From contig NZ_WBKR01000009.1 in NCBI RefSeq assembly GCF_008868155.1, positions 1-64,000 on the forward strand: DNA of 64,000 bases. Reading direction: 5' to 3'. The translations under genes and the position numbers were made by a program. Under the pieces are notes generated by a model, which was given only the letters and a program-made list of their open reading frames with translations, was not told the origin of the DNA and searched no databases. This document shows positions 1 to 64,000 of this stretch, piece after piece; the stretch's first letter is position 1, and each line of letters starts with the position of its first letter. The stretch comes from Micromonospora sp. ALFpr18c (GTDB taxonomy: Bacteria; Actinomycetota; Actinomycetes; Mycobacteriales; Micromonosporaceae).

Positions 1-464
1 GTTTTTTCGGCTATCAGTTCTTCGCCGTCTACCGCGCCTGTGGGGTGGAAGCCGAGGGACGTGTAGAGGGCTGCTGCCGGGGTGTTGTCGGGGTGGTACG
101 AGAGGCGGACCGGGGGGTTGGCGTCGCGGGCCGCCAGCCACGGGGCCAGCGTCTGCACCGTCGCGCGGCCGACGCCCTGGCCCTGCTCGGCGGCATCGAT
201 CAGCATGCCGCCGATCCAGTGCGAGCCGTCGTCGTCCACGCCCCACATGACGTGGCCGACGACGGTCTCGTCGGCGTACACGGCCAGCGAGGTCCACACC
301 TCGGATCGGCTGCTCAGCAGCAGATAGCGCGCGCCCAACGCGGCCACGAACCGGCGCTGGTCGTCGCGCGGGGCGACGTCGGCCACCGCCCGCCAGTTGT
401 CCTCGTCCACCGGCCGCAGCGTGACTCGCCGCCCGGCCCGGTCCAGGTGTCCCGCGTCGATCAT
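1..464 (-). CDS. GNAT family N-acetyltransferase (partial, 3' end outside window)
   Basis: The minus-strand frame opens with ATG at 464 and is still open at base 1, so the C-terminus is missing. The translation begins MIDAGHLDRAGRRV and has the GNAT layout: a beta-strand that ends in VVGHVMW, a substrate-site strand, then an acetyl-CoA loop reading EQGQGVGRATV, and the terminal segment DNTPAAALYTSLGFHPTG that marks the last helix and strand of the fold. GNAT proteins transfer acetyl from acetyl-CoA to an amine. The pattern resembles PaiA/BltD-type small-molecule (polyamine) acetyltransferases, but the substrate cannot be read from sequence. It lies 108 bases downstream of dapB on the same strand and may be transcribed from that operon. 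Confidence 0.8.
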   Translation of the reverse strand, partial: MIDAGHLDRAGRRVTLRPVDEDNWRAVADVAPRDDQRRFVAALGARYLLLSSRSEVWTSLAVYADETVVGHVMWGVDDDGSHWIGGMLIDAAEQGQGVGRATVQTLAPWLAARDANPPVRLSYHPDNTPAAALYTSLGFHPTGAVDGEELIAEK

Positions 465-572
465 CCGGCGGATGCTACCCGGCTCGTGCCCGCCGATCCT
501 GGACAGTTTCCGTTCGCCGGGCGGCGACGGAGGCGCAACGTGCAGCGGTGCAGCGGCGGTGGAGCGGCCCGG

Positions 573-1421
<849 letters not shown>

Positions 1422-2819
1422 TCAGACCGCGAAGTCTCCCTCGCCGAACGGGCCGACCACGGCCAGCGACATCGGCCGGCTGAGCAACTCGGCGGCGAGG
1501 ACGTTCACGTCCTCCACGGTGACCTCGTCGACCCGGCGGAGCAGTTCGTCCACCGGCATCAGATCGCCGTAGAGCAGCTCACCCTTGGCGAGTCGGCTCA
1601 TCCGGGAACCGGTGTCCTCCAGGCCGAGCACGAACGAGCCCTTGCTCATGCCCTTGCCCCGGGCCACCTCGGCCTCGGTCAGCCCGTCGGCGGCCACCCG
1701 GGCCAGCTCGGCGCGGGTCAACGCGAGGACCTCGTCCACCTTGCCCGGCGCGCAGCCGGCGTAGACGGCGAACAGGCCGCTGTCGGCGTACTGGCTGGCG
1801 TACGAGTAGACCGAGTACGCGAGGCCGCGCTGCTCGCGGATCTCCTGGAACAGGCGGCTGGACATGCCGCCGCCGAGCACGTTGTTGAGCACCCCGAGGG
1901 CGAAGCGCCGGTCGTCGAGGCGGTCGATGCCGGGGCAGCCGAGGAGGACGTGCGCCTGCTCGGTCTCCTTCGGCTCGACCAGGGTGGTCGCCGCCTTGGT
2001 GCGTACCGCCGGGGTGGCCGCGCGGTGCGGCGCCGGGCTGGCCGGGTCGCTGTCCAGGCCGGTGCCCCGCACGGCCTGGCGGACCAGCTTGACCACCGCG
2101 GCGTGATCCAGGTTGCCGGCGGCGGCGATGACGATCTGCGGCGCGGTGTAGCGGTCCCGGTAGAAGCTCTGGATCTGCCGGCGGGTCATCGGCGTGACGG
2201 TCTCCTCGGTGCCGGAGATCAGCCGACCCAGCGGGTGGTCGCCGTAGACGGCGCGGGCGAAGAGGTCGTGGACCTCGTCACCGGGCTCGTCGTCGTGCAT
2301 GGCGATCTCCTCCAGGATCACGCCACGCTCGGTCTCCACGTCGGCCGGCTCCAGCAGCGAGTCGGCGACCAGGTCGCACATCACGTCGATCGCCAGCGGC
2401 AGGTCCTCGTCCAGCACCCGGGCGTAGTAGCAGGTGTATTCCTTCGTGGTGAAGGCGTTCGTCTCGCCGCCCACCGCCTCGATCTGCGAGGAGATCTCCA
2501 ACGCGGTGCGCTTGTTGGTGCCCTTGAAGAGCAGGTGCTCCAGGAAGTGCGCGGCCCCGGCCTGCGGGCCGGTCTCGTCCCGGGAGCCGACGGCCACCCA
2601 GATGCCGAAGGACACGCTGCGCATCGCCGGGATCGCCTCGGTGAGCACGCGCAGACCGCTGGGCAGCACGGTACGACGTACCGTGCCGCCCAGCGGATCG
2701 TCGCTGAGCGTCCGGGTCACCGCGCGGGCGGTGCCGCCGGAGCGCACCGCCCCGGTGTCCCGAGACGGGGCCACCCCCCGTCGATCCGGTGGAAACGGCG
2801 CACTGAAGGCCCGACTCAC
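1422..2819 (-). CDS. M16 family zinc metallopeptidase
   Basis: This is a pitrilysin/insulinase-type (M16B) peptidase, the protein that actinobacteria conserve next to pnp (PepR). The inverted zinc motif HxxEH appears as HFLEHLLFKGT about 90 residues in. The downstream metal-ligand Glu lies in VETERGVILEEIAMHDDEP. The C-terminal half has the R/Y substrate-binding region (EIREQRGLAYSVYSY) typical of M16. At 465 residues it is the usual single-chain length. Its first 45 residues are less conserved in style, so the true start could be slightly internal, but the GTG at 2819 has a GGGAG ribosome site seven bases upstream. It starts 47 bases after pnp and is likely cotranscribed. Confidence 0.9.
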   Translation of the reverse strand: MSRAFSAPFPPDRRGVAPSRDTGAVRSGGTARAVTRTLSDDPLGGTVRRTVLPSGLRVLTEAIPAMRSVSFGIWVAVGSRDETGPQAGAAHFLEHLLFKGTNKRTALEISSQIEAVGGETNAFTTKEYTCYYARVLDEDLPLAIDVMCDLVADSLLEPADVETERGVILEEIAMHDDEPGDEVHDLFARAVYGDHPLGRLISGTEETVTPMTRRQIQSFYRDRYTAPQIVIAAAGNLDHAAVVKLVRQAVRGTGLDSDPASPAPHRAATPAVRTKAATTLVEPKETEQAHVLLGCPGIDRLDDRRFALGVLNNVLGGGMSSRLFQEIREQRGLAYSVYSYASQYADSGLFAVYAGCAPGKVDEVLALTRAELARVAADGLTEAEVARGKGMSKGSFVLGLEDTGSRMSRLAKGELLYGDLMPVDELLRRVDEVTVEDVNVLAAELLSRPMSLAVVGPFGEGDFAV

Positions 2820-2866
2820 GTGGTGCTCCCGGTTCGACGAGGGGTGGGTGATGCGAGGTACGACGG

Positions 2867-5251
2867 TCAGCTGTGCCGGGTCCGGCGGCGCGGACGCTCG
2901 CCGCCCTCGCCACCCTCGCCGCCGCCACCCTCGCCACGGTTGTCGCCGCGCTCCGGGCCACGCCCACCACGGTCGCCGCCACGGTCGCCGCGGTCCCGCG
3001 GACCGCGGTCGCCCCGGTCCCGACCGGCCGGCCGGTCGCCACCGGCGGCCTCGCCAGCGGCCGGCGCCTCGGCGCCCTCCGGACGAACCTTGTCCAGGTA
3101 GATCTTGCCGCGGGCATCGATGTCGGCGATCTCGACCTCGACCCGGTCACCGACGTTGAGGAAGTCCTCCACGCGCTCGACCCGCTTGCCGTCGCCCACC
3201 TTGGAGATGTGCAGCAGGCCGTCGCGGCCCGGCAGCAGCGAGATGAACGCACCGAACGCGGCGGTCTTGACCACCGTGCCGAGGAACCGCTCGCCCTGCT
3301 TGGGCAGGGTCGGGTTGGCGATGCCGTTGATCCGGTCGACGGCCGCCTGGGCCGACGGGCCGTTGGTGGCGCCGACGTAGATCGTGCCGTCGTCCTCGAT
3401 GGAGATCTCGGCGCCGGTCTCGTCCTGGATCGCGTTGATGGTCTGGCCCTTCGGGCCGATCACCATGCCGATCTTGTCGACCGGGATCTTGACGGTGGTG
3501 ACCCGCGGCGCGTAGTCGGACATCTCGGCCGGAGCCTCGATCGCCGCCCGCATGACCCCGAGGATGATCTGCCGGGCCTCGTTCGCCTGCTGCAGCGCGG
3601 CGGCCAGCACGTCCGACGGGATGCCGTTGAGCTTGGTGTCGAGCTGCAGCGCGGTGACGAAGTCCGGCGTACCGGCGACCTTGAAGTCCATGTCACCGAA
3701 CGCGTCCTCGGCACCGAGGATGTCGGTCAGCGTCACGTACTGGGTCTTGCCGTCCACCTCGTCGGAGATGAGGCCCATCGCGATGCCGGCGACCGGAGCC
3801 TTCAGCGGGACACCCGCGGAGAGCAGGCCCAGCGTCGACGCGCAGACCGAACCCATCGAGGTGGAGCCGTTGGAGCCGAGCGCCTCCGACACCTGCCGGA
3901 TGGCGTACGGGAACTCCTCGCGCGACGGCAGCACCGGGATCAGCGCACGCTCGGCGAGAGCGCCGTGGCCGATCTCGCGCCGCTTCGGCGAGCCGACCCG
4001 GCCGGTCTCACCGGTCGAGTACGGCGGGAAGTTGTAGTTGTGCATGTAGCGCTTGCGGTTCTCCGGGGACAGCGTGTCCACCATCTGCTCCATGCGGAGC
4101 ATGTTCAGCGTGGTGACGCCCAGGATCTGGGTCTCGCCCCGCTCGAACAGCGCCGAACCGTGCACCCGGGGCAGCACGCCGACCTCGGCGGTCAGCGACC
4201 GGATGTCACGCGGGCCGCGGCCGTCCATGCGGACCTGCTCGCGCAGCACGCGGTTGCGCACCTCGGACTTGGTCAGCGACCGGAAGGCAGCGCTGAGCTC
4301 CTTCTCCCGGCCCTCGAACCGAGCGCCCAACTCCTCGGCGACCCGGGCCTTGACCCGGTCCAGGGCCTCCTCGCGGTCGGCCTTGCCGGCGATGGTGATC
4401 GCCTCGGCCACCTCGGTGCGGGCCACCTCGGAGACGGCCTCGTACACGTCGTCCTGGTAGTCCAGGAAGACCGGGAACTCGGCGACCGGCTTGGCGGCCA
4501 CCTCGGCCAGTTCGGCCTGCGCCCGGCACAGCTCGCGGATGGCCGGCTTGGCGGCCTCCAGGCCGCTGGCGACGATCTCCTCGGTCGGGGCGGTGGCGCC
4601 GGCCGAGATGAGGGCGACGGCGTTCGGGGTGGCCTCGGCCTCGACCATCATGATCGCGACGTCGCCGTCGTCGAGCGTGCGGCCGGCCACGACCATGTCG
4701 AAGGTGGCCCGAGCCAGCTCCTCCAGGGTCGGGAAGGCGACCCACTGGCCGTCGATGTGCGCGACCCGGGTCGCGCCGATCGGGCCGGAGAACGGCAGGC
4801 CGGACAGCTTGGTCGACATCGACGCGGCGTTGATCGCCACGACGTCGTACGGGTGCTGCGGGTCGAGCGCGAGGATGGTCTCGACGACCTGGACCTCGTT
4901 ACGCAGGCCCTTCACGAAGGACGGGCGCAGCGGCCGGTCGATCAGCCGGCAGGTGAGGATCGCGTCCTCGCTGGGCCGACCCTCGCGGCGGAAGAACGAG
5001 CCGGGGATGCGGCCCGCGGCGTACATCCGCTCCTCGACGTCGACGGTCAGCGGGAAGAAGTCGAACTGCTCCTTCGGCTGCTTGCCGGCGGTGGTGGCGG
5101 AGAGAACGACCGTCTCGCCCAACTGGGCGATGACGGAACCGGCGGCCTGGCGGGCCAGCCGACCGGTGGAGAAGGTGATCTCACGGGTGCCGAAGGACCC
5201 GTTGTCGATCACAGCGGTGCGGGATTCGGTGCCGAGTTTGGTCTCGGTCAT
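2867..5251 (-). CDS. pnp: Polyribonucleotide nucleotidyltransferase (PNPase/GpsI)
   Basis: PNPase degrades RNA 3'-to-5' by phosphorolysis and in actinobacteria can also add 3' tails. Two RNase PH cores are visible. The second has the [22 protein letters not shown] and [13 protein letters not shown] stretches that hold phosphate- and metal-binding residues. A KH domain ([12 protein letters not shown]) and an S1 domain ([20 protein letters not shown]) follow. The last roughly 70 residues are a disordered RGD/RGG-rich tail, as often seen in actinobacterial PNPase and RNase E. Length is 794 residues. An AAGGAG site sits 11 bases before the ATG. It follows rpsO, with a strong hairpin between them, matching the conserved rpsO-pnp arrangement. 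Confidence 0.97.
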
Positions 5252-5440
5252 GTGCTGTCGTGCTCCTTCGCGTCGTGGGCCCGCGACGTCGGGGAGCTGC
5301 TCAGCCGGCCGGTCTTCGATCGAAGCGCCCGGGTGGCCGGCATGATGCCGGGTTCCCGGGGGCCACTACCGGAGACCGGTACGCTGACCGGCTCCCTCTC
5401 GGGTGGTCGCGCGGCCCGTGTTCTTCAGGTGGGACGCGGT

Positions 5441-5472
5441 ACGGGGGAGCGGCCGTTGCGCCACTCCCCCGT
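5441..5472 (-). terminator. Hairpin between rpsO and pnp
   Basis: Arms ACGGGGGAG (5441-5449) and CTCCCCCGT (5464-5472) pair perfectly across a 14-base loop, starting four bases after the rpsO stop codon. There is no clear U-run. It could be a partial terminator or the RNA processing/stability hairpin commonly found between rpsO and pnp. Confidence 0.6.
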
Positions 5473-5476
5473 CACG

Positions 5477-5746
5477 TCACCGGCGCAGACCGAGCCGCTC
5501 GATGAGCGACCGGTAGCGGGCAATGTCCTTCTTCTGGACGTAGTTGAGCAGCCGCCGGCGCCGGCCGACCAGCAGCAGCAGCCCACGGCGGCTGTGGTGG
5601 TCGTGCTTGTGCACCTTCAGGTGCTCGGTCAGCTCGGCGATCCGCTTGGTGAGGACCGCGACCTGGACCTCCGGCGAACCGGTGTCGCCCTCGGCGGTCG
5701 CGTACTCCGCACGGATGCTGGCCTTGGCTTCCTGGTCGAGCGCCAT
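5477..5746 (-). CDS. rpsO: 30S ribosomal protein S15
   Basis: This is a complete 89-residue S15, the primary 16S rRNA-binding protein of the small-subunit platform. Diagnostic features are the [11 protein letters not shown] segment, the [18 protein letters not shown] helix-loop that contacts 16S rRNA, and the terminal [12 protein letters not shown]. The ATG at 5746 is preceded by GGGAGAAC. It is upstream of pnp, and its product is known in other bacteria to regulate its own mRNA. The 198-base space before it has no other gene and should hold its promoter and leader. Confidence 0.97.
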
Positions 5747-5944
5747 GTTCTCCCTGTTTCGATGGGTTGATCAAGTAGGTGTCCGCCGTCCCGATGGACC
5801 GGGAACGGACCGGTACCTCGCACCCGCGGCGTCGAGCAGGCACGCGAGGCCCCACGCCGGTCACCCGACGTCTCGGCAAGACTACCAGCACTCGCCGGTA
5901 ACACCCGGCGAAGGGCCTCGGCGGGGCCTGTCAGCCCCTGACGA

Positions 5945-6874
5945 TCAGGCCAGCACGCGCCTGGTGCGTTCGACGTCCTGATTCATCTGAGTGATCAACG
6001 GCTCGATCGAGTCGTACCGGATCTGACCGCGCAGGTGCGCCACGAAGTCCAGGGCCAGCCGCTCGCCGTACAGGTCGCCGGTGAAGTCGAGCGCGTACGC
6101 CTCCACCCGCCGCTCCCGGCCGGAGAAGGTCGGGTTGGTGCCCACCGACACGGCCGCCATCAGCGGCTCGTGCTGGCCGCGGCGGATCAACCGGGCCGCG
6201 TACACCCCGTCGGCGGGCACCGCCGCGTACCGGTGGCAGAGCAGGTTGGCGGTGGGGAAGCCCAGCTCCCGGCCGCGCTGGTCACCGCGGACCACCACGC
6301 CCTCCAACCGGTGCGGCCGACCCAGCGCGGACGCCGCGGCGCCCACGTCGCCCGCGTCGACGCAGGAGCGGATGTACGTGGAGGAGAAGACGGTGCCGTC
6401 CTCGGCGACCAGCGGGCCGCCCTCGACGCCGAAGCCGAAGGTCTGGCCCAGCCGCTCCAGCAGCGCCACGTCACCGGCGGCCCGGTGCCCGAAGCGGAAG
6501 TTGCCGCCGACCACCACCAGCGCCGCGTGCAGGTGCTCGACCAGGACGTCGTGCACGAACTGCTCGGCCGGCAGCCGGGAGAACTCCGGGGTGAACGGCA
6601 CCACGCACAGCACGTCCACACCGAGGGCCTCGATCAGCTCCGCCTTGCGGGCCTGCTCGGTGAGCACCGCCGGATGCGAGCCGGGGCGGACCACCTCGGC
6701 CGGGTGCGGGTCGAACGTGACCACCACCGACTGCACGCCCAGCTCCCGAGCGCGGGCCACGGCGTGGCCGATGGTCGACTGGTGCCCCTTGTGCACGCCG
6801 TCGAAGACGCCGATGGTGACGACCGAGCGTCCCCACCCTCCGGGCGCCGCGTCGTACCCCCGCCACCGCTGCAT
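5945..6874 (-). CDS. ribF: Bifunctional riboflavin kinase / FAD synthetase
   Basis: RibF phosphorylates riboflavin to FMN and adenylylates FMN to FAD. The N-terminal adenylyltransferase module shows VTIGVFDGVHKGHQ (nucleotide-binding HxGH-type site) and later SSTYIRSCV. The C-terminal kinase module has GRPHRLEGVVVRGDQRGRELGFPTANL, with the PTAN motif. The ATG at 6874 is chosen because a perfect GGGAGGAG site lies just upstream; an in-frame extension to 6916 lacks one. Length is 309 residues. It follows truB in the conserved truB-ribF-rpsO order. No FMN riboswitch precedes it. Confidence 0.95.
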   Translation of the reverse strand: MQRWRGYDAAPGGWGRSVVTIGVFDGVHKGHQSTIGHAVARARELGVQSVVVTFDPHPAEVVRPGSHPAVLTEQARKAELIEALGVDVLCVVPFTPEFSRLPAEQFVHDVLVEHLHAALVVVGGNFRFGHRAAGDVALLERLGQTFGFGVEGGPLVAEDGTVFSSTYIRSCVDAGDVGAAASALGRPHRLEGVVVRGDQRGRELGFPTANLLCHRYAAVPADGVYAARLIRRGQHEPLMAAVSVGTNPTFSGRERRVEAYALDFTGDLYGERLALDFVAHLRGQIRYDSIEPLITQMNQDVERTRRVLA

Positions 6875-6951
6875 GCCACTCCTCCCCTGCTGTCCCGCCG
6901 GCCGGCGGGTCGACACCGCCGGCCGCGGGCCGGCGGACCTGCGCCCCGGCG

Positions 6952-7836
6952 TCAGGCCGGGGCGAGCACGATCTCGGCGCGGGCCCGCCCGTCCCGCTCG
7001 CTGACGATAGCGATCAGGCCGCCCGCCGGTCCGAAGACGGCGTACGGCCCGATGCGGCCGGTCGGGTCCAGTGGGCCGCCGTGGGCGAGCACCCGCGCCT
7101 CGTCGGGCGTGGCGTCGCGGCGCGGGAAGAACCGGTCGGCCGCCGCGTCCAACGGCAGGTTCACCACGGCCGGGGCGCGCTGCTCCAACTCGTCGAGGGT
7201 GGCCGCCTCGGCGAGGGTGAAACCGCCGACCGCGGTCCGGCGCAACGCGGTCAGGTGGCCGCCGACGCCGAGCGCCAGGCCCGCGTCCCGGGCGATGGCC
7301 CTGATGTACGTGCCGGAGGAGCAGGTCACGTCCACGTCGACGTCCACCACGTCCGGCTCGTCGCGGCGGATGGCCAGCACCTCCAGCCGGGAGATGGTGA
7401 CCCGTCGCGCCGGCAGCTCGACGCTCTCCCCGTCGCGGACCCGCTTGTACGCCCGCTGCCCGTCGATCTTGATGGCGCTGACGGCGCTGGGCACCTGGTC
7501 GACCTCCCCGGCCAACGCGGCCAGCGCCGACCGGATCGCGTCGTCGGTCACGAGACCGGCCGGGGTGGTGGCGATCACGTCACCCTCGGCGTCGTCGGTG
7601 ACGGTGGCCTGGCCGAGCCGGATCGTGCCGGTGTAGCTCTTGCCCGCGCCGATCACGTAGGTCAGCAGCCGGGTAGCCCGCCCCACGCCGATCACCAGCA
7701 CCCCGGTGGCCATCGGGTCGAGGGTGCCGCCGTGCCCGACCCGGCGGGTCTTCGCCAGCCGGCGGATCCGCGCCACCACGTCGTGCGACGTCATGCCGCC
7801 GGGCTTGTCGACCACGATCAGACCATCGGTGCTCAC
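6952..7836 (-). CDS. truB: tRNA pseudouridine(55) synthase
   Basis: TruB makes pseudouridine 55 in the T-loop of tRNAs. The N-terminus reads DGLIVVDKPGGMTSHD, followed by the catalytic block VGHGGTLDPMATGVL, whose Asp is the nucleophile. Further conserved pieces are Y(T)GTIRLGQ, SAIKIDGQRAYKRVRDGE and SGTYIRAIARD. The GTG at 7836 gives 294 residues; a TTG three codons upstream is possible. It starts about 30 bases after the MATE gene stop and precedes ribF. Confidence 0.95.
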   Translation of the reverse strand: MSTDGLIVVDKPGGMTSHDVVARIRRLAKTRRVGHGGTLDPMATGVLVIGVGRATRLLTYVIGAGKSYTGTIRLGQATVTDDAEGDVIATTPAGLVTDDAIRSALAALAGEVDQVPSAVSAIKIDGQRAYKRVRDGESVELPARRVTISRLEVLAIRRDEPDVVDVDVDVTCSSGTYIRAIARDAGLALGVGGHLTALRRTAVGGFTLAEAATLDELEQRAPAVVNLPLDAAADRFFPRRDATPDEARVLAHGGPLDPTGRIGPYAVFGPAGGLIAIVSERDGRARAEIVLAPA

Positions 7837-7867
7837 GTCGCCCAAGCCTGCCAGATGCGAGCGCCGG

Positions 7868-9190
7868 TCAGCGGACGGCCCCGACCACCGCCCAGCGCCC
7901 GGTGCGCAGGCGCAGCAGCAGGGCGACCAGCCGGATCACCACGAACAGGGTGAGCCCGGCCCAGATGCCGCCCAGCCCGAGATCGAGCACGTACGCCAGC
8001 CAGATGGCCGGCAGGAAGCCGCCGAGGGCCGCCACGATGGTGAGGTTGCGCAGGTAGCGCACGTCGCCGGCGCCGATCAGCACGCCGTCGAGGGCGAACA
8101 CCACCCCGGCCAGGGGTTGCATGGCGACGAACCACGGCCAGGCCACCATGGCCTGTTCGCGTACCTGCTCATCGGAGCTGAACCACGACGGCACGCCGCC
8201 GGCGCCGGCGGCGATGAGCAGCGCGAAGCCGATACCGCAGACGCCGCCGAGCAGGCCGATCCGCCGGGCCAGCGCCCGGGCGTCCGCCGCGTCGCCGGCC
8301 CCGAGCGCGGCGCCGACCAGGGACTGCGCGGCGATGGCGAGGGCGTCGAGCACCAGTGCGGTGAAGAACCAGAGTTGCAGGGCGATCTGGTGGGCGCCGA
8401 CGGCGGCGGCGCCGAAGCGGGCGGCGACGGCGGTCGCGGAGAGGAAGCTGGCCTGGAACGCCAGGCCCCGGATCAGCAGGTCCCGGCTGAGCACCAGTTG
8501 CTGGCGGATCACCCGGGGTTGGGGCCGCAGCGACACCCGTTCGGCGACCAGCGCGGCGGCGAAGAGCCCACCGGCGATCGTCTGGGCGACCACGTTGGCG
8601 ACCGCGGAACCGACCAGGCCGAGCCCGGCGGGGTAGACCAGCAGGGGGCAGAGCAGCGCGGACAGCAGATTGGGCCCGAGCACGAAGAACAACGGGCGGC
8701 GGGTGTCCTGCACGCCGCGCAGCCAGCCGTTGCCGGCGGCGGCGAGCAGCAGGCCCGGGGCGCCGAGGGCCGCGATCCGCAGCCACTGCGCGGCGGCGTC
8801 GGCCACGTCGCCACCACCGCCGGCGAGGGTACGTGCCAACGTGCCGCCGCCGAACTGCATGCCGATCGCGATCAGCAGTCCGACACCGAACGCCAACCAG
8901 GACGACTGGACGCCCTCGGCGACGGCGGCCGCCCGGTCGCCGGCGCCGAAGCGACGGGCCGAACGGCCGGTGGTGCCGTACGCGACGACGGTGCCGACCC
9001 AGGCGGTGAGCGTCATCACCGTGCCGGCGACGGCGAGCGCGGCGAGCGGCACCCGGCCGAGGTGACCGACCACGGCCGTGTCGACGAGGACGTACAGCGG
9101 CTCGGCGGCGAGCACCACGAGGGCCGGCAGGGCGAGACCGGCGATCCGGCGCGGCGAAGCCGATCGGGTGGCGGTGGTGGCGTGGCTCAT
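7868..9190 (-). CDS. MATE family efflux transporter (DinF type)
   Basis: This is an integral membrane exporter of the MATE superfamily, a cation-driven drug/metabolite antiporter. After the ATG at 9190 the protein (440 residues) shows repeated hydrophobic segments consistent with 12 helices. The first-bundle motif region IAGLALPALVVLAAEPLYVLVDTAVVGHLG is classic for DinF-like MATE proteins. The second half repeats the pattern at GLAFQASFLSATAVAARFGAA. Upstream GTG alternatives at 9196-9214 only add a non-conserved leader. DinF-like MATE genes often sit beside truB in actinobacteria; the transported substrate is unknown. Confidence 0.88.
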   Translation of the reverse strand: MSHATTATRSASPRRIAGLALPALVVLAAEPLYVLVDTAVVGHLGRVPLAALAVAGTVMTLTAWVGTVVAYGTTGRSARRFGAGDRAAAVAEGVQSSWLAFGVGLLIAIGMQFGGGTLARTLAGGGGDVADAAAQWLRIAALGAPGLLLAAAGNGWLRGVQDTRRPLFFVLGPNLLSALLCPLLVYPAGLGLVGSAVANVVAQTIAGGLFAAALVAERVSLRPQPRVIRQQLVLSRDLLIRGLAFQASFLSATAVAARFGAAAVGAHQIALQLWFFTALVLDALAIAAQSLVGAALGAGDAADARALARRIGLLGGVCGIGFALLIAAGAGGVPSWFSSDEQVREQAMVAWPWFVAMQPLAGVVFALDGVLIGAGDVRYLRNLTIVAALGGFLPAIWLAYVLDLGLGGIWAGLTLFVVIRLVALLLRLRTGRWAVVGAVR

Positions 9191-9525
9191 CGCCGCCGAT
9201 CCTGGCACGACCACCGTAAGGATCGCAATCCCGCCGACTACTTACCCGGCGGCGGGCTCGACCAGCCTCGCCGTCGACCGACACCGCTGGCTGAGCGCTG
9301 TGGAGTTGATGTCGTGCACGAATCAGTCACCTGGAGCCGGGTCGACCCGGCTCCAACGGCCGACCGCCGCGATGTCGCAGACCATTGCGCCCGACAGGCG
9401 TGCCAGGGCGCGTCCGGCAAACTTCCGGCCGCGCCCATCCGAGGGCCGAGGCCGTCAGGGCCGCCGCACGGGAACCTGCTCCGCAGACGACCGGCGTCGG
9501 AGTCACCGTCGGACCGGGGCAGGAA
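9191..9525. other. Intergenic stretch between MATE gene and micro-ORF
   Basis: About 335 bases with no convincing gene on either strand. The only structure noticed is the perfect 22-base palindrome at 9333-9354. The promoter of the MATE-truB-ribF unit could lie here, but no strong -35/-10 pair was recognised. Confidence 0.5.
9333..9354. terminator. Perfect 22-base palindrome
   Basis: The sequence from GGAGCCGGGTC to GACCCGGCTCC reads the same on both strands with no loop. It lies downstream of the micro-ORF at 9526-9615 and upstream of the MATE gene, both on the minus strand. It can act as a terminator stem or as a dimeric-repressor operator; no U-run is present. Confidence 0.4.
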
Positions 9526-9615
9526 CTACTGGCGGGTGTCCATCGACGTCTGCAGCGCGCGGCGGGCCTGCTCGCGGGCGTCGTCGGTGGTCTCGGGCTT
9601 GGGCTTGTTCGGCAT
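9526..9615 (-). CDS. 29-residue micro-protein with strong ribosome binding site
   Basis: The minus strand encodes MPNKPKPETTDDAREQARRA and nine more residues ending DTRQ. The ATG at 9615 is preceded by GAAGGAG with a seven-base spacer, one of the best Shine-Dalgarno sites in the window. Codon choice is typical of the genome (third positions nearly all G or C). The product is charged, with a Lys/Pro-rich N-terminus and a likely amphipathic helix (residues 11-24), and has no membrane segment or signal. It lies between a membrane-protein pair and the MATE gene, on their strand, 270 bases after the former. I do not recognise a family; function unknown. Confidence 0.6.
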   Translation of the reverse strand: MPNKPKPETTDDAREQARRALQTSMDTRQ

Positions 9616-9884
9616 GGTGGCGCTCCTTCCAGGGTGTGAGCCACCGGCACGCGGCGGCCCTCACGGGCGGTCGTGCTGAGCGCCCCACGGCGGTCCGGGG
9701 TTACCGGAGCAGCCGACTGGGCAGCGTGAGCCCGGGTCGGTCCGACCCTGGAGGGAGGCGGCGCGAGGTGTGGCACCACAGCCCACGACCTGCGCCGCAA
9801 CGCGGCGCCGGCCATCTCCCAAGTTATCGTTCAGGTCCACATGCTGCTCACGGTTCCCGCCATTTGGACAGCCCGCATCCCGAC

Positions 9885-10097
9885 TCAGCGGGCCAGGAAG
9901 TGCCAGCCCAGCCACCACCAGAACCCGAACAGACCGATCCGGCCCACCGGCACCGGGCCGACCTCGTAGCGCATCACGTACGCGCAGACCTCGCCCAGGG
10001 TGGGGATGCGCGAACCCTCCCGCCGGGCCAGCCACTCGACCACCGCGAACAGGACCAGCGCGGTGAGGAAACCGCCGATCGCGAGCGCCCGCATCAT
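9885..10097 (-). CDS. Small membrane protein, DUF6186-like
   Basis: A 70-residue protein starting MMRALAIGGFLTALVLF: one N-terminal transmembrane helix, a central segment EGSRIPTLGEVCAYVMR, and a tryptophan-rich C-terminus ending FGFWWWLGWHFLAR. This resembles the small actinobacterial DUF6186 proteins (GSRIPT-GE then WWWLGWHF); the family name is from memory and function is unknown. Its ATG overlaps the stop of the upstream gene by four bases (ATGA), so the two are probably translationally coupled. Confidence 0.75.
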   Translation of the reverse strand: MMRALAIGGFLTALVLFAVVEWLARREGSRIPTLGEVCAYVMRYEVGPVPVGRIGLFGFWWWLGWHFLAR

Positions 10098-10501
10098 CGC
10101 CGCACCAACCCCCAGAACGCGGCCAGCCAGGCGAACCAGGCCGCCGACCGGGTCAGATGGTCCTCCAGAAGAGGATCGGCCAGGCGGGAGAAGGTGGGGA
10201 AGTCATCGCCGACCGCCAGCACGAAGGTGGCACCCTCGAAGACCCCGAAGACCACGACCGGCAGCGCCCACCAGGCCGCGCCGGCGCCCAGCCGACGCGG
10301 CGCCGGCCGCCGGGGCACCCGGTTGCTCAGACCGAGCCAGATCAGCACGCCTCCGGTGCCGAGGGTGTACAGATTCGCCTCGGTGGAGAACGACGCGAAC
10401 CGGCCGCCGACGAGCGACAGGCAGACGAGGACGGGGACGGAGACGGCGGGCCGATCCCAGGCGCGGGGGGCCTCCACGGTGAGGTCGTGCGGCTGCTCCA
10501 T
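10094..10501 (-). CDS. Hypothetical integral membrane protein
   Basis: A 135-residue protein from ATG 10501 (MEQPHDLTVEAPRAWDRPAV). It has about four hydrophobic segments: VPVLVCLSLVGGRFASF, LYTLGTGGVLIWLGL, WWALPVVVFGVFEGATFVL and SAAWFAWLAAFWGLV. Conserved-looking charged residues lie in the loop after the third segment (GDDFPTFSRLADPLLEDHLT). No family recognised. It overlaps the DUF6186-like gene by four bases. The pair sits inside the otherwise conserved nrnA-truB stretch and may be a lineage-specific insertion. An in-frame extension upstream is possible but reads like non-coding sequence. Confidence 0.65.
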   Translation of the reverse strand: MEQPHDLTVEAPRAWDRPAVSVPVLVCLSLVGGRFASFSTEANLYTLGTGGVLIWLGLSNRVPRRPAPRRLGAGAAWWALPVVVFGVFEGATFVLAVGDDFPTFSRLADPLLEDHLTRSAAWFAWLAAFWGLVRR

Positions 10502-10602
10502 CCCGCAATTCTTCCCGCTATCACGGAGCGCGGGAAGACCGACACTCCCCGGAGCTGTCCCTGATCTTCCCCACCATCCGATCGGCCGGCGTCGACGCCA
10601 GG

Positions 10603-11661
10603 TCAGTCCTCGGAGCGGATCAGCGCGGCGTCCAGCTGGTCGCGGATCGACCCGATCACCTGCTCGGCGGTCCCCCGGCCGGTGAACCCGGCCGCGAACC
10701 GGTGGCCGCCACCGCCCAGCACGACCGCGACCCGGCTGACGTCCACCGCACCCTTGCTGCGCATCGACACCGCCCACTCGTCGGGCCTGACCTGCTTCAA
10801 CACGCAGCTCACGTCCGCCTCGGCGGTGCACCGCACCGAGTCGATCAGCGCCTCCAGCACGTACGGCCGCTGGTCGTGTCGGGCCAGGTCGTCGAGTGTC
10901 GCGAAGGTCCACACCAGCCCCCGGCCGCCGGCCGCGGCCGGCTCCAGCCGAGCCCGACCGAGCACCTCACCGAAAAGACGAACCGCGCCGAAGGGCCGGG
11001 TGTCGAAGACCCGCCGGGAGATGTCACCGGGCGAGATCCCGGTGGCCAGCAGCCGGGCGGCCAGGTGGTGCACGGCCGGGGTGGTCGCCTCGAACCGGAA
11101 CGAACCGGTGTCCGTGGTCAGCGCCACGTACAGGCACTCGGCGATGGCCCGGTCCAGCGGTACGCCGAGCCGGGCCAACAGCTGCTCGGCCACCACCGAC
11201 GTCGCCGCGGCGGCCGGGTCGACCAGGTTGACGGTGCCGAAGCCGTCGTTGGAGGCGTGGTGGTCCAGCACCAGCGCCGCGCCCGCGCTGGTCAACCGCC
11301 CGGCCAGCTCACCGAGGCGCGACTCGCTCGCCGCGTCGAAGCAGATCACCAGGTCCGGGGCCGGGTCGGCGTCGCTCGACGGGACCAGCAGCTCCAGTCC
11401 GGGCAGCCCCCGGAACGGCTCGGGCACCTCCGGCGGCCCGGGGAAGGTCGCCTGCAACGCGCCCACGCCGAGCCGCAGCAGCCCCAGACCGAAGCCGAGC
11501 ATGCTGCCCAGCGCGTCACCGTCCGGGTTGACGTGGCAGATCAACAGCACCCGACCGGTCGGCGGAAGAGCCCGGATCAGCGCCTCGGCCGCGGCCCAGT
11601 CCGCCTCGGCGGGGCCGGCGCCGACCGTCGGGGCGAGCTGCGCGCCGGCGGTGCCGGTCAC
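10603..11661 (-). CDS. nrnA: DHH/DHHA1 family phosphoesterase, NrnA-like
   Basis: NrnA-type enzymes degrade nanoRNAs and can dephosphorylate pAp; some act on c-di-AMP/pApA. The N-terminal DHH domain has ICHVNPDGDALGSMLGF, DLVICFDAAS and the DHH triad in VLDHHASNDGFG. The C-terminal DHHA1 domain ends with the GGGGHRFAAGF substrate motif. Length 352 residues. The GTG start overlaps the rbfA stop by four bases, reproducing the widespread rbfA-nrnA coupling. Confidence 0.92.
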   Translation of the reverse strand: MTGTAGAQLAPTVGAGPAEADWAAAEALIRALPPTGRVLLICHVNPDGDALGSMLGFGLGLLRLGVGALQATFPGPPEVPEPFRGLPGLELLVPSSDADPAPDLVICFDAASESRLGELAGRLTSAGAALVLDHHASNDGFGTVNLVDPAAAATSVVAEQLLARLGVPLDRAIAECLYVALTTDTGSFRFEATTPAVHHLAARLLATGISPGDISRRVFDTRPFGAVRLFGEVLGRARLEPAAAGGRGLVWTFATLDDLARHDQRPYVLEALIDSVRCTAEADVSCVLKQVRPDEWAVSMRSKGAVDVSRVAVVLGGGGHRFAAGFTGRGTAEQVIGSIRDQLDAALIRSED

Positions 11662-12149
11662 CGCGCTTCCCCACCCCGGGGAGTTTCCTTGACGTCGGTG
11701 GCCTCGTCGGCCTCGTCCGTCTCGTCGTCCTCGTCCTCGACCCGGTACGGCTGCGCCTCACCCGCGTACTCCGCCCGGGCGGCGAGCCGCTGCACCTCGG
11801 CGTCGGCGTTGCGGGCCGCGGCCAGCAGGTCGTCGATGTGCTTGACCTGATCCTGCACGTCGTCCAGGACGAAGGTGAGGGTCGGCGAGTGCCGCAGCCC
11901 GAGGGCCTTGCCGACGGTGCTGCGCAGCAGCCCCTTGGCGCTCTCCAGGGCCGCCGCGGTGTCCGCCTGGGCCACCGCGTCACCGAGCACCGTGTAGAAG
12001 ACCGTCGCGTCCCGCAGATCGGCGGTGATCCGGGCGTCGGTGATAGTGATCATGCCGAGCCGCGGGTCCTTGATCTGGCTCCGCACCACCGACGCGACCA
12101 GCTCACGCACCCGTTCCGCGTGCCGGCGTACCTTGGCCGGATCAGACAT
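11658..12149 (-). CDS. rbfA: 30S ribosome-binding factor A
   Basis: RbfA binds the 30S subunit near helix 1 of 16S rRNA and is needed for late maturation and cold adaptation. The KH-like fold is seen in VRRHAERVRELVASVV, IKDPRLGMITITDARIT, DLRDATVFYTVLG and LRSTVGKALGLRHSPTLTF. The ATG at 12149 has a GGAGGTGG site. Length is 163 residues, including an acidic, disordered C-terminal tail rich in Asp/Glu. It is coupled to nrnA downstream and lies 126 bases after the DUF503 gene. Confidence 0.95.
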   Translation of the reverse strand: MSDPAKVRRHAERVRELVASVVRSQIKDPRLGMITITDARITADLRDATVFYTVLGDAVAQADTAAALESAKGLLRSTVGKALGLRHSPTLTFVLDDVQDQVKHIDDLLAAARNADAEVQRLAARAEYAGEAQPYRVEDEDDETDEADEATDVKETPRGGEAR

Positions 12150-12275
12150 CTCGCCACCTCCACGGCGTCCTGCTCCCGGCCGCCCGGCGGCCGGATAGGC
12201 CGCCGGCCGACCGGCCAACAACTCGAACATTACCTTCGCGGCCGGACCGGTCGCCCGGCACAGCCGGCAGCCCGG

Positions 12276-12572
12276 TCAGTCGTCGTCCACGCCGTACAGC
12301 CGGCGCCGCACGGACAGCAACTCGACCTCGGGGCGAGCCGCCACCAGCCGCTCGCACGAGTCGAGCACCTCGCGGACGTGCGCCGCCTCGGCGGCCACCA
12401 CGGCCACCGCTATCTGCGCTCGACCGTGCAGGTCGAGCGCACCCACCTCGGCGGCCGACACCTCGAAGCGGCGCAGTGCCGCCACGATCGGCCGTACATA
12501 TGATCTCTTGGCTTTGAGCGACCGGGAGTCGCCCGGCAGCAGCAGGTCGAAGACCGCGGTTCCGGTGAACAT
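12276..12572 (-). CDS. DUF503 family protein (YlxP-like)
   Basis: A 98-residue protein beginning MFTGTAVFDLLLPGDSRSLK. The SLKAKRS motif after the first strand and the alternating strand/helix pattern match DUF503/YlxP, a small ferredoxin-like-fold protein conserved between infB and rbfA in Gram-positive bacteria. It has been linked to ribosome assembly in Bacillus, but its role is not settled. It lies 33 bases after the long hairpin that follows infB, so some transcription may be attenuated before it. Confidence 0.9.
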   Translation of the reverse strand: MFTGTAVFDLLLPGDSRSLKAKRSYVRPIVAALRRFEVSAAEVGALDLHGRAQIAVAVVAAEAAHVREVLDSCERLVAARPEVELLSVRRRLYGVDDD

Positions 12573-12604
12573 CGCCCCGGACGATACCGCCACCCCGCCC
12601 CGCA

Positions 12605-12646
12605 TGATCAAGGGGTTTACGCCGGTCGGCGTAAACCCCTTGATCA
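12605..12646. terminator. 20-bp perfect inverted repeat with TGATCA ends
   Basis: The left arm starts TGATCAAGGGGTTTACGCCG (12605-12624). The right arm is its exact reverse complement (12627-12646), with a two-base loop. It starts 16 bases after the infB stop on the minus strand and precedes the ylxP gene. The arm sequence is closely related to the repeat at 37414-37469. Likely a bidirectional terminator or attenuator and a member of a dispersed repeat family. Confidence 0.7.
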
Positions 12647-12662
12647 GCGTGTCACCGCCGGA

Positions 12663-15600
12663 TCAGGCGCGAACCTTCTCCCGCATCTCGAACGTCTCGA
12701 TGACGTCGCCGACCTGGACGTTGTTGTAACCACCCAGGGTCAGACCACACTCGAAGCCCTCGCGGACCTCCGTGGCGTCGTCCTTGAAACGCTTGAGCGA
12801 GGTGATCGTGAGGTTGTCCGCCACGACCGTCCCGTCCCGAAGCAGGCGAGCCTTCGCGTTGCGCCGGATGATGCCCGACCGGACGATACAACCGGAGATG
12901 TTGCCGATCTTGGACGAGCGGAAGACGTCGCGGATCTCCGCGCTGCCCAGCTCGACCTCCTCGTACTCCGGCTTGAGTAGGCCCTTGAGCGCCGCCTCGA
13001 TCTCCTCGATGGCCTGGTAGATGACGGTGTAGTACCGGATCTCCACGCCCTCGCGGTCGGCCATCTCACGGACCTTGTTCGAGGCCCGCACGTTGAAGCC
13101 GATGATCGTGACCGGCTCGGACGAGGCGCTCGCGAGCATGACGTTGCTCTCGGTGATCGCGCCGACGCCCCGGTCGAGGACCTTGAGCTGGACCTCCTCG
13201 GGAATGTCGAGGTTGAACAGCGCGTCCTCCAGGGCCTCCACCGAACCGGAGACATCGCCCTTGAGGATGAGGTTGAGCGACGTCTTCTCGCCCTCCTTGA
13301 GCTGCTCCATGAGCGTCTCGAGGGTGGCCCGACCACGGGAGTTGGCGAATGCCGCCGCCCGCCGCCGTGCCTGGCGCTGCTCGGCGATCTGCCGCACCGT
13401 GCGGTCGTCCGCCGCGGCGAGGAACGTGTCACCCGCGCCGGGCGGCGCGGTCAGACCCAGGACCATGACCGGACGCGCCGGCCCGGCCTCGGCGACCTGG
13501 TTGCCGTTCTCGTCGAGCATCGCCCGGACCCGGCCGTGCGCCCCACCGGCGACGATCGAGTCGCCCGCCCGCAGGGTGCCCTTCTGCACCAGCACCGTCG
13601 CCACCGCACCGCGACCCTTGTCCAGGTGCGCCTCGATGGCCACACCCTGCGCCGGCCCGTCGATCGGAGCGGTCAGCTCCAGCGACGCGTCGGCGGTCAG
13701 CAGGACAGCCTCGAGAAGTTCCTCGATGCCGATGCCCGGCTTCGCGGCCACGTTGACGAACATGGTGTCGCCGCCGTACTCCTCGGCGACCAGGCCGTAC
13801 TCGGTCAGCTGCTGGCGGACCTTGTCCGGGTTGGCCTCCGGCTTGTCGACCTTGTTGACCGCCACCACGATCGGCACGTCGGCCGCCTTGGCGTGGTTCA
13901 ACGCCTCGATGGTCTGCGGCATCACGCCGTCGTCGGCCGCGACCACCAGGATCACGACGTCCGTCACCTGGGCACCACGAGCACGCATGGCGGTGAACGC
14001 CTCGTGACCCGGGGTGTCGATGAAGGTCACCGCGCGGTCCACACCCTCGTGCGGAACGTGCACCTGGTATGCACCGATGTGCTGGGTGATGCCACCCGCC
14101 TCACCGGCCACGACGTTCGCCTTACGGATCGCGTCGAGCAGCTTGGTCTTACCGTGGTCGACGTGACCCATGACGGTCACGACCGGCGCACGACTGACCA
14201 GACGCTCCTCGGCGACCTCCGCGTCGAGGTCGATGTTGAACTGCGCGAGCAGCTCGCGGTCCTCGTCCTCCGGGCTGACGATCTGCACCTCGAAGCCGAG
14301 GTGCACACCCAGCAACTGCAGGGTCTCGTCAGAGCAGGACTGGGTCGCGGTGACCATCTCGCCCAGGTTGAACATCTCCTGGACCAGCGAACCCGGGTTG
14401 GCGTTGATCTTGTCGGCGAAGTCCGACAGAGACGCGCCACGGGACAGCCGGACGACCTGACCCTGACCCCGGGGAGCACCCGAGCTCATGGTCGGAGCCG
14501 ACAGGTTGTCGAACTCCTGTCTGCGCTGCTTCTTGGACTTGCGACCACGCGTCGGCCGGCCACCCGGACGCCCGAAGGCACCCGCGGCGCCGCCGCCACG
14601 GCCACGACCACCGGCACCCGGACGACCGCCGCCGCCAGCCGGGGCACCCGGACGGAAACCGCCGCCGGGAGCACCGCCACCGCCGCCGGGACCGCCACGG
14701 TAGCCACCGCCACCGCCGGCACCCGCGCCGCCGCCGGGGCCGCCGCGGTAACCGCCGCCACCACCGGCGCCGCCGCCGGGACCACCACGGAAGCCACCGC
14801 CGCCGCCACCGGGACGACCTGCGCCGCCACCGGGACGACCGGCGCCACCGGGACCGGGGCGACCGGCAGCCGGACGCTGGCTCGGCATGGACGCCGGGCT
14901 GGGCCGCGGCGGCATGGAGTTCGAGTTCGGGCTTGGCGGCCGCGGTGGAATGCCCGCCGGGCTGTTGGGCCGAGGGCCACCCGCACCGGCCGCCGGGGGC
15001 CGCTGCTGCTGGCCACCCTGGATGCCGAACGGGTTGTTACCGGCACCGCGCGCCGGCGGGCGACCGCCCGGCCGGGCACCCGGACCCGGGGCCGGCGTGC
15101 TCGGACGAGCGGCCGGGGAACCGGGACGGGGGGGAATCGCGGCGGGACCCGGCCGAGGGCCGGGACGGTTGCCGTCGGCCGGCGGCTCCCGGCGGACGGG
15201 GTTGTCCCGCTGCTGCTGGCGGGCGGCCTGCGCGGCCTTGACCGCGGCCTCCTGTTCAGCCTTCAGCGCGGCGGCACGCGCCTCCGCGGCCGCCACCTCG
15301 ATGTCGTGGGCACTCGCCGGCTTGGCGACCGGAGCCGCGGGCTGCGGCGCACCGGGCACCGGACCCTTCGGCTTCGGACCGGGTGCCGGCGCAGCCGGCC
15401 GCCGAGGCGGCATCGGCTTGGCCGAGATCCGGGGCGCGCCCGGGGCCGGAGAGGGCGTCGGGGTCGGGGTTGAAGCCGGCGCCGACGCGGGCGCCGACGG
15501 GGCGGCCGGCGCCGAAGCACCGGCGGACGCGACGAATGCGTTACGCAGCCGTCGGGCGACGGGCGCCTCGACGGTGCTGGACGCGGACTTCACGAACTCG

Positions 15601-15686
15601 CCCATTTCCTTCAACTTGGCGAGAACGGTCTTACTCTCGACCCCGAGCTCTTTTGCAAGCTCGTGTACGCGGGCCTTGCCTGCCAC
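12663..15686 (-). CDS. infB: Translation initiation factor IF-2
   Basis: IF-2 is the GTPase that brings fMet-tRNA to the 30S subunit and promotes subunit joining. From GTG 15686 (AGGAG site upstream) it is 1007 residues. It starts with the IF2_N domain ([18 protein letters not shown]), followed by a long Ala/Pro-rich linker and a Gly/Arg-rich stretch encoded at about 14560-14870. A second IF2_N segment follows, then the G domain ([28 protein letters not shown]) and the beta-barrel and tRNA-binding C domains. The glycine repeats are part of the protein and make the DNA look repetitive. It follows ylxR by 93 bases and is followed by a strong hairpin. Confidence 0.97.
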
Positions 15687-15779
15687 TGCACTCCTCACTC
15701 CGAGGTCGTGCGGGCAGCACCCGCAGCGACCTCACTCGTGCACTTGAAGCCTGGTCATTTCAGGGACTTCATCGTGTGC

Positions 15780-16112
15780 TCATGTCGGTCGTCCTACCTT
15801 GCTAGCGACCCTCGCCCGGTCGGGCTGACCGGACGTAGTGGTTGGCGCATCGACGTGCTCCGCCAGCACACCGTGATCGAGGACCTCGGTGATGCGCAGC
15901 GCACGCCCGAAGGCGCGGCGCCGCACCGCCAGCGCGAAGCAGGCCGGATCCGGGTGCATGTTCGCTCCCCGACCCGGCAGCCTGCGGCGCGGATCAGGCC
16001 GGAGGCTGTAACCAGCCTCGTCCCCGATCGCGACGATCCGCAGCAATTCGCTGGCCGGCGCACGTCGCCGGCAACCCACACAGGTGCGCTCCGGCTGCGC
16101 GCGTCGTACCAC
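15780..16112 (-). CDS. ylxR: YlxR family protein (DUF448; RnpM-like)
   Basis: A 110-residue protein whose N-terminus MVRRAQPERTCVGCRRR has the RTCVGCR motif of YlxR. A second conserved block, GRGANMHPDPACFALA, follows. YlxR sits between nusA and infB in many bacteria, binds RNA, and has been described in Bacillus as a modulator of RNase P (RnpM). The start is GTG at 16112, only 16 bases after nusA. No clear Shine-Dalgarno sequence is present, so translation may depend on coupling to nusA. Confidence 0.88.
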   Translation of the reverse strand: MVRRAQPERTCVGCRRRAPASELLRIVAIGDEAGYSLRPDPRRRLPGRGANMHPDPACFALAVRRRAFGRALRITEVLDHGVLAEHVDAPTTTSGQPDRARVASKVGRPT

Positions 16113-16128
16113 TGGAGGAAGTCTACCC

Positions 16129-17172
16129 CTAGCTGCCCGAGATCGCTCCGCCCGGCTCGGTCACGTGATCAGCTGCGCCGCGCGCGGCCGGCGCGGTCTG
16201 CTCCGCGTCGGAGCGGATGTCGATCCGCCAACCGGTCAGACGAGCCGCGAGACGGGCATTCTGCCCCTCCCGCCCGATGGCGAGGGAAAGCTGGAAATCC
16301 GGGACGGTCACCCGGGCGGCCCGGCCGGCCAGGTCCACCACCTCGACCCGCAGCGCCTTGGCCGGCGACAACGCGTTGCCGACGAAGGCGGCCGGGTCGT
16401 CCGACCAGTCGATGATGTCGATCTTCTCGCCGTGGAGCTCGCTCATCACGGCACGCACCCGCTGGCCCATCGGGCCGATGCAGGCGCCCTTGGCGTTCAC
16501 TCCGGGGGTGGTGGAGCGGACGGCGATCTTCGTACGGTGACCTGCCTCACGGGCGATCGCGCCGATCTCCACCGTGCCGTCGGCGATCTCCGGGACCTCC
16601 AGCGCGAACAGCTTCTTGACCAGCGCCGGGTGCGACCGGGACAGGGTGATCTGCGGCCCGCGCATGCCCTTGGCCACGTGCACCACGACGCAGCGGATCC
16701 GCTCGCCGTGCGCGTACCGCTCGCCGGGCACCTGCTCGGACTGCGGCAGCACGCCCTCCAGCTTGCCCAGGTCGACGCTGACGATGCCCTTCTCGGAGCG
16801 CGCCTCGTGCGCCTGCACCACACCGGTGACGAGGTCACCGTCGCGGCCCACGTACTCGCCGAAGTGCACCTCGTCGGTGGCCTCCCGCAGCCGCTGGAGG
16901 ATCACCTGCTTGGCGGTCATGGCGGCGATCCGGCCGAAGTCGTGCGGAGTGTCGTCCCACTCCCGCACCAGGCTGCCGTCGGAGTCCATCTCCTGCGCGT
17001 ACACCAGGGCGGCGCCCGACTTGCGGTCGATCTCCACCCGGGCGTGCGGCTCGGCACCATCGGTGTGCCGGTAGGCGGTCAGCAACGCGGTCTCGATCGC
17101 CGCGAGAATCGTGTCGAACGGGATCTCCCGCTCGCGCTCGAGTGCGCGCAGCGCCGCGAGGTCGATGTTCAC
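16129..17172 (-). CDS. nusA: Transcription termination/antitermination factor NusA
   Basis: NusA binds RNA polymerase and nascent RNA to control pausing, termination and antitermination. The 347-residue protein has the N-terminal polymerase-binding domain ([14 protein letters not shown] onward), an S1 domain and tandem KH domains (e.g. [18 protein letters not shown] and [19 protein letters not shown]). It lacks the C-terminal acidic repeats of enterobacterial NusA, as is normal for actinobacteria. The GTG start overlaps the rimP stop by four bases. Confidence 0.96.
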
Positions 17173-17879
17173 CTCTCCTCGTCCTCCACATCATCTTCGT
17201 CGTCGATGTCGTCTGAATCGTCGAACTCGTCGGTGTCGTCCGCGTCGTCCAGCTCGTCCGGCTCACCCAGCTCGGCGAGGCGGGTGAACTCGACCTGCAC
17301 CCGGCCCGGGCCCAGCTGGGCGTACGCCCACGAGGTGCGGCCGTCGTCGGTCTCCAGCTGCACGCCGTCGTCGTCGGCTCCGACCACCCGGCCGGTGAGC
17401 TGACGGTCGCCGGCGGGCTGCTCGCCGCGCTGGCCGGGCAGCGCCGCCGCTCCCCGGACGGTGACCTTGACCAGCCGGCCCACGGTGCGCCGCCAGTGCC
17501 GGGGCAGGGTGAGCGGCCGGTCCACGCCGGGCGAGCTGACCTCGAGCTGGTACTCCCCGGCGACGATGTCGCCGTCGGCCTCCTCGGCCGCGTCCAGTGC
17601 GGTCGAGACCGCGCGGGAGACGTCGGCGACGGCGTCCAGGTCGATCCCGCCGTCGGCGTCCACGATCACCCGCACCACGTGCCGGCGACCGGCCCGGGAG
17701 ACGGACAGGTCCTCCAGGTCGTAGCCGGCGCCGTTGACCACCGGCTCGATCACGGTCCGCAACCGGGTACGCCGCGCCGCGAGATCACCGCTGCGGGGGC
17801 CGCCCTCGCGCGGCCCGCGGGGGCCCGCGCCATCGCGGGGTCGACCCGTCGACCTGGTGGCACGGCCACGCTGCGTCAT
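17169..17879 (-). CDS. rimP: Ribosome maturation factor RimP
   Basis: RimP assists 30S maturation at the S12 site. From ATG 17879 it has 236 residues: a basic disordered N-terminus of about 40 residues, the core [16 protein letters not shown] with [14 protein letters not shown] and [14 protein letters not shown] (the conserved SSPGxxRPL motif), an SH3-like C-terminal domain, and a final highly acidic tail of Asp/Glu. The reading frame stays open far upstream but that part is not RimP-like. It is the first gene of the rimP-nusA-ylxR-infB operon; 154 bases separate it from the divergent gene at 18034. Confidence 0.93.
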
Positions 17880-18033
17880 CTCCGCACCCTTTCCCTGGTC
17901 GACCGGAACGGTCGTCCCGACATGCCGGCACGCCACCGGAGCGGACGCGCCGGTGGCTGCGCAGAGCGTAACGCGCCGGCCGGGTGGTGGACCGGGCGGC
18001 GCACCGACGCCGGTGGCCCCCACGGCGGCGCGG

Positions 18034-18561
18034 ATGGTGTTGACTTGCCCGGTGGGGATCGGCAGAACGACACAGCGCGACGAATCATCCGGACAATCCC
18101 GGCGAAAGCTCCTGCGTGCCGGGGCGCTGCTCGCGCTCGGCGGCGCGGTGGCACCGCTGACCGGCTGTGATCTTTTCGACCGCGACGACGAGCCGGCACC
18201 GCCACCCGACCCGCTGCGGCCGATGGTGGACGAGGCCCTCGGGCTGGCCGAGGCGCACCGGGCGAGCGCGACCGCGCATCCCGACCTGGCCGACCGCCTC
18301 GGCCCGATCGTCGAGGCGCACACCGCGCACGCCACCGAACTCGCCCGGGTGATCGGTGTCGCGCTGCCCTCGGCACCGGCCGCCGCGCCGACCAGCACCC
18401 CGGCGGCCGACCCGGCCGGCGCACTGGCCGCCCTGCGGGCGCTGGAGAAGGCCGGCCAGCGGACCGCCACCGCCGCCTGCGCGGCGGCACCGGCGGAACG
18501 GGCGGCGCTGCTCGGTTCGATCGCCGCCGCGCGGGCCACCCACCAGGAGGCACTGAAGTGA
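18034..18561 (+). CDS. Ferritin-like secreted/lipoprotein, upstream partner of DUF4439 gene
   Basis: About 175 residues. The N-terminus carries a twin-arginine/lipobox-like signal: SRRKLLRAG, then a hydrophobic stretch, then APLTGC with a candidate lipid-anchored Cys. The mature part is Ala-rich and helical with [32 protein letters not shown], resembling half of a ferritin-like four-helix bundle. No family was firmly recognised. Start is uncertain: ATG 18034, GTG 18037 and GTG 18052 are in frame and none has a clear ribosome site. Its stop overlaps the start of the DUF4439 gene by four bases, so the two are coupled and their products may form one helical bundle across the envelope. Confidence 0.7.
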
Positions 18562-18995
18562 AGCAGCCGTCCGCGGCGGAGGCGCTCGCCGCTGCCCTGT
18601 CCGCCGAGTACGCGGCCATCTACGCCTACGGGCGGATCGGCGTACGCCTCACCGGGGCGGCCCGGGACACCGCGCGCCAGGCGGAGGCCGCACACCGACG
18701 CCGACGCGACGCGCTGGTGGTGCAGCTCAGCACCAGCGGTGGCACCGTCCCGCCGGATCGCGCCGGGTACGCGCTGCCGTTTCCGGTGACCGACCGGGCG
18801 AGCGCGCTGCGGCTCGCCGTCGAGGTGGAGGAACGCACCGCCGCGCACTGGCGGGCCGCGTTGGCGTCGACCACGGGCGCCGACCGGGACCAGGCGCTGG
18901 CTGCCCTGGTCGAGTACGCCGTACGGGCCACCCGGTGGCGCAAGACCGCCGGGTTGACCCCGCCGACTGTCGCATTTCCCGGCCGTCCGACCTGA
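18558..18995 (+). CDS. DUF4439 ferritin-like domain protein
   Basis: A 145-residue, mostly helical protein. [19 protein letters not shown] and [17 protein letters not shown] provide Glu/His residues spaced as in ferritin-like bundles, and match DUF4439. Whether iron is bound is not known. No signal peptide is seen, while the upstream coupled gene has one. The GTG start overlaps the upstream stop (GTGA). Confidence 0.85.
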
Positions 18996-19010
18996 ACCGG
19001 TCTGCTCCGG

Positions 19011-19040
19011 TTGCGGTGCGCATACCAGGTATGCATACTC
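19011..19040 (+). promoter_or_regulatory. Candidate promoter with overlapping PadR operator
   Basis: TTGCGG (19011-19016) and CATACT (19035-19040) are spaced by 18 bases as a -35/-10 pair. Between and over the -10 lie the palindrome GCATACC-A-GGTATGC (19020-19034) and the overlapping palindrome GTATGCATAC (19029-19038). The predicted transcription start falls at or next to the A of the padR ATG (19048), which suggests a leaderless, autorepressed transcript. Confidence 0.6.
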
Positions 19041-19047
19041 CGTTGCC

Positions 19048-19644
19048 ATGTCCATCCGTCACGGGCTGCTCGCCCTGCTCGAACGCGGCCAGATGTACGG
19101 CTACCAGCTGCGCGCCGCGTTCGAGGAGTCGACCGGCTCGACCTGGCCGCTGAACATCGGGCAGGTCTACACCACGCTGTCCCGGCTGGAACGCGACGGT
19201 CTGGTGCGCCCACTGCCGGAAAGCGAGGCCGGGCAACGCCCGTACGAGATCACCGACGCCGGCCGGGCGGACCTGGCGCTGTGGTTCGCCACCCCGATCA
19301 GCCGTACCGACCGCCCCCGCGACGAGCTGGCGATCAAGCTGGCGCTCGCGCTGACCACGCCCGGGGTGGACGTCCGCTCGGTGGTACAGGCGCAGCGCAG
19401 CGCGACGATGCGGGCGTTGCAGGAGTTGACCCGGTTGAAGTACGGCAGCGACCGGCCGGAGGATCTGCCCTGGCGGCTGGTCCTGGACTCGATGGTGTTC
19501 CAGGCCGAGGCCGAGGTCCGCTGGCTGGACCACTGCGAGACCAGTCTGGTCCGCCACCGGCCCGGCGTCCCGCCGCCGCCCCCGTCCCGGCCGGGTGACG
19601 CGCCCGACGCGGCGCGGTGGGCCGATGAGGAGGCGCGACGGTGA
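19048..19644 (+). CDS. PadR family transcriptional regulator
   Basis: A 198-residue regulator. The PadR winged helix is at the N-terminus ([25 protein letters not shown], then [18 protein letters not shown] and [13 protein letters not shown]). The C-terminal helical dimerisation part spans about residues 90-170, ending in a Pro-rich tail. PadR proteins commonly repress an adjacent transporter operon and release on binding a hydrophobic ligand. Here the stop overlaps the ABC ATPase start by four bases, so regulator and exporter are one operon. Palindromes overlapping its promoter support autoregulation. Confidence 0.93.
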
Positions 19645-20375
19645 GCGGATCGGACGACGCGGTGCTGGAGCTACGCGCCGTCCAGCGCACCCACGGGGCC
19701 GGTCCGGCCGCCGTGCACGCCCTGCGCGGTGTCAGCCTCGTCGTCCGACCCGGTGAGCTGGTCGCCGTGATGGGTCCGTCCGGCTCCGGCAAGTCGACGC
19801 TGCTGGCTCTCGCCGGCGGCCTGGACCGTCCGACCGACGGCGAGGTCCTCATCGAGGGACAACCGCTGGGTGCGCTGGACCGCCGCGGGCTGGCCCAGCT
19901 GCGCCGCCGCCGGATCGGCTACATCTTCCAGCAGCTCAACCTGCTGGGCAGCCTGAGCGCCGCGGAAAACGTCGCGCTTCCGCTGGAACTCGACGGCGCC
20001 GGTGGCCGCCGGGCCCGCGCGCTGGCCATGGCCGCGCTCACCGAGGTGGGCCTGCCGACGCTGGGTGACCGCTTTCCCGACCAGCTCTCCGGCGGTCAGC
20101 AGCAGCGGGTGGCCATCGCCCGCGCGCTGGTGGGCGAACGTCGGCTGGTGCTCGCCGACGAGCCGACCGGGGCGTTGGACTCGCAGACCGGTGAGGCGGT
20201 GCTGCACCTGCTGCGCCGCCGCATCGACGGGGGCGCCGCCGGTGTGCTGGTCACCCACGAGGCACGGCACGCCGGCTGGGCCGACCGGGTGGTGTTCCTA
20301 CGCGACGGGGTGCTGGTCGACACGACGGCCCCGCTGGGCAGCGTCGAGCAGTTGCTGTCCGGCAGCGACCGGTGA
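19641..20375 (+). CDS. ABC transporter ATP-binding protein (MacB/LolD-type)
   Basis: A 244-residue ATPase with Walker A GPSGSGKST (45-53), Q-loop near FQQLN (96-100), signature LSGGQ (149-153), Walker B LVLADEP (169-175) and H-loop in VLVTHE. The order and the LVLADEPTGALD block are typical of the MacB/LolD group that pairs with FtsX-like permeases, often mechanotransmission or peptide/antibiotic-resistance systems. It starts with GTG overlapping padR and overlaps the permease gene downstream. Confidence 0.95.
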   Translation: MSGSDDAVLELRAVQRTHGAGPAAVHALRGVSLVVRPGELVAVMGPSGSGKSTLLALAGGLDRPTDGEVLIEGQPLGALDRRGLAQLRRRRIGYIFQQLNLLGSLSAAENVALPLELDGAGGRRARALAMAALTEVGLPTLGDRFPDQLSGGQQQRVAIARALVGERRLVLADEPTGALDSQTGEAVLHLLRRRIDGGAAGVLVTHEARHAGWADRVVFLRDGVLVDTTAPLGSVEQLLSGSDR

Positions 20376-23152
20376 CCATCCGCCGTACGCTGCGGGCCCC
20401 CGGCCGGGCCGACGTGCCGGCGACACGGCCGGTCGCCCCGCCGGTCCGGACCGGCCGGCGGCGGTTCGCCGAGTTGACCGGTTCCTGGCGAGCGGCACTG
20501 CGGATCGCCCGGAGGGAGTCCCGCCGCGCCCGCCGCCGGACCGCCCTGGTGCTCGCGATGATCGCCCTGCCGGTGCTGGTGCTGGCCTTTCTGGCGGCGA
20601 GCTACGACATGGCCGAGCTGACCCCTCAGGAGCGGATCGATCGACGGCTCGGCGTGGCCGACGCGGAGCTGCGCTGGGTCTCCCAGAGCCCGGTCGTGCA
20701 GGACGAGTGGGGCGAGGGCTGGTACGCCCCCGACGGCGAGCACCTACCCGCCGGTCCGGCCACCGTCAGCTGGGTCGCCGCACTGCTTCCTCCGGGCAGC
20801 CGGGTCACCGAGGTACGCGCCCGGATCCCGCTGACCGTGCGGGGCCCGGACCGCGACGAGAAGGTGAACGGACGGGTCCTGGACCTCACCGACCCCCTGG
20901 CCCGAGGGGTGGCGCGGTTCCGGGCCGGCCGGGCGCCGCAGCAGCCCGGCGAGGTGGCGGTGAGCCCGATCGCGCTGCGCCGCCTGGGCCTGCGCCTCGG
21001 GCACACGCTGACCACGGCCGACGGGAGCAGGGCGTACACCGTGGTGGGGGTGGTCGAATTCCCCGACGATCTCGGGCCGATGGTGGCGCTGCACCCGGGA
21101 GCCGTGCCGCGCACCGGTCCGGAACCGGAGAGCCGGTGGCTGGTGGACGTGCCCGGCACCGTCGACGCCGCGCTGGTCGCCCGGCTCAACGAGCAGGGGG
21201 TGCTGCTCACGCCTCGGCACCCGACGGGCGCTGCGCCCACCCCGGACTCCGGGTGGTTCAGATCGATCGGTCCGGGCGACACCAACGACCTGAGCACCAG
21301 CGTGTTGATCGCCGGCCTCGGCCTGCTGGAGGTCGTTCTCCTGGTCGGACCTGCGTTCGCGGTCGGCGTCCGCCGGCGACGCCGGGACCTCGCGCTGGTC
21401 GCGGTGGCCGGCGGGGACGCCGCCCAGCTGCGCCGGGTCGTGCTCGCCGACGGCGTGGTGCTGGGTGTGTTGGGCGCCGCCGTCGGCCTGGTCCTCGGCG
21501 TCGCCGCGGCGTTCGCCGCGCGTCCGCTGGTGGAGCAGTACGTCTTCGGCGCCCGCTTCGGGGGGTACCGCTGCTGGCCGGCGGCTCTGGTGGTGCTCGG
21601 CGGGGTCGCGGTGCTGACCGGGGTCCTCGCCGCGCTGGCACCGGCCTGGACCGTCGCCCGGCAGGACGTCGGCGCCGGGCTCGCCGGGCGCCGGACGCCG
21701 CCCACCTCCCGGGGCCGGTGGCTGGCCGTCGGGTTGACGCTGGTGGCCGGCGGGGCGGCGCTGGCCGCGTTCGGTGCCGCCCGGACCACACCGGCGGTGA
21801 TCCTCACCGGCCTCATCCTCGGCGAACTCGGTCTGGTGTGCTGCACGCCCACGCTGATCGGCGTGCTCGCCCGACTCGGGCGCGTGTTGCCGCTCGCACC
21901 CCGGATCGCGCTGCGCGACGCCAGCCGTAACCGGGCCGCCGCCGCGCCGGCGATCTGCGCCGTGATGGCCGCCGTGGCGAGCAGCGTCGCGCTCGGCGGC
22001 TACCTGGCCAGCGACGGCGCCCGCGACCAGCGCGCCTACCAGCCGATGCTGCCGACCGGCCACGTGCTGGTCAGCCCGAACGATCCGGCCCGGGTGCCCA
22101 CACTGGACCAGGTCACCGGCGCGGCCCGGGAACACCTGGGCACCGACCGGGTGGTGGCGGTGCACGCGGCGGTCTGCGCGCCGCGCGGCGGCTACTGCGA
22201 CGTCTCGGCGGTACTCCCGAGCGAGCGGGCCTGCCCGTGGCAGGCCGGCGACACCCTCTCCGCGGCGCAGCGCCGCCAGGCCCGCGCCGACCCACGCTGC
22301 CAGCTCCACGAGCCGGCCTACTACGGCGCCTACCTGGAGCCTCTCGTCGACGACGGGACGGCACTGCCGCTGCTCACCGACGCGGACCCGGCCACGACGG
22401 CCGCCGCGACGGCGGTGCTGCGCGACGGCGGCGTGGTGGTGACCGACCCGCGCTACCTGCACAACGGCCTGGTGACCGTGCAGGTGAGAAAGATGGACGC
22501 CGGGCCGGAACAATCGATCGCCGCCGTCGACCTGCCCGGGTACGCGCTGCCCGTGGCGGTCGGGCAGTCCCGCCTGCTGCTGTCCGCCGCCGCGGGCCAA
22601 CGACTCGACCTGAGCTCGTCGCCGGCCGGCTGGGTGATCGGCACGTCGACGCCGCCGGACGGGGACCGGCAGGACCGGTTCACCGCCGCCCTGCGGCCCT
22701 TCGGGACGATCTACGTCACCGTGGAGAACGGTGGCGCTCCCAGTGACCTCTCGCCGCTGCTCCTGCTGCTCGCGGCGGCGGCGGGGCTGATCACGGTGGG
22801 TGCGTCCGGGATAGCCACCGCGCTCGCCGCCGCCGAGGGGCGCGCCGAGTTGACCACCCTCGCGGCCGTGGGCGCGGCACCGATGGTCCGCCGCCTGTTG
22901 GCGATCTGTCAGGCCGGGGTCATCTCCGGCCTGGGCTCGGTGCTCGGCATCGTGGCCGGGCTGGGCACCGCCGCGATCGTGCTGTTCTCGGTAAACCGCC
23001 AGTACGCCACGGCCTGGCCGATCCAGCTGCCGTACCCGTACCTGGTGCCGTGGCCGGTGCTCGGTGTCCTGGTGCTGGTGCCCCTGGTGGCGATGCTCGG
23101 CGCGGGCCTGTTCACCCGCGCCCGGCTGCCGATCGAACGGCGCCTGGACTGA
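20372..23152 (+). CDS. ABC transporter permease, FtsX-like
   Basis: A 926-residue membrane protein with about ten hydrophobic segments: one near residues 50-75, a group at about 310-440 (first FtsX core), several at about 450-560, and the last three after residue 800. Large extracytoplasmic regions lie between, including a Cys-containing segment (HAAVCAPRGGYCDVS and PRCQLHEP) that could form disulfides. This two-core layout fits FtsX/MacB-type permeases that work with the preceding ATPase. The substrate is unknown. GTG start overlaps the ATPase stop by four bases. Confidence 0.9.
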   Translation: MTIRRTLRAPGRADVPATRPVAPPVRTGRRRFAELTGSWRAALRIARRESRRARRRTALVLAMIALPVLVLAFLAASYDMAELTPQERIDRRLGVADAELRWVSQSPVVQDEWGEGWYAPDGEHLPAGPATVSWVAALLPPGSRVTEVRARIPLTVRGPDRDEKVNGRVLDLTDPLARGVARFRAGRAPQQPGEVAVSPIALRRLGLRLGHTLTTADGSRAYTVVGVVEFPDDLGPMVALHPGAVPRTGPEPESRWLVDVPGTVDAALVARLNEQGVLLTPRHPTGAAPTPDSGWFRSIGPGDTNDLSTSVLIAGLGLLEVVLLVGPAFAVGVRRRRRDLALVAVAGGDAAQLRRVVLADGVVLGVLGAAVGLVLGVAAAFAARPLVEQYVFGARFGGYRCWPAALVVLGGVAVLTGVLAALAPAWTVARQDVGAGLAGRRTPPTSRGRWLAVGLTLVAGGAALAAFGAARTTPAVILTGLILGELGLVCCTPTLIGVLARLGRVLPLAPRIALRDASRNRAAAAPAICAVMAAVASSVALGGYLASDGARDQRAYQPMLPTGHVLVSPNDPARVPTLDQVTGAAREHLGTDRVVAVHAAVCAPRGGYCDVSAVLPSERACPWQAGDTLSAAQRRQARADPRCQLHEPAYYGAYLEPLVDDGTALPLLTDADPATTAAATAVLRDGGVVVTDPRYLHNGLVTVQVRKMDAGPEQSIAAVDLPGYALPVAVGQSRLLLSAAAGQRLDLSSSPAGWVIGTSTPPDGDRQDRFTAALRPFGTIYVTVENGGAPSDLSPLLLLLAAAAGLITVGASGIATALAAAEGRAELTTLAAVGAAPMVRRLLAICQAGVISGLGSVLGIVAGLGTAAIVLFSVNRQYATAWPIQLPYPYLVPWPVLGVLVLVPLVAMLGAGLFTRARLPIERRLD

Positions 23153-23154
23153 GG

Positions 23155-23262
23155 CTCGTGGTCGTGCGCCGGGGCCGGATCCCCTGATCGGTGGCAGCTC
23201 AGCACCTCGACACGCCGCACCGCACGCTGCTGAGCCCCACCGATCGGCGCGACGATCACGAG
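23155..23262. repeat. 108-base nested imperfect palindrome
   Basis: Outer arms CTCGTGGTCGTGCGCC (23155-23170) and the complement of 23246-23262 match with one indel and one substitution. Inner arms at 23186-23204 and 23228-23245 (GATCGGTGG...CTCAGCA type) match nearly perfectly around a 23-base loop. A small GGGG/CCCC stem lies at 23171-23185. It begins two bases after the permease stop codon and may act as the operon terminator or be a dispersed repeat. Confidence 0.6.
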
Positions 23263-23316
23263 TCAACGCTGTCCGGGGGGTGCCGTCCGGGCCCGGCGAC
23301 CGGCAGACTGATCCGC

Positions 23317-23817
23317 GTGTCAGCGCTCGCGAACCTCACCCGCCGCGTCGGTCACCACCGTTGGTTCGGTGCCGCCGCCCGCCTGCTCGTCCCCGCCGAT
23401 CGGGTGGTCGGCCGGCTGACCCGGGGCCGGGTCGTCGCGCTCGGCCTGATGCCGTCTCTGCTGATCACCACGGTGGGCCGCCGCTCCGGCAAGCCGCGTA
23501 GCAATCCCCTGCTCTACGTACGGGACGGCGACGCGTACGTGGTGATCGGCTCGAACTGGGGGCAGACCCACCATCCGGGCTGGGCGATGAACCTGCTCGC
23601 CGAGCCGGCCGCCGAGGTGGCCGTGCAGGGCCAACGGTTCCCGGTGCGGGCCGAGCCGGCCACCGGCGCCGAACGGGACCGGCTGTGGCAGCTCCTGGTC
23701 ACCGAGTGGCCGGCGTACCGCACGTACGTGCAGCGGGCCGGCGGGCGGGAGATCCGCATCTTCCGCCTGGTGCCGACCGGGCGCGGCGAGCCGTCCGGCC
23801 CTCCGCCGGCTGGCTAG
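23317..23817 (+). CDS. Nitroreductase/deazaflavin (F420)-dependent oxidoreductase, DDN family
   Basis: The 166-residue protein matches the DDN-like split beta-barrel family that uses reduced F420. Key parts are LITTVGRRSGKPRSNPLLYV, VIGSNWGQTHHPGWAMNL and a C-terminal WPAYRTYVQRAGGREIRIF. GTG 23317 is chosen because conserved sequence (SALANLTRRVG) begins there; the frame is open further upstream through the palindromic element. The physiological substrate is unknown; relatives reduce quinones or nitroimidazoles. Confidence 0.88.
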   Translation: MSALANLTRRVGHHRWFGAAARLLVPADRVVGRLTRGRVVALGLMPSLLITTVGRRSGKPRSNPLLYVRDGDAYVVIGSNWGQTHHPGWAMNLLAEPAAEVAVQGQRFPVRAEPATGAERDRLWQLLVTEWPAYRTYVQRAGGREIRIFRLVPTGRGEPSGPPPAG

Positions 23818-23841
23818 GCTGACGGTCGGCAGCGAGGCGGA

Positions 23842-23919
23842 GGCGGACCGTGAGCGCGAGGAGTGAGCCGGGGTTGCGAGCCCCGCAGTCGCGAACAAAG
23901 GCGGACCCGTGAGCGCGAG
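23842..23919 (+). repeat. Direct duplication flanking a REP-like hairpin
   Basis: GGCGGACCGTGAGCGCGAG (23842-23860) recurs as GGCGGACCCGTGAGCGCGAG (23900-23919). Between them is a roughly 39-base segment with the hairpin CGGGG/CCCCG. The second copy supplies the GTG start of the following gene; the first copy carries a GTG whose frame soon stops. Confidence 0.6.
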
Positions 23920-24646
23920 CAGCGGACAGGCCGGTGTCGGTCGGGGCCTCGACGATCGACGGTGGACGGTGGCGGAGCGGGTGGCCGAGGCCATCGGGCG
24001 ACGGTTTCCCGCCGATGTGCTCGCGGTCGCGGTGCACGGTCCCCTGGCGCACGGCGACGATGACGGTGGTGGGGACAGCGAGGTGGGCATGCTGGTGGTG
24101 ACCTACCGGCCCGGCACCGGTCCCCCGTTGGCGACCCGCCGGGTGGACGGGGTGCTCGTCGACCTGACCGTGGCCGCCGCCGAGGACTACCTCGCGCAGG
24201 CCCGGGTGCTCTCCTCGCTCTGGCCGCTCACCGCCGACCGGTACGTCACGACCCGGGCGTTGCACGACCCGACGGGTTGGCTGCGGACGCTGCGCGACGA
24301 GCATCTCGGGCGGTTGGCCCGGGCTCGGCCGGCGGAGTTCAGCAGCGCGGCCCGGCAGGCGTGGTATCGGGGCAGCGCGGCGCACGCCCGGGCCGCCCGG
24401 CTGGCCGAGTGGTACGAGACCGACCAGGCGTTGCTGATGCTCGGCGAGGCACGGTTGGCGGCGGCGACGGTGACCGGCCTGCTGAGTCGCACCTATTTCC
24501 GTGATCCCGGCGACGCCGTGCGGCGCACCGGTCTGGCCGGGGCGGACATGACCGAGGTGGGTGCGGTGCTGGGCCGGCAGGCCGACGAGCTGACCGCCCG
24601 CGGCCGGCCGGTGGACGGCACGGTCGACGAGTTGCTCACCGGCTGA
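23909..24646 (+). CDS. Nucleotidyltransferase-like protein (KNTase-type fold)
   Basis: A 245-residue protein. The segment VLAVAVHGPLAHGDDDGGGDSEVGMLVV fits the polymerase-beta-type nucleotidyltransferase pattern (HG-S/P-x-A-x-G then D-x-D/E). LVDLTVAAAEDYL would supply the third acidic residue. The C-terminal half is helical (RAARLAEWYETDQALLMLGEARLAAATVTGLL), as in kanamycin nucleotidyltransferase-like proteins. The reaction and acceptor are unknown; resistance activity should not be assumed. GTG 23909 lies in the second copy of a direct repeat. Confidence 0.65.
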   Translation: MSASSGQAGVGRGLDDRRWTVAERVAEAIGRRFPADVLAVAVHGPLAHGDDDGGGDSEVGMLVVTYRPGTGPPLATRRVDGVLVDLTVAAAEDYLAQARVLSSLWPLTADRYVTTRALHDPTGWLRTLRDEHLGRLARARPAEFSSAARQAWYRGSAAHARAARLAEWYETDQALLMLGEARLAAATVTGLLSRTYFRDPGDAVRRTGLAGADMTEVGAVLGRQADELTARGRPVDGTVDELLTG

Positions 24647-24652
24647 GGCGGG

Positions 24653-25366
24653 TCACAGCCCGCCCTGCACCCCGATCAGCATGCCGATCAGGTAGGTGGC
24701 GCCGGCCGCCGCGGCGCCCAGCACCAGCTGGCGTAGGCCGCTGGTCCACCAGGGCCGGCTGGTGAAGCGGGCCACCACCGCCCCGGCGGCGAACAGTCCG
24801 AGGCCGCCGACGGCGAGCGCCAGCCACAGCTGGGTGGCACCGAACAGGTACGTCAGCAGCGGCACCAGCGCTCCCGCCGAGAAGAACAGGAACGACGAGA
24901 TCGCCGCGGCCCACGGGCTGGGCTGGTCGTCGGGGTCGACGCCCAACTCCTCGCGGACGTGCACCCGCAGGGCCTCCTCCGGGTCGCGGCGCACCGCTTC
25001 CGCGACCTGGGTGGCCAGGTCCCGGGGCAGGCCACGGGCCACCCAGGCGTCGGCCAGCTCGCGGGCCTCCGCCTCGGGGTGCCGCTCCAGCTCGCGCCGT
25101 TCCTTGGCGACCTCGGCGGCGACCTGTTCGTTGGCGGAGCGGACGCTGGTGTACTCGCCGAGGCCCATCGAGATCGCCCCGGCGACCAGGCCGGCGGAGC
25201 CGGTCAGCACGATGCTGCGCGGCGACACACCGCCGCCTCCGACGCCGGCGATCAGGGCGATGTTGGTGACCAGGCCGTCCATGGCGCCGAAGACGGCCGG
25301 GCGCAGCCAGCCACCGGAGACGTCGGCGTGGTGCGCCTCACGCAGCGCGGCAGGGGCGTCGGTCAC
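24653..25366 (-). CDS. VIT1/CCC1 family transporter
   Basis: A 237-residue membrane protein. The first helix region [24 protein letters not shown] and second [23 protein letters not shown] are the hallmark of VIT family Fe/Mn transporters. A charged cytoplasmic helical domain (about 80-145, with [21 protein letters not shown]) follows, which in plant VIT1 binds metal. Three C-terminal helices close it. GTG 25366 overlaps the map stop by four bases, so the gene is coupled to map. Confidence 0.9.
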
Positions 25367-26220
25367 GGCAGGGTCAGGATCTCGTGGCCGTTGTCGGTCA
25401 CCACGATGGTGTGTTCGAACTGGGCCGTCCACTTCCGGTCCTTCGTGACGACGGTCCACCCGTCGTCCCACATGTCGTACTGGTAGGTGCCGAGCGTGAT
25501 CATCGGCTCGATGGTGAAGGTCATCCCCGGCTCCATGACGTCGGTGGGTCGGGGGCTGTCGTAGTGCGGCACGTAGAGCCCGCTGTGGAAGGACTCGCCG
25601 ATGCCGTGGCCGGTGAAGTCGCGGACCACGCCGTAGCCGAACCGCTTGGCGTACGACTCGATGACCCGGCCCACGACGTTGATCTGGCGGCCCGGGGCGA
25701 CGGCGCGGATACCGCGCATCATCGCCTCGTGGGTCCGCTCGACCAGCAGTCGGGCCTCCTCGCTGACCTCGCCGACGCAGAAGGTGGCGTCGGTGTCACC
25801 GTGCACCCCACCGATGTACGCGGTGACGTCGACGTTGATGATGTCGCCGTCCTGGATGACCGTGGAGTCCGGGATGCCGTGGCAGACGACCTCGTTGAGG
25901 CTGGTGCAGCAGGATTTGGGGAAGCCCCGGTAGCCGAGCGTCGACGGGTACGCGCCGTGGTCGCAGAGGAACTCGTGCACCACCTTGTCGATCTCGTCGG
26001 TGGTCACGCCGGGCTTGCAGTGCTCGCCGGCGAGCTGGGTCGCCTGGGCGGCCAACCGGCTGGCGATCCGCATCTTCTCGATGGTCTCCGGCGTCTGCAC
26101 GTGGGAGCCACGCCACTCCTGCGGGCCCTTCTTACCCACGTACTCCGGTCGGGCGATGTGGGACGGCACCGGTCGCAGCGGGGAGAGCGCGCCTGGTGTC
26201 AGCGGCGGACGGACGGTCAT
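25363..26220 (-). CDS. map: Methionine aminopeptidase, type I
   Basis: This enzyme removes the initiator Met from nascent proteins. The metal ligands are in the expected blocks: [21 protein letters not shown] (two Asp), [11 protein letters not shown] (His), MTFTIEPMI (Glu) and [11 protein letters not shown] (Glu). Length is 285 residues with an N-terminal extension of about 45 residues containing Pro-rich [14 protein letters not shown], like the second MetAP of mycobacteria (MapB type). It has GTGA coupling to the VIT gene downstream and a divergent spacing of 95 bases from the STAS gene. Confidence 0.96.
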
Positions 26221-26315
26221 GGCGCAAGCCTATCGCCGGAGCCGCCGGTGACCCACGCCACGGCCGCCCCGGAGGGGTTGTTGCCCCGCCAGGTCGGCTG
26301 TGCCATGGTGTCTGC

Positions 26316-26630
26316 GTGGATCAAGGGGGAGCACCACCCGTCTTCTCCGCCAGCGCGGAGATCGACGGTGACCACCTCCACGTCGTGGTGGCCGGCGAGG
26401 TCGACATGGCGACCGCCGACACCATGCTCCAGACCGCGCTGCGCGAGCCCGCCGAGCAGATCACGCTGGACCTGAGCGCGGTCACCTTCTTCGATTCGGC
26501 CGCCATCCATGCCCTGGTCCGGCTCGCCCAGCAGTTCCCCGGCACGCTCACGGTGCTGCCGTCGCGGCAGGTCCGTCGGGTGTTGGAGATCTCCGGCCTG
26601 GGCGAGCAGAGCTGGCTCAGGCCGGCCTAG
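26316..26630 (+). CDS. STAS domain anti-sigma factor antagonist
   Basis: A 104-residue STAS protein: FSASAEIDGDHLHVVVAGEVDMATAD, then QITLDLSAVTFFDSAAIHALVRL, where the DSAA stretch holds the Ser usually phosphorylated by an RsbW-type kinase. GTG 26316 is chosen at the start of the conserved region; upstream in-frame sequence is not STAS-like. It converges with the multidomain phosphatase/kinase gene, whose PP2C and RsbW-like domains are the expected modifiers of such an antagonist, so the two probably form a partner-switching pair. Confidence 0.9.
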   Translation: MDQGGAPPVFSASAEIDGDHLHVVVAGEVDMATADTMLQTALREPAEQITLDLSAVTFFDSAAIHALVRLAQQFPGTLTVLPSRQVRRVLEISGLGEQSWLRPA

Positions 26631-26657
26631 CCGACCCGGCCGTCACCGGGCGCGGGG

Positions 26658-30314
<3,657 letters not shown>

Positions 30315-30376
30315 GCAGCCTCCCCGCTCCGGCCGTACCCCTCAGCCGTTGATCTCCACCCGCTGTGCTCCGACTT

Positions 30377-30402
30377 GTACCCCAACGGACCAGCAACGTA
30401 AC
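30377..30402 (-). promoter_or_regulatory. Candidate alternative-sigma (SigB/SigF-like) promoter
   Basis: On the minus strand GTTAC (30398-30402) and GGGTAC (30377-30382) are separated by 15 bases, close to the GTTT-N14/15-GGGTA pattern of stress sigma factors. It lies about 60 bases upstream of the multidomain kinase/phosphatase gene. Confidence 0.35.
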
Positions 30403-30508
30403 GCGTACCGTTCCTCGGACGCTGATTATCTCCACCCCATCCGTCGGTGAGCCGCGGTCGGAGTGGGCGGCGGCGGCCGGGCCGGTGGCGCCGCGGTGCC
30501 CGGCCAGG

Positions 30509-31060
30509 TCAGAAGACGGGCAGTCCGTCGATGCTCGCCGCGTTCTTGGTGGCCCGGTAGACCACCAGGTCATCGGCGGTACGACGGGAGTGTGAGCTGA
30601 GCAACAGGTCGCGTTCGGCGCGGTAGTCCATCAGCGGCACCGCATAGCCGCAGGAGTCGCTGACCCGCTCGACGTCGACGGTGATCACGGCCCGCACCGC
30701 GTGCACGTCCGGTGGCGTGGGGAACTCGGCGAGCCGATCGACGAAGGCGTCCTCGGTCACCGCGACGCTGCTGCCCCGGCCGTGCAGCCGGACGATCTTC
30801 GGCGGCCCGTCGAAGGCGCAGAACATCAGCGTGATCCGGCCGTTGTCCCGCAGGTGGGCGATGGTCTCGGCGCCACTGCCGTGATAGTCGAGGTACGCCA
30901 CCCGGTGCGGACCGAGGATCACGAACGTGCCCCGCATGCCCTTCGGTGAGACGTTGACGTGCCCCTCGGCACCGGACGGTGCGGTCGCCACGAAGAAGAC
31001 CGGCTGGGCCGCGATGAAGTCCCGCAGCCGACCGTCGATCTCCAGATACACCGTGCCCAT
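30509..31060 (-). CDS. Pyridoxamine 5'-phosphate oxidase family flavoprotein
   Basis: A 183-residue split-barrel protein. The core FFVATAPSGAEGHVNVSPKG, then VAYLDYHGSGAETIAHLRDN and RITLMFCAFDGPPKIVRLHG are typical of the PNPOx-like FMN/F420-binding family. The ATG at 31060 has an optimal GGGAGGAT site. Substrate unknown. It lies between the stress regulator and the gamma-glutamyl cluster and does not clearly belong to either. Confidence 0.88.
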   Translation of the reverse strand: MGTVYLEIDGRLRDFIAAQPVFFVATAPSGAEGHVNVSPKGMRGTFVILGPHRVAYLDYHGSGAETIAHLRDNGRITLMFCAFDGPPKIVRLHGRGSSVAVTEDAFVDRLAEFPTPPDVHAVRAVITVDVERVSDSCGYAVPLMDYRAERDLLLSSHSRRTADDLVVYRATKNAASIDGLPVF

Positions 31061-31107
31061 GCGCCGATCCTCCCACCGCGCGTTCGCGCGGGCGGGGGCG
31101 ACGTACG

Positions 31108-31842
31108 TCACACCGGGCGCAGCGCCGCAGGTGCGGCCGCGACGACCGGCGGACGCCGGCCGGCCGCCTCGACCAGCGCGGCGATCGGACGCGGGTCCGA
31201 CTCGTTCTCCGGATGCCACTGCACACCGAGTACGAACGGCAGGGCCGGGTCCTCCACCGCCTCGATCACGCCGTCCGCCGCCCAACCGGTGACGGACAGT
31301 CGACCCGGATCGGCCACCGCCTGGTGGTGGTACGAGTTGACCCGGTCCACCCCGGCCAACACCGCCGCGGCGAGGCTGCCCGCCGCGAACCGCACCGCGT
31401 GGTCGCCGTAGACGCCGGGTGCCGGGCGGTGCTCGTCGTGACCGACCACGTCCGGCAGGTGCTGGTGCAGGGCACCGCCGTAGGCGACGGCGAGCAGCTG
31501 CATACCCCGGCAGACACCGAGCACCGGCAACCCGGCGGCGAGCGCGGCGGCCAGCAGGGTCAGTTCACCGGCGTCCCGGTCCGGCCGGTCCTCGGTACGC
31601 GGATGCGGTGGCTGGCCGTACCGCCCCGGGCCCACGTCGGCACCCCCGGCCAGCAGCAGCCCGTCGAGGACGGCCACCACGTCGGCGTCCTGGTCGTCCG
31701 GAGGCACCACCACCGCCCGGCCGCCGGCGGCGGTCACCGCCCGCACGTACGCCTGCGGCACCAGCACGGCCGGCACGCCCCGCCAGACCGCCCAGTCGGC
31801 CGGCTCGACGTACGCGCTGATCCCGATCAGCGGCCGCCTCAC
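31108..31842 (-). CDS. Class I glutamine amidotransferase-like gamma-glutamyl hydrolase (PuuD-like)
   Basis: A 244-residue protein of the gamma-glutamyl-GABA hydrolase family. The nucleophile Cys is in PVLGVCRGMQLLAVAYGG, the catalytic His in GVQWHPENE, and the DGLLLAGGADVGPGRYG block is family specific. It would free glutamate from a gamma-glutamylated acid, the last step of the pathway encoded with its neighbours. GTG 31842 overlaps the SDR stop by four bases; the open frame continuing upstream is antisense-like noise. Confidence 0.9.
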   Translation of the reverse strand: MRRPLIGISAYVEPADWAVWRGVPAVLVPQAYVRAVTAAGGRAVVVPPDDQDADVVAVLDGLLLAGGADVGPGRYGQPPHPRTEDRPDRDAGELTLLAAALAAGLPVLGVCRGMQLLAVAYGGALHQHLPDVVGHDEHRPAPGVYGDHAVRFAAGSLAAAVLAGVDRVNSYHHQAVADPGRLSVTGWAADGVIEAVEDPALPFVLGVQWHPENESDPRPIAALVEAAGRRPPVVAAAPAALRPV

Positions 31843-32615
31843 AGCGGGGTGACGTACGCGCCCGTGATGCCGCCGTCGACCACGAACTGCGCGGCGGTCA
31901 TGAACGAGGCGTCGTCGCTGGCCAGGAACGCCACCGCGGCGGCGATCTCCTCCGGCTGTCCGAACCGTCCCATCGGCACGTGCACCAGCCGACGGGCGGC
32001 CCGCTCCGGGTCGGCGGCGAACAGCTCCAGCAGCAGCGGGGTCGCCACCGGCCCGGGGCAGAGCGCGTTGACCCGGATGCCCTCGCGGGCGAACTGCACA
32101 CCCAGCTCGCGGGTCATCGCCAGCACCCCGCCCTTGCTGGCGGTGTACGCGATCTGCGACGTCGCGGCACCCATCAACGCCACGAACGAGGCGGTGTTGA
32201 TGATCGACCCCTTGCCCTGCCGGCGCATGTGCGGGATCGCGTACTTGCAGCAGAGGTAGACGCTCGTGGTGTTGACCCGCAGCACCCGCTCCCAGGCGTC
32301 GAGGCCGGTGTCCAGGATGGAGTCGTCGTCCGGCGGCGAGATGCCGGCGTTGTTGAACGCGATGTCCACCCGGCCGTGCCGGTCGGCCACCCCGTCGAAC
32401 AGGTCGCGTACCGCCGACTCGTCGGCCACGTCGGTGGACACGAACTCGCCGCCGCACTTCTCGGCGGCCTTCGTACCGGCCACCTCGTCGATGTCCACGC
32501 AGACGACCCGGGCCCCCTCGGCGGCGAACCGCCGCACGGTGGCCAACCCGATGCCGCTGCCCGCTCCGGTGACCACGGCCACCCGGTCCTGCAACCGACC
32601 CTGCACTGGCGTCAC
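31839..32615 (-). CDS. SDR family oxidoreductase
   Basis: A classical 258-residue short-chain dehydrogenase. Cofactor loop VVTGAGSGIGLATV, an Asp after the second strand (CVDID) that favours NAD over NADP, NNAG, catalytic Ser in NTASF, and YTASK. The C-terminal FVVDGGITGAYV is typical of 3-oxoacyl-ACP-reductase-like SDRs. In this cluster it sits where Puu pathways have the FAD oxidase PuuB, so it may oxidise the hydroxyl group of a gamma-glutamylated amino alcohol. Overlaps the flanking genes by four bases at both ends. Confidence 0.92.
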   Translation of the reverse strand: MTPVQGRLQDRVAVVTGAGSGIGLATVRRFAAEGARVVCVDIDEVAGTKAAEKCGGEFVSTDVADESAVRDLFDGVADRHGRVDIAFNNAGISPPDDDSILDTGLDAWERVLRVNTTSVYLCCKYAIPHMRRQGKGSIINTASFVALMGAATSQIAYTASKGGVLAMTRELGVQFAREGIRVNALCPGPVATPLLLELFAADPERAARRLVHVPMGRFGQPEEIAAAVAFLASDDASFMTAAQFVVDGGITGAYVTPL

Positions 32616-33976
32616 TCCTCCGTCGCGATGAACACGTTCTTGACGTCCGTGAAGGAGTGCAGAGCGTCGGGGCCCAGCTCACGGCCGAGCCCGGAACGCT
32701 TCATCCCACCGAACGGGGTCCAGTAGCGCACCGAGGAGTGCGAGTTGACGCTGAGGTTGCCCGACTCGACGGCGCGGGCGAGCCGGAGGGCGCGGCCCAC
32801 GTCCCGGGTCCAGATCGAGCCGGAAAGGCCGTACTCGGTGTCGTTGGCGAGCCGGATCGCGTCGGCCTCGTCGTCGAAGGGGAGCACCGAGACCACCGGG
32901 CCGAAGATCTCCTCCCGCCAGTGCCGGTCGGCCGGCGAGTCGGCCAGCAGCACGGTCGGCGCGTGCCAGAAACCGGGGCCGTCGGGGCAGGACCCGGTGA
33001 ACGCGACCTTCGCCCCGGTCACGTACCCGGCGACCCGGTCGCGCTGCGCGGCGGAGATCAGCGGCCCCATCTCGGCGGTGTCCCGGCCCGGGTCCTCCAC
33101 CCGTACCGCCCGGACCGCCGGTTCGAGCAGTTCCAGGAAGCGGTCGTACACCGGGCGTTGGACGAGGATCCGCGACCGTGCGCAGCAGTCCTGGCCGGCG
33201 TTGTCGAAGACCGCGCCGGGCGCGGTCGCGGCGGCGCGTTCCAGGTCGGCGTCGGCGAAGACGATGTTCGCGCTCTTGCCGCCCAACTCCAGGGTGAGCC
33301 GCTTCACCTGGGTGGCGCAGCCGGCCATGATGCGCGTGCCGACCGCGGTGGAGCCGGTGAAGCAGATCTTGCGGACCGCTGGGTGGCTGACGAACCGCTC
33401 CCCCACCACCGCGCCCTCGCCCGGCAGCACGGTGAACACGTCGTCGGGCAGGCCGGCCTCGCGGGCCAACTCGGCCAGGCGCAGTGCGGTGAGGGGGGTC
33501 AGCTCGGCGGGTTTGAGCACCACGGTGTTGCCGGCCGCGAGGGCCGGGGCGAACCCCCAGCCGGCGATCGGCATGGGGAAGTTCCACGGCACGATCACCC
33601 CGACCACGCCGAGTGGCTCGTGGAAGGTGACGTCCAGCCCGCCGGGCACCGGGATCTGCCGCCCGGTCAGCCGCTCCGGCGCTCCGGCGTAGTAGTCCAG
33701 CACGTCGCGGACGTTGCCGGCCTCCCAGCGGGCGTTGCCGATCGTGTGCCCCGAGTTGCGCACCTCCAGCGCGGCCAGCTCGTCGAGATGCGCGTCGACA
33801 ACGGACGCGAACCGCCGCAGCAACCGAGCCCGGTCCCCCGGAGCGACCCCCCGCCAACTCTCGAAAGCACGAGAAGCCCGCGCGATGACGGAGTCGACCT
33901 CGTCCACCGAGGCCGCAGCAACCTCCAGAAACCCCACCCCACGAGCGGGATCCACCAGAACCGTCACACGCCCCAC
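32612..33976 (-). CDS. Aldehyde dehydrogenase (NAD-dependent)
   Basis: A 454-residue ALDH. Conserved parts: VVPWNFPMPIAGWGFAPALA (NAD site, catalytic-support Asn), CFTGSTAVG, the general base Glu in LTLELGGKSANIVF, catalytic Cys in NAGQDCCARSRI, and EIFGPVVSVLPF. It matches the gamma-glutamyl-aldehyde dehydrogenase (PuuC-like) members of such clusters. The start could be GTG 33976 or GTG 33967; the latter has better GAGGGGG spacing. It is separated from the upstream ligase gene by a long inverted repeat and overlaps the SDR gene. Confidence 0.92.
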   Translation of the reverse strand: MGRVTVLVDPARGVGFLEVAAASVDEVDSVIARASRAFESWRGVAPGDRARLLRRFASVVDAHLDELAALEVRNSGHTIGNARWEAGNVRDVLDYYAGAPERLTGRQIPVPGGLDVTFHEPLGVVGVIVPWNFPMPIAGWGFAPALAAGNTVVLKPAELTPLTALRLAELAREAGLPDDVFTVLPGEGAVVGERFVSHPAVRKICFTGSTAVGTRIMAGCATQVKRLTLELGGKSANIVFADADLERAAATAPGAVFDNAGQDCCARSRILVQRPVYDRFLELLEPAVRAVRVEDPGRDTAEMGPLISAAQRDRVAGYVTGAKVAFTGSCPDGPGFWHAPTVLLADSPADRHWREEIFGPVVSVLPFDDEADAIRLANDTEYGLSGSIWTRDVGRALRLARAVESGNLSVNSHSSVRYWTPFGGMKRSGLGRELGPDALHSFTDVKNVFIATEE

Positions 33977-33990
33977 CCCCTCTTCACCCG

Positions 33991-34065
33991 GTCGATCATG
34001 GAGTTGTGGTGCCCCACAAAAGCCGCCTCACGCTACTCTCCGCCCACCACAACTTCATGATCGAC
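33991..34065. repeat. Inverted repeat with GTCGATCA ends, between ligase and ALDH genes
   Basis: Left arm at 33991-34011 starts GTCGATCATGGAGTTGTGGT; the right arm at 34045-34065 is its complement with one mismatch in 21. The loop is 33 bases. It follows the glutamine-synthetase-like gene by 25 bases on the minus strand and may attenuate transcription into the ALDH-SDR-hydrolase genes. Confidence 0.65.
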
Positions 34066-34090
34066 GCGGTGAGGGGTGGGGACGGAGGGG

Positions 34091-35455
34091 TCAGAGGCGC
34101 TCGAAACCACGGGTCAGCTCCCAGTCCGTCACCGCGGCGTCGAACGCCGTCAACTCCACTCTCGCCTGGTTGGCGTAGTGCGCCACCACCTCGTCGCCGA
34201 ACGCCTCCCGGGCCACCGTCGACGCCTCCCACAGGGCGAGGGCGTCGCGCAGGGTGCCGGGGACGCGCTCGGCCTCCGGGTCGTCGTACGCGTTGCCGGT
34301 GCACTCCCCGTCCAGCTCCAGCTCCCGGTCGATGCCGTGCAGCGCGCCGGCGACCAGCCCGGCGATTGCCAGGTACGGGTTGACGTCGGCGCCGGGCACC
34401 CGGTTCTCCACCCGCATGCCCTGCCCGTGCCCGACCACCCGCAGCGCGCAGGTGCGGTTGTCCACACCCCAGCGCAACGCCGTCGGGGCGAACGACCCCG
34501 GCTGGTAGCGCTTGTAGGAGTTGATGTTCGGGGCGAAGAGCAGGCTGAACTCCCGCATGGTGGCGAGCAGACCGGCGAGCACCCGCTGCCCGGTCTGCGA
34601 CAGGCGCGCCGGCCCGTCACCGAGCATCGCCGACGAGCCCGACAAGTCCCGCAACGAGAAGTGGATGTGGCAGGAGTTGCCCTCCCGCTCGTTCGGCTTG
34701 GCCATGAAGGTGATCGCCATGCCCTCCTGGGCGGCGATCTCCTTGGCGCCGTTCTTGTAGATCACGTGGTGGTCGGCGCAGGCGACCGCCTCGTCGTACC
34801 GGAAGGCGATCTCGTGCTGGCCCAGGTTGCACTCGCCCTTGGCGCTCTCCGGGGTCAGCCCGGCGCCGGCCATCTCGGTGCGGATCCGGCGCAGCAGCGG
34901 CTCGACCCGGGCGGTGCCGAGCAGGGAGTAGTCCACGTTGTACTGGTTGGCCGGGGTGAGATCGCGGTAGCCACGCCGCCAGGCGTCCTCGTACGAGTCG
35001 CGGAACAGCACGAACTCCAGCTCGGTGCCGGCGTACGCGGTGAGCCCGTGCTCGGCCAGCCGGTCCAGTTGCCGGCGCAGGATCTGCCGGGGTGAGGCGA
35101 CCACGTCACCGGAGCCGTCCAGCCAGGTCAGGTCTGCCAGGAGCAGCGCGGAACCGGGCTGCCAGGGCGTCCGCCGCAGCGTGTCGAAGTCCGGCACCAT
35201 CGCGAAGTCGCCGTAGCCGCGGTCCCAGCTCGACATCGCGTACCCGTCGACGGTGTTCATGTCGACGTCCACGGCGAGCAGGTAGTTGCACCCCTCGCTG
35301 CCGTTGGCCACCACCTGGTCGAGGAAGTACGGCGCGTGGAATCGTTTGCCCTGGAGGCGGCCCTGCATGTCGACAAGGGCCAGCACCACCGTGTCGATCT
35401 CGCCCTCGGCGACGGCGACCCGCAGTTGTTCCAGCGTGAGCGGAGCTCTTCTCAT
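34091..35455 (-). CDS. Glutamine synthetase-like gamma-glutamyl-amine ligase (GlnA3/GlnA4 type)
   Basis: A 454-residue GS-fold ligase. The family blocks are present: LALVDMQGRLQGKRF, then TELEFVLFRDSYEDAW, CNLGQHEIAFRYDEA, GNSCHIHFSL, and RVPGADVNPYLAIAGLVAG. It lacks the tyrosine adenylylation loop and reads like the polyamine/ethanolamine ligases (GlnA3, GlnA4) of Streptomyces rather than true GlnA. It would glutamylate an amine with ATP as the first catabolic step. ATG 35455 has GGAGG seven bases upstream. It follows the permease gene by 109 bases. Confidence 0.88.
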   Translation of the reverse strand: MRRAPLTLEQLRVAVAEGEIDTVVLALVDMQGRLQGKRFHAPYFLDQVVANGSEGCNYLLAVDVDMNTVDGYAMSSWDRGYGDFAMVPDFDTLRRTPWQPGSALLLADLTWLDGSGDVVASPRQILRRQLDRLAEHGLTAYAGTELEFVLFRDSYEDAWRRGYRDLTPANQYNVDYSLLGTARVEPLLRRIRTEMAGAGLTPESAKGECNLGQHEIAFRYDEAVACADHHVIYKNGAKEIAAQEGMAITFMAKPNEREGNSCHIHFSLRDLSGSSAMLGDGPARLSQTGQRVLAGLLATMREFSLLFAPNINSYKRYQPGSFAPTALRWGVDNRTCALRVVGHGQGMRVENRVPGADVNPYLAIAGLVAGALHGIDRELELDGECTGNAYDDPEAERVPGTLRDALALWEASTVAREAFGDEVVAHYANQARVELTAFDAAVTDWELTRGFERL

Positions 35456-35564
35456 TCGCGGGCCTCCATCACCAAGGTCTACTGGCAAACCGGATCACCG
35501 TCAATGCCCCCGGCGCGGTCGGCGGCAAACCACGGTGGGATCCGCGCGACCCTGATCGACCCCG

Positions 35565-37151
35565 TCAGTCCGGTCCGTCGACCGCCGCCGGCTGAGACTC
35601 GACGGTCGGGTCCTCGACGGTGCGGACCGGGCCGGTAAACCACTTGCGGGCCGAGGCGTACCACCAGACGGCGACCACCAGCAGCACCCCGCCCACGGCG
35701 AGCGGCGCGTAGTTCACCGCCGACCAGGTGAAGTCGTCGCTGCCGGGCACCCCGGCGGGCACGATCGGCAGCACGAAGTAGACCGCGATGATCGCGATCT
35801 CGATGACCGCGATCCAGCCGAGCAGTTTGTACTTCCGCCCGAGGGTCCACGGGCCGGGGGTGAACCGGTCACCCATTCGCAGTCGCAGCGCGATCGGGAT
35901 GAGGAAGGACAGGTAGAGCCCGAGCACCGCGACGGACACCACCGCGTAGAACGCGATCGGGATGCCGGCGGAGCTCTCGTACAGCGCCGGCAAAGTGAGC
36001 ACCAGACCGGCCACGGTGGCGCCGATGATCGCCTTGACCGGGGTGCCGTTGCGGTCGACCGAGGACCACAACCGCCAGCCGGGGACCGCCCGGTCGCGGC
36101 TGAACGCGTACGCCATCCGGCTCATCGAGGTCACGCAGCTCATTCCGCAGAAGAACTGCCCGATGGTGGAGATGATGATGACGATCTTGAAGAAGACCGG
36201 GGTGAGCGCGGACTCGAAGATGGCACCGGAGAAGCCGCCGGCCGCGTTGACCGCCTCGACGTCGGTGGCCGCGAACAGGAACGCCAGCAGCAGGATCCAG
36301 CCGCCGACCGCCGAGTAGAAGATCGACTGCCAGAGCCCTCGGGCGGCGGCCTGCGAGGCGCCCCGGGTCTCCTCGGAGACGTGCGCGCAGGCGTCGAAGC
36401 CGGTGATCGTGTACTGGGTCAGCAGGAAGCCCAGCGGCAGCACGTAGAACCAGAACGTCAGCCCGCCGACGTCGCCATCACCGAAGCCGGAGTTGTTGAA
36501 CCGCTCGGTGAACACGAACTGGAAGCTCTGGTGGTTGTCCGGGACGAAGACCAGGATGGCCACCACGACGGCCGCGCCGGCCACGTGCCACCAGACCGAG
36601 ACATTCTGGAGTACGTCGATGATCCGGTGCCCGAAGATGTTGATCAGACCGTGCAGCACCAGGATGATCACGAAGAGCAGGAAGGCCTGGCGTAGCGTCC
36701 CCGCCCAGCCGTCGAACAGCGCCGACAGGGTGAGGTTGAGAAACGTCGCGCACCCGTAGTCGACCGAGGCGGTGACCGCGACCAGGCCGATCAGGTTGAG
36801 CCAGCCGGTGAACCAGCCGTGCACCGGCCGACCCATGGTCGCCGCCCACCAGTAGATCCCGCCCGCGGTGGGGTACGCCGACACCAGCTCCGCCATGCAG
36901 AAGCCGATGATCAAGATGAACAGCGAGATCAGCGGCCAGCCCCAGGAGATGGCGACCGGTCCACCGTTGTTCCACGCCTGCCCGAAGGTGGTGAAACAGC
37001 CGGCCAGGATCGAAATGATCGAGAACGAGATGGCGAAGTTGGAGAAGCCGCTCCACTTGCGGCGCAGCTCCTGCTTGTAGCCGAGTTCGGCGAGCCGTCG
37101 GGCATCGTCGTCCATCGGCTGCTCGGCGGTCGGCACGGGCGTCGTGGCCAC
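35565..37151 (-). CDS. APC family amino acid/amine permease
   Basis: A 528-residue permease with 12 predicted helices. The start region LGYKQELRRKWSGFSNFAISFSIISI, then GWPLISLFILIIGFCMAELVSAYPTAGGIYWW and GFDACAHVSEETRGAS are typical of the GabP/UGA4-like (ACT/BAT) branch of the APC superfamily that transports GABA, choline, polyamines or related amines. GTG 37151 has an AGGGAGGT site; the frame further upstream is not permease-like. It is the first gene of the gamma-glutamylation cluster, so it likely imports the amine that the cluster degrades. Confidence 0.92.
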   Translation of the reverse strand: MATTPVPTAEQPMDDDARRLAELGYKQELRRKWSGFSNFAISFSIISILAGCFTTFGQAWNNGGPVAISWGWPLISLFILIIGFCMAELVSAYPTAGGIYWWAATMGRPVHGWFTGWLNLIGLVAVTASVDYGCATFLNLTLSALFDGWAGTLRQAFLLFVIILVLHGLINIFGHRIIDVLQNVSVWWHVAGAAVVVAILVFVPDNHQSFQFVFTERFNNSGFGDGDVGGLTFWFYVLPLGFLLTQYTITGFDACAHVSEETRGASQAAARGLWQSIFYSAVGGWILLLAFLFAATDVEAVNAAGGFSGAIFESALTPVFFKIVIIISTIGQFFCGMSCVTSMSRMAYAFSRDRAVPGWRLWSSVDRNGTPVKAIIGATVAGLVLTLPALYESSAGIPIAFYAVVSVAVLGLYLSFLIPIALRLRMGDRFTPGPWTLGRKYKLLGWIAVIEIAIIAVYFVLPIVPAGVPGSDDFTWSAVNYAPLAVGGVLLVVAVWWYASARKWFTGPVRTVEDPTVESQPAAVDGPD

Positions 37152-37190
37152 TGCACACCTCCCTGAGGGATTCCGCGTACGAGTGCGCAA

Positions 37191-37220
37191 AGTGTCGTCC
37201 CGCCGATCAAGGGCGGTCAA
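37191..37220 (-). promoter_or_regulatory. Candidate promoter of the permease/gamma-glutamylation cluster
   Basis: On the minus strand TTGACC (37215-37220) and GACACT (37191-37196) are spaced by 18 bases, a good housekeeping-sigma-like pair. The predicted transcription start is about 35 bases before the permease GTG. Confidence 0.55.
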
Positions 37221-37413
37221 TACGGTGCGGGTGGGAATCTCACCGCCGCCGGGCTAATTGCGTTGCCGCGCGCGCCCGCCGGCCCCATCCTTGAGCCTGT
37301 GACCAGCCCGTTCGCGACGGGCCTACCCGGGCACTCGGACCGCCCGGACCGCGGCGGCGCGGGGCACACCTTCCTCTCTCACGGGCCGGTGCCCCGCGCC
37401 CCCATCTCCGCGG

Positions 37414-37469
37414 TGATCAAGAGGTTCGCGTCACGCGGGGCGCGAATTCTGACGCAAACCTCTTGATCA
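37414..37469. terminator. Inverted repeat with TGATCA ends after the DUF456 gene
   Basis: Left arm TGATCAAGAGGTTCGCGTCA (37414-37433) and right arm 37450-37469 pair at 19 of 20 positions across a 16-base loop. It begins 23 bases after the DUF456 stop on the minus strand. The arms resemble those of the element at 12605-12646. The rest of the 341-base space (37152-37492) holds the permease promoter and no gene. Confidence 0.65.
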
Positions 37470-37492
37470 GCGGAGGAAGGGCTCGCGGGAGG

Positions 37493-37993
37493 TCAGAGCA
37501 GGAGGAGGCCGGTCACCCAGGCGGCGGCGATCAGCAGGCCGGCGGTGAACTCGACAAGCATGGACAGGCCGGCGGCCTTGAGCGCCTGCACCGTGGACGG
37601 CCAGGCCAACTGGTTGCTGCCCAGGCGCAGCCGCTCCGCCGCCCACACCCCGACGACGAAGCCGAGCAGCAGCCCCACCACCGGGATCACGAAGAACCCG
37701 ACGATGCCGAGCACCGCGCCGGCGAGCAGCGTCGACGTGGGCACGCCGGTGCGCTTCAGGTTGCGACCGGGCCAGGCGTACTTGACCACCGTGCCGCCGG
37801 CGGCGACCAGCGTCGCGGCGGCGAACACCACCCACCCACCCGGGCCGGCGCCGCCGAAGATCGCCCAGACGAGCACCCCGCCCCAGCACAGCGGCAGCGC
37901 CGGCAGGCCGGGCACCACCACGCCGGCCAGCCCGGCCAGGATGGCCAACGCGGCCACCACGGTCACCACCGTCTGCGAGTCGTTCAGGCTCAC
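37493..37993 (-). CDS. DUF456 domain membrane protein
   Basis: A 166-residue protein with five or so hydrophobic segments, e.g. TVVTVVAALAILAGLAGVVV and AVLGIVGFFVIPVVGLLLGF, in the Gly-rich style of DUF456. The motif PGLPALPLCWGG near residue 30 is family-typical. GTG 37993 has AAAGG upstream. Function unknown; possibly a small channel or scaffold. It stands alone between an upstream GGDEF/EAL gene (64 bases away) and the inverted repeat. Confidence 0.85.
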   Translation of the reverse strand: MSLNDSQTVVTVVAALAILAGLAGVVVPGLPALPLCWGGVLVWAIFGGAGPGGWVVFAAATLVAAGGTVVKYAWPGRNLKRTGVPTSTLLAGAVLGIVGFFVIPVVGLLLGFVVGVWAAERLRLGSNQLAWPSTVQALKAAGLSMLVEFTAGLLIAAAWVTGLLLL

Positions 37994-38057
37994 GCCGTCG
38001 CCTTTCGTCGCCACCATCGGGACCGTCCCGGACGCAACGATCCCCCGCGCGCACCCA

Positions 38058-40214
38058 TCACGCCGCCCCGCCACGCAGCCGGGCGGTGATCGTCTCGGCC
38101 GGCGACGGCGCGCCGAAATACCGGCCCTGCCCGGTGTCGCACCGCAGCGCCCGTAGCCGCTCGGCCTGCACCCCGGTCTCCACCGCCTCGGCGGTGACCC
38201 ACAGCTCCAGGGCGTGGGCCAACCGCACCAACGCGTCGACGATCCGCTCGTCGCGGTGATCGGCCGCCACATCCGTACCGTCGGCGCGGATGCCCTCGAC
38301 GAACGGGCCGGCCAGCTTCAGGCAGTGGATCGGCAGCCGCCGCAGGTACGCCAGGTTGGAGTAGCCGGTGCCGAAGTCGTCCACCGCCAGTCGGACGCCC
38401 AGGTCGGCGAGCCGGTGCAGGCTGCGCAGCGGCTCACCGGCGCTGCCCATCACGGCGCTCTCGGTCAGCTCCAGTTGCAGCAGTTCCTCGGGCAACCCGC
38501 TGGTGGCCAGCGCGTCGGCCACGGTGTCCACGATCGCGGGGTCGTCGGCCTGCCGGGCCGCCAGGTTGACGCTGACCACCAGTCGGGCGTCGGGGAACTC
38601 CCGCCACCACCGTTCGGCGTCGCGGCACGCGGTGCGCAGCACCCACTCGCCGAGCCCGACGATCAGGCCGGTCTCCTCGGCGAGGCCGATGAACCGGTCC
38701 GGCCCGATCAGGCCCAGCTCGGGGTGCTTCCACCGGACCAGCGCCTCCACCGCGAGCATGCGGCCCTCCAGCAGCGACACGATCGGCTGGTAGTGCAGCA
38801 CGAACTCGCCCCGCTCCAGGGCCGCCGGCAGCCCGGCGACCAGCGCCGCCCGGGCCATGTCCCGTGCGCTGCGCTCCGGGTCGTAGACCGCCCACCGGCC
38901 CCGACCCGCCGCCTTGGCCCAGTACAGCGTCGTGTCGGCGGCCTTCATCAACTCCGAGGCGCTGGTCTCCGCGACCGGGCACTCCACGATGCCCACGCTG
39001 GCCGAGACCGCCAACTGCTGGTCACCGACGTGCACCGGGGCGGCGACGGCAGCGAGGGCCGTCTTCGCCACGGCCACCGCGTCCTCACCGCCGTCGACCA
39101 GGATCACGAACTCGTCGCCGCCCATCCGGGCGACCAGGTGGCCGTGGTCGGCCACACACTCGGCCAGCCGCCGGCCGATCATCACCAGCAGCCGGTCGCC
39201 GAGGTCGTGGCCGAGGCTGTCGTTGATCGCCTTGAACCCGTCCAGGTCGAGGAAGCACACCCCGACGCGGCGGTCCGCCGCCGCGGCGGCGTCGAGGACC
39301 CGGCCCAACGTCTCGAAGAACAGCGTCCGGTTGGGCAGCCCGGTCAGCGGGTCGTGCAGGGCCTGGAACCGCAGCCGCTGCTGGAGTTCGTACCGCTCGG
39401 TGATGTCCTCGATCATGGCAACGGTGAACCGGGGCCGGCCGTCGTCGTGCCGGATCAGCGAGACGGCCAGGTCCGTCCAGACCACGCTGCCGTCCTTGCG
39501 GTGGTAGCGCTTCTCCACCCGGGCCGCGTCCTGTTTGCCCTCGATGAGTTGCTGATACAGCTCCCACATGCCGGCGGCGTCGTCGGCGTGGAACAACGCC
39601 GCCACGTTGATCCGGCACAGTTCCTCGATCGAGTAGCCCAGCATGTCGGCGAACGCCTGGTTGACGTCGATGATCTGACCGTCCACCCCGGCGATGCCGA
39701 TCCCGATCGCCGCGCCGGTGAACACCGCCCGGAACCGTGCCTCGCTGTCCCGCAGCGCCTGCTCGACCTCGTCGCGCGCCTGCCAGGCCGACCGGGCGAT
39801 CCGTTCCTGCTGGGCGAAGGTGCGGTCCCGCAGCGCCCGGGCGTACCCGGCGGCCAGCCCACCCTGTACGGCCGCGATCCGCTCGGTCAGGTCCGCCGGC
39901 CACCCGTCGGCCGCCAGCACCCGGCGGGGGAAGTCCGTGCCGAGGGCACGCAACGACCATTCCAGTGCCCGAGGCTCGGTGAGATGGGCCTCCACCAGGG
40001 CGCGACCGACCTCCTCCGCGGGGCGGGCGGTGAACGGCTCCGTGCGCACCGCCTGCGCCAACCGGACGGTGTGCGCCAGCAGCAGCCGCTCGGTCTCGGC
40101 CGCGCTCAGCGGCACGAAACCGAGCCGGCGCACCGCACGGGCCCAGTCGGCGGCGTAGCCCTCGGCGCCGCCCCGGCCGACGTCGGCACCGATGGGATCC
40201 CCGACGGCGGCCAC
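38058..40214 (-). CDS. PAS-GGDEF-EAL cyclic-di-GMP signalling protein
   Basis: 718 residues from GTG 40214. An uncharacterised helical N-terminal region (1-150) is followed by PAS (about 155-280), diguanylate cyclase (RMGGDEFVI, GGDEF at 365-369) and EAL phosphodiesterase (EAL at 490-492, with NLAARQADD, LELTES, DDFGTGYSNLAYL). No RxxD inhibitory site precedes GGDEF. In the EAL domain the usual LKID is LKLA, so one acidic residue of the metal site is replaced; the catalytic Lys stays. The balance of synthesis and degradation of c-di-GMP is therefore uncertain. No membrane segments. It begins four bases after the methyltransferase stop, so the two are an operon. Confidence 0.93.
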   Translation of the reverse strand: MAAVGDPIGADVGRGGAEGYAADWARAVRRLGFVPLSAAETERLLLAHTVRLAQAVRTEPFTARPAEEVGRALVEAHLTEPRALEWSLRALGTDFPRRVLAADGWPADLTERIAAVQGGLAAGYARALRDRTFAQQERIARSAWQARDEVEQALRDSEARFRAVFTGAAIGIGIAGVDGQIIDVNQAFADMLGYSIEELCRINVAALFHADDAAGMWELYQQLIEGKQDAARVEKRYHRKDGSVVWTDLAVSLIRHDDGRPRFTVAMIEDITERYELQQRLRFQALHDPLTGLPNRTLFFETLGRVLDAAAAADRRVGVCFLDLDGFKAINDSLGHDLGDRLLVMIGRRLAECVADHGHLVARMGGDEFVILVDGGEDAVAVAKTALAAVAAPVHVGDQQLAVSASVGIVECPVAETSASELMKAADTTLYWAKAAGRGRWAVYDPERSARDMARAALVAGLPAALERGEFVLHYQPIVSLLEGRMLAVEALVRWKHPELGLIGPDRFIGLAEETGLIVGLGEWVLRTACRDAERWWREFPDARLVVSVNLAARQADDPAIVDTVADALATSGLPEELLQLELTESAVMGSAGEPLRSLHRLADLGVRLAVDDFGTGYSNLAYLRRLPIHCLKLAGPFVEGIRADGTDVAADHRDERIVDALVRLAHALELWVTAEAVETGVQAERLRALRCDTGQGRYFGAPSPAETITARLRGGAA

Positions 40215-40218
40215 GGGA

Positions 40219-41031
40219 TCAGCCGGCGGGCTGGTCGTACCGGGCGACGCCCCCGAAGGCGCCGAACCGCTCCGGGTGCTCGTCCACGTCGGACGGTGAG
40301 TCCGGACGCCAGAGCGGCATGTGCACGACACCCGGTTCGAGGACGGTCCAGTCGCCGAAGAAGCCGGTGACCTGGGCACGCGAGCGCAGGGCGATCTCGG
40401 TGTCGGTACGCGCGGAGAGCCGCTGGGCGTCCAGCATCTCCTGCGGCTGGTCCTCGAAGGTGGAGTGCGAGATGACCAGGAAACTCCCCGGCGCGGCGGC
40501 GGCCCGCAGGGTGGCCAGGATCGCATCGGGGTGGTCGGCGTCCGGCACGAAGTGCACCACCCCGGCCAGCAGGATGCCCATCGGCCGGCTGAAGTCGATC
40601 AGCCCGAGCTGGCGGGTCTCGGCGAGGATCCGCTCCGGCTCCCGCAGGTCGGCGTGGATCACACCGGTCAGGTCGTTGCCGGCGAGCAGTTCGCGGCTGT
40701 GCGCGACGGCCACCGGGTCGATGTCGACGTACACCACCCGGGCCTTGGGGTTCGCCGCCTGGGCCACCTCGTGCACGTTGCCCACGGTGGGAATTCCGGA
40801 GCCGATGTCGAGGAACTGGTCGATGCCGGCGTCGAGCAGCACCCGGACGGCCCGGCGCAGGAACTCGCGGCCGGAGCGCATGGTCGCGGCGAGGTTCGGG
40901 GTCATGCTGGCGATCTGCTCGGCCAACTGCCGGTCGATCTCGAAGTTGTGCGCCCCGCCCAGGAAATAGTCGTACACCCGGGCCGCGCTCGGCCTGGTCA
41001 GATCGATCTCGGTCGGCAGTCCGTCCGGCAT
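40219..41031 (-). CDS. SAM-dependent methyltransferase, DUF574 family
   Basis: 270 residues from ATG 41031 (GGGAG site). The N-terminal ARVYDYFLGGAHNFEIDRQLAE is the DUF574 signature; IDQFLDIGSGIPTVGNVHEVA is the SAM loop and VVYVDIDPVAVAHSRELL the second motif. These actinobacterial methyltransferases have no settled substrate. An ATG six codons upstream exists but has no ribosome site. It is directly upstream of the GGDEF/EAL gene, an operon link also worth noting functionally. Confidence 0.9.
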   Translation of the reverse strand: MPDGLPTEIDLTRPSAARVYDYFLGGAHNFEIDRQLAEQIASMTPNLAATMRSGREFLRRAVRVLLDAGIDQFLDIGSGIPTVGNVHEVAQAANPKARVVYVDIDPVAVAHSRELLAGNDLTGVIHADLREPERILAETRQLGLIDFSRPMGILLAGVVHFVPDADHPDAILATLRAAAAPGSFLVISHSTFEDQPQEMLDAQRLSARTDTEIALRSRAQVTGFFGDWTVLEPGVVHMPLWRPDSPSDVDEHPERFGAFGGVARYDQPAG

Positions 41032-41185
41032 CTGTGCTCCCCAGTTCATCGCCGCGGCACGGGCGGCACCGGCGTCGACGGGCGTGTGCGACCACCGGCG
41101 GACCCGCGGGTCGAGTGGTGTGGTGTGGACCACTCTAGGCCGCCGACTCCAGCGTTCGGGAGATCCCTTCGCGCTGTTTCCGCAC

Positions 41186-42391
<1,206 letters not shown>

Positions 42392-42498
42392 CGCGAGTCC
42401 TTCGGGGGTGCAGACGGCGGGGGTGGGGCACACCCACCGGGTCGCGGGGGGCTGCCGGCCGCCAGGATATCCGCGCCGGCAGCGGATAGGTTGACGGC

Positions 42499-43464
42499 AT
42501 GGCCCGGGCCCAGTTCAGCGCAGAGACCAGTGGCGGCGGCGCGTTCGTCCGCCAGCCCAACCGGTTCACCGGTCGGGTCACCGCCGATTCGACCTCCCCG
42601 CCCGGTGGCGGCCCGGACGAGCAGGACCGCTGGCCCCTGGAGGCCGGCCGGTACCGGCTGATCTGGTGCCGTGCCTGCCCGTGGGCGCACCGGGCGAGGA
42701 TCGTGCGCGGTCTGCTCGGGCTGGACGACGCGATCTCGCTGGGCACCGTCGACCCGATCCGCGACGAGCGGGGCTGGGCGTTCGCCCTCGACCCGGACGG
42801 CTTCGACCCGGTCCTCGGCGTCGGCTTCCTCTCCGAGGCGTACCTGGCCACCGACCCGGACTACACCGGCCGGGTGACCGTGCCGGCGCTGGTCGACACC
42901 CTGACCGGGCGGGTGGTCACCAACGACTACCCGCAGCTCACCCTCGACTTCTCCACCGAGTGGCGGCGGCTGCACGCGCCCGACGCACCGGACCTGTACC
43001 CGGTCGAGCTGCGCCCGGAGATGGACGCGCTGATGACCGACATCCACGCCGACGTCAACAACGGCGTCTACCGATGCGGGTTCGCCACCTCCCAGGAGGC
43101 GTACGACGAGGCGTTCCGGGCGCTCTTCGCCCGGCTCGACCTGCTCTCCGACCGGCTCGACGGGCAGCGCTACCTGATGGGCGACGCGATCACCGAGGCC
43201 GACGTGCGGCTGTTCACCACGCTGGTCCGCTTCGACGCCGCGTACCACGGGCACTTCAAGTGCAACCGCTCCAAGCTGACCGAGATGCCGGTGCTCTGGG
43301 CGTACGCCCGGGACCTGTTCCAGACGCCGGGTTTCGGGGAGACCGTGGACTTCGACCACATCAAGCGGCACTACTACGGCACCCACCACGAGATCAACCC
43401 GAGTGGGATCGTGCCGCTGGGGCCCGACGAGTCCGGCTGGACGACGCCGCACGGGCGTGGCTGA
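42499..43464 (+). CDS. Glutathione S-transferase-like protein, Xi class/ECM4 type
   Basis: A 321-residue protein. The N-terminal thioredoxin-fold part has the CRACPWAHRARIV active-site motif (C-P-W-A-H-R) of glutathionyl-hydroquinone reductases; the helical C-terminal domain contains NNGVYRCGFATSQEAYDEA and YLMGDAITEADVRLFTTLVRFDAAY. Actinomycetes use mycothiol instead of glutathione, so the thiol cofactor here is likely mycothiol or another thiol. It overlaps the following DUF998 gene by eight bases. Confidence 0.9.
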   Translation: MARAQFSAETSGGGAFVRQPNRFTGRVTADSTSPPGGGPDEQDRWPLEAGRYRLIWCRACPWAHRARIVRGLLGLDDAISLGTVDPIRDERGWAFALDPDGFDPVLGVGFLSEAYLATDPDYTGRVTVPALVDTLTGRVVTNDYPQLTLDFSTEWRRLHAPDAPDLYPVELRPEMDALMTDIHADVNNGVYRCGFATSQEAYDEAFRALFARLDLLSDRLDGQRYLMGDAITEADVRLFTTLVRFDAAYHGHFKCNRSKLTEMPVLWAYARDLFQTPGFGETVDFDHIKRHYYGTHHEINPSGIVPLGPDESGWTTPHGRG

Positions 43465-44128
43465 GCGGGCCCGGGCCGGCACCGCGAGCACGCCGGGCAT
43501 CCGGGCGGATGTCGGGCGCCGGGTCGCCGCGTCGGCCGCCGCCGCCGGATGCACGCTGGCCGGCGCGGCCGCGGTGACGGTCGCGCTGGTCGCCGGTCCC
43601 GGTCCAGGGCTCACGGGGTACGTCAGTGAGGCCGGTATCGCCGGCAGCGCGCACGCCGTGACGTACCGGATCGGGGTTCTCGCCCTGGCCGCCGCGTTGC
43701 TGTTGGTCGCCGCGGCGCTGCCTCCCGGTGTGCGGGCGGCGCCGGCTCTGCTCGCCAGCGGTGCCGTTCTCACGGCCGTGTCGGGGGCGGTGACCTGCTC
43801 GGCCGGTTGTCCGTTGCCGCCGTTCGAGCGGACCACGGTGGCCGACCTCGTGCACGGCGGCGCGAGCATCGCGGCGACCGCGGTGGTGGTCTTCGCCATG
43901 GTCGCGCTCACCGTGTCCGGGCCGGTCGGCCCGGTGGTACGGCGGGTGTCCGGCGGCACGGTCGCGCTGACGTTGCCGCTCTGCGCCACGGTCGGGCTGG
44001 CCATGCTCGTCGTCGGCCGGGGCGCCCTGGTGGGCATGGTGGAGCGGCTGGTCCTCGGGCTCGTGGTGCTCTGGGGCCTGACCACCGCCACCGCGTTGGC
44101 GCTGACCCGCCAGCGGGACGGTCTGTAA
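43457..44128 (+). CDS. DUF998 family membrane protein
   Basis: 223 residues from GTG 43457, with about six hydrophobic segments and the LTGYVSEAGIAGSAHAVTYR stretch after the first, a mark of DUF998. A CSAGCPLPPF loop lies between helices three and four. Function unknown. Its start lies inside the end of the GST-like gene, so translation is coupled. Confidence 0.8.
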   Translation: MAERARAGTASTPGIRADVGRRVAASAAAAGCTLAGAAAVTVALVAGPGPGLTGYVSEAGIAGSAHAVTYRIGVLALAAALLLVAAALPPGVRAAPALLASGAVLTAVSGAVTCSAGCPLPPFERTTVADLVHGGASIAATAVVVFAMVALTVSGPVGPVVRRVSGGTVALTLPLCATVGLAMLVVGRGALVGMVERLVLGLVVLWGLTTATALALTRQRDGL

Positions 44129-44397
44129 GGAGCCTCACGGCTGACACTCGTTGCGATGGAGGCGTGCCGGGGTAACGTCGGTCACCGATGACCAATGTCT
44201 GGGGCCTCACCGTTCGCCTGTATGTCGATCTCCGACTGCAGGCCAGCGGCATCTGTCGGGCGTAACGCTCCCACCCCGCCCGGATCAGACCATTGGATAC
44301 GTCCGGCTGCGCCATCGGGACCGCACCGAGCCGGAGCCAGCCGCCGCCGACATCCGGCCGGAACTGAACCCCGTCCCCGCCTGACCCGTTCTTACCG
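44129..44397. other. Intergenic space upstream of the OYE gene
   Basis: About 270 bases with short open frames in several phases but none with a start, ribosome site and consistent codon use. The stretch near 44290-44384 reads weakly like a coding 3' end and is followed by a terminator-like hairpin, so a degraded or very small gene cannot be excluded. Confidence 0.4.
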
Positions 44398-44427
44398 CGT
44401 CGGACCCCTCGTTCGGGGGGTCCGACG
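44398..44427 (+). terminator. Strong hairpin before the OYE gene
   Basis: Arms CGTCGGACCCC (44398-44408) and GGGGTCCGACG (44417-44427) pair perfectly across an eight-base loop, 21 bases before the OYE start. It could end transcription from the DUF998 operon or regulate the OYE mRNA leader. Confidence 0.55.
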
Positions 44428-44448
44428 CCGTATCGAGAGGATGACGAC

Positions 44449-45516
44449 ATGAGCTCCCTGTTCACACCACTCGCCCTGCGCGGGGTCACCCTGCCCAACC
44501 GGATCGCCATGGCGCCCATGTGCCAGTACTCGGCCGGCCCCGACGGCCTGCCCACCGACTGGCACCTGATCCACCTCGGCACCCGCGCCGTGGGCGGAGC
44601 CGGGCTGGTGCTGACCGAGGCCACCGCCGTACTCCCCGAGGGGCGGATCAGCCCCCAGGACACCGGGCTGTGGTCCGGCGCGCACGTGGACGCGTGGCGA
44701 CCCGTCACCGCCTTCGTCGCCGCACATGGCGCGGTGCCGGCCGTCCAGCTCGCGCACGCCGGGTTCAAGGCGTCCACCTACCGGCCGTGGGCGCCGGCCG
44801 ACGGTGGCGTACCGGACTCGGAGGGCGGCTGGACGCCGGTCGCGCCGAGCCCGGAGCCGTACAACGCCACCTACCGGGTGCCCACCGCCCTCGACGCGGC
44901 GGGCATCGCCGGCGTCGTGGACGCGTTCGCCGCCGCCGCGGAACGCGCTCTCGACGCCGGGTTCGCCGCCGTGGAAGTCCACGCCGCGCACGGCTACCTG
45001 CTCAACGAGTTCCTCTCGCCGCTGACCAACAAGCGCACCGACGAGTACGGCGGTGACCGCGCCGGTCGGATGAAACTCACCCTGGACGTGGCCCGCGCGG
45101 TGCGTGCCGTGGTCGGCGAGGACGTGCCGGTGCTCACCCGGATCTCCGCCACCGACTGGGTCGAGGGCGGCTGGACGATCGAGGACAGCGTCGTGCTCGC
45201 CAGTGAGCTGGCCGGTGTCGGCGTGGATCTCGTCGACACCTCCACCGGTGGCGTGAGCCCGCACCAGCGGATCGCCCTCAGCCCCGGCTACCAGGTGCCG
45301 CTGGCCGCCCAGATCCGCCGCGAGGCCGGTGTGCCGACCGGCGCGGTGGGCCTCATCGTGGAGCCGGAGCACGCCGAGCAGATCATCGCCAGTGGCGACG
45401 CCGACCTGGTGCTGCTCGGTCGGGAGCTGCTGCGTGACCCGTACTGGCCCCGCCGCGCCGCCGCGAAGCTCGGCGTCGCGTACAGCGGGCCCGCCCAGTA
45501 CGCCCGCGCCGCCTGA
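44449..45516 (+). CDS. NADH:flavin oxidoreductase, Old Yellow Enzyme (YqjM-like)
   Basis: A 355-residue FMN-dependent ene-reductase. MAPMCQYS carries the regulatory Cys of the YqjM class, VQLAHAGFKAS the His of the flavin site, and the block VEVHAAHGYLLNEFLSPLTN followed by RTDEYGG is nearly invariant in the class. The C-terminal Arg motif lies in VLLGRELLRDPYWP. It probably reduces activated alkenes using NAD(P)H. ATG 44449 has GAGAGG upstream. Confidence 0.95.
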   Translation: MSSLFTPLALRGVTLPNRIAMAPMCQYSAGPDGLPTDWHLIHLGTRAVGGAGLVLTEATAVLPEGRISPQDTGLWSGAHVDAWRPVTAFVAAHGAVPAVQLAHAGFKASTYRPWAPADGGVPDSEGGWTPVAPSPEPYNATYRVPTALDAAGIAGVVDAFAAAAERALDAGFAAVEVHAAHGYLLNEFLSPLTNKRTDEYGGDRAGRMKLTLDVARAVRAVVGEDVPVLTRISATDWVEGGWTIEDSVVLASELAGVGVDLVDTSTGGVSPHQRIALSPGYQVPLAAQIRREAGVPTGAVGLIVEPEHAEQIIASGDADLVLLGRELLRDPYWPRRAAAKLGVAYSGPAQYARAA

Positions 45517-45567
45517 ACCCCGCCGGTCGGGTGGCCGCCGCCGTGCTCGGCGGCCGCCCGACCGACG

Positions 45568-48500
45568 TCAGCCGGCGAGGTGCGACCAGTCGCCCTCCAG
45601 GTCGCGCCACGACCCCTGGGCCGCCACCGTGCCGCCGAGCAGCACCACCACGTGGTCGGCGCGGACCAGCGCGGCCCGCTTCGCGGTCGAGCCGACGACG
45701 GTCACCCCGTGCTCGCGCAGCGCCTCCCACAGCGCCAGCTCGGTGGTGACGTCCAGCGCCGACGACACGTCGTCCGCGACCAGCAGTTCGGTACGCGGCG
45801 CCAACGCCCGTGCCAACGCCAGCCGCTGAAGCTGACCGCCGGAGAGCCGGGTGCCCTTGTGCCCGATGAGCAGACCCAACCCGCCGCCCGCGGCGGCCAG
45901 GTCATGGTCGAGCTGGGCGGTGGAGATCGCCGCGGCGGCGTCCACCTGGTGGCCGAGCGTGACGTTGTCGGCCACCGTGCCGGAGAGCACCCGGGGCAAC
46001 TGACCGACGTAGCCGACCTGGTTGGGTCGCAGGAACAGCTCGGGCTCGGTGACCGGGTCACCGTTCCACGACAGCTCCCCGGTGTGGTGCACGATCCCGG
46101 CCAACGCCCGCAGCAGGGACGACTTTCCGGAGCCGACCGGCCCGACGACCAGCACCAACTGCCCGCGCGACACGGTCAGGTCGACGTCGCGCACGGCCAG
46201 CACGCCGTCGGAGTGCACCACCCCGAAGCCACGCAGCTCCAGCCGGCGCAGCGGGTGGCGGGGCGGCGACGTCGGCGCGGGTGCCGTCCCGGCGACCAGG
46301 TCCACGTCCGGCACGGCCGCCGAGTACGCGCTCACCCCGGTCATCGCCACCGTCCGCCGGGTCCACACGCGCGCCGAGGGCAGCTGGGAGATCAGCGACG
46401 CGGTGGTCCAGGCGATCCAGCGGGCCGCCGACAGGGTGGCGACAGCCACCAGGACCGCGCCGGCGGAGAGGTCACCGGCCAGATAGAGCGCCCACGCCGC
46501 GATCGGCAACAGGCCACTGGCCAGCGACGGGGTGGAGCGGGACCACACCTGCACGCTGATCTCCCGGCGCTGCCGGTCACTGCGCAGCGCGTCCAGGTTG
46601 GCCAGGTGACGCAGCACCGACCCGGTCGCCCCGGCCAGCTTCACCGACCGTGCCGCCGACAGTGTCGAGACCAGCGCCGTGGCGAAGGCGGCCCGGGCCG
46701 CGACGGTGGCCCGCGCCGAGCGCTCCAGCTTTGGCCCGAAGAGCGTCGCGGCCAGCCCGGAGACCACCATCGTGCCGGCGAAGAACAGCGCCGGTACGAA
46801 GCTGCCGGAGACCAGCGTCATGGCCACCACCAGGACCACGGCGACCATCTGGTCCAGCACGTTGTCGGCGAGCTGGACCACCCGCTCGGTGTCACCGCCC
46901 TGCGCCACCACCTCGGCCGGGGTGTGTCGGCTGACCCGACGCGGCCCGGTCTGCCCGTGCACCAGGCGCAGGCTGATCCGCAGCATCTGACCCACCCACC
47001 ACTGGGGGAACCAGATGTGGGTGTAGTACGGCACCGGCAGGGTGACCAGCAGCCCGGCGACGATCCCCAGCGCCGGCAGGTACGGCCCGCCGACGCCGTC
47101 GACCAGGTCGGCCCAGAGCCAGGGCAGCACCGGGCCGTCCAGCCCGAGCAGGGTGATCAGCAGGAACATCGCGACCGCCGCCAGCCCGTACCGGGGGTCG
47201 TTGCCGCACAGCCGCACGATCTCCCGCAGCGTCCGGGCCCTGGGGTCGGGCGGCAGCGGCGGCGGGTCGGCCCGCGCCGGCGCGACGGGACGGTCTCCCG
47301 CGCCGTCCGGCCGTTCGGCGGACTGGTCCGGCCATGGCCCCGTCGGCGCCGGGTCGGCCGGCAGCGGCAGGTCCGGCCAGGCCTCGCCGGGGGCGGGGAG
47401 CAGATCGGTGGCGGTGCGCCCCGCCGGCCCGGCACCGACGTACGCGGCGGCGTGGCTGGTCGCCAACAGCTCGGCGAAGCGGGTCGACGCCTCCAGCGGG
47501 CCGGCCTCCACCACCGCGCCGTCGGCCAACACCACCACCTCGTCGCAGCGGCGCACCGAGGAGAGCCGGTGTGCGATGACGACGCCGATCCGGTCGCGCA
47601 GCAGCCGCTCGGTGGCCCGCTGCACCCGCGCCTCGGTGACCGGGTCGAGCCGTGCCGTGGCCTCGTCGAGGATCACCACGTGCGGGTCGCGGACCAGGAT
47701 CCGGGCGAACGCCACGAGCTGCTCCTGCCCCGCCGAGAGGACGTGGCCGCCCTCGCCCAGCCGGGTCCCCAGGCCGTCGGGCAGCTCGGCGATCCAGCCG
47801 GTCAGGCCCAGCTCGTCGAGGGCACGAGCGGCGGCATCGAGCAGCGCCGGGTCGAAGAGCGCCACGTTCTCGGCCAGCGTTCCGGCGAGGATCTCGGTGC
47901 GTTGCGGCACCACGGCCACCCACCGGCGCAACTCCTCGACGTCGAGGTCGCACAGGTCGGTGTCGCCGAGGAAGACCGCCCCCGGTGGCACGTCCACGGC
48001 CCGGGTGAGCACCTTCGCCAGGGTCGACTTCCCGGAACCGGTCCGACCGATCAACGCGTACGAGCGACCACGGGTGAAGGTGAGGCTGACCCCGCGCAGC
48101 GCCGGCCCCCGAGCGCCCTCGGAGTCGCCGACCTGGTAACCGAAGGTCAGGTCACGAATGCGCAGGTCACCGTCGGTGGGACTGACCCCGCCCGCCGGCT
48201 CCTGCCGGGCATCCTGGAGCAGTTGCACCCGGGCCCAGGCACCCAGCGCGTACTGCAACTCCGGCACCATCCGGCTCAGGTGCTCGACCGTGGCGCCGAA
48301 GGCCAGGGCGAGCAGCCAGACGGCGGTCAGCCGGGCGGCGTCGATCTGGCCGGTGGCCAGTGCCCACGCTCCGCCGAGCACCACCGCGGCGATCCCGCCC
48401 CGGATCGTCGCCGCGGCTGTCGCGTTCACCCGGGCCGACATCACCCACACCCGCCGGCCGCGGGAGAGCACGGCCGCGGCCCGTCGGGCGTACAGCCGCA

Positions 48501-49119
48501 AGACGTACGGCCGGGCCAGGCTGGTCCGCACGTCGTCCTGCCCGTGGACGGCCTCCTCCATCACCGCGGCCAGGTCCGACCACGCCTCCTCCTCGGCCAT
48601 CCGGGCCGGGGCGATCCGCGCGGTCGGCCGGCGCAGGCCGACGGCGAGCGCCACGGTGAGCGCCAGCATGGCGAGCCCGGCCGGCCACCAGACCGCCAGC
48701 GTGACCACCATCGACAGCAGGCCCACGCAGAGCCCCTGGGCCAGCCGGGTGCCCTCGTTGCGCACCGACGAGGCCACCTGGTAGACGTCGCCGTCGATGC
48801 GGTCCAGCATCTCGCCGACCGGGGTGGTCTCCAGGGTGGGCAGGTCCTGCCCGAGAGCCACCTGGCACAGCCGCCGTCGGACGTCGGCGGACCAGTCCGC
48901 CGTCAGGCTGGCCATCAGCAGGCTGACCGCGAGGTCGCTGAGCACCACGGCGACCAGCGCCACCGCCAGCACCGTGAAGAAGCCGGTCGAGCGGTGCAGC
49001 AGCACCGGGCCGGCCAGCGCCGACGCGCCCGCCTGACCCGCGGCGCCGAGGACGATCAGGATGGCCACGACCGTCAGGCGGCGTGGCGAGGTGCCCCACA
49101 GATCACGGAGCAGGCGCAT
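45568..49119 (-). CDS. Fused heterodimer-like ABC exporter (two TMD-NBD halves in one chain)
   Basis: 1183 residues. First half: six-helix TMD (1-300) and NBD with Walker A GRTGSGKST (358-366), signature LSAGQ (461-465), Walker B VVILDEA and H-loop AHR (516-518). A Pro-rich linker (about 560-630) joins the second TMD and NBD with Walker A GPVGSGKSS, signature LSGGQ (1092-1096) and Walker B LLVADD, where the catalytic Glu is Asp (1117). At the second H-loop position there is no His (VVGSTAKRA). The pair is thus asymmetric, with one consensus and one degenerate ATP site, as in TM287/288-type exporters. ATG 49119 has a GGAGGA site. Substrate unknown. No adjacent regulator. Confidence 0.93.
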   Translation of the reverse strand: MRLLRDLWGTSPRRLTVVAILIVLGAAGQAGASALAGPVLLHRSTGFFTVLAVALVAVVLSDLAVSLLMASLTADWSADVRRRLCQVALGQDLPTLETTPVGEMLDRIDGDVYQVASSVRNEGTRLAQGLCVGLLSMVVTLAVWWPAGLAMLALTVALAVGLRRPTARIAPARMAEEEAWSDLAAVMEEAVHGQDDVRTSLARPYVLRLYARRAAAVLSRGRRVWVMSARVNATAAATIRGGIAAVVLGGAWALATGQIDAARLTAVWLLALAFGATVEHLSRMVPELQYALGAWARVQLLQDARQEPAGGVSPTDGDLRIRDLTFGYQVGDSEGARGPALRGVSLTFTRGRSYALIGRTGSGKSTLAKVLTRAVDVPPGAVFLGDTDLCDLDVEELRRWVAVVPQRTEILAGTLAENVALFDPALLDAAARALDELGLTGWIAELPDGLGTRLGEGGHVLSAGQEQLVAFARILVRDPHVVILDEATARLDPVTEARVQRATERLLRDRIGVVIAHRLSSVRRCDEVVVLADGAVVEAGPLEASTRFAELLATSHAAAYVGAGPAGRTATDLLPAPGEAWPDLPLPADPAPTGPWPDQSAERPDGAGDRPVAPARADPPPLPPDPRARTLREIVRLCGNDPRYGLAAVAMFLLITLLGLDGPVLPWLWADLVDGVGGPYLPALGIVAGLLVTLPVPYYTHIWFPQWWVGQMLRISLRLVHGQTGPRRVSRHTPAEVVAQGGDTERVVQLADNVLDQMVAVVLVVAMTLVSGSFVPALFFAGTMVVSGLAATLFGPKLERSARATVAARAAFATALVSTLSAARSVKLAGATGSVLRHLANLDALRSDRQRREISVQVWSRSTPSLASGLLPIAAWALYLAGDLSAGAVLVAVATLSAARWIAWTTASLISQLPSARVWTRRTVAMTGVSAYSAAVPDVDLVAGTAPAPTSPPRHPLRRLELRGFGVVHSDGVLAVRDVDLTVSRGQLVLVVGPVGSGKSSLLRALAGIVHHTGELSWNGDPVTEPELFLRPNQVGYVGQLPRVLSGTVADNVTLGHQVDAAAAISTAQLDHDLAAAGGGLGLLIGHKGTRLSGGQLQRLALARALAPRTELLVADDVSSALDVTTELALWEALREHGVTVVGSTAKRAALVRADHVVVLLGGTVAAQGSWRDLEGDWSHLAG

Positions 49120-49294
49120 CGGAGGTCCTCCGGACGTGGGTGGCGGAACACCCAGCGTGCCGGCAACACCCCCGTCGACTCAACCGATTTACCCGCCCTG
49201 AGCAGGGCTTCCGGTCAGGTCTGCGCAACCCTTCGCACGATGCCGAGCAAGCCCTGTTCGGACCGGCCACGAATCGTCTAGTCGTCCACGGTGG

Positions 49295-49465
49295 TCGCAA
49301 CTCGGCGCTGCCGTCGGCGAGGGTGCCCAGCCCGGCGGCCAGTTCGTCGACCTTGCCGCGCGCGGCGGCCACGTCGTCGGCCAGGTGCGGCGCCGCGTCC
49401 GCGATCTGCCGCGCCGTGGCGGCCATCGCGGTCATCCGCTTGCGCAGCGCGGTCAGGTCGGCCTG
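49295..49465 (-). pseudogene. Probable remnant of a coiled-coil protein gene
   Basis: The minus strand encodes QADLTALRKRMTAMAATARQ and then IADAAPHLADDVAAARG and an Ala/Leu heptad run ending LADGSAELR, a convincing amphipathic helix. Beyond it the frame continues into sequence with no protein character and overlaps the ABC gene. No ribosome site is seen. It looks like a fragment left by deletion; identity unknown. Confidence 0.35.
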
Positions 49466-49738
49466 GTCGAGGCAAACATGACCCAGCGTAGGTGCGAGGC
49501 GTGATCACCAAAAGATCGCCATATCGGGGCATCAACCAGCCCTGGACGCCCCGCCTTCATGGAATCCGAGTGGATCACCGCCCGCACGGCTCACATGGGC
49601 CGTGGCTGGTCGCGTGGGGTCGGCGGTTTGTCCGGCCGTGGGGGTTTGTTGCTGTGACCCGGCCGCGCCTGCCGTGCCGGATGGGGGCTCTGTCCGTCTC
49701 GGGGCCTTCTGCGCTGTGACCGGGTGCACCCCGGCGGC
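49466..49738. other. Non-coding stretch, left part of the 49.1-50.1 kb gap
   Basis: No gene supported. A short hairpin (ACGGC/GCCGT around 49597-49613) is the only structure noticed. Confidence 0.4.
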
Positions 49739-49941
49739 GGAATCATGCCGGGCCGGGGGTCGTTACACACCCTGACGATCGCAGGACCACCGCCGCCGGC
49801 TCGACCCCGACGCGGGGTTGGAATGCCCGGCCCGGTCCGGTCGTTGCAGACCCGGCCAGCGATCAGGCGCCGCCAAGATGCAGGCGCCGATGGATGGGCC
49901 GCCCCCGGGAATGACCCCGGCCCGCCGGTCGTTATACCCGG
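49739..49941. repeat. Three-copy degenerate repeat with GGAAT and GGTCGTT boxes
   Basis: Copies at 49739-49772, 49820-49855 and 49908-49941 each begin GGAAT, continue through a CCGGGCC-like box and reach GGTCGTT followed by a CACCC/ACCCGG end. The unit period is 81 and 88 bases. The copies lie in a gene-free gap upstream of a secreted muralytic-like protein gene. Both a direct-repeat regulator site and repeated RNA stems are possible. Confidence 0.55.
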
Positions 49942-50121
49942 TCCCGGCGCCCCGAGCCCCCGCTCGGTAGGCCGCCGACACCGGCGCCGCGAGCCCCCGG
50001 CTCGCAGGTCCGCAGACTTTCCCCCGTGTGTTTGTGCAGCGCCGGACGTGGTGCTCGCACCCTGCCCGCCGTTTTTCCCCTTGGCGGTGTGGGTGTTTCT
50101 ACCCCCGAAGGAGCTATCCCC
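49942..50121 (+). promoter_or_regulatory. Leader region of the secreted protein gene
   Basis: About 180 bases with hairpin CCGCC/GGCGG around a T-rich loop near 50070-50095 and the ribosome site GAAGGAG eight bases before the ATG. A long structured leader is plausible. It does not match a riboswitch I can recognise. Confidence 0.35.
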
Positions 50122-50688
50122 ATGACCACGATCTTCCGTAAGAGTGTGCTGTCTGTTGCGGGTCTCGCGTTCGCCGGTGGTGTGTTCGCCGGTCCGATCG
50201 CCGCCCACGCCGCCACCCCGGTCGTGGACGCCAAGCCTGTCGCGGTGGCGGTGCAGAGTGGTGCGCCGAAGCCGCAGGGTGAGCAGTCGCGCATCGACCT
50301 GAACGGTGAGCAGACCGCGAACGTGAAGGCGATCATCGCCGCGACGAAGAAGGCTGGCCTGCCCGAGCGGGCCGCGGTGATTTCGATCGCGACGAGTTTG
50401 CAGGAGTCGAAGCTGGAGAACCTGGGTCACCTGGGTGACGCCAACGATCACGACTCGTTGGGCCTGTTCCAGCAGCGCCCGAGCTCGGGTTGGGGCACGC
50501 CGGAGCAGATCACCGACCCCGGCTACTCCACGACGGCGTTCCTCAAGGGCCTCACGCAGGTTGATGGTTGGCAGGACATGGCGCTGACCGACGCCGCGCA
50601 GACGGTGCAGGTGTCGGCCTACCCGGACGCCTACGCCCAGTGGGAACAGCAGGCCACCGACCTGGTCAACCAGCACTGGAACAGCTGA
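50122..50688 (+). CDS. Secreted transglycosylase/lysozyme-like protein
   Basis: A 188-residue exported protein. The signal peptide is MTTIFRKSVLSVAGLAFAGG and on to an AHA-A cleavage site near residue 31. The mature domain has AVISIATSLQESKLENLGHLG, with the Glu typical of lytic transglycosylase-like catalytic helices, then DSLGLFQQRPSSGWGTPEQI, a block common in actinobacterial cell-wall hydrolase proteins, and YPDAYAQWEQQATDLV. It likely acts on peptidoglycan outside the cell. It uses T-ending codons (GGT, GTG, GCG mix) more than neighbours. A strong terminator follows. Confidence 0.82.
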   Translation: MTTIFRKSVLSVAGLAFAGGVFAGPIAAHAATPVVDAKPVAVAVQSGAPKPQGEQSRIDLNGEQTANVKAIIAATKKAGLPERAAVISIATSLQESKLENLGHLGDANDHDSLGLFQQRPSSGWGTPEQITDPGYSTTAFLKGLTQVDGWQDMALTDAAQTVQVSAYPDAYAQWEQQATDLVNQHWNS

Positions 50689-50694
50689 CACACC

Positions 50695-50726
50695 GAAGGC
50701 CGGCACTCGACAGAGTGCCGGCCTTC
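50695..50726 (+). terminator. Strong hairpin terminator
   Basis: Fourteen-base arms GAAGGCCGGCACTC (50695-50708) and its exact complement (50713-50726) with a GACA loop, seven bases after the secreted protein stop. Confidence 0.85.
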
Positions 50727-50801
50727 GTCATACCCAGACGTGAATCGTGGATCGAAGACAGGCCCGCGACCACAAGGAACGCCGTGGGCAGAAGCCCCCG
50801 C

Positions 50802-51641
50802 TCAGAAGAGGACGGTGGCGAGGGTGCCGACCGGTTGGAAGCCGCAGCGCTCGTACACCCGGCGGGCCGGAAGGTTGAAGTCGTTGACGTACAGGCTGAC
50901 CGTGGGGGCGACCCGGAGCAGCGCGTCGCGTACCACTGCGGCCATGGCGCCGGCGGCGATGCCGCGACCCCGCCACTCCGGCGCGACCCACACGCCCTGG
51001 ACCTGGGCGGTCCGTTTGGTCACGACGGCCAACTCGGCCTTGAACACGACCTTGCCGTCGACGAACCGGGCGTACGCGCGGCCGGCGCGGACCAGGTCGT
51101 TGACCCGGCGGCGGTAGCTACGACCGGCGTCCTCGGCCAGCGGGGAGACGCCGACCTCCTCGGTGTACATGGCGACGGCTGCCGGAAACAGTCGGTCGAC
51201 CTCGCCGGAGCGGACGCGGCGTACCTCTGGATCGGCCGGTACGGCCGGCAGGGTGTCGGTGGCCAGGAGCGGCTGGTTGGGGCGGACGTCGCGGGCCGGG
51301 CCCCACGTGCCGGAGAGCCGGTCCCAGAGGCCGAGGACGGCGTCCGCTCGGCCGACGATGGAGGAGCAGAGCCGCTCCTCCCCGGCGAGCAGATCGGCGA
51401 AGGCGGACACGGCGGCGTCGCTGGCGAGCACCGGCGTCAGGTTGCCGCCGAGCCAGCACAGCGATTCGAGGTTGCGCCGGGCGCCGTACCCCAGGATCCG
51501 CCCTTCGGCCCGCCACCAGGACAGCCCGCGCGCGGCGATGCGCTCGGCGACCTGCGCGCCCGCGAACGGGTCACGATCGAGCAGGCGCTCGACCGCGCGG
51601 CGCTCCGATTCCCCCAGTTGCCGTACCGGCACCGTCAGCAC
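50802..51641 (-). CDS. GNAT family N-acetyltransferase with DUF4081 domain
   Basis: 279 residues from GTG 51641. The N-terminal DUF4081 part includes AGAQVAERIAARGLSWWRAEG and NLESLCWLGGNLTPVL; the C-terminal GNAT domain has VQGVWVAPEWRGRGIAAGAM (acetyl-CoA loop) and LYVNDFNLPARRVYERCGFQ. This protein is characteristically encoded next to ispG in actinobacteria; its acceptor is unknown. It is separated from ispG by 444 bases containing gene fragments and a terminator. Confidence 0.9.
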   Translation of the reverse strand: MLTVPVRQLGESERRAVERLLDRDPFAGAQVAERIAARGLSWWRAEGRILGYGARRNLESLCWLGGNLTPVLASDAAVSAFADLLAGEERLCSSIVGRADAVLGLWDRLSGTWGPARDVRPNQPLLATDTLPAVPADPEVRRVRSGEVDRLFPAAVAMYTEEVGVSPLAEDAGRSYRRRVNDLVRAGRAYARFVDGKVVFKAELAVVTKRTAQVQGVWVAPEWRGRGIAAGAMAAVVRDALLRVAPTVSLYVNDFNLPARRVYERCGFQPVGTLATVLF

Positions 51642-51698
51642 GACTACCAGCCTGCCAGATCCACCCCCCACCTCGCCGGCCGAGTGGCGAGCCCGGCC

Positions 51699-51842
51699 TC
51701 AGACGGTCAGCGGCTCGGTGGCCGGGCTGGTCGAACGGGTCCGGCCGGCCCACCCGACAACCGGGGGCACCAGGGCACCGAGCGGGAGGAACAGCACTCC
51801 CAGCGCGATCCACCCAGGTACGGCTTGTGCCGCCCAGGGCAC
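51699..51842 (-). CDS. Short membrane ORF, possibly a truncated gene end
   Basis: 47 residues: MPWAAQAVPGWIALGVLFLP and a second hydrophobic run, ending TEPLTV. It has one to two transmembrane-like segments and normal codon bias, but no ribosome site. Its GTG is back to back with the GTG of the plus-strand fragment at 51844, which suggests both are remains of larger genes cut at a junction. Confidence 0.4.
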   Translation of the reverse strand: MPWAAQAVPGWIALGVLFLPLGALVPPVVGWAGRTRSTSPATEPLTV

Positions 51843-51843
51843 G

Positions 51844-52002
51844 GTGAGCAGCTGGCACGACATCCGCGACTCCGGCGCGCAGGCGATGAACGCCCTGCGG
51901 CAGGTGATGATGAACGGCACCGACGACCAGCGTGAGCGGGCCGCCCAGGTGCTCGACGAAACCCGCCGCAAGCTGTATGCGATCCTCGCCGAATCCGAGT
52001 GA
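51844..52002 (+). CDS. Short helical ORF, possibly a truncated gene 3' end
   Basis: 52 residues beginning MSSWHDIRDSGAQAMNALRQ and ending YAILAESE. Composition and helical periodicity look like a genuine protein C-terminus. There is no ribosome site, and the frame upstream has no coding character. It points away from the membrane fragment at 51699-51842. Confidence 0.4.
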   Translation: MSSWHDIRDSGAQAMNALRQVMMNGTDDQRERAAQVLDETRRKLYAILAESE

Positions 52003-52034
52003 CGCGCGCCAGCGCCACACGAGCACAGCGCACA

Positions 52035-52074
52035 GAAAAGCGGCCGTTCCCCGTGCGGGGAACGGCCGCTTTTC
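52035..52074. terminator. 18-bp perfect hairpin terminator after ispG
   Basis: Arms 52035-52052 (starting GAAAAGCGGCC) and 52057-52074 are exact complements around GTGC, 11 bases past the ispG stop on the minus strand. The A/T ends give a run of U on either strand, so it can terminate both ways. Confidence 0.85.
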
Positions 52075-52085
52075 CACAAGGAAAA

Positions 52086-53258
52086 TCAGTGCACGGTGAC
52101 CGTCGGGCCGGTGACCAGCCCGCGCAGCTCCTCGGGAAGCTCGGCGCCCATCTCGTCGGCGATCCGCAGCGCCTCTTCGATGAGCGTCTCCACGATCTGC
52201 GCCTCGGGCACCGTCTTGACGACCTGCCCCTTGACGAAGATCTGGCCCTTGCCGTTGCCCGAGGCGACGCCGAGGTCGGCCTCGCGGGCCTCACCCGGAC
52301 CGTTGACGACGCAGCCCATGACGGCGACCCGCAGCGGCACCGGCAGCCCTTCCAGGCCGGCGGTGACCTCCTCGGCGAGCTTGTACACGTCCACCTGGGC
52401 GCGCCCGCAGGACGGGCAGGAGACGATCTCCAGGCCGCGCTCGCGCAGACCCAGCGACTCCAGGATCTGGTTGCCGACCTTGATCTCCTCGACCGGCGGG
52501 GCGGACAGCGACACCCGGATGGTGTCGCCGATGCCCTCGGCGAGCAGGGCGCCGAAGGCGACCGCCGACTTGATGGTGCCCTGGAAGGCCGGGCCGGCCT
52601 CGGTGACGCCCAGGTGCAGCGGGTAGTCGCACTGTTCGGCGAGCTGCCGGTACGCGCGGATCATCACGACGGGGTCGTTGTGCTTGACCGAGATCTTGAT
52701 GTCGCGGAAGCCGTGCTCCTCGAACAGCGAGCACTCCCACAGCGCCGACTCGACGAGCGCCTCGGCGGTCGCCTTGCCGTACTTGGACAGCAGCCGCTTG
52801 TCCAGGGAGCCGGCGTTGACGCCGATGCGGATCGGCACCCCCGCCGCCCCGGCGGCACGAGCGATCTCCTTGACCTTGTCGTCGAACTGGCGGATGTTGC
52901 CCGGGTTGACCCGGACGGCCGCGCAGCCGGCGTCGATGGCGGCGAAGACGTACTTGGGCTGGAAGTGGATGTCGGCGATGACCGGGATCTGCGACTTCTT
53001 GGCGATCGCCGGCAGGGCCTCGACGTCGTCCTGGGACGGCACCGCCACCCGGACGATCTGGCAGCCGGACGCGGTCAGCTCGGCGATCTGCTGGAGCGTG
53101 GCGTTGACGTCGGAGGTGAGGGTGGTGGTCATCGACTGCACGGACACCGGCGCACCGCCACCGACCGGCACCGAGCCGACCATGATCTGGCGGCTGGCGC
53201 GGCGGGGAGCGAGCGGCGGGGGCGGTACGGCCGGCATACCGAGCCTGATTGCGGTCAC
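52086..53258 (-). CDS. ispG: 4-hydroxy-3-methylbut-2-enyl-diphosphate synthase
   Basis: IspG (GcpE) converts methylerythritol cyclodiphosphate to HMBPP in the MEP isoprenoid pathway with a [4Fe-4S] cluster. The TIM-barrel part shows [15 protein letters not shown] and [15 protein letters not shown]; the cluster ligands are in [11 protein letters not shown] and [14 protein letters not shown] with Glu. Length is 390 residues from GTG 53258, which has AAGGTGAG upstream; GTG 53270 overlapping the rseP stop is an alternative. It is the last gene of the dxr-rseP-ispG operon. Confidence 0.95.
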
Positions 53259-53266
53259 TTCAGCAC

Positions 53267-54517
53267 TCACCTTGGGAAGAGCGTGATCGGGTTGACGACG
53301 TCCGCGGTGATGGTCAGCAGCGTGAACACGCCACCGATCAGGATCACCACGTACGTGAAGGGCATCAGTTTGAGGTAGTCGACCCGCCCGGGGTCGGCGC
53401 GGCCGATCTTCGCGTACAGCCAGGAGCGCGCCCGTTCGAACCAGGCGATGGCGATGTGGCCGCCGTCGAGCGGGAGCAGCGGCAGCAGGTTGAACACGCC
53501 GATGAAGAAGTTCAGCGAGATGAACAGGGTCACGAACAGCAGCCACGCCTTGTTGGCGAACGCCTCGCCACCGAGCCGGCTGGCGCCGACGACGCTGATC
53601 GGGGTGTCCACGTCACGTTCGCCGCCGGTGATGGCGGTCCACAGGGCGGGCACCTTCTGCGGCAGCCGCTGCAACGCCTGCACGGTGCCGACGGCCAACT
53701 CCTTGGTGAAGTCGCCGGTGGCGCCGAACGCGGCGACCGGCCCGTACGTCACGCGGGTCGGGGTGCTGGGCACGAGGCCGACGCCGAGCGCGGCAACGGG
53801 GGCGACGGTGCCCTTCGGGTCGTCGAGCGGCGGCCGCTGGGTCTGCGCGAGGACCGTGCTGGTCGTACCCGGCTGCCCATCGCGGACGTAGTCGAGCTTC
53901 GCGGTGTCGCCCGGCTTGAGCGCGCGCAGGGCGACGAGCATCTCGCCGTAGTTGTTGATCGGCGTGCCGTTGACGGAGGTGATCCGGTCGCCGTCGCGCA
54001 GGTGCGCCTGGGCGGCGGGGCTGGCGGCGTCGCCGGGGGCGCAGGCCCGGGGTGCGCTGTCGGGGATCACGCAGTCGGACAGCGCGATCACCGCCGGCTC
54101 CTGGCGGATCTCCGCGTCGGTGGTGGGGAAGTTCTGGTTGGGCAGGCCGAGGGTGACGGCGGCGATCCAGATGGCGACCAGGGCCAGCGCGAAGTGGGTG
54201 ATCGAGCCCGCGGACATGACGATCGTCCGCTTCCAGACCGGGTAGCGCCACATCGCGCGCGGCTCGTCGGCCGGGTCGACGTCGTCGTCCTGCGCGGTCA
54301 TCCCGACGATCTTGCAGAAGCCGCCGAGCGGAATGCCCTTGATGCCGTACTCCGTCTCGCCCCGCTTGAACGACCAGAGGGTCGGACCGAAGCCGACGAA
54401 GTACTTGGTGACCTTCATCCCGAATGCCTTGGCGGTCACCATGTGACCGGCCTCGTGCAGGCTCACCGAGACGAGAATGGCCAGGGCGAAGAGCGCCACC
54501 CCGAGCAGGTTAGCCAT
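53267..54517 (-). CDS. rseP: M50 site-2 protease (RseP/Rip1-like)
   Basis: An intramembrane zinc protease that cleaves transmembrane anti-sigma factors. The HEAGH motif is in the first helix ([18 protein letters not shown]); the third metal ligand is in [17 protein letters not shown]-like region lies between ([15 protein letters not shown]). 416 residues with four membrane segments. ATG 54517 has GAAGGAG; it shares one base with the dxr stop. The dxr-rseP-ispG order is standard in actinobacteria. Confidence 0.94.
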
Positions 54518-55728
54518 CAAGCTCCTTCCACCGAACCCGCGATGATCTCCTGGGCGTGCGCGCGCGCCCACGACTCGGCCGCGAGCACGTCCTCGACGGT
54601 ACCTGGTTCGGCGAAGTCCGGAGCGTCCTCCAACACCCGCTCGAGGGTGTCGACGATCCCCAGGAACGGCAGTCGACCGGCCACGAAGGCCGCCACGCAC
54701 TCCTCGTTCGCCGCGTTGTAGATCGCCGGGCGGCACCGCCCGGCCTCCCCGGCGGCCTTGGCCAGCGCGACGGCCGGGAACGCGGCGTCGTCCAGCGGCG
54801 CGAACTCCCAGGTGTGCGCGGCCGTCCAGTCGACGGCGGAGGCGGCGTCGGGCACCCGGTCCGGCCAGCCGATGCCCAGCGCGATGGGCAGCCGCATGTC
54901 CGGTGGGCTGGCCTGGGCGATCGTCGACCCGTCGACGAACTCGACCATCGAGTGGATCACCGATTGCGGGTGCACCATGACGGTGATGTCGGCGTAGGGC
55001 ACGTCGAACAACTCGTGCGCCTCGATCACCTCCAGCGCCTTGTTGACCATCGTCGCAGAGTTGATCGTGACGACCGGTCCCATGTTCCACGTCGGGTGCG
55101 CGAGCGCCTGCTCGGGTGTGACCTGCGTCAACTCGTCGCGCCGCCGACCCCGGAACGGCCCGCCGCTGGCCGTGACGACCAACCGTCGCACCTCACCGCG
55201 CGTCCCGGACCGCAGGCACTGGGCCAGCGCCGAATGCTCCGAGTCGACCGGCACGATCTGCCCCGGCCGCGTCACCGCGGCCTTCACCAGCGGGCCGCCG
55301 GCGACGAGCGACTCCTTGTTGGCCAGGGCGAGGGTACGACCACCGCGCAGTGCGGCCAGCGTAGGAGCGAGGCCCAGCGAGCCCACCACCCCGTTGAGCA
55401 CGACGTCGCACGGCCACTGGGCCAGCTCGGTCATCGCGTCCGGCCCGGCCACGATCTTGGGGAGCTTGAAGTCGCCGGTGGCCCACCCACGCCGACTCGC
55501 CTCGGCATAGAACGCGAGCTGGAGGTCCTGCGCGGCGGACGCCTTGGCCACCCCGACCACCTCGACGCCCAACTCCAGGGCCTGCGCGGCGAGCAGTTCG
55601 ACGTTGCCGCCGCCCGCACCCACGGCGACCACCCGGAACCGGTCCGGGTTACGCCGGACGATGTCGACGGCCTGCGTGCCGATCGAACCGGTGGACCCGA
55701 GCAGGACGAGGTCGCGGGGGGAAGTCAC
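54517..55728 (-). CDS. dxr: 1-deoxy-D-xylulose-5-phosphate reductoisomerase
   Basis: Dxr makes MEP from DXP with NADPH, the committed step of the MEP pathway. The NADPH loop is [18 protein letters not shown]; catalytic and metal residues lie in [14 protein letters not shown] and [36 protein letters not shown] is the flexible-loop region. 403 residues from GTG 55728 (GGGGAAG site). First gene of the operon with rseP and ispG. Confidence 0.95.
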
Positions 55729-55800
55729 GAGGCCATTCTTCCCCACCGCCGCTGAACGCCCGCTGGGAGCCTCAGCCGTCGCCCTCCGCGCTCGCGGCGC

Positions 55801-55877
55801 TGATCAACTCCAGATCGCCGATGTCGGGGTATCCCCAGCTCTCGGACACCCCCACATCGCCGAAACCGTGTCGATCA
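55801..55877. repeat. 34-base inverted repeat ending in the Uma2 stop codon
   Basis: Arms 55801-55834 and 55844-55877 are equal in length and pair at about 23 of 34 positions, best in the CGCCGATGT-GGGG core and the TGATC tip. The TGATC of the right arm supplies the TGA stop of the Uma2 gene. Nine-base loop. Confidence 0.55.
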
Positions 55878-56534
55878 AGAAGTGCCACCGGCCGAGTCGG
55901 TCGCGGCTACATCCGTCGGCCCCTCCTCGTCCAGTAGTTCCGCCGGGTCGATGGCGAACTCGAACGGCTCCCGCATCGCGAAGATGCTTCCTGCCGCAGC
56001 GGCGGCCAACGGCCGGTACTCCCCGTCGACCAACTCGAACAGGGCGATGGTCGGCACCCGGTTGCGCAGGTCCACCCGCAGGAAGAACGGCACACCGGCG
56101 GCGGCGTACTCCCGGGGTCGATCGATCACGTCCTTGCGTCGATTTCCGGGGGACACGATCTCCCCCAGCAGCACCGCCTCGGCGATGGGAACCGTCGTAC
56201 GGCCACCACCTGATTTGCGCAGCACAGCGATGTCCGGAATGAAGAGATCATCCCCGGAGAGGACGTTGATCTCCGGATAGACCCAGAATCCGGCCTTCCG
56301 CGCAGCACGGTGCAGCACATATGGCAGCTCCCGCTCGACCGACTGATGATCGATTCCCGCGGGTGGTGTCACGATCACGCTTCCGCTCAGGACCTCAACC
56401 TTGGGGCCGTTGGTCTCCGGCAACAGGTCGAGGGCGAGCTGCGCGGTCCACGGCTCGTCGTGCCACCGCAGCACGTCGAACGACGGCTCGGTGTGCTGCG
56501 GCACCGGCTCCGGTGCGAACGCTGCCTGGGCCAT
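55875..56534 (-). CDS. Uma2 family endonuclease-like protein (DUF820)
   Basis: A 219-residue protein of the Uma2 group, predicted PD-(D/E)XK nucleases. The pattern LFIPDIAVLRKS (Asp), AVLLGEIVSPGNRRKD (Glu) and GVPFFLRVDL is present, but the usual Lys near DRxxKxxxYA reads DRPREYAAA, so the catalytic Lys may be replaced by Arg. Such genes are abundant and mobile in actinobacteria and cyanobacteria; the role is unproven. Its stop codon lies in an inverted repeat. Confidence 0.85.
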   Translation of the reverse strand: MAQAAFAPEPVPQHTEPSFDVLRWHDEPWTAQLALDLLPETNGPKVEVLSGSVIVTPPAGIDHQSVERELPYVLHRAARKAGFWVYPEINVLSGDDLFIPDIAVLRKSGGGRTTVPIAEAVLLGEIVSPGNRRKDVIDRPREYAAAGVPFFLRVDLRNRVPTIALFELVDGEYRPLAAAAAGSIFAMREPFEFAIDPAELLDEEGPTDVAATDSAGGTS

Positions 56535-56640
56535 CCGGGCTCACCCCCTCAGCGGGACATTCTGCTCAGCTCAGCCTAGCCACCGCAGCCCTCAGAACGC
56601 GTCATCGCACACCCAGTCCGACAACCCAAGTGACTCACGG

Positions 56641-57276
56641 TCAACCGCACTGATCCTGATCAACGAGCCGGGGTGGCACGACCCCGTCGCCGTAATTGGC
56701 GGCAAGGGTTGCGGCCCACACGTCCGGGACGGTCCAACCGGGAAACGCCCGCGGCAGGTACTCCTGCAGCGCGCCGGATGCGTCCAGCATGGGCCCGAAC
56801 TGCTCCTGCCATTCGCCGCGCACCGCCGAGGTGGGAAACCCCCGGAAGACCGCCACTTCAGGATCCCGCTCACCCCAGCATCCCCATCTGCGGGAAGGCC
56901 CGGTCACCGCAACGACGTTCGCCGAAATCGCGATCGAACCGAAGATGTCTCTGGCAGCCTCGTGACCAATCAGCGCCCAGTAGTCGTCCTCGCCGGCCTC
57001 GACGGACAACGATAGAGCCGGGTAGGACTGGTACTCCGACAGGTAGTACCCATCGCAATCCGGCTCAAGGACCAGCAGCTCGACGTGCTCGTCGCCGTGC
57101 CAACGGGCCATCGCAGAGAGCGCCGGCCAGAACTCCGGGGTGAGGACCCTGTCGAACTCACAGAACAGCGACTCGTCGCCGATTTCACGGAAGACCTGGT
57201 CGGGCAACCTGACCGAAAGATCGAAGGTGGCTCCGCAGCGGGAGCGGATGTTCAGATAGGCATGGTGATCGGTCAC
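56641..57276 (-). CDS. Hypothetical protein, unknown family
   Basis: A 211-residue soluble protein from GTG 57276 (MTDHHAYLNIRSRCGATFD). It is acidic with many aromatic residues (DCDGYYLSEYQSYPALSLS, GEDDYWALIGHEAARDIFG, SRRWGCWGERDPEVAVFRGF). No signal peptide or membrane segment. Codon bias is weaker at third positions than in housekeeping genes here, which suggests acquisition. I do not recognise a family. Neighbours are a Uma2 gene and a DUF397 gene, so it lies in accessory DNA. Confidence 0.65.
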   Translation of the reverse strand: MTDHHAYLNIRSRCGATFDLSVRLPDQVFREIGDESLFCEFDRVLTPEFWPALSAMARWHGDEHVELLVLEPDCDGYYLSEYQSYPALSLSVEAGEDDYWALIGHEAARDIFGSIAISANVVAVTGPSRRWGCWGERDPEVAVFRGFPTSAVRGEWQEQFGPMLDASGALQEYLPRAFPGWTVPDVWAATLAANYGDGVVPPRLVDQDQCG

Positions 57277-57305
57277 GGCAGACGCTCCCCGGACATCGCG
57301 GGACC

Positions 57306-57503
57306 TCAGCGGCGGGTGGTGAACTGCCTTGCACGGGTCGCCACGACGAAGTCGGACCAGGCCGACTCGGTGAAGGTCAGCGCCGGCCCCTGCCGGTCCT
57401 TGCTGTCGCGTACGCCGACCGTCTCGGCGAACCCCGCCACCTCGACGCAGTCGCCCTCACTGCCGGACCGGGTCGACGTACGCCAGACTCCGTCACGCAC
57501 CAT
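57306..57503 (-). CDS. DUF397 domain protein
   Basis: A 65-residue protein with the DUF397 hallmarks WRTSTRSGSEGDCVEVAG and VGVRDSKDRQGPALTFTESAW. DUF397 proteins are encoded next to Scr1/DUF5753 regulators and are thought to be partner (toxin-like or effector) proteins, as in WhiJ/BldB-type systems. The ATG at 57503 overlaps the regulator gene by 11 bases. Confidence 0.93.
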   Translation of the reverse strand: MVRDGVWRTSTRSGSEGDCVEVAGFAETVGVRDSKDRQGPALTFTESAWSDFVVATRARQFTTRR

Positions 57504-58374
57504 CGGTCATCTCCTTCGCCATGGCCGCGATCGACTCGCGGGACTCGTCGGCGCTGAGCGCCCGCTCGCCGAGGGAGCGCCACGCGTCTTCGTAGATCTC
57601 GATCTCGTGGGTCTTGTCAAGGTAGACCGCGCCGCACGGCCCGTCCATGTAGATGGTCGTCGGCTCCGGCTCGCGCACGTCGGACGGGAAGTCGAGCATC
57701 GTGAAGGTGCCGGCCTGCGCCCAGCGGACCAGCCCCGCATCGAACGGCAGCACCCGGATGCCGATGTTGTGCTGCCGCGACGACACCACAAGCGACTCCA
57801 ACTGCCGGGCCATCGCCGCACGATCGCGCAGTGGGCGGCGCAGCACCGCCTCGCTCAGGATGACGTCGAGGCGTGGAGCCCTGGGCACCGCCCGAGCCAG
57901 CAGGCGCTGGCGGCGAAGCCGCACGTCGACCTTCGCCTGACGCTCCGACTCGCCCAACTGCGGCTGGTCGGTGGCGATCAGCTCGGTCATGTACTCGACC
58001 GTCTGCAACAAGCCCGGGATGAGATCGGCTTCGTACTTCCGAATCCTCGTGGCGGCGGCTTCCAGGCCGACGTACAGCTTGAACCAGTCCTTGATCGCCT
58101 CGCCGTAGCTGTGCCACCAGCCGTGCGCCTTGGTCTCCCGGGCCAGCGCCCGCATCGTCTCGATCGTCTCCGGGGACGCGCCGTAGACGCGGCACATGGC
58201 CGCCACATCGTTCGGGTGCATGGAGACCTGCCCGGTCTCGTACCGCCAGATCCGGGGTGCCGACCACTCCAATTCCTTGGCCGCCGCGGTGACTGTCACG
58301 TACGCGTTTTCGCGAAGCTCTCTCAGGTATCTGCCGAGCTGCCTCCGTGGAACTGTGCTGCCGGAGTCGTCCAC
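57493..58374 (-). CDS. HTH regulator, Scr1/DUF5753 (WhiJ-like) family
   Basis: A 293-residue regulator: N-terminal XRE helix-turn-helix (LGRYLRELRENAYVTVTAAAK, then RIWRYETGQVSMHPNDV) and the long DUF5753 domain (YVGLEAAATRIRKYEADLIPGLLQT, VILSEAVLRRPL, HNIGIRVLPFDAGL). Such proteins pair with DUF397 proteins and control differentiation or act as antitoxin-like partners in actinomycetes. GTG 58374 has a GGGAG site. Divergent from the small-protein pair at 58513-59018. Confidence 0.93.
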   Translation of the reverse strand: MDDSGSTVPRRQLGRYLRELRENAYVTVTAAAKELEWSAPRIWRYETGQVSMHPNDVAAMCRVYGASPETIETMRALARETKAHGWWHSYGEAIKDWFKLYVGLEAAATRIRKYEADLIPGLLQTVEYMTELIATDQPQLGESERQAKVDVRLRRQRLLARAVPRAPRLDVILSEAVLRRPLRDRAAMARQLESLVVSSRQHNIGIRVLPFDAGLVRWAQAGTFTMLDFPSDVREPEPTTIYMDGPCGAVYLDKTHEIEIYEDAWRSLGERALSADESRESIAAMAKEMTDGA

Positions 58375-58422
58375 GTCATCTCCCTGACTGTCGTCGCGTA
58401 AGACACCTCATCCCTTGGTCCG

Positions 58423-58463
58423 CATTCTGCCCCGAAAGATTGCGCCAGGCCAGCATCAGAATG
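58423..58463. promoter_or_regulatory. Inverted repeat in the divergent promoter region
   Basis: CATTCTG (58423-58429) and CAGAATG (58457-58463) form a seven-base dyad in the 138-base space between the divergent Scr1 regulator and small-protein genes. It is a candidate operator for the regulator. Confidence 0.3.
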
Positions 58464-58512
58464 ACGCTCGTTGATGACCACCTCCCCCGAACACCCCGAC
58501 CGAAGGACGGCC

Positions 58513-58755
58513 ATGGAGACGACCGACGAGCTGCCGCTACCGCCCTACGTGACCAAAGAGGACGTCGTGTTCGCGCTACGGGCGGTCAGCGTGCACGCCC
58601 CCGTGCAGCGACCGGACGGCGAGCGCTGCCGCAAGGACGACGCTCGGCACCCGTGCCGGCTGCACCGCTGGGGCCGCCGCGTCCTCCACGAACGCGGCCT
58701 GACCGACGGGCAGATCCAGACGTTGGTGGGCGGAGGAACGGTGGTCCTGCCATGA
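58513..58755 (+). CDS. Hypothetical small Cys-containing protein
   Basis: 80 residues from ATG 58513 with a GAAGGA site. Sequence METTDELPLPPYVTKEDVVF followed by a central segment with Cys and His (ERCRKDDARHPCRLHRWGRR) that could bind metal, and a Gly-rich end. No known family recognised; proteins of this type often lie opposite Scr1/DUF397 pairs. Its stop overlaps the start of the next gene (ATGA). Confidence 0.7.
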   Translation: METTDELPLPPYVTKEDVVFALRAVSVHAPVQRPDGERCRKDDARHPCRLHRWGRRVLHERGLTDGQIQTLVGGGTVVLP

Positions 58756-59018
58756 GCGTCGCAACCGAGCCCCGCTGGATCATCCACCTGCCGACCACTC
58801 TGACCAGTCTCGACGAGGTCACGGCGCTGGCCGTGGCGCTGCGCGACTCGCTCGGTCACCTCGCCGTCGTCGACTTCGGTGAAACCACGCTCAGCGAGGA
58901 GGACGCGCAGTTTCTGCGTACCCGAGTGTTCTGCGACGCCCAGCTCGACGGCGCGGACCGTTGCCGGCGGCCCGACGCCCACGACGGCCCCTGCGGGCTG
59001 GCCCGTCGCCGCGGGTGA
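58752..59018 (+). CDS. Hypothetical small protein, coupled to the preceding gene
   Basis: 88 residues starting MSVATEPRWIIHLPTTLTSL. The first half is alpha/beta; the C-terminus carries Cys/His/Asp-rich CDAQLDGADRCRRPDAHDG, like the neighbour. Translation is coupled by a four-base overlap. Function unknown. Confidence 0.65.
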   Translation: MSVATEPRWIIHLPTTLTSLDEVTALAVALRDSLGHLAVVDFGETTLSEEDAQFLRTRVFCDAQLDGADRCRRPDAHDGPCGLARRRG

Positions 59019-59132
59019 CCCGACGCCGAGCATGACCGATCGTCATGATCGTGCGTCTGATCGACGGATGGCCCAGCGTGTCCTGCTCCGCGAGCACCAG
59101 CGGTGTTCATGGTCAAACACGGAGGGGACCAC

Positions 59133-59395
59133 ATGAACCAGAAACTTCAGTCGCGCGCGTTCGAGCCGGTGGCGTCGATCCTGCAGCCCGGGGAACAGCC
59201 GGTCACCGCGACCCGGGCGATGGTCGGGAGTTACTCGGCGGGTCGACTCGGGACGGTCGCTCGCAGGGACTGATCACGGCCGGCGCCGGGGCGGTGGGCC
59301 ACGCGCTGTCGCAGACCAAGAAACAGTTCGCCGTCCTCACCGACCGGCGGCTGATCTTCCTCCCGCAGACCGGAGTGTTGCCGGCGAGCACATAG
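59133..59395 (+). pseudogene. Frameshifted and truncated small-protein gene (PH-like)
   Basis: ATG 59133 with GGAGGGG starts MNQKLQSRAFEPVASILQPG and reads VTATRAMVGSYSAGRLGTVARRD to a stop at 59271. The continuation LITAGAGAVGHALSQTKKQF and AVLTDRRLIFLPQT is in another frame to a stop at 59393. Joined, they look like one protein with a bacterial PH-like domain start. The frameshift lies near 59255-59275, and the domain is cut short. Likely a decayed gene at an insertion boundary. Confidence 0.65.
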
Positions 59396-59475
59396 TACGT
59401 GTGGCGTTGTTACGGCGGCTGCGGCGACGTCATGGTGTCGATCTTGGCAGGGAGCTGGGCTTTCGCTCAACCTCC

Positions 59476-59501
59476 CGTCGACAGTTAATCGATTGTCGAC
59501 G
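59476..59501. repeat. CGTCGACA / TGTCGACG inverted repeat in an AT-richer patch
   Basis: Eight-base perfect arms flank GTTAATCGAT, in a locally AT-rich zone downstream of the HTH-TPR gene. Could be an operator, terminator or remnant recombination site. Confidence 0.4.
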
Positions 59502-59568
59502 ATTTTGACCGCAGTCGTGACAGCAACGTGGGCGCACGTCGGGCTGAGCGAGCCGTCGGCCGGGGCGT

Positions 59569-60762
59569 CTACTCGGTCGGTCGTCTGGTGCTGTTGGCGG
59601 GCTTCTTCTGTGCGCGGCGGTCGATGAGGCGATCGACGGCGGCGATGCGGCGGTGGAGGCGTGCGGACCCGGCGTCGATGGCGGTGCTGTCGATGCGGCG
59701 CAGGACGGCGCGAGCGGCGTCGAACTCGCCTGCACGAGCGTGGCCTTCGGCGAGCCAGGTTTGGTAGAGAGCGACCTCGCGGGCGTGGTCGCGGTTGTAG
59801 GTGGCGAGTGCTCGCGTCAGCAGGGGTTCGGCGGTGGCGGGTTGGCCGAGTTCGATGAGGCAGCGGGCGGCCATGACATCGATCTCGGTCCGGTTGAGCC
59901 AGTAGACCCATTCGGGCTCGGCGACGTTGCCGGAACGCTGGTCGTACGCGTCGTCGACGGCGTCGAGGGCACGGCGGGTGGTGTCGGTGTCGCGGGCTCG
60001 GGCGGCGGCCCAGGCGAGGCGTTCCAGCAGCAGCGCGCGTACGAGTGGACTGGCATCGGGGGCGCCGGTGACGGCGGACCGGGCGATGAGCAGCGCGTCT
60101 TCACGTTTGCCGACGTTGGTGATCTGGTAGGCGAGGCTGGACAGCAGTTGCGCGCCGAGTGCCCGGTCGCCGGCTACGTCGGCGGCGGTGACGCCGGACA
60201 TGTAGAGGCGTTGGGCGTCGGGGTAGCGGCCGGCGTCGCTGGCGACCCAGCCGGCGAGTTGGGCCAGTTCACCGATCACGGTGTACAGCCGTTTACCGGA
60301 GGCATCGGTGTAAGAGGCGGTGCGGGCGAGGTGCTCGGCCTGGTCGAGTTCGGTGCGGATGACGGGGAGCAGGGTGCGGCTGCCGACGGTGTCGTCCAGG
60401 TGCCGAAGTTCGATCACCCGGGATTCCAGCGCCCTGATGAGCCCGGTGCCGATACGACGGCCGGCGCGTAGCTGCGCGGGGACGGGTGGGTCGCCGATGA
60501 GCCATTCGTGGGTAAGCCGGACCGGGTCGTGTGGGGTACCGATCGGCACGCCGAGGGCGTGTTCGTAGCGTTCGACGACGTCGGGGGTGGCAGGGCGGCG
60601 GCCGGTTTCGACGAGGCCGAGGTAGGGCTTGCTGAAGTGGGTGAGCGCGGCCATGCCGGCAAGACTGTGACCGGCGGCCTCACGGGCGGCCCGCAGCTTC
60701 GCGCCGAGGTCGGCGGTGTCGGGTGTAGACGGGGGAAGACTCTGCGGTGGTTCCATGGTCAT
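59569..60762 (-). CDS. HTH-XRE regulator with TPR-like domain
   Basis: 397 residues. N-terminal XRE motif LGAKLRAAREAAGHSLAGMA and FSKPYLGLVETGRRPATPD is followed by about 300 residues of helical repeats (e.g. ALGAQLLSSLAYQITNVGKR, ERLAWAAARARDTD, CLIELGQPATAEPLLTRALA). Such cytoplasmic regulators bind peptides or partner proteins in actinobacteria. ATG 60762 is preceded by GGAAAGAG; a second ATG two codons later is possible. Divergent from the small gene at 60936. Confidence 0.92.
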   Translation of the reverse strand: MTMEPPQSLPPSTPDTADLGAKLRAAREAAGHSLAGMAALTHFSKPYLGLVETGRRPATPDVVERYEHALGVPIGTPHDPVRLTHEWLIGDPPVPAQLRAGRRIGTGLIRALESRVIELRHLDDTVGSRTLLPVIRTELDQAEHLARTASYTDASGKRLYTVIGELAQLAGWVASDAGRYPDAQRLYMSGVTAADVAGDRALGAQLLSSLAYQITNVGKREDALLIARSAVTGAPDASPLVRALLLERLAWAAARARDTDTTRRALDAVDDAYDQRSGNVAEPEWVYWLNRTEIDVMAARCLIELGQPATAEPLLTRALATYNRDHAREVALYQTWLAEGHARAGEFDAARAVLRRIDSTAIDAGSARLHRRIAAVDRLIDRRAQKKPANSTRRPTE

Positions 60763-60855
60763 CTCTTTCCGCTGATCCTGGTGGCAGGCCCAGCGGGGAC
60801 GTGCATCGAGTCCGGACCTGGCTGGTGCTGTTCCGGGAGGGCCGGGACCGGTTAC

Positions 60856-60872
60856 GAAGATCGGCAGTCTTC
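60856..60872. promoter_or_regulatory. GAAGA-N7-TCTTC dyad between divergent genes
   Basis: A five-base dyad (60856-60860 and 60868-60872), imperfectly extended outward (GTTAC/GTAT), lies midway between the HTH-TPR gene and the divergent small gene. Candidate operator. Confidence 0.35.
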
Positions 60873-60935
60873 ATACCCGGGTGCGTGCCCGGCCCTCCCA
60901 CCGTAGACCACACGTCTCCGGAGGGATGAGCAGCG

Positions 60936-61202
60936 ATGTCGATGCACGTGCCGGTTCGCCCGGCGTGGAGCTGTGCGGGGTGTGGGCTGGCGTGGCCGTG
61001 CCCGTCGCGCAAGCGCCAGTTGTTGGCGGAGTTCGCCGGGGCGCGGGTGTCGCTGATGCTCTACCTGTCGCGGTTCTTCGTCGAGGCGTGCGTGGACATG
61101 CCGGCCACCACGTCGGGGACGCTGTATCGCCGGTTCTTCACCTGGCCCTACGAGCCATCCGACGGCCGCCACAGTAGCGAGAGCGCCCCGCCGGGGCGGT
61201 GA
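60936..61202 (+). CDS. Small Cys-containing protein adjacent to HTH-TPR regulator
   Basis: 88 residues. MSMHVPVRPAWSCAGCGLAW and then PCPSRKRQLLAEFAG, with a CxxCG pair resembling half a zinc site, and a helical C-terminus (SLMLYLSRFFVEACVDMP) ending YRRFFTWPY. The WxCxxCGxxWPC pattern recurs in actinobacterial genes next to HTH-TPR regulators; function unknown. Its 3' end overlaps a strong hairpin. Confidence 0.75.
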   Translation: MSMHVPVRPAWSCAGCGLAWPCPSRKRQLLAEFAGARVSLMLYLSRFFVEACVDMPATTSGTLYRRFFTWPYEPSDGRHSSESAPPGR

Positions 61203-61216
61203 TCCCGGCGGGGCGC
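61183..61216. terminator. 13-bp hairpin between convergent genes
   Basis: GCGCCCCGCCGGG (61183-61195) pairs exactly with 61204-61216 across GCGGTGAT. It contains the stop of the small gene and lies 18 bases before the end of the convergent integrase gene, so it can serve both. Confidence 0.75.
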
Positions 61217-61234
61217 GTTCTCGGTTGGTCGGGT

Positions 61235-62509
61235 TCAGTCGTCGGAGGTGGTGTCGGAGTCGTCGTCGGGCTGATCGGGTTGCAGCGCCTGGTCCATGGA
61301 TTCGACGGCGTGGCGTTGCAGGCGTAGCCGGACGTGAGAGTAGATGTCGGCGGTGGTATGGATCTGCGCGTGACCGAGCAGGTCCTTGATCGTCACCAGG
61401 TCCACGCCCTGTTCCAGCAGCAGCGTGGCGCAGGTGTGTCTCAGGTCGTGGAAGCGGATGTAGCGGACGTCGGCGAGTTCGCAGATGGCCTGGTGGTGGC
61501 GGTGCACTGCGGCCGGGTCCATCGGCCCGCCCGTGCTGTTGGCGAACACGAGCCCGGTTTCGGTCCACTCGTCGGCGGCCTCGCGCCGGTCGATGTCCTG
61601 CCGTCTGCGGTAGCGCTTGAGCGCGGTGACGCAGTCGCGGGGTAAAACGATGCGCCGCGCGGAGCGGTGGGTCTTGACCGGCTGGAACGTCGGGCCGCCT
61701 CGGGTGCGGGCCAGGGTGCGCCGCACGTACAGGTGGCCGGCGTTGAGGTCGATGTCGTCCCATTGCAGGCCGAGCAGTTCGCCTCGCCGTAGTCCGGTGC
61801 GGAGGGCCAGTTCGAACAGGGGCCCGTGGCGGTGGTAGGCGGCGGCGAGCAGGTAGCGGCGTGCCTCGCCGGCGGTGAACGGTTGGAAGTCGCTGCGCGG
61901 GGTGGGTAGCCGTACCGAGCTGGCGACGTTGCGGCCGAGAAGGTCTTCGCGGACGCCGTCCGCGAGCGCAGCCGAGAGGACTGCCCGGATGTAGCGGACT
62001 GTCGCCGGGCGGATGTGCTTGTTGCAGCAGCTGCCGATCGCGCAGCAGCGCGGCCGACGGGCCTTGACCGGATGCGTCGGGTTCCGTCTGGCGTCCCAGC
62101 CCTGCGCGCAGCACTGGCACACGCTCGGAAGCCGGTCGAGGAAGGTCCGCACATCCCGGACCGTGAGCGTGCCGAGTTTGCGTGCGCCGAGGCCGGGGAT
62201 CAGGAACCGGCGGACCAGGGACTCGTACGTGACGTACGTGGTGGCGCGGAGCCGGTGCCGGGCGACGCCGGTCAGCCACGCGGTCAGGTACTCGCCGACG
62301 GTGAGGTTCGGGTCTGCGGCTACGACCAGGCCCCGGTTCGAGTCGGCCAGCTTCTCGGCGAGCTTGTCGGCCGCCTGGCGGCGGGTGGTGCCGTAGACGT
62401 AGATGCGCTTACGGGTGCCGTCGGCGGCGAGGACGTAGCCGGCGCCGCACCATCGGCCGTCGGCGCGCTGAAAGATCGTGCCTTCGCCGTTGGCCTTTCT
62501 ACCGGCCAT
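61235..62509 (-). CDS. int: Tyrosine site-specific integrase
   Basis: 424 residues. An N-terminal arm-binding domain (GRKANGEGTIFQRADGRW and strands) is followed by a core-binding domain with an unusual Cys-rich insertion (CQCCAQGWD, then RRPRCCAIGSCC at about 125-165), possibly a zinc site. The catalytic domain has Arg in LRTGLRRGELLGLQW, Lys in PVKTHRSARRI, HDLRHTCATLL, and GHAQIHTTADIYSH with the Tyr nucleophile. It integrates and excises the element with the overlapping xis gene. The acidic tail is disordered. Attachment site not located in this window. Confidence 0.95.
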   Translation of the reverse strand: MAGRKANGEGTIFQRADGRWCGAGYVLAADGTRKRIYVYGTTRRQAADKLAEKLADSNRGLVVAADPNLTVGEYLTAWLTGVARHRLRATTYVTYESLVRRFLIPGLGARKLGTLTVRDVRTFLDRLPSVCQCCAQGWDARRNPTHPVKARRPRCCAIGSCCNKHIRPATVRYIRAVLSAALADGVREDLLGRNVASSVRLPTPRSDFQPFTAGEARRYLLAAAYHRHGPLFELALRTGLRRGELLGLQWDDIDLNAGHLYVRRTLARTRGGPTFQPVKTHRSARRIVLPRDCVTALKRYRRRQDIDRREAADEWTETGLVFANSTGGPMDPAAVHRHHQAICELADVRYIRFHDLRHTCATLLLEQGVDLVTIKDLLGHAQIHTTADIYSHVRLRLQRHAVESMDQALQPDQPDDDSDTTSDD

Positions 62510-62690
62510 GATCGGCCTCCTTGGTCAGTGAGTCGAGGTAGCCGGCCAGGGACCGGGCGGGAATGCGGCGGCAACGGCCGATACGGACCGAATGCAGCCG
62601 GCGGGAGCGGATGAGGTCGTAGACGGTGTGCCGGCCGACTTGCAGCCGGGCCATCACGTCGGTGACGGTCAATAGATCAGGACTGCTCAC
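62499..62690 (-). CDS. xis: Excisionase (helix-turn-helix, MerR-like)
   Basis: 63 residues: LLTVTDVMARLQVGRHTVYD, then LHSVRIGRCRRIPARSLAGY, the typical HTH_17/Xis fold of actinomycete integrative elements. The GTG start overlaps the rep stop by four bases, and its end overlaps the integrase start by 11, so rep-xis-int is one translationally coupled unit. Confidence 0.9.
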   Translation of the reverse strand: MSSPDLLTVTDVMARLQVGRHTVYDLIRSRRLHSVRIGRCRRIPARSLAGYLDSLTKEADHGR

Positions 62691-63985
62691 ATGCCCTCCC
62701 CGAGCTGGCCGGTGTAGCGCCAGTCCCCAACGGTGAGCAGGTCGGTGCTCGGGTCGACACCGACAGCCTCGGCGTGGCGGGTCAGCCGCCACCGGCGCCG
62801 CTCACCACGTAGCGCGGCGAAGGTGGTCGAGTAGGCCAGTGACTTGCTGGTGACGTGGCCCCGGTAGCCGAGCTGGTGCGCCCACCGGCGCAGCCGCAGC
62901 CCTCGCAGTTCGGGCAGTCCACCAAGCCGCCAGCAGGTCTCCACCAACACGCGGCCGTGCGCGGGAAGCCGGTCGAGGCTGACGCCGGGACGCCGGCCGG
63001 TGCCCGAACAGACCCGACACCAACGGCGAGCCCCATCGGCGGGGCGCAAGCCGTCGCCTCGGCATGCGCGGCAGAACAGCGGTGGCACGTCGACGCCGAC
63101 GGCCTCGGCGGTCTTCGTGGCGTACTTCGCCACGTACCGGGCCACCACCACATCCCCTGCGGGAAGGGGCTGGATATCGACCTGCCGACCCCACCGCAGC
63201 ACACGCCCGCCAACGACCGCTGGCGTCGCGACGGCGACGACGGGGACCGCCCGGCGGATCGCGGTTTCCAGGACGGGGATTGTGGCCCAGGTCGGCGGCG
63301 GGGTGGGCAGGCCGTCCGGCCCGTCGAGCCTGACAATCGCGTGGAAGTGGACCACTCCCCGCGCCTGGAACTCGGCGACCTTGGCGAAGGCCATCCGCAC
63401 CTGCCGGGCAGCCTCGCGCCGGGACAGACCCGCCACAGCCGCGAGCGTGCGGCGTGCCTCGGTGGTGAACCGCGCCCACAGCATTCCGGCCTGGGCGTTG
63501 AACAGCACCTGCCCCGGATAGTCGTAGCCGTCCGGTTCGAGGGGGGTGCCGATCAGCGGATCGTCCGGCAGGTGCCACCGACCGCATACGGACCGATCGG
63601 GGTGGCAGGGACGCAGGACACCGTGCCGGGCGGGGCCGAGGTGTACCGGCCCGAACGACGGCGCGGTCACCGTCACGAACACCCGCGGCCGGGCCACGGT
63701 GGTGGGCTCATCGCGGAGACCGGCGGCGATCAGGTGGAAGGCGTCGAGCTTGTACAGCGTCGAGCACGCCGGACACCGCGCGGCACGCCGGTTACGGCAC
63801 CGCACCGTGATCGTCTGCCGGTCGCCGGTGTCGGCGAGGACACGCCCGGTGCCGGCCTCGACCAGCAGACCACGCCCTGTCAACCGGATCGGATGCCGGC
63901 ACACACCGACCCGTCCCTCCACCTCCTGAGCGGCGGCGATGCGGAGCAGGGTGTCGGGGTCGCCATGAGGGGTGGATGGCATCAT
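62687..63985 (-). CDS. Replication initiator, RepSA-like (pSAM2 type)
   Basis: 432 residues. The HUH-type motif is in EFQARGVVHFHAIVRLDG, and the Tyr region in ARYVAKYATKTAEAVG fits rolling-circle initiators. Four paired Cys (CPAC; CRAC and CRVC) suggest zinc-finger elements. It matches RepSA-like proteins of actinomycete integrative conjugative elements, which replicate after excision. ATG 63985 has an AGAGGAG site. The element extends beyond the right edge. Confidence 0.9.
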   Translation of the reverse strand: MMPSTPHGDPDTLLRIAAAQEVEGRVGVCRHPIRLTGRGLLVEAGTGRVLADTGDRQTITVRCRNRRAARCPACSTLYKLDAFHLIAAGLRDEPTTVARPRVFVTVTAPSFGPVHLGPARHGVLRPCHPDRSVCGRWHLPDDPLIGTPLEPDGYDYPGQVLFNAQAGMLWARFTTEARRTLAAVAGLSRREAARQVRMAFAKVAEFQARGVVHFHAIVRLDGPDGLPTPPPTWATIPVLETAIRRAVPVVAVATPAVVGGRVLRWGRQVDIQPLPAGDVVVARYVAKYATKTAEAVGVDVPPLFCRACRGDGLRPADGARRWCRVCSGTGRRPGVSLDRLPAHGRVLVETCWRLGGLPELRGLRLRRWAHQLGYRGHVTSKSLAYSTTFAALRGERRRWRLTRHAEAVGVDPSTDLLTVGDWRYTGQLGEGM

Positions 63986-64000
63986 CGGCGCAGCTCCTCT

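Follow-up and report, generated by a model that had tools for sequence, protein, structure and literature searches.

The window analysed here, a 64,000-nucleotide stretch of the draft genome of Micromonospora sp. ALFpr18c (6.7 Mb in 581 contigs; the locus sits on contig C9), carries at 31108-37151 five consecutive minus-strand genes encoding an APC permease, a glutamine synthetase (GS)-like ligase, an aldehyde dehydrogenase (ALDH), a short-chain dehydrogenase (SDR) and a PuuD-like hydrolase:

37151-35565, minus strand: APC-superfamily permease of 528 aa, probable ethanolamine importer; PF13520 (AA_permease_2), 196 bits
35455-34091, minus strand: GS-like ligase (454 aa) of GlnA4 type, probably making gamma-glutamylethanolamide; PF00120 (Gln-synt_C), 325 bits
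33976-34080, no strand: inverted repeat occupying the gap between the ligase and ALDH genes; arms of 36 nt, 83% complementary, spaced by 33 nt
33976-32612, minus strand: aldehyde dehydrogenase, probable gamma-glutamylacetaldehyde dehydrogenase; PF00171 (Aldedh), 518 bits
32615-31839, minus strand: short-chain dehydrogenase, probable NAD-dependent gamma-glutamylethanolamide dehydrogenase; PF13561 (adh_short_C2), 232 bits
31842-31108, minus strand: PuuD-like hydrolase of Peptidase C26 type, probably acting on gamma-glutamylglycine; PF07722, 200 bits

All five Pfam scores lie well past their cut-offs. The ALDH gene has two candidate start codons (GTG at 33976 or 33967), 4-bp overlaps (GTGA) join ALDH to SDR and SDR to hydrolase, and gaps of 109 bp and 114 bp separate permease from ligase and ligase from ALDH, respectively. 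The palindrome in the latter gap is one copy of a dispersed palindromic element and is probably not part of the pathway; two Rfam matches to mir-67 (positions 30000-38500 searched, E up to 1), both on this palindrome and scoring below the gathering threshold, were taken as chance. A PNPOx-like gene lies at 30509-31060. An earlier note on this DNA had described five consecutive genes without the FAD amine oxidase PuuB; the coordinates hold, and a search with E. coli PuuB gave no match on contig C9. Rv2857c-Rv2860c of M. tuberculosis presumably represents a similar gene set, for which the literature search returned nothing related by title.

A search of the genome with PF00120 gave five matches (on contigs C193 and C244, the window ligase, and two weak overlapping matches on C4), and the genome holds four GS homologues, that on C4 being a type II GS as judged by eye, with an ammonium-transporter-like gene downstream, and the C244 ligase clustering with GlnA2 in a 47-row tree. 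The window ligase was anchored to the assayed GlnA4 enzyme through the PCR primers printed in PMC6529630, which were matched to genomes: the forward glnA4 primer was present in 12 of the 392 genomes of one genus. In one genome (G533), 7 of 9 primers matched exactly and the other two with 1 and 2 mismatches, all within a single 19.5-kb locus (L099), where one exact match, a cloning primer named for SCO1614, lands in the ALDH gene. Because the published primer sites match at this locus, G533 is, as judged from its sequence, S. coelicolor or a near relative. It has five GS homologues, which we take to be GlnA1, GlnA2, GlnA3, GlnA4 and GlnII on the strength of gene order and the tree. Identities between the window proteins and those of the G533 locus were 70% for the ligase, 76% for the SDR, 69% for the ALDH and 50% for the hydrolase; there was no match to the window permease at that locus.

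In the tree, the window ligase falls in a 12-row set (support 95/95) together with ten Streptomyces-family rows, G533 GlnA4 among them, and one row of its own genus, while GlnA1, GlnA2, GlnA3 and E. coli PuuA fall outside a 40-row GlnA4-like set supported at 91/84. Very long branches make the placement of GlnA3 and PuuA themselves unsure, and some rows are partial. Pairwise identity of the window ligase to GlnA1, GlnA2, GlnA3 and PuuA was 29–33% over partial length (33% for PuuA), and its score on the gamma-glutamylputrescine synthetase (PuuA) model was 198 bits against a cut-off of 650. Seventeen residues are numbered in PMC6529630, 15 of which match the G533 protein in that numbering; the window ligase keeps 14 of these 15 mappable GlnA4 residues, the exception being V189, which is L. 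Its relatives in the PDB include 11zs (411 bits) and 5dm3 (379 bits), and its nearest named relatives among the matches listed are from Micromonospora (M. parva, 97%). By these sequence comparisons, the window ligase belongs with GlnA4.

An ethanolamine scheme built on GlnA4 is already in print for Streptomyces. Purified S. coelicolor GlnA4 forms gamma-glutamylethanolamide, with a Km for ethanolamine of 0.47 mM, and is ethanolamine-specific; the delta-glnA4 strain is unable to use ethanolamine (PMC6529630). The 2019 proposal adds a dehydrogenase, SCO1611 (a short-chain dehydrogenase in its figure 2), the ALDH SCO1612 and an amidohydrolase, SCO1615, placed in the formylglutamate amidohydrolase family in the text and called a glutamine amidotransferase in a figure legend; the steps after the ligase are presented as predictions (PMC6529630). 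The match to this scheme suggested in the earlier note is supported, since the ligase groups with GlnA4 and the locus repeats the gene complement of the published cluster. For Micromonospora, no paper on a GlnA4 or ethanolamine cluster was found by title in the open-licence literature searched.

The gene set was then compared across 39 loci from other genomes, drawn from 94 places with a ligase match, mostly the better ones. The hydrolase, ALDH and SDR were each present at 34/39 loci, though not always the same 34, which argues that the five-gene arrangement is not due to chance. PuuB, the FAD oxidase of the window's own genome and the iron-dependent alcohol dehydrogenase (Fe-ADH) were found at none of the 39, with control loci L063 and L144 detected; a PuuE-like match occurred at one. 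Among named loci, for which the best 80 of 594 confirmed were examined (some ending at contig edges, and with possible genome overlap with the 39), the SDR was present at 72, the ALDH at 72 and the hydrolase at 59, and PuuB, the FAD oxidase and Fe-ADH at none, giving 0/119 for PuuB and Fe-ADH over both sets.

Co-occurrence of the SDR with the ligase was assessed in 296 genomes of the phylum, with a ligase threshold of at least 45% identity and an SDR threshold of E <= 1e-70. Of the 81 genomes with a ligase, 72 carried the SDR and 9 had none at that threshold, whereas the SDR turned up in 1 of the 215 others (Fisher p = 1.6e-57, a pointer only, as the genomes are related). At 65 of 75 SDR places, a ligase lay on the same contig no more than 10 kb away. 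By ligase identity, an SDR lay within 10 kb at 36/42 places with at least 60%, at 29/43 with 45–60% (14/43 therefore without) and at 0/9 below 45%. Some of the ligase places without a nearby SDR are in draft assemblies with short contigs. Catalytic residues were conserved across at least 95% of the 36 members compared per family in the SDR (N115, S143, Y157, K161 and D41), the ALDH (C264 and E230, common to PuuC) and the hydrolase (C113, H212 and E214, common to E. coli PuuD), although the hydrolase reached 90 bits on the PuuD model against a cut-off of 266. An Asp at a position of the D41 type points to NAD over NADP in SDR enzymes, which suggests NAD as the cofactor here. The PDB relatives of the SDR include 4wec (368 bits). 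The earlier note's reading of the SDR as standing in for PuuB, and hence of the substrate as an amino alcohol, is supported, with the substrate narrowed to a primary amino alcohol, because an ALDH comes after the SDR. The lyase-based (eut) route was ruled out, as PF06751 (EutB) gave 0 matches in the genome with the E. coli control detected.

Taken together, the grouping of the ligase with GlnA4, the matching gene set, the co-occurrence of the SDR, the absence of PuuB and Fe-ADH from the related loci and of EutB from the genome, and the conserved catalytic residues make it probable, in our judgement with good confidence, that the operon serves ethanolamine utilisation by gamma-glutamylation of the GlnA4 type. 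In this reading, the permease would bring in ethanolamine, and the GS-like ligase would use ATP to join it to the gamma-carboxyl of glutamate, as shown for S. coelicolor GlnA4. The SDR, probably with NAD+, would oxidise the primary hydroxyl of gamma-glutamylethanolamide to give gamma-glutamylacetaldehyde, a step likewise predicted in S. coelicolor, from which the ALDH would form gamma-glutamylglycine. The C26 hydrolase would split the latter into glycine and glutamate, so that glutamate would be recovered and no free acetaldehyde would arise. Points against this reading are a permease unlike the TIGR00908 type of Streptomyces loci, the lack of an EpuRI orthologue among the matches in this genome, the ligase genomes and ligase places without the SDR, and the binding of EpuRI to promoters of some polyamine-associated genes in the EMSA of PMC8998196.

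The alternative that survives best is that the same chemistry acts on one or more other primary amino alcohols, alaninol or 3-aminopropanol for instance. The amine is not fixed by sequence, the permease subfamily differs from that at the Streptomyces loci, and the pocket position V189, L in the window ligase, is variable within the GlnA4 clade (L in 13, I in 10, V in 10 and M in 7 of 40 rows). We nonetheless regard it as unlikely, in view of the ethanolamine specificity described for S. coelicolor GlnA4 in PMC6529630, the 70% identity of the window ligase to that enzyme in the company of the same partner genes, and the occupation of the permease slot by a TIGR00908 ethanolamine-permease type at 17/39 related loci.

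A Puu-type polyamine operon depending on a distant PuuB is a good deal less plausible still. The earlier note had expected polyamine use to need a distant oxidase and had proposed a genome search for a PuuB homologue; one was indeed found, lying elsewhere than at the locus, beside PotD/F-like transporter genes. The E. coli PuuB query gave six places in the whole genome, five of them weak and partial and the best at C247:2717-3928 (33%, 3.2e-34). There the gene is preceded by genes for an ABC ATPase, two permeases and a binding protein that scored 98 bits on each of the PotD (cut-off 582) and PotF (cut-off 636) models, and is followed by a saccharopine-dehydrogenase-like gene. The top NCBIfam model of this oxidase, that of a putative aminophosphonate oxidoreductase, gave 240 bits against a cut-off of 633, which leaves a polyamine role likely, though not certain. 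G533 carries a 62% copy, presumably SCO5671 by its map position. SCO5671 is named as a close PuuB orthologue in PMC8998196. Against a polyamine operon at the window locus stand the count of PuuB at related loci, 0/39 and 0/80 (the latter the best 80 of 594), by which such a pairing is not normal, the low identity and sub-threshold score of the ligase relative to PuuA, the presence in this genome of the GlnA2-type ligase on C244, a type given a polyamine role in S. coelicolor, and the finding, in PMC8998196, that deletion of glnA4 in S. coelicolor left polyamine use unchanged.

The least credible reading makes the SDR a passenger without a part in the pathway, for example a 3-oxoacyl-ACP reductase, with a different enzyme oxidising the glutamylated alcohol. 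Its best NCBIfam model, whose cut-off it passes, is so named (NF004713, 477 bits against 404), and the open-licence literature searched yielded no actinobacterial assay of this oxidation; but the SDR co-occurs with and adjoins the ligase and overlaps both ALDH and hydrolase by 4 bp, and no Fe-ADH, of the class given for C. salexigens, occurs at any of the 119 loci (39 plus the best 80 of 594). The reductase role itself, resting on the name of that family alone, was rejected.

Within the ethanolamine reading, the locus departs from Streptomyces in its permease and its regulator. The window permease scored 323 bits on TIGR00907 (cut-off 598) and 37 bits on the ethanolamine permease model TIGR00908 (cut-off 382), with no PDB relative at 0.001, and is, on these model scores, not of the TIGR00908 type. 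The permease of a Streptomyces-family locus (L070) reached 482 bits on TIGR00908 against the same cut-off, and the two proteins share 26–27% identity over fragments; the L070 protein probably corresponds to orf4 of PMC6529630. In the window's own genome no place passed the TIGR00908 cut-off (best 112.6 bits), in a search for which L070 was the sole positive control and none of 14 control genomes passed. According to PMC6529630, the S. coelicolor cluster is without its permease gene, and the permeases treated in that paper are unlike Eat.

Across the 39 loci, the window-type permease occurred at 7 and the TIGR00908 type at 17, never together (probability by chance 0.011, rising to 0.020 when the incomplete locus L058 is left out, with kinship ignored), and among the best 80 of 594 named loci at 48 and 4, again with no locus holding both. 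This mutual exclusion suggests, without proof, that the two types do the same job. For the regulator EpuRI, no orthologue was found in the genome (best match 32%, 41.7 bits); the gene is present at 15/39 related loci and absent from the window locus. An EpuRI-like gene was identified at 3/35 Micromonospora and 3/3 Asanoa loci among the best 80 of 594, lying between permease and ligase in five of these six, and because some loci of these genera keep it, its absence from the window may be a loss. According to the EMSA results reported in PMC8998196, EpuRI bound the glnA4 promoter and the promoters of some polyamine-associated genes, and by this binding to both promoter groups ethanolamine/polyamine cross-talk exists in Streptomyces. 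We put forward, tentatively and at somewhat less than even confidence, that the window permease is an undescribed ethanolamine importer (APC, TIGR00907-like) replacing the TIGR00908 type in the GlnA4 operons of several lineages, and that EpuRI control has been lost in the lineage of the window. Such a candidate importer type would be set apart from EutH, the TIGR00908 type and TRAP systems.

Compared with known systems, the presumed substrate is the same as that of the eut pathway, from which the window route differs in having no lyase step. The E. coli Puu pathway shares a GS-type ligase, an ALDH, a C26 hydrolase and the logic of glutamylation, oxidation and hydrolysis; the window locus, however, is without PuuB or PuuE, and an SDR replaces the oxidase. 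The proteobacterial gamma-glutamylethanolamide route (PMC9397018, PMC10132767) has a GS-type ligase, an ALDH and intermediates in common with the window. Its dehydrogenase in C. salexigens, however, is given as an iron-dependent enzyme (PF00465) and its hydrolase as a PF05013 member (PMC9397018), and Phaeobacter has a TRAP importer (PMC10132767); the window counterparts are an SDR, a hydrolase of PF07722 and a permease of the APC superfamily. Our data lend comparative support to the predicted SDR oxidation of gamma-glutamylethanolamide, a step assigned in Proteobacteria to an unrelated iron-dependent dehydrogenase.

The closest counterpart is the S. coelicolor GlnA4 cluster, SCO1610-SCO1615, with orthologous ligase, SDR, ALDH and hydrolase and the same proposed chemistry (PMC6529630). 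Unlike that cluster, the window has a permease from another APC subfamily, a candidate new ethanolamine importer, and lacks EpuRI at the locus, with no orthologue found in the genome, and its five genes lie on one strand, whereas in Streptomyces the genes for the regulator and hydrolase run in the opposite direction. The TIGR00908-type permease and EpuRI are variable, non-defining features of the actinobacterial GlnA4 cluster. The comparison would widen the known range of GlnA4-based ethanolamine use to include Micromonospora and its relatives.

The palindrome lying between the GS-like ligase and ALDH genes is a dispersed element, with 18-nt arms (GATCATGnAGTTGTGGTG) that are conserved and a 33-nt loop that varies in sequence. 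The features considered here are as follows.

33976-34080, between the GS and ALDH genes: dispersed palindromic element
37411-37472, upstream of the permease gene: second inverted repeat
30509-31060, minus strand, as the hydrolase gene: PNPOx-like gene (PF01243, 42 bits)
L063:1386-8091, on contig C247 of the same genome: polyamine-like ABC gene row

A pattern search of the genome allowing at most one mismatch located 25 arm sites in each orientation, forward and reverse (the reversed pattern, used as control, gave 0), and in 19 of 20 palindrome copies read the arms showed a spacing of 51 bp. Of the 61 genomes sampled from the family, 3 contain the exact palindrome; the element occupies the same gap in G204, another genome, and at 8 of the 28 named Micromonospora/Verrucosispora loci among the best 80 of 594 loci. 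The repeat upstream of the permease gene has 23-nt arms, 91% complementary, with 16 nt between them.

The PNPOx-like gene follows the hydrolase gene after a gap of approximately 47 bp and may be co-transcribed with it. Elsewhere in the genome, the L063 row comprises consecutive genes for a PotD/F-like binding protein, an ABC ATPase, two permeases, a PuuB-like FAD oxidase and a saccharopine-dehydrogenase-like protein.

Second ligase homologues were observed in other genomes. At L058 (G128:C1:3065000-3084500), one with 45% identity to the window ligase adjoins a window-type permease (41%), and no ALDH, SDR or hydrolase matches were present at the locus; this homologue possibly acts on a different amine. 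L059 (G161:C2:277500-297000), from a Streptomyces-family genome, carries a second GlnA4-type ligase (66–67%), with the closest SDR homologue 18 kb away.
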